Origin: Bacteroidota bacterium
GTDB taxonomy: Bacteria > Bacteroidota > Bacteroidia > Flavobacteriales_F > PHOS-HE28
Direction: 5' to 3'
DNA: 37,860 nt
NCBI GenBank assembly: GCA_018267155.1
Contig: JAFDZE010000054.1
Coordinates: forward strand, 64,864-102,723
The position numbers and the translations under genes were made by a program. The stretch's first letter is position 1, and every line of letters starts with the position of its first letter. The notes beneath the pieces are model-generated. The model saw nothing but the letters and a program-made list of their open reading frames with translations, was not told the DNA's origin and did no database searches. Of the stretch, positions 1 through 37,860 are shown piece by piece.

Positions 1-1142
1 TACGCGCCGCTTCCTCCACCGGATCCCTGTCCTGTCGGGTTCAGCGCATCCATCGCGAAGAACCCATCATATGCGCCGCTCCATCCCCAGTTGAAATGGA
101 AGAAGCTGTTGTTGTCGTACCCGTCACACACGAAACAGTGACCGCCCCCCTGACCGAAGCCGGCGTATATGATCGGGCGGCTGGCATCCAGTTCCGCCTT
201 CAGCATGTTGTTCCAATTCTGCAACGAGTTCTGATCCCGGTACACCCCCTGCATGTCCGTACCATAGCCGAAGTACGTCTTCATGGCGTACTCCGTATTG
301 TGGTCGGTGGAGGGGCTGTGCGATTGCAACACCCAGGCACCGCTGAGGTTGGGGCTGTATTGCATGTCCACGCCCACGCCACAGTGGTACATCAGGGTGG
401 CCACGGCGCTGTTCGCGCTGGTCACGTTGTTGGGCATGCTGCCCCAGTTGTAGGTGGTACTGCCGAAGTTGGCCGAAAGCGTGCCATAGTTCGGTGCGGT
501 ATAGCTGTGGAAGCCTTGGCCTTGCGCGGGGTGGTTGTGATACTTCATCACCTGGGCCATTGCGGTGGCCACGCACCCGGTCAAGGACCCGCCGGGGCAC
601 TGCGCGTTGTACGGTGCGGGCTGGTCCCACGTGGTCTGGCACAGGGGGTTCACCGCGCGGTCGCCCCCGGCTTGCGCATCGCCGCTCAGCAGGCGCGACC
701 ACGCTTCGGCCACTTGTGGATAGATCTCCGCGCCCGCGTTCAGGTGCTCTTGGATCTGTCCTTTATAGAAGTCGAACCACTTGGCCACACTGTACGGTAC
801 TTCTTCACCTGTGATGGCGCCTTCGGTGGAATAGCCCAGTACAGGGGTGATGGCATCATCACCAGCGACGATCACGAAGCCGTCGGTCCCTGCGTTGTAA
901 ATGCGGAAGTACACGGCTGCAGGTCCCGTCAGGGTGGAGGTGCTGCCCACGCTGCGCACCAGCACAAGATCCTCGGCGCGCAGCCCCGCGAAGGGACCCG
1001 AGCGCGCCGCAATAAAAGTGTGCGCCACCTGGCGCGAAACGGTTTCGTCCACTTGGGCCGCATGGCCCAGGAACGGCCCAAGCAGGCCCAAGAAGAACAG
1101 GCCGAGGATGACGAAGCGGGAGAGGGTATGGGGTGTTCTCAT
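1..1142 (-). CDS. Secreted C10 (streptopain-like) cysteine peptidase, 3' truncated by window edge
   Basis: The gene begins with ATG at 1142 and stays open to the left edge, so its C-terminus is missing. Residues 1-29 form a signal peptide (RFVILGLFFLGLLGPFLGHA). A propeptide of the Spi/SpeB type follows (FRIYNAGTDGFVIVAGDD, about residues 78-95). The mature domain shows TTWDQPAPYNAQCPGG followed by GCVATAMAQVMKYH, with the expected catalytic Cys at residue 190. The GGGHCFVCDGYD block puts the catalytic His at residue 335. From memory these sit close to Cys192 and His340 of streptopain. The block FHFNWGWSGAYDGFFAMDAL completes the family pattern. In Bacteroidota such peptidases often carry a C-terminal T9SS sorting domain, which would lie outside the window. 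The final visible residues are Gly/Ser-rich, as in a linker. Family call is firm; substrate is unknown. Confidence 0.9.
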   Translation of the reverse strand, partial: MRTPHTLSRFVILGLFFLGLLGPFLGHAAQVDETVSRQVAHTFIAARSGPFAGLRAEDLVLVRSVGSTSTLTGPAAVYFRIYNAGTDGFVIVAGDDAITPVLGYSTEGAITGEEVPYSVAKWFDFYKGQIQEHLNAGAEIYPQVAEAWSRLLSGDAQAGGDRAVNPLCQTTWDQPAPYNAQCPGGSLTGCVATAMAQVMKYHNHPAQGQGFHSYTAPNYGTLSANFGSTTYNWGSMPNNVTSANSAVATLMYHCGVGVDMQYSPNLSGAWVLQSHSPSTDHNTEYAMKTYFGYGTDMQGVYRDQNSLQNWNNMLKAELDASRPIIYAGFGQGGGHCFVCDGYDNNSFFHFNWGWSGAYDGFFAMDALNPTGQGSGGGSGA

Positions 1143-1163
1143 GGTGAAGATGCGTTCTGTTGT

Positions 1164-1171
1164 CAAAGGTG
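1164..1171 (-). promoter_or_regulatory. Candidate -7 promoter box of the C10 peptidase gene
   Basis: Read on the minus strand the box is CACCTTTG, one base off the Bacteroidota -7 consensus TAnnTTTG. It ends 21 bases before the peptidase ATG. Spacing and position are reasonable; no clear -33 element was identified. Confidence 0.45.
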
Positions 1172-1251
1172 GTCCGATCCCCACCTTTTTCCAAATGTCG
1201 GGCATTCCCCTTTTCGGGGGTGCTGTTCGTGCACCACGTCCCCATCCCGAT

Positions 1252-1282
1252 TTTTCGCCATGTACCCACCGGACTATATTCG
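1252..1282 (+). promoter_or_regulatory. Promoter of tRNA-Met
   Basis: A TATATTCG box at 1275-1282 matches the Bacteroidota -7 element TAnnTTTG with T to C at the seventh position. A TTTTCG stretch at 1252-1257 lies about 17 bases upstream and can serve as the -33 element. The box is followed by CGCCCCGAA, the same downstream sequence seen before rpmB and nearly the same before tRNA-Val. The tRNA starts 13 bases after the box. Confidence 0.6.
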
Positions 1283-1295
1283 CGCCCCGAATTTT

Positions 1296-1369
1296 GGCGC
1301 GGTAGCTCAGCTGGTTAGAGCGCATGATTCATAATCATGAGGTCGGGAGTTCAAGTCTCCCCCGCGCTA
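1296..1369 (+). tRNA. tRNA-Met (anticodon CAU), probably elongator
   Basis: A full cloverleaf can be drawn. The acceptor stem GGCGCGG pairs with CCGCGCU, with a G-U closing pair, and the discriminator is A. The D arm is GCUC/GAGC. The anticodon stem CAUGA/UCAUG encloses UUCAUAA with anticodon CAU. The T arm GGGAG-UUCAAGU-CUCCC is perfect. The anticodon stem lacks the three G-C pairs of initiator tRNA and the acceptor has no C1-A72 mismatch, so this is not the initiator. It is most likely elongator tRNA-Met; an Ile(CAU, lysidine) tRNA is a less likely alternative. CCA is not encoded. Confidence 0.93.
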
Positions 1370-1382
1370 CTCTTAGAAGGAC

Positions 1383-1418
1383 AAGCCCTCCGGAGGTTCC
1401 CGGGGGGCTTTGTTTTTT
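1383..1418 (+). terminator. Rho-independent terminator of tRNA-Met
   Basis: Arm AAGCCCTCC (1383-1391) pairs with GGGGGGCTT (1402-1410), nine pairs with one G-T, around a 10-base loop. It is followed directly by TGTTTTTTT. It lies 14 bases after the tRNA. It could also stop read-through from the convergent AIPR gene, although the T-tract favours the plus strand. Confidence 0.75.
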
Positions 1419-1471
1419 TGTGTGGCCATCCGTCGACATCGGATCGCCACTCATCGGTCCTTCTCTCGCGT

Positions 1472-3229
1472 TCAGCGCAGCCGCTTCGTGCTCCACCCGT
1501 ACCGCGCTTCGGCGATCTTCATGGCATGCCTGAATGCTGAGTGCGTGCGCAGGAAGTCGTACCGGTCCTCGGCCACTTTGTCGGCGTACTGCGGTAGTGC
1601 GATCAGCTCGCTGAGGATGGGGCGGCACTTGGCGCTGGCCAGGTTGTACAGCAACTTGGTATAGTCCGCGCTCAGCACCATGTCCTTGCCGTGCTCCTCG
1701 GCCAGCTTGTCCGCGTTGTTCTCGTTCAGCAGCGCTTGGCACATCAGGGCGAAGAGCAGCAGCCGCGCCTTGGGCAGGAAGGCGTACTTGGTGGATCCCT
1801 TCTCCACGATCTCACGCGTCATGCGCCCCAACCGCTCCTGGCTCTTGTAGCACAGTACGATCCGCTTGGGATCGGTGTTCAACCGGGCCGCGCTGAACAT
1901 CTGCTCGTACACCTTGTCGTCCTCGAAGGCCGTGCGCATGCTGCGCATCTTGTCGATCTCGCCCTCGCTCGCCAGGAAGGTCTGCGCCAGTTTCAGCAGG
2001 CCGATGGCCTTGCTCTCCACGATGCCGAGTTCTTCCAGCTCCTCGGCCGTGTGCCCTTCGAAGCTGCGCTCCTGCCGTTCGTAAAATATGCCCAATTCAC
2101 GGAAGCGGTCCTGCAGTTGCAGCTGGATCAGGTCGTTGGCCCGCAGGTTCCACGGCTGTATGGGCGTCTGGCGGTTGTTGTTGATGGTGACGCTCACCAC
2201 GAAGTTGTCCGTGGCATCGCTCACCACTTTGGCCAGCACCCGGATCTTCTTCAAGCGCTCCTTCACCCGATTGATGTCCGGATGGTCCTCGTGCTTCACC
2301 AGGAATCGGCCGATGGTGGTAATGGTCTGTGCGCCGTTCAGCAAACGTGGCTCCAGGATGGTCACCTCACCTCCTCCGTTCTGGCTGAATTTCTCGCAAC
2401 TGAAGGTGACGCCGTTGTGGTCGAACAGGAAGCGGCTGGCATCCACGCTCTGGTCCACCAGCATCTGCTTGAAGGCCTTTTCCATGGCCCGGTTGGCGGG
2501 GCTGGTGTCCGGCATGCCATAGCGGATGTTGCGCTCGAAGAAGCGGTCGCCCATGGCCTTGTGCATCTGGTGCAGGTCCCACAGCCGCATGAAGCCCACA
2601 TGCATGGTCTCACTGCCCGGACCACTGGCCTCAAGAACGCTGTCCATGGCCAGGTTGAACTCGCGCGTGCGGTGCTCACGGGCTTCGCTGCTGCGGCCCG
2701 TGCTGCTGCGGTACACCACCACCATGGCCACGCGGCGGCCCCCGAAGTATTCGTTGATCAGGTGCTGCTTGTTCTCCAGGTCCTCGCGCAATTTGTCCAG
2801 CACCGTGCTTCGTTCGGCTTCGGCCGGGTCGCCCAAGAAGATGAACTGGAACACCACGCGCTCGATGCTCTTGGCTTCTTCCTTCAACCGCTTCTTCAGC
2901 AGCCGCATCATCTCCTCATCGGGAGCCGCAGTGCCGAACAACTCGTCCAGCCCGTCGCTGATCAAGGCATCGTAGCCCGTGCGGAACTGGTCGTGCTGGC
3001 GGGTGTGCCGGAAGATGTACAGGTTGAGCGTGCGCTTCTTGGCGTCCAGGTGGAACCCGTCGATGCCGTGGTCGTGCGGGCCGAAGGCGATCTGCTTGGC
3101 CGCCTCTTCGCGGGAGAGTTGCAGTTCCGATTCCAGGTACAGCAGGCCGAAGTAGTCGCTTTGGAAGCCACCGAGTTCGCTGCGGAGTTCCTTGTAAACG
3201 GAGGCGAGTTTGGCCGGGGTGATGGACAT
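1472..3229 (-). CDS. AIPR family protein (abortive infection phage resistance)
   Basis: This 585-residue protein has the central AIPR (PF10592) blocks in order: FFERNIRYGM with SPANRAMEKAF (about 230-253), FLFDHNGVTFSCEKF (about 267-281) and PRLLNGAQTITTIGRF (about 294-309). A further block, VTINNNRQTPIQPWNLRAND, follows. The N-terminal third contains GIDGFHLDAKKRTLNLYIF (55-73), the place where these proteins usually carry a restriction-nuclease-like D...Q/E-x-K strand. Here the strand reads YIFRHTR, so the usual lysine is not evident. Family members are tied to abortive infection in phage defence; the biochemical action is not settled. The gene stands alone between tRNA-Met and cinA, with no restriction or modification partner in the window and no mobile-element gene. 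The start is the ATG at 3229. Its C-terminal end is 102 bases from the tRNA. Confidence 0.85.
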   Translation of the reverse strand: MSITPAKLASVYKELRSELGGFQSDYFGLLYLESELQLSREEAAKQIAFGPHDHGIDGFHLDAKKRTLNLYIFRHTRQHDQFRTGYDALISDGLDELFGTAAPDEEMMRLLKKRLKEEAKSIERVVFQFIFLGDPAEAERSTVLDKLREDLENKQHLINEYFGGRRVAMVVVYRSSTGRSSEAREHRTREFNLAMDSVLEASGPGSETMHVGFMRLWDLHQMHKAMGDRFFERNIRYGMPDTSPANRAMEKAFKQMLVDQSVDASRFLFDHNGVTFSCEKFSQNGGGEVTILEPRLLNGAQTITTIGRFLVKHEDHPDINRVKERLKKIRVLAKVVSDATDNFVVSVTINNNRQTPIQPWNLRANDLIQLQLQDRFRELGIFYERQERSFEGHTAEELEELGIVESKAIGLLKLAQTFLASEGEIDKMRSMRTAFEDDKVYEQMFSAARLNTDPKRIVLCYKSQERLGRMTREIVEKGSTKYAFLPKARLLLFALMCQALLNENNADKLAEEHGKDMVLSADYTKLLYNLASAKCRPILSELIALPQYADKVAEDRYDFLRTHSAFRHAMKIAEARYGWSTKRLR

Positions 3230-3323
3230 GGGACGATGGTGTTCAGGCCGTGAAGGTGGGGCCGGGCCGCCAATATCGCAAGAAAGATCCCTTGCCCACG
3301 GGTCCGGGGCGCTCCGTACACCT

Positions 3324-3331
3324 CATTTTTG
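3324..3331 (+). promoter_or_regulatory. Candidate -7 box of cinA
   Basis: CATTTTTG followed by GTGCGC resembles the TAnnTTTG-GCGCC promoters elsewhere in the window. It ends 16 bases before the chosen cinA ATG, which supports that start over in-frame codons farther upstream. Confidence 0.45.
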
Positions 3332-3347
3332 TGCGCTTGCAACCAGG

Positions 3348-4655
3348 ATGAAAGAGGTAACCGCCGAGATCATCGCGATCGGGGATGAGATCCTGATCGG
3401 ACAGACCGTGGACACCAATTCGGGCTGGCTCGGCGGCGAGCTGGCCTTGATCGGCATCCGCACCGTGCGTGTGCGTGCCATTGCCGACGACCGATCGGCT
3501 ATCCTGGAGGCGCTGGGCTCCGCGGTCGCCGATATCGTCCTCATTACAGGCGGCCTGGGCCCTACCAGGGACGACCTGACCAAGCAGGTGCTCTGCGAGT
3601 TTTTTGGAACCCGCTTGGTTCACCGGCCCGAGGTGGAACGCCACATCGAAGACCTCTTCCTGCGGATGGGGCGCTCTGCGGCCGAGGTACTCGATGCCAA
3701 CCGTGCCCAGGCCGATCTGCCGGAAAGTTGCACCATCCTGCCCAACAGCCGGGGCACGGCGAGCGGTATGTGGTTCCAGATCCCGCTTCTGCCGGAAACG
3801 AACGTAGGGACCACCACCAATGAAGGCCGGCCCGAGAGGGTCTTCCTCAGCATGCCCGGAGTGCCCTATGAGATGCGTGCCATCATGGGCGACCATGGCC
3901 TGCACAAGCTGCGCGAATGCTTCCGCCCGCCCGCGATCGTTCATCGGACCATCCTGACGGCCGGTATGGGCGAGAGCCAGGTCGCCCGGCTCATTGAAGC
4001 GTGGGAGAACAGTCTGGCCGCGGATGGGATCAAACTGGCCTATCTGCCATCACCGGGCATGCTCCGCCTTCGACTTTCAGCGTACGCCAATGCCGATGCG
4101 GCCGAAGCGCGCCAGCGCGTGGACCGGCAGGCCGAGGCGCTTTACCGGCTCATTCCGGAGCTGATCTTCGGGGAGGGTACGGGTACCTTGGGCCAAGCCG
4201 TGGGCCAGCAGCTGAAGGAGCGTGGACAGACGCTCGCTCTTGCAGAAAGCTGTACGGGTGGCTACTTGAGCCACCTGATCACCGCCATCCCCGGCAGCTC
4301 GAACTATTACATCGGTGGAGTGGTCAGCTACGCGAATGCCGTGAAAATGGAGGAGTTGGGCATCCCCAGCGATATGCTCGAACTGAATGGCGCGGTGAGC
4401 CGACCCGTGGCCGAGCGCATGGCCCAAGGGGTGCGTGCCGCTTTGCGGAGCGATTGGGCTATTGCCACCACAGGCATCGCCGGTCCCGATGGGGGCACGC
4501 CCGACAAGCCCGTGGGAACGGTCTGGCTTGCCGTGGCCGGCCCCGACGGCGTTTCGGCCAAGTTGGGCAACTTTCCCGGCAGTCGCGAGCTGGTGATCGA
4601 ACGGGCGGCCATGAGCGGCTTGAACATGCTGCGCAAACGGCTGATGCTCAGGTAG
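3348..4655 (+). CDS. cinA: CinA family nicotinamide-nucleotide amidohydrolase / competence-damage protein
   Basis: The protein has 435 residues and two domains. The N-terminal part (1-170) is the MoCF-binding-like CinA domain: AEIIAIGDEILIGQTVDTN (6-24) and LITGGLGPTRDDLTK (65-79). The C-terminal part (about 275-435) is the PncC-type nicotinamide mononucleotide deamidase domain, with ESCTGG at 300-305 and TTGIAGPDGGTPDKPVGTVW. Full-length CinA joins an ADP-ribose pyrophosphatase-like domain to the NMN deamidase and is thought to recycle pyridine nucleotides. Competence links are historical and organism dependent. The ATG at 3348 was chosen because MKEVTAEIIAIGDEIL is the standard N-terminus and a promoter-like box lies just upstream. 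An upstream in-frame extension would overlap the divergent AIPR start. It is a single-gene unit. Confidence 0.95.
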   Translation: MKEVTAEIIAIGDEILIGQTVDTNSGWLGGELALIGIRTVRVRAIADDRSAILEALGSAVADIVLITGGLGPTRDDLTKQVLCEFFGTRLVHRPEVERHIEDLFLRMGRSAAEVLDANRAQADLPESCTILPNSRGTASGMWFQIPLLPETNVGTTTNEGRPERVFLSMPGVPYEMRAIMGDHGLHKLRECFRPPAIVHRTILTAGMGESQVARLIEAWENSLAADGIKLAYLPSPGMLRLRLSAYANADAAEARQRVDRQAEALYRLIPELIFGEGTGTLGQAVGQQLKERGQTLALAESCTGGYLSHLITAIPGSSNYYIGGVVSYANAVKMEELGIPSDMLELNGAVSRPVAERMAQGVRAALRSDWAIATTGIAGPDGGTPDKPVGTVWLAVAGPDGVSAKLGNFPGSRELVIERAAMSGLNMLRKRLMLR

Positions 4656-4774
4656 TGACAAGGGGAGGAGCCGATGGGGGAACAGCCGTATCCGGGCCAA
4701 CGTACAGTCGGCCACGCACCCGCACCCCTGCGCATGATGATTTCTTCCTGGATGAACCGACCGGAATTTTTCCG

Positions 4775-4782
4775 CATATTCG
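4775..4782 (+). promoter_or_regulatory. -7 promoter box of the rpmB-rpmG-DUF4295 block
   Basis: CATATTCG followed by CGCCCCGAA shares the core ATATTCGCGCCCCGAA (4776-4791) with the tRNA-Met promoter region (1276-1291). The box ends 20 bases before the rpmB ATG. Confidence 0.55.
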
Positions 4783-4802
4783 CGCCCCGAATCCGGAAAG
4801 CC

Positions 4803-5042
4803 ATGTCCCGTATCTGTCAGATCACCGGCAAAAAGGTGATGGGTGGCCACAGTGTGAGCCACTCCAACGTGAAGACCAAGCGCACATTCGCGCCCAATCT
4901 GCAGGATCGCAAGTATTACCTGGAAGCCGAAAAGCGCTGGGTGACCCTGCGTGTGAGTGTGAACGGCATGCGCACCATCAACAAGATCGGCCTGGCCGAA
5001 GCCCTCAAGCGGGCCCAAGCCAAAGGCTTCTACAAGGCCTGA
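4803..5042 (+). CDS. rpmB: 50S ribosomal protein L28
   Basis: The 79-residue protein starts MSRICQITGKKVMGGHSVSH, the invariant L28 N-terminus, and continues NVKTKRTFAPNLQ and WVTLRVSVNGMRTINKIG. L28 is a basic protein of the large ribosomal subunit. The start at 4803 follows from this conserved N-terminus; an in-frame extension upstream would span the promoter and is not part of the protein. It heads a block with rpmG (50 bases downstream) and DUF4295, the usual Bacteroidota order ahead of ftsY. Confidence 0.97.
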   Translation: MSRICQITGKKVMGGHSVSHSNVKTKRTFAPNLQDRKYYLEAEKRWVTLRVSVNGMRTINKIGLAEALKRAQAKGFYKA

Positions 5043-5092
5043 ACCCCGCAACACGCTGAACAACGCCTTCGCCGGGCTACGGCGATTGAACA

Positions 5093-5275
5093 ATGGCCAA
5101 GAAAGGCAACCGCGTACAGGTGATCATGGAGTGTACCGAGCACAAGGCGTCCGGCCAGCCCGGCACCAGCCGCTACGTCACCACCAAGAACCGCAAGAAC
5201 ACCAACGAGCGTTTGGAGTTGAAGAAGTACAATCCCATCCTGCGCCGTATGACCGTTCACAAGGAGATCAAGTAA
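5093..5275 (+). CDS. rpmG: 50S ribosomal protein L33
   Basis: This 60-residue protein reads [18 protein letters not shown] at the N-terminus and ends [14 protein letters not shown], the Bacteroidota form of L33. Only one Cys is present (ECTEHK), so it is the zinc-independent type without the two CxxC ribbons. It lies between rpmB and the DUF4295 gene. Confidence 0.97.
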
Positions 5276-5319
5276 GCCGCGCCTCCGCGCACAACAACCA
5301 GCTATTAAGCGCATAAGTC

Positions 5320-5478
5320 ATGGCAAAGAAGGTAGTTGCTACCCTGAAGAAAGCGGACGCCAAGGTGTTCGTCAAGGTGATCCGCATGGTGAAGAACGAC
5401 CGCACGGGTGGTTACGCGTTCGCCGAGCAGATCATGTCGCAGGAAGATGCCGATAAGGCCCTCTCCGGCAAGAAGTGA
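5320..5478 (+). CDS. DUF4295 small basic protein
   Basis: A 52-residue lysine-rich protein (MAKKVVATLKKADAKVFV... ending SQEDADKALSGKK). It matches the DUF4295 family, which in Bacteroidota sits directly after rpmB and rpmG. Its size, charge and fixed position suggest a ribosome-associated role, but none is established to my knowledge. The start is the ATG at 5320, 44 bases after rpmG. Confidence 0.9.
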   Translation: MAKKVVATLKKADAKVFVKVIRMVKNDRTGGYAFAEQIMSQEDADKALSGKK

Positions 5479-5490
5479 TCATATCCCTGT

Positions 5491-5530
5491 CGTGAAGGCT
5501 TTCCGCCGCGAGGAGGGAAGCCTTTCGCAC
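5491..5530 (+). terminator. Hairpin between DUF4295 and ftsY (possible terminator/attenuator)
   Basis: GTGAAGGCTTTCC and GGAAGCCTTTCGCAC can pair with one bulge around a GCCGCGAGGAG loop, 13 bases after the DUF4295 stop. No T-tract follows, so a classic intrinsic terminator is not clear; it may partly separate the ribosomal genes from ftsY. Confidence 0.4.
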
Positions 5531-5566
5531 GCCTTGACCCCGGTACATCCCGAATTCCCGTAGCCC

Positions 5567-6523
5567 ATGGCATTCTTCGGACTGTTCGGCAAGAAGAAAG
5601 AGGCCAAGGAGGAAGCGGCCGAGAAAGAAGCGCTCGACAGTGGGCTGCAGCGCTCGCGCGAAGGCTTCTTGGGCCGCATCGCCCGCGCCGTGGCCGGCAA
5701 GAGCCAGGTGGACGATGAGGTACTGGACCAGTTGGAGGAAACACTGGTGCAGAGCGATGTGGGCGTGGAGACCACGTTGCGCATCATCGGCCGTATCCAG
5801 GAGCGGGTGAAGCGCGACAAGTACGTGGGCACGGCCGAACTCAACGGCATCCTGCGCGACGAGATCGCGGCGTTGATGAAGGATCCAGCACCCGTTGACC
5901 CCGCCATCAAGCCGTACGTGATCATGGTGGTTGGCGTGAATGGTGTGGGCAAGACGACCACCATCGGCAAGCTGGCCCACGCGTTCAAGAAGGAGGGCAG
6001 GAGCGTGCTGCTCGGTGCGGCCGATACGTTCCGGGCCGCCGCCGTGGACCAGTTGCGCATCTGGAGCGAACGGGTCGGCGTTCCGCTGGTGCAGCAAGGC
6101 ATGGGCGCCGACCCCGCTGCCGTGGCCTACGACACTGTGGAGAGCGCCAAGGCCAGGGGTGCCGAGGTGGTCATTATCGATACCGCCGGCCGCCTGCACA
6201 ACAAGACCAGCCTGATGAACGAGTTGACCAAGGTGCGCAATGTGATGCGCAAAGTGGTGCCCGATGCGCCCCACGAGGTCCTGCTCGTCCTGGATGCCAG
6301 CACCGGCCAGAACGCCATCGAGCAGGCCCGACAGTTCACCTTAGCTACCGACGTCACCGCATTGGCGCTCACCAAGATCGATGGGACCGCCAAGGGCGGC
6401 GTGGCCATCGGCATCAGCGACCAGTTCAGCATCCCCATCAAGTACCTCGGGGTGGGTGAGGGTATGGACCATCTGCAGGTGTTCGACAAGCGCGCGTTCG
6501 TGGAAGCGCTCTTCAAGGGCTGA
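5567..6523 (+). CDS. ftsY: Signal recognition particle receptor FtsY
   Basis: This is an SRP-type GTPase of 318 residues. A lysine/glutamate-rich N-terminal stretch (about 8-23) is followed by the helical N domain (about 30-105) and the G domain. G-domain motifs are GVNGVGKTTTIGKLA (123-137, P-loop), DTFRAAAVDQL (153-163), DTAGR (205-209), TKIDGTAKGG (269-278), and GVGEGMDHLQVFD near the C-terminus. FtsY docks SRP-ribosome complexes at the inner membrane. The acidic A domain found in E. coli FtsY is reduced here to about 25 residues, as is common in Bacteroidota. The adjacent ribosomal gene block is typical. A hairpin at 5491-5530 precedes it. Confidence 0.97.
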   Translation: MAFFGLFGKKKEAKEEAAEKEALDSGLQRSREGFLGRIARAVAGKSQVDDEVLDQLEETLVQSDVGVETTLRIIGRIQERVKRDKYVGTAELNGILRDEIAALMKDPAPVDPAIKPYVIMVVGVNGVGKTTTIGKLAHAFKKEGRSVLLGAADTFRAAAVDQLRIWSERVGVPLVQQGMGADPAAVAYDTVESAKARGAEVVIIDTAGRLHNKTSLMNELTKVRNVMRKVVPDAPHEVLLVLDASTGQNAIEQARQFTLATDVTALALTKIDGTAKGGVAIGISDQFSIPIKYLGVGEGMDHLQVFDKRAFVEALFKG

Positions 6524-6633
6524 TCGGCCCCGCGCCTTTCCGTGCCCTGACAGGTGTGCGGGCCGAGCAGGAAACATCGTGCAGGGCATGAAGGATAATG
6601 TCCGGGAGGGTGGTCGCTGGAGTGTGGCGGTCG

Positions 6634-6971
6634 AACGTATGTATGGCCATACATACATCAGGCTATGATAGCACTTGGCGAAGGGCGGATCCGTACGGAT
6701 CAGGCTCGGGGGACCGGCTTTCCGCAAGTCGGTAGCAGAACGTATGTATGGCCATGCATACGTCGGGGTATAAGAGCACCTGGGTGCACTGGGACTCGCA
6801 CGGCTCATGCTCGAGAGCCCGGAGCACAGTAGACATGTGCAGAACATATGTATGGCCATACATACGTCAAGCTGTGGTAGTACCTGACAAAGGATGGCCC
6901 CGTACGGATCGTTCTCGAGAACCCAGTTATCTCCTGGCCCTAGAGAACGTATGTATGGCCATACATACGTC
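6634..6971. repeat. Four-copy array of a 22-bp palindrome in ~104-bp degenerate tandem units
   Basis: The half-site CGTATGTATGG is followed immediately by its reverse complement. The four copies are at 6636-6657, 6741-6762, 6845-6866 and 6948-6969. Copy 4 is perfect and copies 1-3 each have one mismatch. Start-to-start distances are 105, 104 and 103 bases. Flanking AA and TC bases are also conserved. The 80-odd bases between copies are diverged relatives of one another: each begins TCRRGSTRTR and runs through AGYACYTG to an xCGyACGGmTC block. Spacer 1 contains a 14-bp palindrome GATCCGTACGGATC (6688-6701). Spacer 3 contains GTTCTCGAGAAC (6911-6922). The array therefore looks like an old tandem duplication in which the palindrome has been kept while the rest drifted. 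Confidence 0.85.
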
Positions 6972-7357
6972 AAGGACAAGTTGAAATGATGCGTTGTTCA
7001 GCGACGCGTGGATGACACACCGGATCCTTTCCATGACCCTCCCCATCAGGATCTCCGAACATGCTCCGTAAAGAGCCAAGTACCGCGCTCGCGCGTCTGA
7101 TCCCTGGTGGCATCGGCCATATATTCAGCTCAGATCCACGGTGAGAGCCGGGATCCGCGACCGGATACCCGACCATGTGGGGGGATGGGAGATCCCGAGT
7201 GCGAATAGGGCGGATGACCGGAAGGCTCCGGGTGGTCCACAACCCACAGGACCTGGGTGTCGTCGCTTCTCGATGGCTTCCCTGAAAACCGGTATGGCCA
7301 TCCATCGGCCGCCTGGTTTTCTTGTCCTGGTTCAATGCTTGGCCCCCTGCGGTCGCG

Positions 7358-7365
7358 GACCTTTG
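7358..7365 (+). promoter_or_regulatory. Candidate -7 box of the pirin-like gene
   Basis: GACCTTTG followed by TGCC resembles the TAnnTTTG element and ends 21 bases before the ATG at 7387. A TTG at 7339-7341 could contribute to a -33 element, although the gap is short. Confidence 0.35.
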
Positions 7366-7386
7366 TGCCATCAACGTCAACGCACC

Positions 7387-8265
7387 ATGGATCGCAAAGA
7401 CTTCCTCCGGAAAGGCCTGCTGGGCACGGGTATGCTGGCTGCCAGCCCCTTGCTCGCCGACCTGGTGGAGAACGGGATCGATGAACTGCGCCCGCTCGAC
7501 GTTGTCGGCTTCAACCACTTGCCCTCCCCAACACCCCGCATCATGGCAAACACCGTCTTGCACAAGGCCGCCACCAGGGGCGGTGCCGATCACGGCTGGC
7601 TCAAGGCCAAGCACACCTTCAGCTTCGCCAATTACTACGACCCCCAACGCATGCACTTCGGTGTACTGCGCGTGCTCAACGACGACCGCATCGCCGCCGG
7701 CATGGGCTTCGGTACGCACCCGCACGACAACATGGAGATCATCACCATCCCGCTCAGCGGTACCGTGGCCCACAAGGACAGCATGGGCAGCAGTGGTACC
7801 ATCAGTCCCGGCGAGGTGCAGGTGATGAGCGCCGGCACGGGCGTTACGCACAGCGAGTTCAATCACCTGCAGGATGAGGAACTGCGGCTGCTGCAGATCT
7901 GGCTGTTCCCCAACAAGCGTGGAGTGACGCCCCGCTACGATCAGATGAGCTTCGATGTGAAGGACCGCCGCAACAGCCTCCAACAGATCCTCTCACCCAG
8001 GGCCGACGACGCGGGTGTGTGGATCCACCAGAATGCTTGGTTCCACATGGGTACCTTCGACAAGGACTTCAAATTGAGCTACGACCTGAAGGACAGGCGC
8101 AACGGGGTATACGCCTTCGTCATCAAAGGCGATATCACCGTCAATGACACCGCGTTGAACGAGCGCGATGGCCTCGGCGTGTGGGATGCCGCAGCACTGA
8201 CCATCGAGGCCAACAGCCAGGACGCCGAACTGCTCCTGATGGAAGTGCCCATGCAGTTGAACTGA
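7387..8265 (+). CDS. Pirin family protein with Tat-like N-terminal leader
   Basis: The 292-residue reading has a bicupin pirin core. The metal-site signature is GTHPHDNMEIITIPLSG (His111, His113) with VTHSEFN (His155, Glu157), matching the His-x-His ... His-x-Glu ligand set of pirins. If translation instead began at the internal ATG at 7543 (MANTVLHKA), the first two histidines would be residues 59 and 61, close to canonical pirin numbering. The first 52 residues are therefore an extension. They read MDRKDFLRKGLLGTGMLAAS, similar to a Bacteroidota Tat signal (RKDFL in place of RRxFL). Pirins bind iron, and some act as quercetin dioxygenases or redox regulators; no substrate can be inferred here. 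I chose 7387 because the leader looks genuine and a promoter-like box precedes it. Confidence 0.85.
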   Translation: MDRKDFLRKGLLGTGMLAASPLLADLVENGIDELRPLDVVGFNHLPSPTPRIMANTVLHKAATRGGADHGWLKAKHTFSFANYYDPQRMHFGVLRVLNDDRIAAGMGFGTHPHDNMEIITIPLSGTVAHKDSMGSSGTISPGEVQVMSAGTGVTHSEFNHLQDEELRLLQIWLFPNKRGVTPRYDQMSFDVKDRRNSLQQILSPRADDAGVWIHQNAWFHMGTFDKDFKLSYDLKDRRNGVYAFVIKGDITVNDTALNERDGLGVWDAAALTIEANSQDAELLLMEVPMQLN

Positions 8266-8269
8266 CCTC

Positions 8270-8390
8270 GGGCCACCGGCGTCCTGCCTGCGATCATCCT
8301 GGGCCACCGGCATCCTGCCGGTGAGCATCGACCCGGAACGAACAAAGCCACCGGCTTCCAGTAACCTTCCCGGGTCACCGGCATCCTGCC
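8270..8390 (+). repeat. Short direct repeats forming CCGGCA/TGCCGG hairpins
   Basis: A 19-base unit GGGCCACCGGCATCCTGCC occurs at 8270-8288 (one change), 8301-8319 (exact) and 8372-8390 (one change), with a partial copy near 8345-8360. The unit contains CCGGCA-TCC-TGCCGG. In the second copy the stem extends to eight pairs with a three-base loop. The cluster lies in the 244-base gap after the pirin gene. It may act as a transcription stop or be a REP-like element. The remainder of the gap (8391-8509) shows nothing clear. Confidence 0.7.
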
Positions 8391-8509
8391 CGAGGTCCAA
8401 ACTCCAGGTCATGGTCCGCACGGTACATCTTCCACCGGCCGGTCTTTCCTTTGTACCGCCCATCCGGCGCCCCGACCCGCCATCCACTGATACCATGATC
8501 CACTGATCA

Positions 8510-9592
8510 ATGAACCTGTTCCGCAACTTCAAGTCCGTTACCAGGACAGCGTACGGCCGTGGCTCCTTCGGCAAACTCGGCGAGATCATCGATCCGCAAC
8601 GGGGCGCGGGCAATGGGTACATGGTGTTCCTGGTGGACCACTACTTCCAGAACAACAGCGCATTCCTGGCGCGCATCCCGGCCCTTCCCGGCGACGAGGT
8701 CCTGTTCTGCAGTACCGCCAAGGAGCCGTCCACCGGACAGATCGATGCCCTGCGCGATGATTTGCTGGCTCGGCGTGGGCTGCCTGCCGGCCTCGTCGGT
8801 ATCGGTGGGGGCAACGTGATGGACGTGGCCAAAGCACTTTCTCTGATGTTCACGAATGAGGGGAGCAGCGTGCAATACCAGGGCCTCAACCTGATCAAGA
8901 AGCCCGGTATCTACCACTGCGGCGTGCCCACCATTAGCGGTACCGGTGCGGAGGTGAGCATGACCGCCGTCCTCACCGGCCCGGTGAAAAAGCTCGGGCT
9001 CAAATGCGACTGGACCGTCTTCGATCAGATCGTGCTCGACCCTGACCTCATCGCCACCGTGCCCGATGATCAGTGGTTCTACACCGGCATGGACACGTAC
9101 ATCCACAGCGTGGAGGCCATCACCGGCACCAAGAAGAACACCTTCGCCGAGGCGTACAGCGAAAAAAGCCTTGAGATGTGCCGGGAGGTGTACCTGAGGC
9201 TGGATCGCAAGGACCCGAAGAGCGATGAGCTGCTGATGGTGGCCAGCTACATGGGTGGGCTCAGCCTGACGTACAGCGAGGTGGGCGTTTGCCACGCGTT
9301 GAGCTACGGTTTGGGCAAGGTGCTGGAGATCCACCACTGCTACGCGAACTGCATCGCATTCAATCAACTGGAGGATGTCTATGGTGCTCATGTGCAGGAG
9401 TTCAAGGGCATGGTGAAGGAGCGTGGCATCTCATTGCCCCAGGGGCTGGCCAAGGATTGGAGCGAAGAGACCATCAGCGCGATGGCCGAGGTGGCCTATG
9501 CACTACCGCACATGTGGGATCACGCCTTCGGACCCGGTTGGCAGCAGGTGCTCGACCGTGAACGGATCAAAGGGTGGTACCGCAGGATGTGA
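8510..9592 (+). CDS. kdnB: Iron-containing alcohol dehydrogenase, KdnB-like (3-deoxy-D-manno-octulosonate 8-oxidase)
   Basis: This 360-residue protein belongs to the group III Fe-ADH fold. The N-terminal NAD-binding domain has GIGGGNVMDVAKALSLM, and PTISGTGAEVSMTAVL follows. The metal ligands fall at Asp195 and His199 (GMDTYIHSVEA), His262 (VCHALSYGLG) and His275/276 (EIHHCYANC), almost the same numbering as in classical Fe-ADHs. The opening FKSVTRTAYGRGSFGKL and the DQWFYTGMD block resemble Shewanella KdnB, which oxidises the C8 of Kdo so that KdnA can aminate it. No KdnA-type aminotransferase is in the window, so the substrate is inferred and could be another sugar or alcohol. It is a single-gene unit. 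The start is the ATG at 8510. Confidence 0.8.
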   Translation: MNLFRNFKSVTRTAYGRGSFGKLGEIIDPQRGAGNGYMVFLVDHYFQNNSAFLARIPALPGDEVLFCSTAKEPSTGQIDALRDDLLARRGLPAGLVGIGGGNVMDVAKALSLMFTNEGSSVQYQGLNLIKKPGIYHCGVPTISGTGAEVSMTAVLTGPVKKLGLKCDWTVFDQIVLDPDLIATVPDDQWFYTGMDTYIHSVEAITGTKKNTFAEAYSEKSLEMCREVYLRLDRKDPKSDELLMVASYMGGLSLTYSEVGVCHALSYGLGKVLEIHHCYANCIAFNQLEDVYGAHVQEFKGMVKERGISLPQGLAKDWSEETISAMAEVAYALPHMWDHAFGPGWQQVLDRERIKGWYRRM

Positions 9593-9674
9593 TCGTTCAC
9601 GGGCCTGTTCGGAACGGGGCGCATGCCCGGAGTGCTGCAGCGGGCGCGAGGTTACCTGGGCCGGCGCCGGTGCG

Positions 9675-10064
9675 TCATACACGCTCGACCTTCCTGGCGC
9701 CCTGCGGTTCCAGCGCGAATATGGTGCCAACGTACAGCACCATCCGATCGATCAATTCCAGGTCCTCATCGTGCAGCTTGCGGAAGCGCACACAACTCTT
9801 GCCCCGGTTCCTGGTGCGCAGGTCCTGGTTGAAAACGCTGAGCAGGCCGGGTGGCAGTACATAGAACGTGATGTGGTTCTTCTGGTTCGATACCGCGAAC
9901 AAGGCCTGACCACCCATGTGATAGGTCGGGAAGCCATTGGCCATGTCCTCCTTGATCCTCGGCCAGTGTTTGCGGATCAATTGGCGGATCCATGCCATGG
10001 GCTGCTGCCGTTCCTCGGGCAAGCGGTCGAGATACTCGAGGACGGTGATCGGGGCGGGCCGCAT
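9675..10064 (-). CDS. DUF1801 (YdhG/YjhX-like) domain protein
   Basis: The chosen 129-residue form starts MRPAPITVLEYLDRLPEERQ, the standard opening of DUF1801 proteins (x-YLxxLPEERR). It continues IRKHWPRIKEDMANGFPTYH and then ALFAVSNQKNHITFYVLP, which fits the family's compact alpha/beta fold. The C-terminal GKSCVRFRKLHDEDLELID is also typical. Members are small cytoplasmic proteins of unknown biochemical role. An upstream in-frame ATG at 10112 would add 16 residues (MARFRGIHELHPLNVV) and is possible but less family-like. The gene follows rlmD on the same strand after a 126-base gap. Confidence 0.8.
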   Translation of the reverse strand: MRPAPITVLEYLDRLPEERQQPMAWIRQLIRKHWPRIKEDMANGFPTYHMGGQALFAVSNQKNHITFYVLPPGLLSVFNQDLRTRNRGKSCVRFRKLHDEDLELIDRMVLYVGTIFALEPQGARKVERV

Positions 10065-10190
10065 GACAACGTTCAGCGGGTGAAGCTCGTGAATTCCGCG
10101 GAACCGTGCCACAAGGTCCGCCCATGACCGGTCGCACCTTCCGCATCATGCACCGATGTCAAGGAGGTTGGAGCCGTGACGAACGGTTGG

Positions 10191-11612
10191 TCATCGCCTG
10201 TCCAACCGAACGATGTTCTCCACATGGTAGGTATGCGGGAACATGTCCACCGGACGCACGTGCGAAATACGATACCGGTCCTTCAGCATGGCCAGGTCGC
10301 GTGCCTGTGTGGCGGGGTTGCAGCTCACGTACACGATCCGCGGTGGTGCCATCTCCAGGATGCGCGCCACCACATCCTCGTGCATGCCCGCCCGGGGCGG
10401 ATCGGTGATGAGCACGTCGGGTTCACCGTTGCGCTCGATGAACGAAGCGTCCAGCAGGTGGCGCAGGTCGCCGGCTTCGAAGCGTACGTTGCGGATGCCG
10501 TTCAATTCCGCGTTCATCCGGGCATCGGCCACCGCCTCAGGAACGATCTCGGCGCCGATGACCTCCTTGCAATGCCGCGCGGCGAACAGGCTGATCGTAC
10601 CCGCACCACAGTAGAGGTCGTACACGCGCTCGTGGCCCGTGAGCCCGGCCTGGTCCCGTGCCTCCACGTACATCGCCCGCATCTGCTCGGGATTGGTCTG
10701 GAAAAAGCTCTTCGCGCCGATGCGGAACCGCAGGTCGGTGAGGCCGGGGTCGGGCAGCGCCTCGGTGATGTGGTCCTTGCCGTGGAAAACGCGGATGTCC
10801 AGGTCCCAGATGGTGTCGTTCTTCTTGGTGTTGATCGTCCAGAGCAGCGAGGTGATGTCGGGAAAGCGCTCGTGTACAGCGGCCAGCAGTTGCTCGTTGC
10901 GCGCATCTTCCTGCCCGAACGATACCAGCGTCATCGTTTCGCCCGTGGTTGTCGTGCGGATGAGCACGGTACGCAGGCCTCCGGTGTTCTCTCGGATGGC
11001 GTAGTAGGGCAGGCCCAGGGCACGCGCTCGCTCGTGGATGAACAAGCGGATGCTGTTGCTGGGTTCGGGCTGCAGGTGGCAGGTGTCCACGTGCATCACC
11101 TTGTCGAACCGGCCGGGAATGTGGAAGCCCAGCGCGGTGCGGTCGGTGATCTCCCCGAGCGTGCGCAATTCCGCATGGGTGAACCAGCGGTGCGCGCTGC
11201 CCGCGAATTCCAGCTTGTTCCGGTAGTGGGTAACACGTGGCGAAGCCAGGATGGGTGCAATGGATGGCAACTCGAGACCGCCAAGCCGCACCAGGTTGTC
11301 CACTACCTGTTGTTGCTTGTATTCGAGTTGTTTTTCATAGCGGAGGTCCTGCCATTTGCAGCCGCCGCACGTTCCGAAATGGGCGCATACGGGCTCAACG
11401 CGGTCCGGCCCCGGGATGTTGATCCGGATGGCCTCGGCCTCGGCATAACTGCTTTTCTTTTTGGTGATGCGCAGATCGGCCGTGTCACCGGGTACCGCTC
11501 CCGTGATGAAGACCACCAGTCCGTCTACTTTGGCGAGCGCCTTGCCATTGGCGCCCCAGCCGGTCACGGCGATGTTCTCCCAGATGGGCAGCGGGCTTTT
11601 GGAACGGGCCAT
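10191..11612 (-). CDS. rlmD: 23S rRNA (uracil-5-)-methyltransferase, RlmD/RumA family
   Basis: The protein has 473 residues. An N-terminal TRAM-type segment (about 1-65) is followed by an iron-sulfur site of the RumA pattern: Cys76, Cys82, Cys85 (CAHFGTCGGCKWQDL) and Cys178 (VDTCHLQ). The SAM-binding motif is VYDLYCGAGTISLF, the substrate/nucleotide motif is DVLITDPPRAGMH, and the nucleophile Cys lies in YVSCNPATQARDL. The family makes m5U in 23S rRNA (U1939 or U747) or in tRNA; which uridine is modified cannot be told here. The start at 11612 gives MARSKSPLPIWENI. The frame stays open far upstream, but that extension lies over the moaC-mogA gene in another frame and is not coding. Confidence 0.92.
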   Translation of the reverse strand: MARSKSPLPIWENIAVTGWGANGKALAKVDGLVVFITGAVPGDTADLRITKKKSSYAEAEAIRINIPGPDRVEPVCAHFGTCGGCKWQDLRYEKQLEYKQQQVVDNLVRLGGLELPSIAPILASPRVTHYRNKLEFAGSAHRWFTHAELRTLGEITDRTALGFHIPGRFDKVMHVDTCHLQPEPSNSIRLFIHERARALGLPYYAIRENTGGLRTVLIRTTTTGETMTLVSFGQEDARNEQLLAAVHERFPDITSLLWTINTKKNDTIWDLDIRVFHGKDHITEALPDPGLTDLRFRIGAKSFFQTNPEQMRAMYVEARDQAGLTGHERVYDLYCGAGTISLFAARHCKEVIGAEIVPEAVADARMNAELNGIRNVRFEAGDLRHLLDASFIERNGEPDVLITDPPRAGMHEDVVARILEMAPPRIVYVSCNPATQARDLAMLKDRYRISHVRPVDMFPHTYHVENIVRLDRR

Positions 11613-11631
11613 GGATCGGGATAGGGGGGCG

Positions 11632-11639
11632 CAAAGATG
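11632..11639 (-). promoter_or_regulatory. -7 promoter box of rlmD
   Basis: On the minus strand the sequence is CATCTTTG followed by CGCCCCCC, the same layout as other promoters in the window. It ends 19 bases before the rlmD ATG and indicates a transcript separate from the moa genes. Confidence 0.5.
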
Positions 11640-11770
11640 GCGCGATGGGTCAACCCTTGAGGCGGATGTGCGCGGAATGGATCCCCGCGTTGGGGAAAGG
11701 GACCCACATCTCCTCCGGATACAGGCGCACCGGCCACTTCGGGCTGCGGGAACCGCCCCAATGGGCAAGG

Positions 11771-12688
11771 CTACATCCCGTGCCGGAACGCGAGCTCCTG
11801 CACCTTGATCACGTGCAGCACGAAGGGGAAGAGCGCGTCCATGGTCTCTTCGGCCCCGCGTGTCGATCCTGGCAACGTGATCACCAGGGTACGGCCGATC
11901 ATACCCGCCACCCCCCGGCTCATCATGGCCCGGGGCATGCGTTCCTGGCCGTAATACCGCGCGGCCTCCATGATCCCCGGCACTTCGCGATCGAGGATCG
12001 GTGCGATGGCTTCGGGTGTGCGGTCGCGCGGCGATAGCCCTGTGCCTCCCGTGGTGAGGATGAGGTCGATATTCCCTTGCGCCCACTCCTTCACCTGTGA
12101 TGCCACTTGCGCCGGTTCGTCGGGCAGTACCGATCGCAAGGCGACCTCCACACCAAGCTTTTCCAATCGCCTGGCGATCGCTGCACCGGCCTTGTCCTCC
12201 TTCTTCCCCGCTGAAACACCGTCGCTGATCACCAATACCGCAGCACGGGGAGCCTTCTCGAACCGGTCGTTCCAATCGCTCTTGCCGCCGCTCTTCTCCA
12301 CCAGGCCGATGCGCTCGATGGTGATGCCCTTGTCGATGGGCTTCAGCATGTCGTACACGGTGAGCGCCGCCACGCTCGCGCCGTGCATGGCTTCCACCTC
12401 GGCACCGGTGCGGTAAATGGTCTTCACGCTCACGGTTACCCGAATGGATGTCGGACCGGTTTCAAAAGCGACCGCCGTGAATTCCACAGGAAGTGGATGG
12501 CAGTCGGGGATCATGTCCGCGGTACGCTTCACCGCGAACAAGGCGGCAACGCGGGCGGCTTCCAGCACATCACCCTTTGGAACACGCCTCTCTTTCACGG
12601 CGATCATGGTCTCCGGAAGACTGACCATAACGGTCGCCTCGGCCGTGGCTTCGCGGAGCGTGGTGGGCTTGTGGGTGATATCGATCAT
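11771..12688 (-). CDS. moaCB: Bifunctional molybdenum cofactor protein: MoaC fused to MogA/MoaB
   Basis: This 305-residue fusion joins two molybdopterin enzymes. Residues 1-145 are MoaC: MIDITHKPTTLREATAEA, TADMIPDCHPLPVEF (57-71), and GAEVEAMHGASVAALTVYDM (95-114). MoaC works with MoaA to make cyclic pyranopterin monophosphate. Residues 148-305 are a MogA/MoaB domain: VLVISDGVSAGKKEDKAG, LILTTGGTGLSPRDRTPEAI (209-228) and LPGSTRGAEE. This domain adenylates molybdopterin before metal insertion. Fusions of this kind are known in Bacteroidota. The start at 12688 fits the MoaC opening (MVDVS in other species). An ATG at 12733 would overlap the end of moaE. The preceding gene moaE lies only 26 bases away, so the two are probably cotranscribed. 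Confidence 0.92.
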   Translation of the reverse strand: MIDITHKPTTLREATAEATVMVSLPETMIAVKERRVPKGDVLEAARVAALFAVKRTADMIPDCHPLPVEFTAVAFETGPTSIRVTVSVKTIYRTGAEVEAMHGASVAALTVYDMLKPIDKGITIERIGLVEKSGGKSDWNDRFEKAPRAAVLVISDGVSAGKKEDKAGAAIARRLEKLGVEVALRSVLPDEPAQVASQVKEWAQGNIDLILTTGGTGLSPRDRTPEAIAPILDREVPGIMEAARYYGQERMPRAMMSRGVAGMIGRTLVITLPGSTRGAEETMDALFPFVLHVIKVQELAFRHGM

Positions 12689-12714
12689 GGGTCGGAGCGG
12701 AGCATGGGCCGCCT

Positions 12715-13170
12715 TCAAGAATTTTGTTTCCACTGGTGGCCGCCATCGGCCATGACCTCCCTGCCGAAGATGGGCAGTCGTTTCTTCACTTCATCGGTCA
12801 CGTAGGCTACGGCTTCCCGCACCTGCTGCCGGTGCGGTGTACTGGCCAGTACCATGAAGCACAGCGCACCCGCGGGTACGATCCCCTGACTGTGGTACAC
12901 ATGAAGGCAGGTCATTTCCGGCCATCGGGCAAAGGCCTCCTCGCGGATGACGGACATCTGTTCGTTGGCCATGTCCCGGTACGAGGTGTATTCGATCGCC
13001 TCCACCTGCTTTTCCCCGGTCCGGTCGGCCCGTACCTGGCCCAGGAACAACTCATGGGCACCGATGTCGGTGCGTGTGGCGTGCTTCGCGATGCTCTCCG
13101 CGATGAAGGATGCGGGGATCGGACCTTCCATGAAAATGTCCCGCTTCTTATGGGTGATCTTCGCGTTCAT
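12715..13170 (-). CDS. moaE: Molybdopterin synthase catalytic subunit MoaE
   Basis: The 151-residue protein shows family blocks HELFLGQVRADRTGEKQVEAIEY (only in part conserved), YHSQGIVPAGALCFMVLAS, TPHRQQVREA, and the C-terminal EVKKRLPIFGREVMADG with the active-site lysine region. MoaE with MoaD converts cyclic pyranopterin monophosphate to molybdopterin. MoaD and MoaA are not in this window. I chose the ATG at 13170 (MNAKITHKKRDIFMEG). The frame continues upstream for 24 residues of unlikely composition. It probably forms an operon with the moaC-mogA fusion. Confidence 0.92.
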   Translation of the reverse strand: MNAKITHKKRDIFMEGPIPASFIAESIAKHATRTDIGAHELFLGQVRADRTGEKQVEAIEYTSYRDMANEQMSVIREEAFARWPEMTCLHVYHSQGIVPAGALCFMVLASTPHRQQVREAVAYVTDEVKKRLPIFGREVMADGGHQWKQNS

Positions 13171-13324
13171 TGGTCGCTGGTCGAGGATGAGGGTGTGCGC
13201 CGCCGTCCGCGCTCGCGCAACGGGGCGGCCATGCCTGCGCAAGGTCTTGTGTCCCGGGCCAAAGGTCGGGAGGTCCGTCCATCATTCCGTGCCGGGATCC
13301 ACGATCGGCCCTGCCAGGCCCGTT

Positions 13325-14053
13325 TCATGGCAACCACAGCTTGAAGCATGCCAGCAGGAGCACCACGCCCAGCGCCTGCCGCAGGCGCACGGGCTGAAGC
13401 ATGATCGCGCCGATGTACGCCCCGGCAAGTCCCCCGATCAGCGCTGCGGCCACCCATGCAGCGAGGGTCGGTGTGAGCACGGCGCCCAGTTCCGAGGTGC
13501 CGGCAAGGCCCGCCGCACTGTTCACCAGGATGAAGAGCGCCGAGGTACAGGCGGTCACCTTGGTGTCCGCATACCTCATTAACAGTAGGACAGGGCTGAG
13601 CAGGATGCCCCCCCCGATGCCGATCATTCCCGATACGAGGCCGAGGACGGCACCGATCATGAGCGCCAGGGGCAGGGGAGCGGCCCGTTCCGCCTCTCCA
13701 CCCTTGCCGAAGAAGCCGAACATGCGGAGGACGGCCAGGAGCAGGCATACGGCGAGGATCCGTTTGTAGAGCAGCGGTTCGATATCGATCCCCGCACCCA
13801 GCCATGCCATGGGAACCGAGGCCAGGGCGAATGGCCAGAACACGCGCCACCGGAAATGCCCTGCCCGTGCGTATTGCGCGAAGGAGATCCCGCTGACGAA
13901 CAGGTTGATGATGAGGGCCGAGGACTTCGCCATCGGAACGCTCATGCCCACGATGGCCAGCAAGGCCAGATAACCGCTCGCACCCCCGTGCCCCACCATG
14001 GCGTACGCGAAGGCCACCAGGCCGATCAACAGCATGAGCACGGTGCCGTCCAT
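13325..14053 (-). CDS. TauE/SafE family sulfite/anion exporter-like permease
   Basis: This 242-residue integral membrane protein has about seven to eight hydrophobic segments. The two half-repeats start near LLIGLVAFAYAMVGHGGASGY (8-28) and MIGAVLGLVSGMIGIGGGIL; the glycine-rich GHGGASGY and GIGGGILLSP turns mark the TauE/SafE (DUF81) fold. Related proteins carry sulfite, sulfoacetate or similar small anions across the inner membrane. It lies on the same strand just upstream of moaE, with a 154-base gap. That raises the possibility of a link with molybdoenzyme substrates or oxyanions, but this is inference. The start ATG at 14053 gives the normal membrane N-terminus. Confidence 0.85.
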   Translation of the reverse strand: MDGTVLMLLIGLVAFAYAMVGHGGASGYLALLAIVGMSVPMAKSSALIINLFVSGISFAQYARAGHFRWRVFWPFALASVPMAWLGAGIDIEPLLYKRILAVCLLLAVLRMFGFFGKGGEAERAAPLPLALMIGAVLGLVSGMIGIGGGILLSPVLLLMRYADTKVTACTSALFILVNSAAGLAGTSELGAVLTPTLAAWVAAALIGGLAGAYIGAIMLQPVRLRQALGVVLLLACFKLWLP

Positions 14054-14211
14054 GGTTCGTTCAATGCGTGTCCTCCGCTTTTGGGGAAGACAGGGTCGCT
14101 GTTGCGGCACAAGGTATCGCAGGCCGGTTGAGGTGCGGCTGACGGAACTCATTTGCCCGGGGATCACGGCCCACCACATGATCCGGACAAGCGGGAGTGA
14201 TATCCTGTTGT

Positions 14212-16458
14212 TCAGGTATCTGATGAATGCACTGGCCCACTGGCGAGATGAAGCCGCACGCCGAAAAAGACACTGCGGGCAGGCGCCGGGTTGTAGTAGC
14301 GGCCTCCCGGGGCGTTCGTGGTGATCCACCCCGAATAGCGCGTGTCGAGCAGGTTCTCCACATGGACGAAAACCGAGAGGCCCATCGCGCGCTGCGGGGT
14401 GCGCCACGAGACACGCAAGTGCTCCACATGCGTGGGATCGGTCGCCGCACCACCGGTGGCCATGCCGCTGGTCATTCGGGCGCCGGCCTCCAGGCCCAGA
14501 CCCCGCAGCAGGATCCCGTCCGTACGCACGAGCAGCCCGGCCATCAGGAGTGGTACTCCGGGGATGTCCCCTTCACTTTGGCCGTTGTTCCGCAGATCGC
14601 TTGCGCTGACCGTGCATGTCCCCAACACTTCCATCCGTGCCCGTTCGCGCGTGATCACCGGGCCGTTCACCAGAAGTTCCATGCCCATGATGCTCGCCTG
14701 GTCCGCGTTGTCGTAGATGGCGGGACCATCGTTGTACCCGGGTCGCTGGGTGATCATGTCCTTCACCAGGCGGTGGTAAAGGCTCACATCCGCACGCACC
14801 GGACCGCCGCTCCCCGCATTGTCCGCACCGAGTTCCCATTCGCGTACCCGCTCACCACGCAGCTGGTCCGACAGCGTTCCATCGGCCCCCAGCAGTTCCC
14901 ACACGGTGGCCCGGCTGATGCTTTCGGCGTAGCGCAGCCGCAGCCGATAACCCTGACCGATGTCCTGTTCCACCCCGCTGTAGGGCAGCACGACCGGAGA
15001 TGTCTCCCGTTCGGCGCGTGTACGCCGCATCTCATCCGTATGGTCGTAGCCGGTGCGCTCCAGACCCACGCCTGCATGCAAGGTGGTGGTCCGCCCCAGC
15101 CGGGCGACCGTGGTGGCGAAGGCGTTCAGGTTGGAGATCCGCGTGTCGCCGTTCAGCTTGATGTCTCCCTTGATCCCGTTCGTATAGTATAACTCGCGCA
15201 AGTGGTCACGCTCGCTCAACGCTTCCAGGCCGATGTTCCAGGCCAGGGGAAGCGTGAAGAGCCGGTCGGCGCCGATGGTGAGCCGGGCCCCCAGCGCACG
15301 GGCGGTCTCCTCTTTGTACCCGCAGTTCAGGGGGCTGGTGCCGTACGGGTTCGTCTTGTCGATCATCTGGCCATGCACGCCCGTGCGTACGGTGATGCCG
15401 CCCAGCCTCAACTCGTTGGACACACCGGTCATGAGCTGTTGCTTTTCGATGTGCGCATCCACCAGGATCGAATACGGGTTCGCGGTGCGAGGTGCGCTCA
15501 TCATGGTCTGCTCGTCCACGCTGCCCGGCAGGTCCCAGCCCGCGTTCTGCCAGGTGGCGAATACCCGTGTGGAGGTGCGCTTGTACCTGTATGCCGCGGT
15601 CAGGAAGACCTGGTCGCGTGCGGAGGATTCCTGCTGGCGGTATCCGGTGTTGCGCTGGTGTACCACGCCGACCGTGAGACTTGTGCCGTTCTTGTTGGTG
15701 CGACCCAAGGCCCCCAGTCGATAATACCCGAACGAGCCCCCCGTCGCCTCCACCATGGCATCGATGCCCGGGCCCTCGCGGAACGGTCCGCCAGCCAGCA
15801 CCAGGCCACTGGGGGCACTTCCATAATTCGGGTTCCCTACGCTGCGCCCGATGTCCAGGGATCCCACAAGCAGGGGATCCAACAGTTCGATGGGCGTGCT
15901 GCCGTCCGCCAGGGTGATGGGGAACGGACCCCAATACGCCTTCACTCCGCGGGTGCCGTACACCGAACGGGCCATGCTGCCCCGGATGCTCAGGCGGGGG
16001 CTGCCGCCATGCCCACGCTCGTCCCATTGCACTCCCGGTGCCCATTGGGCCGACCCACGAAGTGAGGAGCGCTCAAAGTCCGCGGTAAGCGTGCTGTCCA
16101 GAACGGCGGTGGAGGCCAGGGCATGCCGGTCGCGCTCGCGTGGCCACGGCTCCACCACCACCTCATTCAATTCGCCTGTCGGCTGGTCCAGGAACACCAC
16201 GCCCATGATCCGGGCCTCTTCGAGGCTGAGCGTTCGTGGGGCGAACCCGCCCACAACGATCCGCATGGAGTCGCAAGGCCACTGGACACAAACCCCGCCA
16301 AGCGAGTCGATGGCCTGCGTGTGGACCTGGCCGATGCACTGTACCGTGCCCTCACGCACCGCCCTACCGTCGGGCCCGCTCACGGTGAAACAAGTCTGAC
16401 CCGTGAGGCGCACGCCTGCCAAGAGCAACAGGGACAGAACGATCAAGGCGCGGGTCAT
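14212..16458 (-). CDS. TonB-dependent outer-membrane receptor
   Basis: The 748-residue protein opens with a signal peptide (MTRALIVLSLLLLAGVRLTGQ) and a short domain in place of a full carboxypeptidase-like domain (about 22-95). A plug domain follows: GELNEVVVEPWPRERDRHALASTAV, then LRGSAQWAPGVQWDERG and SPRLSIRGSMARSVYGTRGVKAYWG. The rest is alternating strands of a 22-stranded barrel, ending PARSVFFGVRLHLASGPVHSSDT, which extends ten residues beyond the usual terminal aromatic strand. Its substrate is not evident. Sitting upstream of the permease and moa genes suggests an oxyanion or metal complex, but iron-siderophore uptake is equally possible. A promoter box ends six bases before the ATG at 16458. 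Confidence 0.88.
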   Translation of the reverse strand: MTRALIVLSLLLLAGVRLTGQTCFTVSGPDGRAVREGTVQCIGQVHTQAIDSLGGVCVQWPCDSMRIVVGGFAPRTLSLEEARIMGVVFLDQPTGELNEVVVEPWPRERDRHALASTAVLDSTLTADFERSSLRGSAQWAPGVQWDERGHGGSPRLSIRGSMARSVYGTRGVKAYWGPFPITLADGSTPIELLDPLLVGSLDIGRSVGNPNYGSAPSGLVLAGGPFREGPGIDAMVEATGGSFGYYRLGALGRTNKNGTSLTVGVVHQRNTGYRQQESSARDQVFLTAAYRYKRTSTRVFATWQNAGWDLPGSVDEQTMMSAPRTANPYSILVDAHIEKQQLMTGVSNELRLGGITVRTGVHGQMIDKTNPYGTSPLNCGYKEETARALGARLTIGADRLFTLPLAWNIGLEALSERDHLRELYYTNGIKGDIKLNGDTRISNLNAFATTVARLGRTTTLHAGVGLERTGYDHTDEMRRTRAERETSPVVLPYSGVEQDIGQGYRLRLRYAESISRATVWELLGADGTLSDQLRGERVREWELGADNAGSGGPVRADVSLYHRLVKDMITQRPGYNDGPAIYDNADQASIMGMELLVNGPVITRERARMEVLGTCTVSASDLRNNGQSEGDIPGVPLLMAGLLVRTDGILLRGLGLEAGARMTSGMATGGAATDPTHVEHLRVSWRTPQRAMGLSVFVHVENLLDTRYSGWITTNAPGGRYYNPAPARSVFFGVRLHLASGPVHSSDT

Positions 16459-16464
16459 GGCGCG

Positions 16465-16472
16465 CGAAGTTC
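16465..16472 (-). promoter_or_regulatory. -7 box of the TonB receptor gene, six bases from ATG
   Basis: The minus strand reads GAACTTCG-CGCGCC-ATG. The -7 box ends only six bases before the start codon, which would put the transcription start at or within a few bases of the ATG. Confidence 0.5.
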
Positions 16473-16579
16473 CACGATCGGGCAGGAACCGCCACGAGGC
16501 GACAACCGCCTTCCGTGTCCGGCCTTTTGGTCTTGCCGACCGGGTTTGATCCGTCATCAACCAGATGGGTCGACTGGAC

Positions 16580-16587
16580 TACATTCG
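16580..16587 (+). promoter_or_regulatory. -7 promoter box of tRNA-Val
   Basis: TACATTCG followed by CGCCCCG, the same layout as the tRNA-Met promoter. The mature tRNA begins 19 bases after the box. Confidence 0.6.
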
Positions 16588-16606
16588 CGCCCCGTTCTGC
16601 CGTATT

Positions 16607-16681
16607 GGACGCTTAGCTCAGCTGGTTCAGAGCACTACTTTGACAGAGTAGGGGTCACTGGTTCGAATCCAGTAGCGTCCA
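16607..16681 (+). tRNA. tRNA-Val (anticodon GAC)
   Basis: The acceptor stem GGACGCU/AGCGUCC, D stem GCUC/GAGC, anticodon stem CUACU/AGUAG around UUGACAG, and T arm CACUGG-UUCGAAU-CCAGUA form a complete cloverleaf with discriminator A and no encoded CCA. Anticodon GAC reads valine codons GUC and GUU. I saw no strong terminator, so read-through into the downstream sigma-factor gene is possible. Confidence 0.94.
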
Positions 16682-16801
16682 CGAGTTCTCTCCGAATGGC
16701 TTGCGCGGTTCCCGACCAGGTGGCCCGACCAGAAGGCCCGGCTATTTCGGGGTGACCTGCGCAGGTCCTGCTCGTCGCAAAACCGTCAACTGTCCACCCG
16801 G

Positions 16802-17386
16802 TTGTTCAAAAGCAGGGCCAAGAAAGATCTCTCGCGTACCGACGAGGAATTGGTGTCCCTGCTCCAGAAGGAGATGGACGCTGACCGCTTTGCCGTGCTC
16901 TACGATCGCTATTCCACCAAGGTGTACCAGAAGTGCGTAGGGATGACGCGCGACCGGGACCTGGCCAAGGATCTTACGCACGACATCTTTCTGAAGATCT
17001 TCGTCAGTCTGAGCAAGTTCGACCATCGGAGCAAATTCGGCACCTGGGTGTACAGCGTCACGTACAATTACTGTCTGGATACCCTGCGCAAGAACCAGCG
17101 GCACCGCGAGGAGGATATCGATGAACGCACACAGGAGGGCCTGCCCACAGATACGACCAGCGAAGCCGCCCTGCTGGGCTTGCGGGCTGAACGGCTGGAC
17201 CATGTGCTCGAACAACTGGATGCCATGGACCGCGGGGTCCTCTTGATGAAGTACGAGGACGAACTGCCCGTCACCGACATGATGGCCACCCTCGGCATCG
17301 GCGAGAGTGCGGTGAAGATGCGCCTGATGCGCGCACGTGAGCGGGCCATCGCCAAGTACCATGAACTTTATCCGGACGAACCATGA
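16802..17386 (+). CDS. ECF-type RNA polymerase sigma factor
   Basis: The 194-residue protein carries sigma region 2 (FAVLYDRYSTKVYQKCVGM, then LAKDLTHDIFLKIFVSLSKF and FGTWVYSVTYNYCLDTLR) and region 4 (LEQLDAMDRGVLLMKYEDEL, then VTDMMATLGIGESAVKMRLMRARERA). This is the standard two-domain ECF layout. The frame begins with TTG at 16802 (TTG TTC AAA AGC); the next in-frame ATG (16874) would cut into region 2, so the TTG start is likely. The last four bases overlap the start of the next gene (ATGA). No obvious anti-sigma factor with a zinc motif or large periplasmic domain follows. Its partner might be the 66-residue protein or the MscS-like channel downstream. Confidence 0.9.
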   Translation: MFKSRAKKDLSRTDEELVSLLQKEMDADRFAVLYDRYSTKVYQKCVGMTRDRDLAKDLTHDIFLKIFVSLSKFDHRSKFGTWVYSVTYNYCLDTLRKNQRHREEDIDERTQEGLPTDTTSEAALLGLRAERLDHVLEQLDAMDRGVLLMKYEDELPVTDMMATLGIGESAVKMRLMRARERAIAKYHELYPDEP

Positions 17387-17583
17387 GCGACAACCCGTTC
17401 AAGATCATCCGGCCCACTGATCAGCCGCCCGAGTCCTTGAAGAAGGATGTGATGGGCAGCGTGAAGTTCGTGATGCTCATCCTGCGTTTCGTACAGCTGT
17501 TCGTCGCGGACCTCCCGGTCAGCGCGTTCGACAAGGTCCGCCTCATCGATCCCGAGACGGGCGCACCCAAAAAGAAGAACTGA
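17383..17583 (+). CDS. Small conserved-looking protein between sigma factor and MscS channel
   Basis: A 66-residue protein starting MSDNPFKIIRPTDQPPESLK. Its middle, VMGSVKFVMLILRFVQLFVADL (about 26-47), is an amphipathic to hydrophobic helix, and the tail is lysine-rich (GAPKKKN). I do not recognise a named family. It overlaps the sigma gene by four bases and the MscS gene begins 15 bases after it, so all three are probably translated from one mRNA. A role as a small membrane-associated regulator of the sigma factor is possible, but nothing in the sequence proves it. Confidence 0.75.
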   Translation: MSDNPFKIIRPTDQPPESLKKDVMGSVKFVMLILRFVQLFVADLPVSAFDKVRLIDPETGAPKKKN

Positions 17584-17598
17584 TCCACATCCTCCCAC

Positions 17599-18450
17599 AT
17601 GGACCTTACAGGACTGAAGGACACCCTGCTCCGCTCATTCGAGACCTACCTCGGTGGCATCATCGCCCAATTGCCTTCCATCGCGAGCGGTCTCATCGTG
17701 CTGCTCCTCGGCTGGCTCGTTGCCAAGCTGTTGCGCGCCATCGTGAAGAACGTAACCCAAAAAGCGGGGGTGGACAAGGTGGCTGAGCGGACCGGCCTGA
17801 GCCAGGTCCTGGCCAAGGTGGGCGTGAAGAAGGTGAGCGTGCTGCTTGCGGGCCTTGCCTACGGACTGGCCATGCTCATCTTCATCGTTGCCGCCGCCGA
17901 GGTGATGCACATGGAAGGCCTGTCGAACGCCATTGACCGCTTCTTCGGATATCTGCCCACACTGGCCACGGCGCTGGCCATCTTCATCGGCGGGCTCTGG
18001 GGTGCGGACAAGGTGAAGAGCCAGGTGAGCACCGTGATGGAGAGTGTGGGGCTGGGTGGTGCCAAAATGGTGGCAGGCCTGCTCGGTGGCTGCATCGTCC
18101 TGTTCACCACCATCACGGCGCTGAACGTGGCCGGTGTGGATACCACGCTCATCACCAGCAATATCCTTGTCGTGATGGCCGGTATCTTATTGGCCTTTGG
18201 TATCGCCTACGGTCATGCGGCCCGCGATGTGCTCTCCAACATCCTCGGTAGCTACTATGGAAAGGACCGCTTCAAGCCCGGCATGCGGGTGCGGGTGGGC
18301 AACGACGAAGGCGTGATCGAGAAGATCGACAGCATCTCGATCACCATCCGAACGCACGACCGTCTGGTGCTTCTGCCCACTCGGCAACTCATCACCGAGC
18401 GCATCGAGATCATTGCGGAGCCGGAAGAACCGGGGGGAGGGGTGGCCTGA
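17599..18450 (+). CDS. MscS-like mechanosensitive channel family protein
   Basis: The 283-residue protein has four to five hydrophobic segments (near 25-47, 82-102, 120-137, 158-178 and 184-202). They are joined by TM_helix-type repeats with paired Gly residues (VKNVTQKAGVDKVAERTGLSQ is one connecting stretch). A short beta-domain follows (DRFKPGMRVRVGNDEGVIEKI, then SITIRTHDRLVLLPTRQLI), as in MscS upper domains. The C-terminal vestibule found in E. coli MscS is largely absent, so the protein belongs with the smaller CmpX/YnaI-like relatives. These proteins open under membrane tension or help sense envelope stress. It is the last gene of the sigma operon, which fits an envelope-stress function. 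Confidence 0.85.
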   Translation: MDLTGLKDTLLRSFETYLGGIIAQLPSIASGLIVLLLGWLVAKLLRAIVKNVTQKAGVDKVAERTGLSQVLAKVGVKKVSVLLAGLAYGLAMLIFIVAAAEVMHMEGLSNAIDRFFGYLPTLATALAIFIGGLWGADKVKSQVSTVMESVGLGGAKMVAGLLGGCIVLFTTITALNVAGVDTTLITSNILVVMAGILLAFGIAYGHAARDVLSNILGSYYGKDRFKPGMRVRVGNDEGVIEKIDSISITIRTHDRLVLLPTRQLITERIEIIAEPEEPGGGVA

Positions 18451-18511
18451 GCAGGACCGGGAAGGTCCGTCGGTGATCGCGGGTCAACCGGCACCCGGCT
18501 TCCGGTCTCCG

Positions 18512-19450
18512 TTACCAGGCCGCGCGTAACAGGCCCACATAGGCGCTCGCCTCCGTGGATGCTGCGTTGCCCTGATCCACCTTTTGCTTGGAGGCCGATA
18601 CCGTTCTCGCCCGGGATCCACGTTTGCCCATGTCCTCCTCCTTGGTACGCACCTGCTCCTCGCTCACGCCCGCTACCGACATGTTGCGGGCCAGTTCTTT
18701 CTCCGTGACCTCATGGCCGGTAGCACCGGAACTCGTGATGGCACTGTCCATGGCATTCGCCCGGCGGTCGTGATCCTCTGCAACGGCCGCATTGGCCGCC
18801 ACCTCATTGCTCAACTGCTCTTGGTTCACCGTAACGATGGCCGGGGTCGGGGGAGGAGTGGCTTTTGCGACCGCGGCGTTCTGCGATCCGTCATTGTCCG
18901 CAGTGATGCTTTTCATGTTGGATGAGGCCGTCCCGGCTTCGTCCGCACCGGCTGCCTGATGCGTTCCCACTTGTGCAGGGGTGGGCGTGGTGATGGGCTC
19001 GGGCGTACCTGTAGCGGGTTTTGCCGCTTCTTGGACCTTCACCTCGGCCAGTTGCTGGCGGGGTTCCAGCACCGGCATTGATTCCCGTACGGTGAACCAC
19101 ACCGCAGCGACCACGGTACCGAAGGCCAGTGCCGGACGCCAGATCCCGCCGAGGTTCCGGGGCAGCAACCAGGCACCCACGCCGTTCAGCCAGATGCGCC
19201 ATTGGGGCCGCTGCTCCGCACGGAACACGTCCATCAGGTGCGCACGAACGTGCGGTTCGGCCTCCACGGTGGCTGTATGCGTACGGTCGTCGTGGGTGTG
19301 CTGGAGCAGGGAACGCATGGCTTCGTACTCGTCGCGGCCGCTCAGGTGGCGCAACACGAAGGCCCGCTCCTCGTCCAGCAGCTCGTCGAAACCGCGCTCG
19401 TGCAGCAGGGCTTCAATATCCTCGGGCTGGTATCGTTCACGCGGTTCCAT
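18512..19450 (-). CDS. Membrane-bound anti-sigma factor-like protein
   Basis: The 312-residue protein overlaps the upstream ECF sigma gene by 14 bases. A cytoplasmic region (1-100) with acidic helices (MEPRERYQPEDIEALLHERG, DEYEAMRSLLQHTH) is followed by one membrane segment (about 106-122, RPALAFGTVVAAVWFTV). The long periplasmic tail is rich in Ala, Thr, Glu and Gln, with stretches such as PEPITTPTPAQVG, and has no fold I recognise. The order sigma then membrane protein, with overlap, is typical of sigma/anti-sigma pairs. No zinc-binding HxxxCxxC motif is visible. Anti-sigma is inferred from context and topology. Confidence 0.8.
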   Translation of the reverse strand: MEPRERYQPEDIEALLHERGFDELLDEERAFVLRHLSGRDEYEAMRSLLQHTHDDRTHTATVEAEPHVRAHLMDVFRAEQRPQWRIWLNGVGAWLLPRNLGGIWRPALAFGTVVAAVWFTVRESMPVLEPRQQLAEVKVQEAAKPATGTPEPITTPTPAQVGTHQAAGADEAGTASSNMKSITADNDGSQNAAVAKATPPPTPAIVTVNQEQLSNEVAANAAVAEDHDRRANAMDSAITSSGATGHEVTEKELARNMSVAGVSEEQVRTKEEDMGKRGSRARTVSASKQKVDQGNAASTEASAYVGLLRAAW

Positions 19451-20039
19451 GGCGGATCGTTGCGTTGGGGCCGAACTCCTTCAAGCGTTCGGCCAGTTTT
19501 TTCAGGGTGTAGAACAGGCGCGACTTCACCGTGCCCTCGGAGATGCCGAAGGCGATGGCGATCTCCTTGATGGCCATGTCCTCGTGGTAGCGCATCACGA
19601 AGGTGGCCTTCTGGTCGGGGTCCAAACGGTCCAGTTCGGCGTCCAGGCGCTCGCGGAAACGCTCGCGGTCCACCGCATCGCCGTGTGTCGCGTCCACGGT
19701 GCCGTTGTACCCGGCCCGCAGGTGCGGCACGGCAGCCTTGCGCACCGCTTCGTGGCGATACTCGTTCTTGCACATGTTGTTGGCCACGCTGTACAACCAT
19801 GTCCTGAACGGGCGCGCGGGATCGTAGCTCCCGGGCTGCCGCGCGATCCTGGTGAAGAGCTCCTGCAGCAGGTCCTGCGCCCGTTCCCGATCGTTCCACA
19901 GCATGCGCGCGAAGTAGCTGATGAGCTTGCGCTGATACCGGTCGTACAACGCTCCGAACGCGCGCTCATCCCCGCGTACGATCAACTCCATCAGTCGCTC
20001 GTCGCTCTGTGCCTGGTGATCGGTGCGGAGCAACCCCAT
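19437..20039 (-). CDS. ECF-type RNA polymerase sigma factor
   Basis: The 200-residue protein has region 2 blocks FGALYDRYQRKLISYFARML, AQDLLQELFTRIARQPG and RPFRTWLYSVANNMCKNEYR. Region 4 is LDPDQKATFVMRYHEDMAIK followed by EIAIAFGISEGTVKSRLFYTLKKLAE. The gene begins four bases after the stop of the preceding periplasmic-protein gene and overlaps the anti-sigma gene, so it is the middle of a three-gene unit read on the minus strand. It differs clearly from the plus-strand sigma factor at 16802. Confidence 0.93.
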   Translation of the reverse strand: MGLLRTDHQAQSDERLMELIVRGDERAFGALYDRYQRKLISYFARMLWNDRERAQDLLQELFTRIARQPGSYDPARPFRTWLYSVANNMCKNEYRHEAVRKAAVPHLRAGYNGTVDATHGDAVDRERFRERLDAELDRLDPDQKATFVMRYHEDMAIKEIAIAFGISEGTVKSRLFYTLKKLAERLKEFGPNATIRHGTA

Positions 20040-20042
20040 TGT

Positions 20043-21185
20043 TCAGTGGGTGAATACCCCGGCTTTGATCAGGTCCTGCGTGGCGCCAAGCCGTGTCGCC
20101 AGGCCGCGCAACTCATGCTCCAATCGCGATGCGTGCGCCTCGTCGCCATTGGATCGGTACTGTTGCAGAAGTACTGATCCCGGTAAGAGGTAGTTGCGGC
20201 TCAGCGGTCCCGCGGCCGTGGTCTTCTTCATGCGGTCCCATCGCTCGGCCAAGCTCCGCCCATCGGGCGGTGTTCCGCCCACGGCGAAGGCGATCCCCGA
20301 GGTGTACAAGCCCTCCGGGAATGCATCGAACCAGGAACGGTCCAGGCTCAATGCCAAAAACACCGGACGTTCGGTAGCCGTGGAAAGCGCCCTCGCGAAG
20401 GCCGGCCCGGCGGCGGGCACTGGACCGGTGGCCTTCGCCTCCTTCCAGATGCGCTGGCGGTAGCCCATATCGTTCAGCAGGCGTTGGTCCACCAGCAGCA
20501 CGTCCCGTCGCTGATCGTGCAGGCGTTGCAGCATCAGGGCGGGCGCGCCGTCCATATCGCCATTGGTGAAAAGGATGCCGCCCTCGCCCGTGCTCAGGAG
20601 CAGGTCGCTCGCCACATCCGCGAGGGCCGGGGACAAGCCGCCACGTTGTTCAAGCTGCGCGCTCCAATGGTCCTGCGCCGCCTTGTCGCCACTGAGGTTC
20701 GCCCGGGTGAGCATGGGCAGGATCAACTCGGTGCGTCCGGCTCCAGTGGCATGGGCCGCATCCAGTTCGGTGAACGCCTCCGGCCCGGGGAAAGCCAGGT
20801 AGTAGCTCGCCAAGTGCTGTTCGAAGCTGCCCGGTGCCGCGTTGCGTATCCGTCCGGCGATGGTCTCCAGTTGGATGTTGTCCTTCTCCTGCAGGCGTCC
20901 GTTGTTGCTCCCCAAGCGTGCATTGCGCTCGCTGCGGAACCAGTTGAACTGGGCGTTCACATCCGACGGTCGGGCTTCGCTCAGCGCTTTCCAGGTCTCG
21001 GCGGCCCGGCGGGCGTCCGTTGTTGACCACGCTCCCTGCCATCCGTCCCGCGCCGGAGCCATTTGACCAACGGGTGCCGCATCGCCGCTGGTGGACGGGA
21101 CGTTCTGGGCCTGCAGCACAAGTGCTGGCAGGAACAGGGCCAGAAAGGTCACCGCGTGGGAAGGAGTCAGGGTCATGCCGGTCAT
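20043..21185 (-). CDS. Exported protein of unknown function with NGDxD motif
   Basis: The 380-residue protein starts with a signal peptide (MTGMTLTPSHAVTFLALFLPALVLQAQ); the ATG at 21176 is an alternative start. The body has helical, TPR-like segments (ARRAAETWKALSEARPSDVN, then NAQFNWFRSERNARLG). It also carries GGILFTNGDMDGAPALMLQR followed by RRDVLLVDQRLLNDMGYR. This block resembles the C-terminal part of DUF2723-type membrane proteins (ILFTNGDNDTFPLWYLQ...DVRVVNLSLLNTDWY), but the membrane part is missing. I cannot assign a function. It precedes the ECF sigma gene by four bases and is probably cotranscribed with it and the anti-sigma, as a periplasmic member of the same circuit. Confidence 0.75.
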   Translation of the reverse strand: MTGMTLTPSHAVTFLALFLPALVLQAQNVPSTSGDAAPVGQMAPARDGWQGAWSTTDARRAAETWKALSEARPSDVNAQFNWFRSERNARLGSNNGRLQEKDNIQLETIAGRIRNAAPGSFEQHLASYYLAFPGPEAFTELDAAHATGAGRTELILPMLTRANLSGDKAAQDHWSAQLEQRGGLSPALADVASDLLLSTGEGGILFTNGDMDGAPALMLQRLHDQRRDVLLVDQRLLNDMGYRQRIWKEAKATGPVPAAGPAFARALSTATERPVFLALSLDRSWFDAFPEGLYTSGIAFAVGGTPPDGRSLAERWDRMKKTTAAGPLSRNYLLPGSVLLQQYRSNGDEAHASRLEHELRGLATRLGATQDLIKAGVFTH

Positions 21186-21212
21186 ACGATGCGCCGTACA
21201 CGCAGCGTGGCG

Positions 21213-21220
21213 CAAAGTTC
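21213..21220 (-). promoter_or_regulatory. -7 box for the exported protein-sigma-anti-sigma unit
   Basis: On the minus strand GAACTTTG is followed by CGCCACGC, the window's usual promoter layout. It ends 27 bases before the ATG at 21185. Confidence 0.5.
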
Positions 21221-21292
21221 ATGCAGGTCGGGTTCCCTTCCGATCCCGGGACGGGATGGCACGTCCACGGATCGGACAGTGACCTGTCGGGG

Positions 21293-21300
21293 TACCTTTG
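21293..21300 (+). promoter_or_regulatory. -7 box six bases from the DUF493 start codon
   Basis: TACCTTTG is an exact match to TAnnTTTG and is followed by AGCGCC-ATG. It ends six bases before the ATG at 21307, pointing to a leaderless transcript. An upstream TTG start in the same frame would fall inside this box and is rejected. Confidence 0.6.
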
Positions 21301-21306
21301 AGCGCC

Positions 21307-21582
21307 ATGCTCAACCAGGAGACCAAGGAACGATTGCGCCAGAGCCTCGACAAGGTGCATGATTGGCCCAGCGTCTACATGTTCAAGCTCATCTTCGAGC
21401 CCGAGCCCGGGCGATTGGAACGGGTACAGGCCCTTTTCCCTCCCGAGGCCGAGCTGTTGCGCAAGTACAGTACCGGTGGCAAGTACCTGAGCATCACCGT
21501 GCGTGAGGTGATGATCAACGCGGACGAAGTGGTGGCACGCTACGAAAAAGCCTCGGAGATCGAGGGGGTGATCGTGCTCTGA
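21307..21582 (+). CDS. DUF493 (YbeD-like) family protein
   Basis: This 91-residue protein shows DKVHDWPSVYMFKLIFEPEP near residues 15-34 and GGKYLSITVREVMINADEVVARYEKASEIEGVIVL at the end; it fits the YbeD/DUF493 ferredoxin-like fold (beta-alpha-beta-beta-alpha-beta). Family members are small cytosolic proteins without established enzyme function; YbeD in E. coli lies beside lipoate genes. The gene starts at 21307 and is followed three bases later by a membrane-anchored protein, so it leads a three-gene unit. Confidence 0.85.
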   Translation: MLNQETKERLRQSLDKVHDWPSVYMFKLIFEPEPGRLERVQALFPPEAELLRKYSTGGKYLSITVREVMINADEVVARYEKASEIEGVIVL

Positions 21583-21585
21583 TCC

Positions 21586-21969
21586 ATGCATCTCCTCGAC
21601 TCGCTGCGCCCCGCGCTCCTTCTTTCGCTCAGCATCCTCTTCCTGTTGATGCTGTGGCGCCGGTTCAAGCACAAGGCCATGATGGCCGAACGGCCCGTGG
21701 CGGCACATGCCGAGTTGCTCGCGCTCCATGTGGAGTACCATCCCGAGCGCCTGCGTGCCGAAGTGGCCATGCCCGAGGATGGGGAGTTACGGCCCGCCTT
21801 GCTTGATGGTGAGCACCGGCCCCTGTTCGCCTGGCCGCGGATGAACGGGAAGGCCGGTACGCAGGTGCTGGAACTCCCACTGACGGACCATGCGGACGGG
21901 ACGTATTATTTCGAACTGGCCACGGCCACCCAGCGTACGGTCCGTCGATTCATCCTGAACCGATCATGA
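21586..21969 (+). CDS. Small membrane-anchored protein of unknown function
   Basis: A 127-residue protein whose N-terminal segment (LLLSLSILFLLMLWRRF, about 11-27) is a membrane anchor with positive residues after it. The rest (about 36-125) looks like a small beta-sandwich: ALHVEYHPERLRAEVAMPED, then LPLTDHADGTYYFELATATQ. I recognise no family. It starts three bases after DUF493 and its stop overlaps the start of the next gene by four bases (ATGA). Envelope location is inferred from the anchor. Confidence 0.75.
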   Translation: MHLLDSLRPALLLSLSILFLLMLWRRFKHKAMMAERPVAAHAELLALHVEYHPERLRAEVAMPEDGELRPALLDGEHRPLFAWPRMNGKAGTQVLELPLTDHADGTYYFELATATQRTVRRFILNRS

Positions 21970-22607
21970 GGGCCGTTGCCGTGGTGCTGCTGCTGTGCGG
22001 GATCACCCCGGCCATGGCCCAGAAAAAAATACCGGAACACAAGCCCACGGTCCAAGGCACTTTCTTCCTGCCCACCGCGCTGGACAACAAGATGTTCACC
22101 GTGCTCACCTCACCACTCGGCGAGGGTGAGTTGTTCGTGCAGATCCCGCTCTGGAAGGGCTTCGGCATCGGCCTGGGCGCCAAGGTGATGGGCTGGGACC
22201 TGAAGAACAACGCCTTCTCGCAGTTGGACACGCATGGCGATGCGAGCCGCTGGACCGGAGCACTCAAGGTGCAATACGCGCACTACACGGGGCCCATCAC
22301 CTTTTACGAAGCCGCGGTGCGTGCAGGCTACAGTCGCTGGACCTGGGACTGCAGTACGTGCGAAAGCAACACGTTCCAGGGCGGGATCCACCTGGCCGGA
22401 ACCTTCGGGTACTATGTGCATGCTTCGAAGAATCTCGCGTTCGGTATCATTCTTGGTTATGGGACCGATGCGGCCCGCTTCACGCCCGATCTGCTGTGCC
22501 TGAATGATTTCCCCGGGTATGAGGGCATGACCGGGCCGTACCGGTTCTTCACGGTGGGCCTGGGGTTCAGCACCCGTTTCGAAAAGGACAGCGAGGAGCG
22601 TTGGTAG
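21966..22607 (+). CDS. Outer-membrane beta-barrel-like protein
   Basis: This 213-residue protein begins with a signal peptide (MRAVAVVLLLCGITPAMAQ). It then shows alternating short hydrophobic and glycine-rich strands, for example GEGELFVQIPLWKGFGIGLG and TGPITFYEAAVRAGYSRWTW, and a late block YRFFTVGLGFSTRFEKDSEE. The pattern and size suggest an eight-stranded outer-membrane barrel. Two cysteines (WDCSTCES) lie in a predicted loop and could form a disulfide. It is the last gene of the operon starting with DUF493. Specific function is unknown. Confidence 0.7.
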   Translation: MRAVAVVLLLCGITPAMAQKKIPEHKPTVQGTFFLPTALDNKMFTVLTSPLGEGELFVQIPLWKGFGIGLGAKVMGWDLKNNAFSQLDTHGDASRWTGALKVQYAHYTGPITFYEAAVRAGYSRWTWDCSTCESNTFQGGIHLAGTFGYYVHASKNLAFGIILGYGTDAARFTPDLLCLNDFPGYEGMTGPYRFFTVGLGFSTRFEKDSEERW

Positions 22608-22628
22608 GCGGAATGCCTGTCCCGAGAG

Positions 22629-23123
22629 TTACCCGCGGTACTTCCGCGTCAGCGCGCACATCTTCAGCAGGGCCACCGCACAATCGACCCCTTTGTTGCC
22701 ATGCCGCCCACCGCTGCGGTCCCGCGCCTGCTCCATCGTATCGTCGGTGAGTACACAGAAAATGACCGGCTTCCCGTGCTTGATATTCAAGTCCATGATG
22801 CCGCTGGCCACCGCTTGGCACACGTAGTCGAAGTGGGGCGTTTCGCCACGCACCACGCTGCCGATACAGATAACACCATCCACGTCGCGGTGTTCCAACA
22901 ACGTTTGTGCCCCCAAGGGCAGTTCGAAGCTGCCCGGCACCCTTTCCTCCAAGAGCAGGTTCAACGCAACGCCGTGCTTGAGCAGGGTTTCCACCGCGCC
23001 ATCGCGCAGCGCACCCGTGATCTCCGGGTTCCATTCGCTGGTGACCAGGCCCAAGCGCAAGCCCGATCCACCGGGTACGCTGGCCGTGTGGTAGGAGGAC
23101 AGGTCCTTACCGGCCGTGGCCAT
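22629..23123 (-). CDS. ribH: 6,7-dimethyl-8-ribityllumazine synthase
   Basis: The 164-residue enzyme shows VTSEWNPEITGALRDGAVE (substrate-binding N-terminal helix), ERVPGSFELPLGAQ, and VICIGSVVRGETPHFDYVC, in which His is the catalytic residue of the GETxHFD motif. VIFCVLTDDTMEQA and GNKGVDCA complete the pattern. It condenses 5-amino-6-ribitylamino-uracil with dihydroxybutanone phosphate in riboflavin synthesis. The ATG at 23123 lies two bases past the stop of the TPR-protein gene, so the pair is probably one operon. Confidence 0.95.
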   Translation of the reverse strand: MATAGKDLSSYHTASVPGGSGLRLGLVTSEWNPEITGALRDGAVETLLKHGVALNLLLEERVPGSFELPLGAQTLLEHRDVDGVICIGSVVRGETPHFDYVCQAVASGIMDLNIKHGKPVIFCVLTDDTMEQARDRSGGRHGNKGVDCAVALLKMCALTRKYRG

Positions 23124-23125
23124 GA

Positions 23126-23827
23126 TCAGCTCTTGCCGGTCATGGCCTCGCTGTAGGCCGCGTATTTCCGCGCTTGCTGCACATCAGGCGATGCGGGAAA
23201 ATCCGTGGCGATGCGGCGGAAACACTTCGCCGCGTGCTCGTGGTCGTTCTTCTGGCGGTACAGCACGCCGACCTTCCATAGGAACATGGGCGTGGTGTAG
23301 TCGCTGCGCACCATGTTGGCGGCTTTCTCGAACTGGCTGATGGCCTCATCCGGTCGTCCGAGTTCCACCAGCACATCACCCTGGTTGCCCACCGCCATCA
23401 CCCTGAGGATGTCGTCGTCCAGGTCCGCTTCTTTGTAATAGTTGAGGGCCGTTTCCCATTCGCCCTTCTGGTGGTAGCACACGCCCAAGTAGAAGTTGGC
23501 CACTTCGCCCGCCGGTGTGCCCCCGTAATTGTCGGCGATGTGTTGGAACCCATAATAGCTGCCTCCATCCCCGTTGATCGCCAGGTCCAGCGAATCGATC
23601 TCGAACCAGTACTGGGCTTTCCAGATGAGTTCCTGCGCCTCCTTGGCCTTCGGCTCCACCACGAACTTCTTGTAGCCCAAGAAGCCGCCCACCAGCAGCA
23701 GCACTGCGGCCACAATGCCGGTCACGAGCTTCTTGTTCTTCTCGAAGAACAGTTCGGTCCTTGTGTAGATCTCGCCGATGTCGAGGTCCTTGTCCTCGGC
23801 GGGCGGGTTGGTCTTGGTAGCGGCCAT
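23126..23827 (-). CDS. Tetratricopeptide-repeat membrane protein upstream of ribH
   Basis: The protein has 233 residues. A cytoplasmic N-terminus (MAATKTNPPAEDKDLDIGEI) leads to a single membrane segment (LVTGIVAAVLLLVGGFLGYKKF, about 34-55). The rest is TPR-like: VANFYLGVCYHQKGEWETAL, NQGDVLVELGRPDEAISQFE, and LWKVGVLYRQKNDHEHAAKC. It resembles YfgM-type anchored TPR proteins, which assist envelope protein biogenesis; the adjacency to ribH is common in Bacteroidota, although no functional link is known. The start at 23827 gives MAATK and places the promoter box 31 bases upstream. Longer frames would enter the promoter. Confidence 0.85.
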   Translation of the reverse strand: MAATKTNPPAEDKDLDIGEIYTRTELFFEKNKKLVTGIVAAVLLLVGGFLGYKKFVVEPKAKEAQELIWKAQYWFEIDSLDLAINGDGGSYYGFQHIADNYGGTPAGEVANFYLGVCYHQKGEWETALNYYKEADLDDDILRVMAVGNQGDVLVELGRPDEAISQFEKAANMVRSDYTTPMFLWKVGVLYRQKNDHEHAAKCFRRIATDFPASPDVQQARKYAAYSEAMTGKS

Positions 23828-23858
23828 GCGTCGTTTGCCGGGTCCTCCGGCGGGGGCG

Positions 23859-23866
23859 CGAAAGTA
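23859..23866 (-). promoter_or_regulatory. -7 promoter box of the TPR-ribH operon
   Basis: The minus strand reads TACTTTCG followed by CGCCCCCGCC, almost identical in layout to the tRNA and rpmB promoters. It ends 31 bases before the ATG at 23827. Confidence 0.6.
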
Positions 23867-24128
23867 AAGCTTCCCGCGACATCTGTGTATGGGCTTGCAA
23901 AACAGGGATTTGGGGCATTTTCTTGAGCTTGACCTCCTCCCTGCCTGCCCCATGTACCTCGTTCCCGTAGGACGTGATCGGGTCCTGATCGGGTAATGTC
24001 CCAAGCGGCAGGACGAAAAGCATCTGTACGGACGGATCCCTTCGCACCGGCCGAGGGTGATCGGCTCCATCGAGGGCTCTCGGGATGTTCCGGCCGTGAA
24101 CGATCGGTGGTCGGATCGCCCATACGCC

Positions 24129-24136
24129 TACATTCG
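24129..24136 (+). promoter_or_regulatory. -7 promoter box of the T9SS-secreted protein gene
   Basis: TACATTCG followed by GCAACAACTCGG. It ends 17 bases before the ATG at 24154. Confidence 0.5.
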
Positions 24137-24153
24137 GCAACAACTCGGCAACC

Positions 24154-26265
24154 ATGACAAGAACAGTTACCCTTCTCGCCACGACCATCCTTGCGAACAC
24201 GGTCTTCGCGGCCTTGGGTGGACCAGACCAGTACGGCTATACCTGGAAGGACAGCAACGAGCCGGATGGACCGGTCTACGAATGGATCGATATCACCACC
24301 ACCGGCACGCAACTCACCGGTTTTGCCGATGATAATGTGGTGGGCCCCTTCATCCTGGGTGAAACCTTCCCGTTCTATTGGTACACAGTGAAGAAGATCC
24401 ATATCGGCAGTAACGGCTACCTGGCGTTCACCACAAGTGGAAACATCGCCGCACCCTTCCCCGGTATCCCGCTGGCAGGCGGTACGGACAACTACGTGGC
24501 CGGCTACATGACGGACCTCAACTTCGCTGGAGAGGGAAACCCGGGCCAATTGTGGGTATACGACGACATGGAACAGGCCGTCATCTCGTACATCAACGTG
24601 CCCTATTGGAACGCGACAGCTCCGGGGTTCTGGACCGGTAGCAACACCTTCCAGTTCGTGCTGGACAAGACCGATAGCACCATCACCATCAACTATCAGA
24701 ACACCCAGTGCTGCAGTGGGAGCAACGGTCCGGTCTGCGGCATCGAGGCACTCAACGGCGATTTCGGCCTGCTACAGAATTCAGGCACGTATCCCACTTC
24801 CGGATTCAGCGTACGATTCTATGCTCCGCCGACACCGCTGATCGACATCACGGATGCGGCCGTGGAGTGGATCACCGATCCGTCGAACGGTGGCCGGGCC
24901 ATTCCGGTGAATGGTGCGCCCTTCCCCATGCACGCGTTCCTGCGCAACACCGGTAACCAGGTTCTGGATCCGTTCACGGTGACCAATACCATTTACGATC
25001 AGGCCAACCAGACCATCACGGTGGACGCCGCCAACGTTGGTGAACTCTTCCCCAATGCCACCGAGGACGTCTACTTCTCCAACTCCTTCGTGCCCGATGC
25101 GCCCGGCACCTATCGCTCGGTGACCACATTGAGCGGCATAGTGGGGGAGACCGTCATTTCCAATAACAGCCTCACCCAGGAGATCGTGGCGTACGACACC
25201 ACCTTGTTGTACAACGATGTGGACTGGGCGGGCGCTGGTGACGATGGTATCGGCATCAGCTGGAACGGCGGTGCGGCCGGATGTGGTACGTACATCATTC
25301 CGCCGTTCTACCCGATCAACGTGAGCCACACCACCTGCCGCATCACCAACAACATCGGGAACGTGGGCATTTCCATGGTGGTGTATGACGATGATGGTCC
25401 CGATGGTGCCCCCGGTACACTGTTGGACAGCGTATCTGTGCAGGCCATGGATGCGCAGGCGGGTGACCATGCGTACCCGCTCACACAGCCTGTTGTGCTC
25501 GACAGTGGCGGACTATATGTGCTCTGGTACATGAACGGGGCCAATGTGAGCTTGGCGCAGGACAACGTGGCGCCTTTCAGTCTGCGTACCTACGAGGTGA
25601 TCCAGGGGGCTTGGGCCGAGTACCGCGATCGCGAGGTCGCGGACTTCCACCTCGGTCTGCGCATGAGCATCATTCCCGAACCCGACGCCGCTGCGGTCAG
25701 CTTCGACCAACCAGCCGATGGGCAGACCTTGGGTTCCAGCACCGCCGTGCGGATCATGATCCACAACAATGGCAACCTAGCGGTCACAGGCATTCCCTGT
25801 GGATACAGCTTCAATGGCGGCTCTCCCGTTTTGCAGACATACAACGGCCCAGCCATCGCGCCCGGTGCCGAAGCCCTTTTCATGTTCGCGCAACCCTTGG
25901 TTCCGCTGGCCGATGTGACGGGCGCACTTTGCGCGTGGACGACCCTTCCGGGCGATGTTGATGGAGCCAATGACACCACGTGCATCATGATCAGCACGGC
26001 CGTGGGGATCAACGAGTCAGAAGGCGTGCGCATGCGCCTGTCTCCCGTGCCTGCGGCCACCAACCTTACTATCGATGGCTTGCCCAAGTCCGCCGTACGT
26101 CTCGAGGTTTTCGACATGACAGGGGCCCTTCGGTTGGAAAGATCACTGCGGAATGTGAGCGGACCGTTCGTTCTTCCCTTGGCCGGGCTCGCTGATGGTG
26201 TGTACGTGCTGCATGCCATCTCCGCGAACGCCCGGTACAATGGGCGATTCGAGGTGCAGCATTGA
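24154..26265 (+). CDS. Large secreted protein with type IX secretion C-terminal sorting domain
   Basis: The 703-residue protein has a signal peptide (MTRTVTLLATTILANTVFAA). A beta-rich N-terminal domain (about 25-225) contains ETFPFYWYTVKKIHIGSNGY, then FVLDKTDSTITINYQNTQCC. CARDB/Ig-like repeats follow, such as ITDAAVEWITDPSNGG and SFDQPADGQTLGSSTAVRI. The last 80 residues read MRLSPVPAATNLTIDGLP, VRLEVFDMTGALRLE, then LPLAGLADGVYVLHAIS, a type A T9SS sorting domain (SPVPA in the place of NPxxD motifs). Such proteins are exported by the type IX system and often attached to the cell surface. Repeated ancestral-type domains suggest adhesion or matrix binding, but no ligand is evident. Confidence 0.85.
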   Translation: MTRTVTLLATTILANTVFAALGGPDQYGYTWKDSNEPDGPVYEWIDITTTGTQLTGFADDNVVGPFILGETFPFYWYTVKKIHIGSNGYLAFTTSGNIAAPFPGIPLAGGTDNYVAGYMTDLNFAGEGNPGQLWVYDDMEQAVISYINVPYWNATAPGFWTGSNTFQFVLDKTDSTITINYQNTQCCSGSNGPVCGIEALNGDFGLLQNSGTYPTSGFSVRFYAPPTPLIDITDAAVEWITDPSNGGRAIPVNGAPFPMHAFLRNTGNQVLDPFTVTNTIYDQANQTITVDAANVGELFPNATEDVYFSNSFVPDAPGTYRSVTTLSGIVGETVISNNSLTQEIVAYDTTLLYNDVDWAGAGDDGIGISWNGGAAGCGTYIIPPFYPINVSHTTCRITNNIGNVGISMVVYDDDGPDGAPGTLLDSVSVQAMDAQAGDHAYPLTQPVVLDSGGLYVLWYMNGANVSLAQDNVAPFSLRTYEVIQGAWAEYRDREVADFHLGLRMSIIPEPDAAAVSFDQPADGQTLGSSTAVRIMIHNNGNLAVTGIPCGYSFNGGSPVLQTYNGPAIAPGAEALFMFAQPLVPLADVTGALCAWTTLPGDVDGANDTTCIMISTAVGINESEGVRMRLSPVPAATNLTIDGLPKSAVRLEVFDMTGALRLERSLRNVSGPFVLPLAGLADGVYVLHAISANARYNGRFEVQH

Positions 26266-26366
26266 TCGGCCTGAGCAGAAAGGAGGGGGACCTCTCCAAA
26301 TGAGGAGCGGCCGACGCGAACCCGTTTTGCGTCGGTGCGGACTGACGGCAGAAGTATGTTGAAGGG

Positions 26367-26374
26367 TATTTTCG
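26367..26374 (+). promoter_or_regulatory. -7 box six bases from the OmpH-like start codon
   Basis: TATTTTCG followed by CCGCCC-ATG. The same six-base distance to the start codon is seen at DUF493 and the TonB receptor gene, suggesting a leaderless mRNA. Confidence 0.55.
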
Positions 26375-26380
26375 CCGCCC

Positions 26381-27052
26381 ATGCCGAAGAACACCTCCCT
26401 TCTGCTCATCCTGTGGAACGTCCTTCTGAGTGCGCTCCTTGGCTGGGTCGTGCTGCGCAAAAGCACTGCGCCCACCGCAGCTGATCCGATCGCTGAACCG
26501 GGGACCGGAACAACTGAAGAGCCGCGTCCAGTGCCGGCCGTGGACACGGCCACGCTGGCCCATGCACGGATCGCGTTCTTCTACATGGACAGCATCCAGA
26601 GCGGGTTCGACCTCGTGACCGAAAGTGCCGATCGGGTGAAGAGCATGGGACGCCAGCTTGAAGGCAGCTTGTCCAAGGAGCTCCAGAAGGCCCAGGCCGA
26701 GGCCCAACGACTGATGGAGAAGGATCACACGTACAGCACCCAGGCCGAGGTGGCGGCCGATGAGGCCCGCCTGCACGAGCTCGATCAGAAGATCGGCGAG
26801 ATGCGGATGAGTTCGCAGGACCGGATCGATGAGATGCAGATGCGATTGCTGCAAGAGATCACCTTGGAGATCCAGGATTTCCTGACCGAGTACAACGCCG
26901 GTCACAAGTTCGACTTCATCTTCAGCATCCAGAACGAAGGCCAGATCTGGGTTGGCAACAAGGGCTTGGACATCACAGCGGACGTGGTGGCCGGTTTGAA
27001 CGCCAGGCACCGTGCGAAAAAAGTCGCCGGATCGACCCCAGAGAACAAGTAG
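26381..27052 (+). CDS. OmpH/Skp-family periplasmic chaperone-like protein
   Basis: The 223-residue protein has an N-terminal membrane segment or uncleaved signal (LLLILWNVLLSALLGWVVLRK, about 7-27). A Pro/Thr/Glu-rich linker (28-55) follows. Then comes ARIAFFYMDSIQSGFDLVTE, typical of the start of OmpH domains (VDxxxVxxxxPE type), and a long coiled coil about 85-150 (SKELQKAQAEAQRLMEKDHT; ADEARLHELDQKIGEMRMSS). The end includes GHKFDFIFSIQNEGQIWVGN, a family block in Bacteroidota OmpH. Skp-like proteins chaperone outer-membrane proteins in the periplasm. The insertion of a long linker is unusual compared with Skp. Confidence 0.85.
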   Translation: MPKNTSLLLILWNVLLSALLGWVVLRKSTAPTAADPIAEPGTGTTEEPRPVPAVDTATLAHARIAFFYMDSIQSGFDLVTESADRVKSMGRQLEGSLSKELQKAQAEAQRLMEKDHTYSTQAEVAADEARLHELDQKIGEMRMSSQDRIDEMQMRLLQEITLEIQDFLTEYNAGHKFDFIFSIQNEGQIWVGNKGLDITADVVAGLNARHRAKKVAGSTPENK

Positions 27053-27069
27053 GATCGTCCTCCATTGAA

Positions 27070-27093
27070 GAGCCCCGGGCTGTGCCGGGGCTC
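27070..27093. terminator. Strong hairpin between convergent OmpH-like and MORN genes
   Basis: GAGCCCCGG (27070-27078) and CCGGGGCTC (27085-27093) form nine perfect pairs with a six-base loop, 17 bases after the OmpH-like stop. No T-tract follows on plus; it may terminate both converging transcripts or stabilise a 3' end. Confidence 0.55.
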
Positions 27094-27158
27094 GATCGGG
27101 TCTCAGGGACGCTGTCCCGTGCGCGGGGCGGGAGAGGGCAACTGGCCCAAGGGTGCTT

Positions 27159-27620
27159 TCAGTTCGACGGCGCGCTCCAGCCTTGGTCCACGGTGCGCTG
27201 ATCATACGTCTTGCCGTCGTAGATCTTTTCGCTCAGGGCCCGGCCTTCCCGATCAAAACGCGACCACACGCCGGTCTTCGTGCCCTGGGACATCCTGCCC
27301 TGGCTCTCCAGACGGCCGTTGTCATGGTAGTAGCTGAACGTGCCATGACCGATGGTGAGTGCTTCGTCCATGTACGTACCCCGCATGCGCAGCGTGCCGT
27401 CCGCGGCTTTCACTTTCACCTCGTACCCGGCATCCGTTCGACGCACCTCGCGCATCAGAACGATCTCTCCGTTCGCAACGGGACCGAAGCCCGGACCGAC
27501 CAGATCCCGCCGGACCGGACGGGCGGGCACGCTGCGGTCGCCGTGGTTGCCCAGTGCGGTCGAATGCGTTGCGAGTGTACTTGCGAGAACAAGTCCGGTG
27601 ATGAAGGTGCTCGTTTTCAT
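27159..27620 (-). CDS. Secreted protein with MORN-type repeats
   Basis: The 153-residue protein has a signal peptide (MKTSTFITGLVLASTLATHS). MORN_2-like repeats follow in the C-terminal half: GTYMDEALTIGHGTFSYYHD, NGRLESQGRMSQGTKTGVWS and RFDREGRALSEKIYDGKTYD. The order of aromatic and glycine positions fits the YwqK-type antitoxin-like or envelope MORN families of Bacteroidota. No enzymatic residue is visible. The start was set at 27620 because an upstream extension lacks signal-peptide character and runs into low-complexity sequence. Confidence 0.75.
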   Translation of the reverse strand: MKTSTFITGLVLASTLATHSTALGNHGDRSVPARPVRRDLVGPGFGPVANGEIVLMREVRRTDAGYEVKVKAADGTLRMRGTYMDEALTIGHGTFSYYHDNGRLESQGRMSQGTKTGVWSRFDREGRALSEKIYDGKTYDQRTVDQGWSAPSN

Positions 27621-27748
27621 GGTGGTTCCGGTGGTGGTATTCGGCGTGCCGGTTGGCCTTGATGGCACGAAACAACACCACCCTGATGGGGGCGTGTGAG
27701 TGCGGCCGAGCAAGTGGTGGTCCATGATGAGCAGGAGGGAGCAGCGGA

Positions 27749-27853
27749 TATCTTTGGCCGAAGTGGGTGCCATGGCCATACCGATGAACGGAACGTCTAT
27801 GAGGACAGCGAAGGAGACCGGACCGTGGACCGGTGGTCGTGGTCGACGGTCCG
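27749..27853 (+). promoter_or_regulatory. Possible promoter and leader hairpin of the OstA-like gene
   Basis: TATCTTTG at 27749-27756 matches the TAnnTTTG element exactly and is followed by GCCGAAG. Downstream, CGGACCGT (27819-27826) and ACGGTCCG (27846-27853) form an inverted repeat about 60 bases before the ATG at 27911. The implied leader is about 150 bases, so the promoter assignment is tentative and a nearer unseen promoter is possible. The 290-base gap 27621-27910 contains nothing else I recognise. Confidence 0.35.
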
Positions 27854-27910
27854 GGTCCCATCGTGTGGCATGGTCTTACCAGGGATAGGCATTCGTTCGT
27901 CCGCTGCGTT

Positions 27911-29467
27911 ATGATCCAAATGCGTTCCTTGTTCATCTGGGTGCTCATCCTGCTCCACGCAGGGCTCCTGGCCCAATCCACCCCGCCAGCCGGCGCCCGG
28001 ATCGAGATCCTCAGCGCTGACAACCTCGTGTACGACAAGGCCTTCACCAAGGCCCAGCGTCTCTTGGGCCATGTCCGCCTGAAGCACGAGAACGCCCTGA
28101 TGCGTTGCGACAGCGCCTGGCTCTTCGAGGACCAGACCATGAACGCGTTCGGCCATGTGGCCATCGATCACGACACGTTGCACATTACCGGCGAACGTCT
28201 GGACTACGTGGGCAAGGAACGGTTGGCCACCATCACCGGAGCCGTCCGTTTGAGCGACCCGGGCATGGAACTGACCACCGATGCGCTCACGTACGCACTG
28301 CGCGAACGAACGGCCCGCTACACCTCCGGGGCGGTGATCATCAGCCATCGGGAGAACAACACGCTCACCAGCTGCAACGGTGCCTACCAGGCCGCAATAC
28401 ATCGCTTCGTGTTCAGCGACAGTGTGAAATTATCCCATCCTGAACATATTATTGTTACGGACACGCTGCATTATACGACCACGACCGGGGTGGCCGATTT
28501 CTTCGGGCCCACGCGGATCATCCAGGGAGCCACCCTGATGTTCTGCGAGCGGGGCAGCTATGATACCCGTGCCGATCGCGGCCTGTTCACGCGTGCGGGC
28601 CGCATCCTCGACGGCGCGCAGGAACTCCGGGGCGACAGCCTCCTGTTCGATGGACGGGCAGGGGAAGGCCGCGGCTGGGGCCATGTGACCATGATCGACA
28701 CCAGCAGCAACCTGCTTGTCCGCGGCCAGCAAGGCCTGCATCTCCAACACGCCGACAGCTCGTACATCACCGGCCGCGCCGAACTGGTGATGCTGATGGG
28801 GGAGGACTCCCTCTTCCTCCATGCCGATACGCTCTCCGCGACCACCGACAGCTCCAGGGGCCAACGGGTGCTCGCCCGACGCAACGTGCGCTTTTTCAAG
28901 AACGACATGCAGGGCGTATGCGATACCATGACATGGGCCGATCGGGACAGCCTGATCACTTTGGCCGGCTCACCCTACCTGTGGAGCGGTAAGGACCAGA
29001 TCAGTGGTCGCCTCATCACCATCGCGCTGCGCAACGGCCATGCCCATCGCCTGCACGTGCTGCGGGATGCCTTGCTGGCCAACAGCGTGGACAGTCTGCC
29101 GGAGGACGCGGACCCCACCGCAGCGTATTTCGACCAGGTGACCGGTACCACCATCACCGGTTGGTTCGCCCACGACAAGCTGGTGCGTATCGAGGCCGAG
29201 GGCAACAGCCGCACCCTCTCCTTCGCCAAGGAGAAGGATGAGAGCGGCACGGAACGCGTGACCACCATGAACCGGGCCGACTGCAGCCGCATCGTGGTGC
29301 GACTCGATAGCGGTGAGGTCAGCAGCATCTCCTTCCTGGTGAAACCCGATGCGGTGATGTACCCCATCGGCCAGGCGCCGGTGGAAGAGATGCGCATGAA
29401 GGGCTTCACCTGGAACGCGGCCGCCCGCCCTGTCGACAGGATCAGCATCTTCGCCCCCGAAGAATGA
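27911..29467 (+). CDS. OstA-like/LptA-family envelope protein
   Basis: The protein has 518 residues with a signal peptide (MRSLFIWVLILLHAGLLAQ; in-frame ATGs at 27911 and 27920 are both plausible starts). It has repeated beta-strand units of the OstA/LptA type, such as ADNLVYDKAFTKAQRLLGHV, DHDTLHITGERLDYVGKERL and GDSLLFDGRAGEGRGWGHV. The N-terminal half matches the OstA-like domain that binds the lipid A part of LPS in LptA/LptD. The long size is typical for the Bacteroidota variant, which is thought to act in LPS transport across the periplasm. It precedes two L,D-transpeptidase genes by 37 bases, so it may lead an envelope-maintenance operon. Confidence 0.82.
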   Translation: MIQMRSLFIWVLILLHAGLLAQSTPPAGARIEILSADNLVYDKAFTKAQRLLGHVRLKHENALMRCDSAWLFEDQTMNAFGHVAIDHDTLHITGERLDYVGKERLATITGAVRLSDPGMELTTDALTYALRERTARYTSGAVIISHRENNTLTSCNGAYQAAIHRFVFSDSVKLSHPEHIIVTDTLHYTTTTGVADFFGPTRIIQGATLMFCERGSYDTRADRGLFTRAGRILDGAQELRGDSLLFDGRAGEGRGWGHVTMIDTSSNLLVRGQQGLHLQHADSSYITGRAELVMLMGEDSLFLHADTLSATTDSSRGQRVLARRNVRFFKNDMQGVCDTMTWADRDSLITLAGSPYLWSGKDQISGRLITIALRNGHAHRLHVLRDALLANSVDSLPEDADPTAAYFDQVTGTTITGWFAHDKLVRIEAEGNSRTLSFAKEKDESGTERVTTMNRADCSRIVVRLDSGEVSSISFLVKPDAVMYPIGQAPVEEMRMKGFTWNAAARPVDRISIFAPEE

Positions 29468-29504
29468 ACGACCCGTTCCCACGTTCTTCCGTAGAACCGA
29501 CCGG

Positions 29505-30113
29505 ATGAACGCTTTCCAGTCCCTCCTTCTGGCCGTACTCCTCACGGCATTCGCGCCATTGGAGGAGAAGCCCGATGTGCCCGCCTTGTACCGCGCGTGC
29601 GGCCTTGTTGGCGCGCTGAACGAAGAGGTCTTCACCACCGCACTGATCAAGGCGGAGGGCTTCGGCCCCCTGCCTGATGTGCTCGCCGTTGTGGACATGA
29701 CACAGCCCAGCACCGCCAAGCGGCTGTTCGTAGTGGACCTGAAGCACCGCAAGCTGCTTTTGCGCACCTGGGTGGCGCACGGGCAGGGAAGTGGTGGGGA
29801 TCGCTGCGTGCGCACCAGCAACGACGATGGCTCGCATTGTACCAGCAAAGGTCTCCTGCGGGTCGGTCAGCGGGTCATCAGCCCCAAGCACGGCGATGCG
29901 CTGCTGCTGCACGGATTGGAGCGCGGATTGAACGACCGCGCCCTGGAACGCGAGATCATCATTCATGCGGCGCCGTACGTGAGTGCCGCGCACATCCGTG
30001 CGCATGGCCGCCTGGGCCGTAGCTGGGGCTGCCCGGCCGTGGCTCCCGAGGTGATGCCCCGGCTGCTCGGCCTGTTGCCCGAGGGCTCCCTGCTGTACGT
30101 GTACGCCAAGTGA
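29505..30113 (+). CDS. Murein L,D-transpeptidase catalytic domain protein (YkuD_2 type)
   Basis: This 202-residue protein begins with a short signal-like segment (MNAFQSLLLAVLLTAFAP). The catalytic block reads AHIRAHGRLGRSWGCPAVAP with His167 and Cys176, and RLFVVDLKHRKLLLRTWVAHG precedes it. Both fit the YkuD_2 (PF13645) variant of L,D-transpeptidases, common in Bacteroidota as a small secreted enzyme. It would make or trim 3-3 crosslinks in peptidoglycan. Its stop codon overlaps the GTG start of the next transpeptidase gene. Confidence 0.88.
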   Translation: MNAFQSLLLAVLLTAFAPLEEKPDVPALYRACGLVGALNEEVFTTALIKAEGFGPLPDVLAVVDMTQPSTAKRLFVVDLKHRKLLLRTWVAHGQGSGGDRCVRTSNDDGSHCTSKGLLRVGQRVISPKHGDALLLHGLERGLNDRALEREIIIHAAPYVSAAHIRAHGRLGRSWGCPAVAPEVMPRLLGLLPEGSLLYVYAK

Positions 30114-31789
30114 AACGATCCTTTTCGGCGCCGATGAAACCGACCGTTCTTGTTGTTCCCATCCTGTTGGTCGAGGCCTGTACGACACCACCACCGCCCA
30201 CCCGGCCCACCATCGCACAGCAGGCTGATAGTATCGCCCGCATTTTCGAGGTCCCGGTAGCGTATGCACCACGCGTGCTCGACAGTGCAACGGTCCTGGC
30301 CTTTGCCGGGCAGCATCCGGGTGATTCCGCGGCGATCTCCGATTTCTACCGACGACGCGGCTTTCACTATGCCTGGTTCATCGGCGATTCCGTGGGCAGC
30401 GCCGCCCGGAACGTGTTGAACCTCTTTCCCGCAAGCGATACGGCAGGTGGGATCAGCAGTGTGCCCGGGCGCACCGGGCTGCAGCGGTTGCTCATGCGGA
30501 TGGATACGCTCCAGTTCACGGACAGTCTCCGTGCGGCGACCGAACTCGCCCTCACCGCGGGGTTCTTCCAAGCGGCCAACGCGAAGTATGGCGGGATCAT
30601 CCAGCGCGATCCGCGCGAGTTGGAATGGTACATCCCACGAAAGAAGAAGAATTACGATCGCTTGCTCGATTCCTTGGTGGCGGGGGTGAACGACCTGACA
30701 CCGATCGAGCCCTTGAGTCCGCAGTACACCAGGTTGAAGAACGCACTGAAATTCTACGCATCACTCGATACGTTGCCCTGGCCCACCATCGCCTGGAAGA
30801 AAGGCAGGACCCCGGGCGACAGTCTGCTGGCCCTGCTGCGCTCGCGTCTCGTGCTCTTGGGAGACCTGCCCACCGTGGCCGACAGCTTGATCGGCGACAG
30901 CCTGTTCGCCGCCGGAGTGATGAGCGCCCAGCACCGTTTCGGACTGAAGGAGACCGGTGAACCGGACCCGGACCTGCTCGCCGAACTGAACGTGCCGCCC
31001 GCCGACCGGCAACGCCAGATCCTGTTGAACATGGAGCGTCAGCGCTGGCTGCCCGCCCGGCCCGACAGCAACGGGATCATGGTGAATATCCCGGCCTATC
31101 GCATGCTCGTGTACGAGGAGGGGCACATCGCCTGGACCATGAACGTGGTGGTGGGTGCCGATGCCTCGCGAACGGTGATGTTCAGCGGCGACCTGTCGCA
31201 GGTGGTGATGGCCCCGTACTGGAACATACCCCAGAGCATCATCCGCAGCGAGATCCTGCCCGCCGTGAAGAGGAACCCCGGTTACCTCGCACGGAAGAAC
31301 ATGGAGGTAGTGATGGGAGGGCAGGTGGTCCCCGCATCGTCCATAGACTGGAAAAAATATACCAAGGGCGTGCCCTTCACCATCCGCCAGAAGCCCGGAC
31401 CGGGCAATGCGCTGGGCCGTGTGAAGTTCCTCTTCCCCAACAGCTACAGCATTTATTTCCATGACACGCCCGCCAAGGACAAGTTCCTGCGCGACCAGCG
31501 CGCTTTCAGCCACGGTTGTGTCCGCCTGAGCGAGCCGTTGCGCCTGGCGAAGTACCTGTTGCGGAACGACAGTGCATGGACGCCCGAGCGGATCAATACC
31601 GCCATGAACGCGAAGACCGAGACCACCGTGCGCTTGAAGAAACCCGTGCCGGTGGTACTGGGTTACTTCACCGCTTGGGTCGATCGCGATGGGATCGTCT
31701 CTTTTCGCCGGGATGTGTACGGTCACGATGCCCGATTGGCGGCCGAACTTTTCGCGGGGGAGGGAGGAGCGCAGGCTTCGGTGCGGTGA
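30110..31789 (+). CDS. Lipoprotein L,D-transpeptidase, YcbB/LdtD type
   Basis: The 559-residue protein starts with GTG at 30110, overlapping the previous stop; an ATG at 30134 is an alternative that leaves a 16-residue lipoprotein signal ending LLVEAC. Scaffold and peptidoglycan-binding parts precede a YkuD catalytic domain: MVNIPAYRMLVYEEGHIAWT, then NSYSIYFHDTPAKDKFLRDQ, and FSHGCVRLSEP with His468 and Cys470. This is the architecture of E. coli YcbB/LdtD, which makes 3-3 crosslinks. The lipid anchor and the partner gene upstream suggest localised cell-wall remodelling alongside outer-membrane assembly. Confidence 0.9.
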   Translation: MKRSFSAPMKPTVLVVPILLVEACTTPPPPTRPTIAQQADSIARIFEVPVAYAPRVLDSATVLAFAGQHPGDSAAISDFYRRRGFHYAWFIGDSVGSAARNVLNLFPASDTAGGISSVPGRTGLQRLLMRMDTLQFTDSLRAATELALTAGFFQAANAKYGGIIQRDPRELEWYIPRKKKNYDRLLDSLVAGVNDLTPIEPLSPQYTRLKNALKFYASLDTLPWPTIAWKKGRTPGDSLLALLRSRLVLLGDLPTVADSLIGDSLFAAGVMSAQHRFGLKETGEPDPDLLAELNVPPADRQRQILLNMERQRWLPARPDSNGIMVNIPAYRMLVYEEGHIAWTMNVVVGADASRTVMFSGDLSQVVMAPYWNIPQSIIRSEILPAVKRNPGYLARKNMEVVMGGQVVPASSIDWKKYTKGVPFTIRQKPGPGNALGRVKFLFPNSYSIYFHDTPAKDKFLRDQRAFSHGCVRLSEPLRLAKYLLRNDSAWTPERINTAMNAKTETTVRLKKPVPVVLGYFTAWVDRDGIVSFRRDVYGHDARLAAELFAGEGGAQASVR

Positions 31790-31873
31790 GGGTGCCAGTA
31801 AGGGTGGGGGTGCGGATGTGTGCGTGCGGGCTGAAGTCCGCGGATGGCCAGAGGCTGCTGCCGGCTGCCCGGA

Positions 31874-32392
31874 TCACGGATCAACGGCTGCTGCCGGACA
31901 ACCGACCAATGGCCTCAACATCACGTGGTCGTCCATTACGAAGCCGCTCCCGATGTCGAGCACTTCGTTCCGTTCGATCGAGAAACCGTTTTTCCGGTAG
32001 AAGCCGACCGCCGGGTTCCGCTTGTTCACATTCAGTTCGATCCCCAGGTCGCCTGCGCTAACGGCCGCGCCCGATACGGCTTCGAGCAGCGCCCGGCCCG
32101 CCCCGGTGCCCTGCGCATCGGGAAGAACGTACAGCTTGTGAAGCCTCGTGCGCGCCGGTCGGTATCCGTGCTCGAAACCCGCGAAGCCGGTCGCTGTGCC
32201 GTGGTGCTCCGAAAGGAGGAAATGATGGCCATTCATCATCTGGTCGTCCAACACCTTCGTGCTGTACATACGCCCCAACATGTACGCGATCTGCTCTGGC
32301 GTGATGATGCCCGCGTAGCACATCGGCCATGTGGCGTGCGCGATGGACCGGATCAGCGGGATGTCGACAAGACCCGCGGGTCGGATGTTCAC
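31874..32392 (-). CDS. GNAT family N-acetyltransferase
   Basis: The 172-residue protein has the GNAT acetyl-CoA loop LYVLPDAQGTGAGRALLEAV (motif A) and NVNKRNPAVGFYRKNGF (motif B), with MNIRPAGLVDIPLIRSIAHA at the N-terminus. It acetylates an amine on a small molecule or protein; the substrate is unknown. The start overlaps the stop of the 3-hydroxyacyl-CoA dehydrogenase gene by four bases, so the two are cotranscribed. The C-terminal end contains GCTGCTGCCGG, which recurs just outside the gene. Confidence 0.9.
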   Translation of the reverse strand: MNIRPAGLVDIPLIRSIAHATWPMCYAGIITPEQIAYMLGRMYSTKVLDDQMMNGHHFLLSEHHGTATGFAGFEHGYRPARTRLHKLYVLPDAQGTGAGRALLEAVSGAAVSAGDLGIELNVNKRNPAVGFYRKNGFSIERNEVLDIGSGFVMDDHVMLRPLVGCPAAAVDP

Positions 32393-33276
32393 CGGGCGAA
32401 CGACGGGGCAACCACCAGGTCCTTGCTGCCCGGGGTGTACACGTAGAACCCCTCGCCGCTCTTCACCCCCAGTTTGCCGGCCGTCACCATCTGCACCAAA
32501 AGGGCACAGGGCGCGTATTTGGGGTTGCCGAAGCCCTCGTGCAGCACGCGCAGGATGGCCAGACAGGTGTCCAACCCGATGAAGTCGGCCAGTTGCAGCG
32601 GGCCCATCGGGTGCGCCATGCCCAGCTTCATGATCGCGTCGATCTCGGCCACACCGCCCACGCCTTGGAACAGCGCCTCGATGCTCTCGTTGATCATGGG
32701 CATCAGGATCCGGTTGGCGATGAAACCCGCGTAGTCGTTCACCGTAACGGGGATCTTGCCGATCGCGGTGCTCAGGTCCGTCACCGTACGTGTAACCGCA
32801 TCGGTGGTATCATATCCGCGGATCACCTCCACCAGTTTCATCACCGGGACAGGATTCATGAAGTGCATGCCGATCACCTGCTGGGGCCGCTTGGTTACCG
32901 CGGCGATCCGCGTGATGCTGATGCTGCTGGTGTTGCTGGCCAGGATCGCGTTCGCGGGGGCATGGGCGTCCAGATCGCGGAAGATGTTGAGCTTGAGGTC
33001 CACGTTCTCGGTGGCCGCTTCCACCACCAATTCGGCTTGTTTCACCCCTGTGGCCAGGTTGGTGCTGGTGGCGATGTTCTTCAAGGTGGCGGCTTTCTGC
33101 TCTTCGGTGATCGCGCCTTTGGACACCTGGCGGTCCAGGTTCTTGCCGATGGTGCCCAGACCTTTGTCAAGACTGGCCTGGGCGATATCGATGAGTGTAA
33201 CGGTGTGCCCGCTCTGCGCGAAAACGTGGGCGATGCCGTTGCCCATCTGGCCGGCACCGATGACGGAAATGTTCAT
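32389..33276 (-). CDS. hbd: 3-hydroxybutyryl-CoA dehydrogenase
   Basis: The 295-residue protein has an N-terminal Rossmann fold (NISVIGAGQMGNGIAHVFAQ, then VTLIDI) and the family blocks LVVEAATENVDLKLNIFRDL, ILASNTSSISITRIA, HFMNPVPVMKLVEVIRG, with the catalytic His-Glu pair region, and C-terminal HPMGPLQLADFIGLDTCLAI. It interconverts acetoacetyl-CoA and 3-hydroxybutyryl-CoA in fatty-acid or butanoate metabolism. The start at 33276 begins MNISVIGAG, the usual N-terminus; an upstream ATG at 33318 would read through a repeat region and is rejected. It is followed by the GNAT gene with overlap. Confidence 0.94.
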   Translation of the reverse strand: MNISVIGAGQMGNGIAHVFAQSGHTVTLIDIAQASLDKGLGTIGKNLDRQVSKGAITEEQKAATLKNIATSTNLATGVKQAELVVEAATENVDLKLNIFRDLDAHAPANAILASNTSSISITRIAAVTKRPQQVIGMHFMNPVPVMKLVEVIRGYDTTDAVTRTVTDLSTAIGKIPVTVNDYAGFIANRILMPMINESIEALFQGVGGVAEIDAIMKLGMAHPMGPLQLADFIGLDTCLAILRVLHEGFGNPKYAPCALLVQMVTAGKLGVKSGEGFYVYTPGSKDLVVAPSFAR

Positions 33277-33316
33277 GTGCTGTTGCGAAAGGCGGGCAAG
33301 GTAGGGGGGACGTATC

Positions 33317-33424
33317 AAGTAGGGGCGACGAGATCGTCAAGCAGGAGCGACGCGCCAAGCAGGGGCGACGCGGAAAGCAGGAGCGACGCGCCAAGTAGGG
33401 GCGACGAGATCGTCGCCCCTACTT
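33317..33424. repeat. TAGGGGCGA palindrome and 18-base tandem repeats
   Basis: The block consists of AAGTAGGGGCGACGAGATCG (33317-33336) plus TC, then AAGCAGGAGCGACGCGCC, AAGCAGGGGCGACGCGGA and AAGCAGGAGCGACGCGCC (33339-33392). It closes with AAGTAGGGGCGACGA paired to TCGTCGCCCCTACTT (33393-33407 with 33410-33424). The last hairpin has 15 perfect pairs and covers the stop codon of the glycosylphosphotransferase gene (33419-33421). Other bacteria carry dispersed repeats with GTAGGGGCG...CGCCCCTAC ends, and this looks like a member of that kind. It separates the sugar-transferase operon from hbd. Confidence 0.82.
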
Positions 33425-34834
33425 GCCGTCGCCCTTCAGCACGATGAGTGCGGTGTAAGCCAGGATCTTCAGGTCCACGGCCAGACTCATGTTCTCGATG
33501 TACAGGATGTCGTACTTCAACCGGCGCAGCATCTGCTCCACATTCTCGGCGTAGCCGAATTTCACCTGGCCCCAGCTGGTGATCCCGGGCCGCACCTTGT
33601 GCAGATGGCGGTAGTGCGGGGCCTCCTTCATGATCTCGTCGATGAAGTGCTGCCGTTCGGGACGCGGCCCCACCATGCTCATTTCGCCCTTGAGCACGTT
33701 CCAGAACTGGGGCAGTTCGTCCAGACGGGCCCGCCGCAGGAACTTGCCGATGGGTGTGATCCGCGGGTCGCTCGTGCTGCTGAGTTGCGGACCGTGGCGC
33801 TCGGCATCGGCCACCATGCTCCGGAATTTGATGATCCGGAAGGGTCGCCCGCCCAATCCGATGCGCTCCTGGCGGAAAAAGACCGGGCCGGGTGAGGAGA
33901 ATTTGACCAGCAAGGCGATGATCGCCATCGGTACGGCCAGCACCACCAAGGCGAGCAGGCTGAACGACACGTCGAAGGCACGCTTCAACGCGAATTGCCA
34001 GGCCGGCATGATCTGCGGGTTCACCTCGATCAGCGGTGCCCCGAAGATGCTCGTCATTTTCACACTACCGCTGAGAATATCATACATGTCCGGAATGATC
34101 TTTATCCGTACCTGTGTGCCCTCCAACTCATTCACGATGCGGCTGATGTCCGCGTGCTCGCCGCTCTCCACGGCGATGATGGCCTCCTCCACGGCGTGCT
34201 CCGCGATCAGCGGGCGCAGGTCGTGCCACTTGCCCAGGCGCTTGAGCCCGGTGGCGCTCAGCTGCTGGTCCCCGCCGTTCACGCTGACGAAGCCCACGAA
34301 GCGGTTGCCGGGGCTCTTGGGCATGCCCTCGATCTCCTGGTGGATGGCCACGGCCCGCTCGTTGCCGCCCACCAGCAGGGTGTTGAAGCCGATCTGCCGG
34401 CCATGCACCCGCTTCACCGTGCGGCTGGTGATGATGTAGCGCAACAGGAAGGTGAACGCGAAGTTCAGCCCGAACAGCACCAGGAAGGAGCGGTAGTAAT
34501 AGCGGTAGTTGGCCACCGTGTCGTCCAGCAGCAATACGAAGAAGATCACCAGCGAGCCGATGAGCGATATCAGCAATGTCTGCCCCAGTTCCTTGATCCG
34601 GAAGCGGCGATACACATCGGCATAACCACCGATCACCAGGTACAGGCCAGTCCAGAACACCGGCACCAGCACAAGCCCCCACCAGTAATTGGCGTCGAAC
34701 TCCACGGGTACCTTGTACTGGAACTTGGCCGGCTCCATGTACACCTTGCGGAACAAGTAGAACAAGGTCCACGCCGTGGCCGAGGCGAAGAGGTCCGCCA
34801 TCACGTATTTGGCCACCTGCGTGCGCTTGTTCAT
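33419..34834 (-). CDS. Exopolysaccharide polyprenyl glycosylphosphotransferase
   Basis: The 471-residue protein has four N-terminal membrane helices (about 12-30, 50-70, 85-105, 115-135). A Rossmann-like CoA-binding segment follows (NTLLVGGNERAVAIHQEI). The bacterial sugar-transferase domain reads KRAFDVSFSLLALVVLAVP, SPGPVFFRQERIGLGGRPFR, IKFRSMVADAERHGPQ and DELPQFWNVLKGEMSMVGPR. This is a WbaP/WcaJ-like enzyme that moves a sugar phosphate to undecaprenyl phosphate to begin a glycan. It is the last gene of a three-gene unit with the lipoprotein and Gfo/Idh/MocA genes. Its stop codon falls within a strong palindrome. Confidence 0.93.
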   Translation of the reverse strand: MNKRTQVAKYVMADLFASATAWTLFYLFRKVYMEPAKFQYKVPVEFDANYWWGLVLVPVFWTGLYLVIGGYADVYRRFRIKELGQTLLISLIGSLVIFFVLLLDDTVANYRYYYRSFLVLFGLNFAFTFLLRYIITSRTVKRVHGRQIGFNTLLVGGNERAVAIHQEIEGMPKSPGNRFVGFVSVNGGDQQLSATGLKRLGKWHDLRPLIAEHAVEEAIIAVESGEHADISRIVNELEGTQVRIKIIPDMYDILSGSVKMTSIFGAPLIEVNPQIMPAWQFALKRAFDVSFSLLALVVLAVPMAIIALLVKFSSPGPVFFRQERIGLGGRPFRIIKFRSMVADAERHGPQLSSTSDPRITPIGKFLRRARLDELPQFWNVLKGEMSMVGPRPERQHFIDEIMKEAPHYRHLHKVRPGITSWGQVKFGYAENVEQMLRRLKYDILYIENMSLAVDLKILAYTALIVLKGDGK

Positions 34835-34841
34835 CCTCGCT

Positions 34842-35702
34842 TCAGTGGTGTACGGTCAGGTTGTCCAGGATGATCCTGCCGGTGGTGCGGCCGTTCGTCG
34901 GTTGTGCTTCGATGTAGAACCGCCGACCTGCGGTGCCGCTGCCCCACGGGGTGGAAAGGTCCACGTACACATGCCTCCACGGACTGCCGCTCTCGGTGGA
35001 GCCGGTGGGGTTCACGTACAGGTACGGGAAGCTCTGCGTTTCACCGCCCAATGTGTACCGAACGCCGATGATGAATTCGGTATCACTCCGGTGGTCCAGC
35101 TCCAAGAAGGTGGCATCAGTGCCGATGGGGAAGTAGTCTTCGCTGCGCGTGACCGCCCGGAAGAAGTTGTGCGCCGTGTCCAGGTCGATGCCCATGGCGT
35201 AGTTGTCCACCAGCACATTGCCCGCACCGCTCACATGGGTGAAGGCCATGTCGCCCTCGTCGAAATCGAATTTGTACCCGCTGCTCTCACCGCCCTCGGC
35301 CCAGATGGGTTCGTGGGGCCAGTTGAAAACCGGGTATACAGCGGTTTCCTCACCCAGGACCAGATCCACGTTCTGCGACCATGTGAGGTAGAACGGGTAC
35401 TGGATCCGATCGTTGGTGACGCCGTTGCGGCGCACACCGGCGATGATCTTGATGTTGGTACTCCCCTCGGAAAGCACAGGGATGCGACGGTCGGCCTGCC
35501 ACACCCCAACGGCTTGATCGCTGACGAACACCCAGTAGTCGCTGATCCCGTGCGGGGTGGCCACGCCTTGGTCGGTATGCGCCACGGGCGACAGGATCCG
35601 GATGAATGCGGGAGTGGGGCCCTCCTTTTTGCAGGAGGACAGCGCCAGGATCAGGAAGGCGGTACAGAGCGGTGCGAGGGTCCGCAGCGGGTGGGGGATC
35701 AT
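34842..35702 (-). CDS. Lipoprotein of unknown function in the glycan operon
   Basis: The 286-residue protein starts MIPHPLRTLAPLCTAFLILA and reaches a lipobox LSSCKKEG (Cys at about 24), so it is a lipoprotein. The rest is beta-rich with no named family I can fix: AVGVWQADRRIPVLSEGSTN, then YPFYLTWSQNVDLVLGEETA and VDLSTPWGSGTAGRRFYIEA. It lies 32 bases after the Gfo/Idh/MocA stop and seven before the sugar-transferase start, so it is probably cotranscribed. The last 60 residues (RFYIEAQPTNGRTTGRIILD) resemble a carbohydrate-binding beta-sandwich, but this is weak. Confidence 0.78.
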   Translation of the reverse strand: MIPHPLRTLAPLCTAFLILALSSCKKEGPTPAFIRILSPVAHTDQGVATPHGISDYWVFVSDQAVGVWQADRRIPVLSEGSTNIKIIAGVRRNGVTNDRIQYPFYLTWSQNVDLVLGEETAVYPVFNWPHEPIWAEGGESSGYKFDFDEGDMAFTHVSGAGNVLVDNYAMGIDLDTAHNFFRAVTRSEDYFPIGTDATFLELDHRSDTEFIIGVRYTLGGETQSFPYLYVNPTGSTESGSPWRHVYVDLSTPWGSGTAGRRFYIEAQPTNGRTTGRIILDNLTVHH

Positions 35703-35734
35703 TCCGTATCGGGTAGAACGCTGCACGGGGCGGA

Positions 35735-36730
35735 TCAGTGTGGCGCCGCGATGTTGGTGACGGACATGGCCTCCAGCACACGGTGCGCGGTCTCCAACGC
35801 GGCCAGCCCATCGCCGATGGGGACCTGCGGCGCATGGCCGTTGGCACAGGCCAGAGCGAAGGATCGCAATTCCTCGCGTATGGCGTTCACCGTCGGGATG
35901 TCCGGCCGGTCGAAGGCGATCTCCCGGTGTCCGCGACCGCCGCCCAGATCGATGCTCACCGCGAACGGGTCCGGTACCTCCACGCGACGCATCCGAACGA
36001 TCTCGGTCCGCTTCTCCAACATGTCCACACTCACGTACGCGTCGCGTTGGAAGAATCGGCTCTTGCGCATGTTCTTCATGCTGATCCGGCTGGCCGTGAG
36101 GTTGGCCACGCAGCCGTTGGCGAACTCCAGCCGGGCGTTGGCGATGTCGGGCGAATCGCTCACCACCGCCACGCCGCTTGCACTGATGTGGTCCACGGGA
36201 GCGCCTACCACGTGCAGCACGATATCCAGGTCGTGGATCATGAGATCCAGCACCACGCTCACATCGGTACCCCGCGGGTTCCACTGGGCCAGTCGGTGGA
36301 CTTCAATGAACATCGGGTTCGCCAATGCGGGAAGCGCCGCTTGGAGCGCCGGATTGAACCGTTCCACATGGCCCACCTGTACCTGTAGCCTGCGCTCTTT
36401 TGCCAGGGCGGCCAACTCACGAGCTTCATCCAGTGTGTTCGTCACCGGTTTTTCAATGAAAACGTGCTTGCCCGACAGCAGCGCCGCTTTGGCGCACGCG
36501 TGGTGGGCGAGGGTAGGGGTCACCACGTCCACCAGGTCGCTCGCAGCGATCAGGGCATCCATATTGGTGAACGCGGGCACACCGAACTCGGCCGCCACAG
36601 CGTCTCTCTTCTCCGGATGGGGGTCGTAGATGCCTGCCACCTGAAGTTCCGGCACCTCGCGCGCCTGTTGGGTGTGGATCCTGCCCAAATGGCCGGCACC
36701 CAGTACGCCGATGCGGAGTCGTTGTTCCAT
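35735..36730 (-). CDS. Gfo/Idh/MocA family NAD(P)-dependent oxidoreductase
   Basis: This 331-residue enzyme has an NAD-binding fold (LRIGVLGAGHLGRIHTQQAR, 5-24) and the signature HVFIEKPVTNTLDEA with the catalytic EKP. VQVGHVERFNPALQ and LDLMIHDLDIVLHV follow and include the His/Asp residues used by the family. The operon with a glycosylphosphotransferase suggests a nucleotide-sugar substrate, possibly GnnA-like (UDP-GlcNAc 3-dehydrogenase in lipid A synthesis); this is inference from context and motif likeness. The start at 36730 was chosen over a long upstream in-frame extension that covers the promoter. Confidence 0.88.
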   Translation of the reverse strand: MEQRLRIGVLGAGHLGRIHTQQAREVPELQVAGIYDPHPEKRDAVAAEFGVPAFTNMDALIAASDLVDVVTPTLAHHACAKAALLSGKHVFIEKPVTNTLDEARELAALAKERRLQVQVGHVERFNPALQAALPALANPMFIEVHRLAQWNPRGTDVSVVLDLMIHDLDIVLHVVGAPVDHISASGVAVVSDSPDIANARLEFANGCVANLTASRISMKNMRKSRFFQRDAYVSVDMLEKRTEIVRMRRVEVPDPFAVSIDLGGGRGHREIAFDRPDIPTVNAIREELRSFALACANGHAPQVPIGDGLAALETAHRVLEAMSVTNIAAPH

Positions 36731-36740
36731 GAAAGGCGTG

Positions 36741-36748
36741 CAAAAGTA
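36741..36748 (-). promoter_or_regulatory. -7 box of the Gfo/Idh/MocA-lipoprotein-glycosyltransferase operon
   Basis: The minus strand shows TACTTTTG, an exact TAnnTTTG match, followed by CACGCC. It ends ten bases before the ATG at 36730, giving a very short leader. Confidence 0.6.
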
Positions 36749-36783
36749 GCCGCAGGCCCGTTCCCGCACTGAGGCGCTCCCGG

Positions 36784-36791
36784 TAGCTTCG
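36784..36791 (+). promoter_or_regulatory. Candidate -7 box for pcm (divergent promoter)
   Basis: TAGCTTCG followed by CCCACGC, on the opposite strand to the adjacent operon promoter. It would leave a leader of about 100 bases before the pcm ATG, so it is less certain. Confidence 0.4.
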
Positions 36792-36895
36792 CCCACGCAA
36801 GTTGTTACATGGCACCGTCCTTGCCCGGAGGTTCTGTTCCAAAGAAGGATGAGACCCAGGGCTCCGCGCGTGGACAATGACTTGTTCCTATTCGA

Positions 36896-37561
36896 ATGAC
36901 CCTACTGAACGACGACTACAGGCATCAGGGCATGCGCAAGCACCTGGTCCAAACCATCAAGCAAGGTCCGGGCAAGGTGAGCGATGAGGCCGTGCTACGT
37001 GCAATGGGAGCCGTACCGCGTCATATGTTCATCGACGACAGCGCGTTCTTGTCCCTGGCGTACGCCGACCAGGCGTTCCCCATTGGTTGCGGCCAAACCA
37101 TTTCGCAACCCACCACGGTGGCTGTCCAAAGCCAGTTACTTCGGGTGGAGCCGGGCATGAAGGTGCTGGAGATAGGCACCGGTAGCGGGTACCAGACCGC
37201 CGTGCTGTGCGAGCTGGGGGCGAAGGTCTTCAGCATTGAACGGCACAAGCCGTTGTTCGAGACCACCAAGCAGCGACTGGTCCGGTTGGGCTACAAGGCC
37301 ACCCTGATGCACGGCGATGGCTACAAAGGTGCTCCCCTGCATGGTCCCTTCGATCGGATCATTGTAACCTGCGGAGCGCCAGAGGTTCCGGAGGCATTGC
37401 TTGGCCAGTTGAAGCTGGGGGGTATCCTGGTGATCCCGGTCGGGCCGGATGGTCGTCAGAAAATGTGGTCCTGGTCCAAAATTGGGGCTGATATCTTTGA
37501 TCGTCAGGAGCATGGGTCGTTCAGTTTTGTACCCATGCTTGCCCATAAAGTGAGGGGATGA
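36896..37561 (+). CDS. pcm: Protein-L-isoaspartate O-methyltransferase
   Basis: The 221-residue enzyme has RHQGMRKHLVQTIKQG (N-terminal helix), then AFPIGCGQTISQPTTVAVQS, LEIGTGSGYQTAVLCELG (SAM motif I), GDGYKGAPLHGPFDRIIVTC and the GGILVIPVGPDGRQ block. All are typical of PCMT. It methylates isoaspartyl residues in damaged proteins, starting their repair. It is divergent from the glycan operon. The start at 36896 gives MTLLNDDYRHQG; no closer start codon was seen. Confidence 0.95.
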   Translation: MTLLNDDYRHQGMRKHLVQTIKQGPGKVSDEAVLRAMGAVPRHMFIDDSAFLSLAYADQAFPIGCGQTISQPTTVAVQSQLLRVEPGMKVLEIGTGSGYQTAVLCELGAKVFSIERHKPLFETTKQRLVRLGYKATLMHGDGYKGAPLHGPFDRIIVTCGAPEVPEALLGQLKLGGILVIPVGPDGRQKMWSWSKIGADIFDRQEHGSFSFVPMLAHKVRG

Positions 37562-37584
37562 GTGCGGAATTCCGATCGACCAAT

Positions 37585-37720
37585 TACATTTGCCGCCCTC
37601 CAAGGATGGACACACTGTCGGTAACGACTCTCCAAGGCCAAACTGGTGCACAGTCCACAATTCGTTGTGAATATGTGGTGGTGCTGTTCAAAACCCGGTA
37701 TCAACACGCGGATACTTTCG
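37585..37720 (+). promoter_or_regulatory. Two candidate promoters upstream of the last gene
   Basis: TACATTTG at 37585-37592 (exact TAnnTTTG, followed by CCGCCCTCC) and TACTTTCG at 37713-37720 (followed by CTCCGCG) both precede the ATG at 37778. The first implies a leader near 180 bases and the second one near 50 bases. Confidence 0.5.
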
Positions 37721-37777
37721 CTCCGCGTTCGAGCAAACGCTAAACACGCAAAAACACGTCAAACCAACACGTTAAAC

Positions 37778-37860
37778 ATGAAGAAGACTGTACTGTTCGC
37801 CGCAGCGATCTTCACCGTATCGGCTGCGACCGCCCAAACGGGTGAGATCACCAGCGCGAA
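37778..37860 (+). CDS. Secreted protein, 5' part only (runs off window)
   Basis: Only the first 27 codons are visible: a signal peptide MKKTVLFAAAIFTVSAATAQ followed by TGEITSA. The opening resembles secreted or outer-membrane proteins of Bacteroidota that start TGEITS after the signal cleavage, but too little remains to name it. Two candidate promoters precede it. Confidence 0.7.
   Translation, partial: MKKTVLFAAAIFTVSAATAQTGEITSA

Follow-up and report, generated by a model that had tools for sequence, protein, structure and literature searches.

The palindrome array downstream of ftsY

The window, i.e. the whole stretch of 37,860 nucleotides analysed here, carries an array of palindromes at 6634-6971. 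On the upstream side 110 bp separate it from the end of ftsY (5567..6523, + strand), and on the downstream side about 415 bp from the start of a gene of the pirin family (7387..8265, + strand; PF02678, E=4.7e-34); both genes were considered neighbours only. Four near-identical copies of CGTATGTATGGCCATACATACG, each with 0 to 1 mismatch, were located at 6636-6657, 6741-6762, 6845-6866 and 6948-6969, which reproduced the palindromes of the original prediction as well as their spacing of 105, 104 and 103 bp. None of 100 dinucleotide-preserving shuffles contained such an array, and none is expected even at up to 3 mismatches. When 146 sites from several genomes were compared, the motif turned out to be 26 bp long (RAHRTATGTATGG|CCATACATAYDTY). 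Consequently, the sites span 6634..6659 (core TATGTATGGCCATACATA), 6739..6764 (core with one A-to-G change), 6843..6868 (an outer, degenerate position changed from G to A) and 6946..6971 (perfect), none of them assigned to a strand, and their outer ends coincide exactly with the limits initially set for the region. The three unstranded spacers (6660..6738, 6765..6842 and 6869..6945) are mutually related, as had been claimed (shuffle p = 0.003-0.01), and far less alike than the palindromes. Core positions of the motif were invariant over the multi-genome sites and half-site positions varied mostly independently, as with a protein dimer; from ±14 to ±21 the flanks displayed weak base preferences only and no tetranucleotide.

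The array holds no likely gene and matched no Rfam family. Together with spacers of about 80 bp that are related within the array, this agrees with its description as non-coding and not CRISPR-like. Elsewhere in the window we observed a tandem repeat of CAAGCAGGAGCGACGCGC (3.8 copies, 33338-33406) and an AIPR-family gene (1472-3229, - strand; PF10592, E=1.6e-17), the family taking its name from abortive-infection phage resistance.

ftsY was found in 41 of the 45 genomes of the genus. Conservation of the array at the ftsY-pirin locus across relatives was not observed, the array being present at only one of the 30 ftsY loci read, that of the window, and no pirin gene was found in the available post-ftsY sequence of 29 relatives. 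A functional tie to ftsY or pirin was dropped on these grounds.

Related arrays and a MarR-family gene flanked by the same sites

The palindrome is not confined to the ftsY locus. In the genome to which the window belongs (G000; 3.33 Mb, 164 contigs, 82% complete), we counted 17 copies at up to 3 mismatches, with five arrays of two to five copies on contigs C39 (2 sites), C69 (2+3), C114 (the window, 4), C131 (2) and C154 (4, spaced 146-150). Since the assemblies are drafts, many of them from metagenomes, and this one is 82% complete, the copy numbers should be read as lower bounds; genome-wide statistics were obtained by pattern searches. All arrays read in this genome and in G009, G028 and G041 comprised at least two sites each and were intergenic.

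Five of the 17 sites flank a gene (G000:C69:2831-3265) whose product belongs to the MarR family (Pfam PF01047, MarR winged-helix, E=1.6e-16; PDB relatives such as 1lj9, E=6e-12). One palindrome is centred 24 bp upstream of the start codon of this gene and 12 bp upstream of a -7-like box, TATATTGG. Likewise, the TAnnTTTG-like -7 box of the MarR gene is preceded, at 10-13 bp, by a palindrome in G000, G009, G010, G023, G024, G030, G033 and G042, these boxes having been identified by eye in upstream sequences of at least eight genomes.

Beyond the block formed by the MarR gene and its array, roughly 70 bp from the 3' end of an OmpA-family gene recur (G000:C69:2530-2617 and 3545-3619; L027), such as an insertion of the block into the end of the gene, or into a tandem copy, might leave. 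The same genome encodes a second MarR protein of the clade (L063:1501-1905, G000:C105; 47% identical); two palindromes of weaker match, TTTGCGTGGC/TTGTTTGGCC, lie upstream of its gene, and its specificity may be a separate one. A phage or plasmid origin was rejected: the MarR protein had only weak matches (<40% identity) in phages and plasmids, and the 16-bp core matched viral contigs twice, each time as a lone site.

Pairing of MarR proteins and palindromes across relatives

The 45 genomes of the genus were searched for the palindrome pattern WTKYATGGCCATRMAW and for proteins of the MarR clade (profile E <= 1e-20). The pattern occurred at least twice in 14 genomes (2 copies in G006 and 3 to 36 in each of the other 13) and once in G043, and was absent from 30; the reversed control gave zero matches. 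The clade was present in 15 genomes, so that 13 genomes carried both, two MarR only (G016 and G023), one palindromes only (G006) and 29 neither (Fisher p=1.9e-8, a value that overstates independence because the test ignores shared ancestry). As the pattern was built from palindromes first seen beside MarR genes, which favours finding them in those genomes, the lack of matches in 30 MarR-free genomes speaks for this palindrome family only. The conserved two-site locus of G006 is the gap between pyrD and a TonB-receptor gene (L078:2156-2345, G006:C19).

Half-sites differed with the protein encoded beside them. Those accompanying the MarR proteins 55-65% identical to that of the window's genome (G009, G010, G028, G041, G042 and G044) were TATGTATGG, and those of G022, G024, G032 and G033 were TTGCATGG. 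G034 had ATTCATGG and G030 ATGCATGG half-sites, and G023, a MarR-only genome by the searched pattern, carried a palindrome of its own, TCATTTGCTTGTACAAGCAAATGA, on either side of the MarR gene (half-site TTTGCTTGT). In five genomes from other families of the class (G266, G313, G334, G360 and G410), the MarR gene is bracketed by two TTTGTANNTACAAA-type sites, one on each side, and exact copies elsewhere were absent from G313 and G410 and few in G266 and G360, near the level of the reversed control. With few or no further copies in these distant relatives, the expansion into arrays looks special to the genus (13 outside genomes checked).

Conservation, spacing and placement of the arrays

Array positions coincide in G009, G028 and G041, where the same gene pairs enclose them and the flanks are about 75-90% identical; 12-13 loci are common to the three species, and some were also recovered in G006, G010 and G044. 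Over 23 orthologous comparisons, not all independent, 943 of 1056 palindrome positions were identical (89%, somewhat inflated since sites were called by consensus similarity with up to 4 of 18 mismatches), in contrast to 2517 of 3952 spacer positions (64%) and 70% of the 150-bp flanks. The claim that selection acts on the palindrome is supported by these values, and the orthologous loci of relatives show the palindromes changing more slowly than the spacers. Between species, array copy number and spacing change and the palindromes stay. Thus, a reading of the unit as a dispersed element without conserved spacing, which had been set against a function, holds in part: units are dispersed and their spacing varies, but palindromes and loci are conserved. 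The proposal that the sites share one face of the DNA is not supported, as 89 spacings (98-306 bp) from several genomes did not follow the helical repeat (vector strength 0.11 at 10.5 bp); the 105/104/103 regularity is a property of one local tandem array.

In G005, G006 and G012, where most or all arrays are absent, the same neighbour genes are mostly 12-190 bp apart, with exceptions up to 683 bp, and 211 to 1036 bp lie between the aligned flanks in G009, which has the arrays and in which the neighbour genes themselves are 211-952 bp apart. The shorter gaps indicate that the arrays are extra DNA, both gain here and loss there being possible; their flanks were too diverged for junctions, or target-site duplications of the kind left by MITE insertion, to be read. 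In G034, similar 101-bp palindrome pairs lie amid unlike flanks, as a mobile repeat would, which is a sign of dispersal.

An IS256-type (Transposase_mut) gene was observed between two palindromes of one array (L079:31-1332, G010:C41); it is missing from the G044 counterpart (L099), and an IS origin was rejected. Furthermore, an array interior of about 200 bp is conserved (73-86%) and common to two convergent-gene loci (L076:1562-1798 and L105:1532-1768), and had no match in Rfam.

In G009, G028 and G041, an array is situated either between convergent genes or upstream of a -7 box, again identified by eye, at a distance of 32 to about 110 bp, and leaves the -7 region uncovered. Their neighbours, named from the sequences and in some cases scanned against Pfam, are PaaI/thiolase, 3-hydroxyacyl-CoA dehydrogenase/RlmI, AroE/Rrf2, TonB receptor/PyrD, IF-2, FKBP and FolP. 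The MarR block itself adjoins different genes in different lineages.

Discussion

The array after ftsY is probably (at a rough probability of 0.6) one of five or more site clusters bound by the MarR protein encoded at C69:2831-3265, which together would form a lineage-specific nucleoprotein network. That the palindromes are bound by MarR dimers is very probable judging from the sequences, and the original suggestion of an operator array for a dimeric DNA-binding protein receives strong support at that level from the MarR gene lying amid the same sites, the co-occurrence in the genus, the palindromes matched to their proteins and the preservation of palindromes over spacers. One dimer would occupy each 26-bp palindrome. 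The site at the MarR gene, given its position, would span the stretch of promoter that separates the -33 and -7 boxes, and on this basis the protein would repress its own gene and sense its own level or a ligand. Paired sites may be occupied at about 5-14 intergenic loci; at those other than its own gene, two to six sites at intervals of about 100-250 bp could gather several dimers into a joint complex, either a loop or a bridge, bridging by MarR dimers being an assumption. Such complexes would form in intergenic DNA, mostly beside and not over promoters, and would most likely make up a network acting in DNA organisation or in the modulation of promoters nearby. A role at the level of the host is rather likely, and looping or bridging as its mode is put forward tentatively; a nucleoid or partition site, as had also been considered, is possible. 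Counting against the network are G016, where the clade is represented by two MarR genes and the searched pattern gave no site, G006, with its two-site locus and no detectable MarR of the clade, the window array, which has no ortholog in the relatives read, the 101-bp pairs of G034, and flanking genes with no evident common function or pathway.

The main rival is a selfish repeat resembling REPINs, in which palindrome-spacer-palindrome units would be miniature elements spread by some as yet unnamed enzyme and palindrome-MarR-palindrome would be a related, gene-bearing unit; MarR binding would then regulate or protect the units, and a host function would not be needed. The arrays as extra DNA relative to G005, G006 and G012, the dispersed pairs of G034 with their similar interiors, the MarR block beside different genes in each lineage, and the occurrence of sites in doublets and tandem clusters, as in REPINs (PMC3116915), all fit this explanation. 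We nevertheless regard it as unlikely, though a serious contender, because no transposase is common to the MarR blocks, target-site duplications are not demonstrable in the diverged flanks, and, with 12-13 loci shared by G009, G028 and G041 and only the L111 array lacking an ortholog in this set, spread in these species must have been slow, the palindromes nonetheless being conserved site by site.

An ordinary regulon, in which each array would supply operators for the adjacent gene and multiple sites would strengthen repression or activation, also appears improbable. It accords with the fact that MarR proteins are usually repressors and with the many arrays of G009, G028 and G041 that lie upstream of the -7 boxes of paaI, rlmI, pyrD, FKBP and Rrf2 genes. 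However, sites do not overlap the -7 region except at MarR's own gene, arrays occur between convergent genes (L066, L076/L085/L110, L091/L105 and C131 of the window's own genome), the window array is more than 400 bp from the next gene start, and neighbours vary by lineage with no evident shared pathway. Arrays placed off the -7 region or between convergent genes, together with functionally unlike neighbours, led us to prefer a structural or global role over a classical regulon. Very little speaks for the hairpin RNA array that had been envisaged, or for terminators, processing sites, small RNAs or DNA hairpins: the inverted repeats are strong and folding of the region is better than in shuffles (z=-5.7), which is to be expected of perfect palindromes in general, but the palindrome has no loop, the arrays occur in all gene orientations and Rfam returned no match. 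Hairpin and cruciform were rejected because most of the variable arm positions (±5, ±10 and ±13) pair at chance level, i.e. without covariation; pairing exceeds chance at ±9 and, slightly, at ±11, which relatedness of the copies could explain.

MatP/matS and SlmA/SBS are chromosome-organising systems in which a dedicated DNA-binding protein acts on dispersed palindromic chromosomal sites. The MarR arrays share this combination, but they differ in the MarR protein family, in sites clustered in 2-8 copies, in a patchy distribution within one genus and in having no known cell-cycle partner, so that these systems may at most be functional analogues. Autorepressors such as MarR, OhrR, SlyA and MepR share the PF01047 winged-helix domain and a site over their own promoter; they normally have few operators near one or two promoters, in contrast to the 17 to 36 copies in multi-site arrays, partly between convergent genes, of the four genomes considered here. 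REP/REPIN sequences with their RAYT (TnpA-REP) are palindromes scattered through extragenic DNA, for the most part as doublets and tandem clusters, that flank and co-evolve with one gene (PMC3116915). The MarR arrays are similarly extragenic, doublet-dominated palindromes around one co-evolving gene. Unlike REPs, they flank a MarR regulator and not a Y1 (HUH) transposase, their palindromes are loopless and without a GTAG/CGTC tag, and 12-13 of their loci are fixed across three species. Without the Y1 transposase and the tag by which REPIN/RAYT is defined, we do not class them there.

No MarR system with dispersed palindromic arrays was found in the open-access literature searched, and the matched MarR-palindrome pairs of related species point to a little-known DNA-binding network. 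We tentatively propose, as an idea with somewhat less than even chances, a one-gene system in which a MarR protein, in place of a transposase or partition protein, maintains and co-evolves with chromosome-wide paired palindromes gathered into nucleoprotein complexes, i.e. a REPIN-like layout put to use in chromosome organisation or global regulation. An unexplained dispersed repeat is thereby tied to a single DNA-binding protein, and several natural protein-site pairs of differing specificity make recognition and function directly testable. They also offer a test of whether REPIN-like doublets may persist without a transposase because their sites serve the host.
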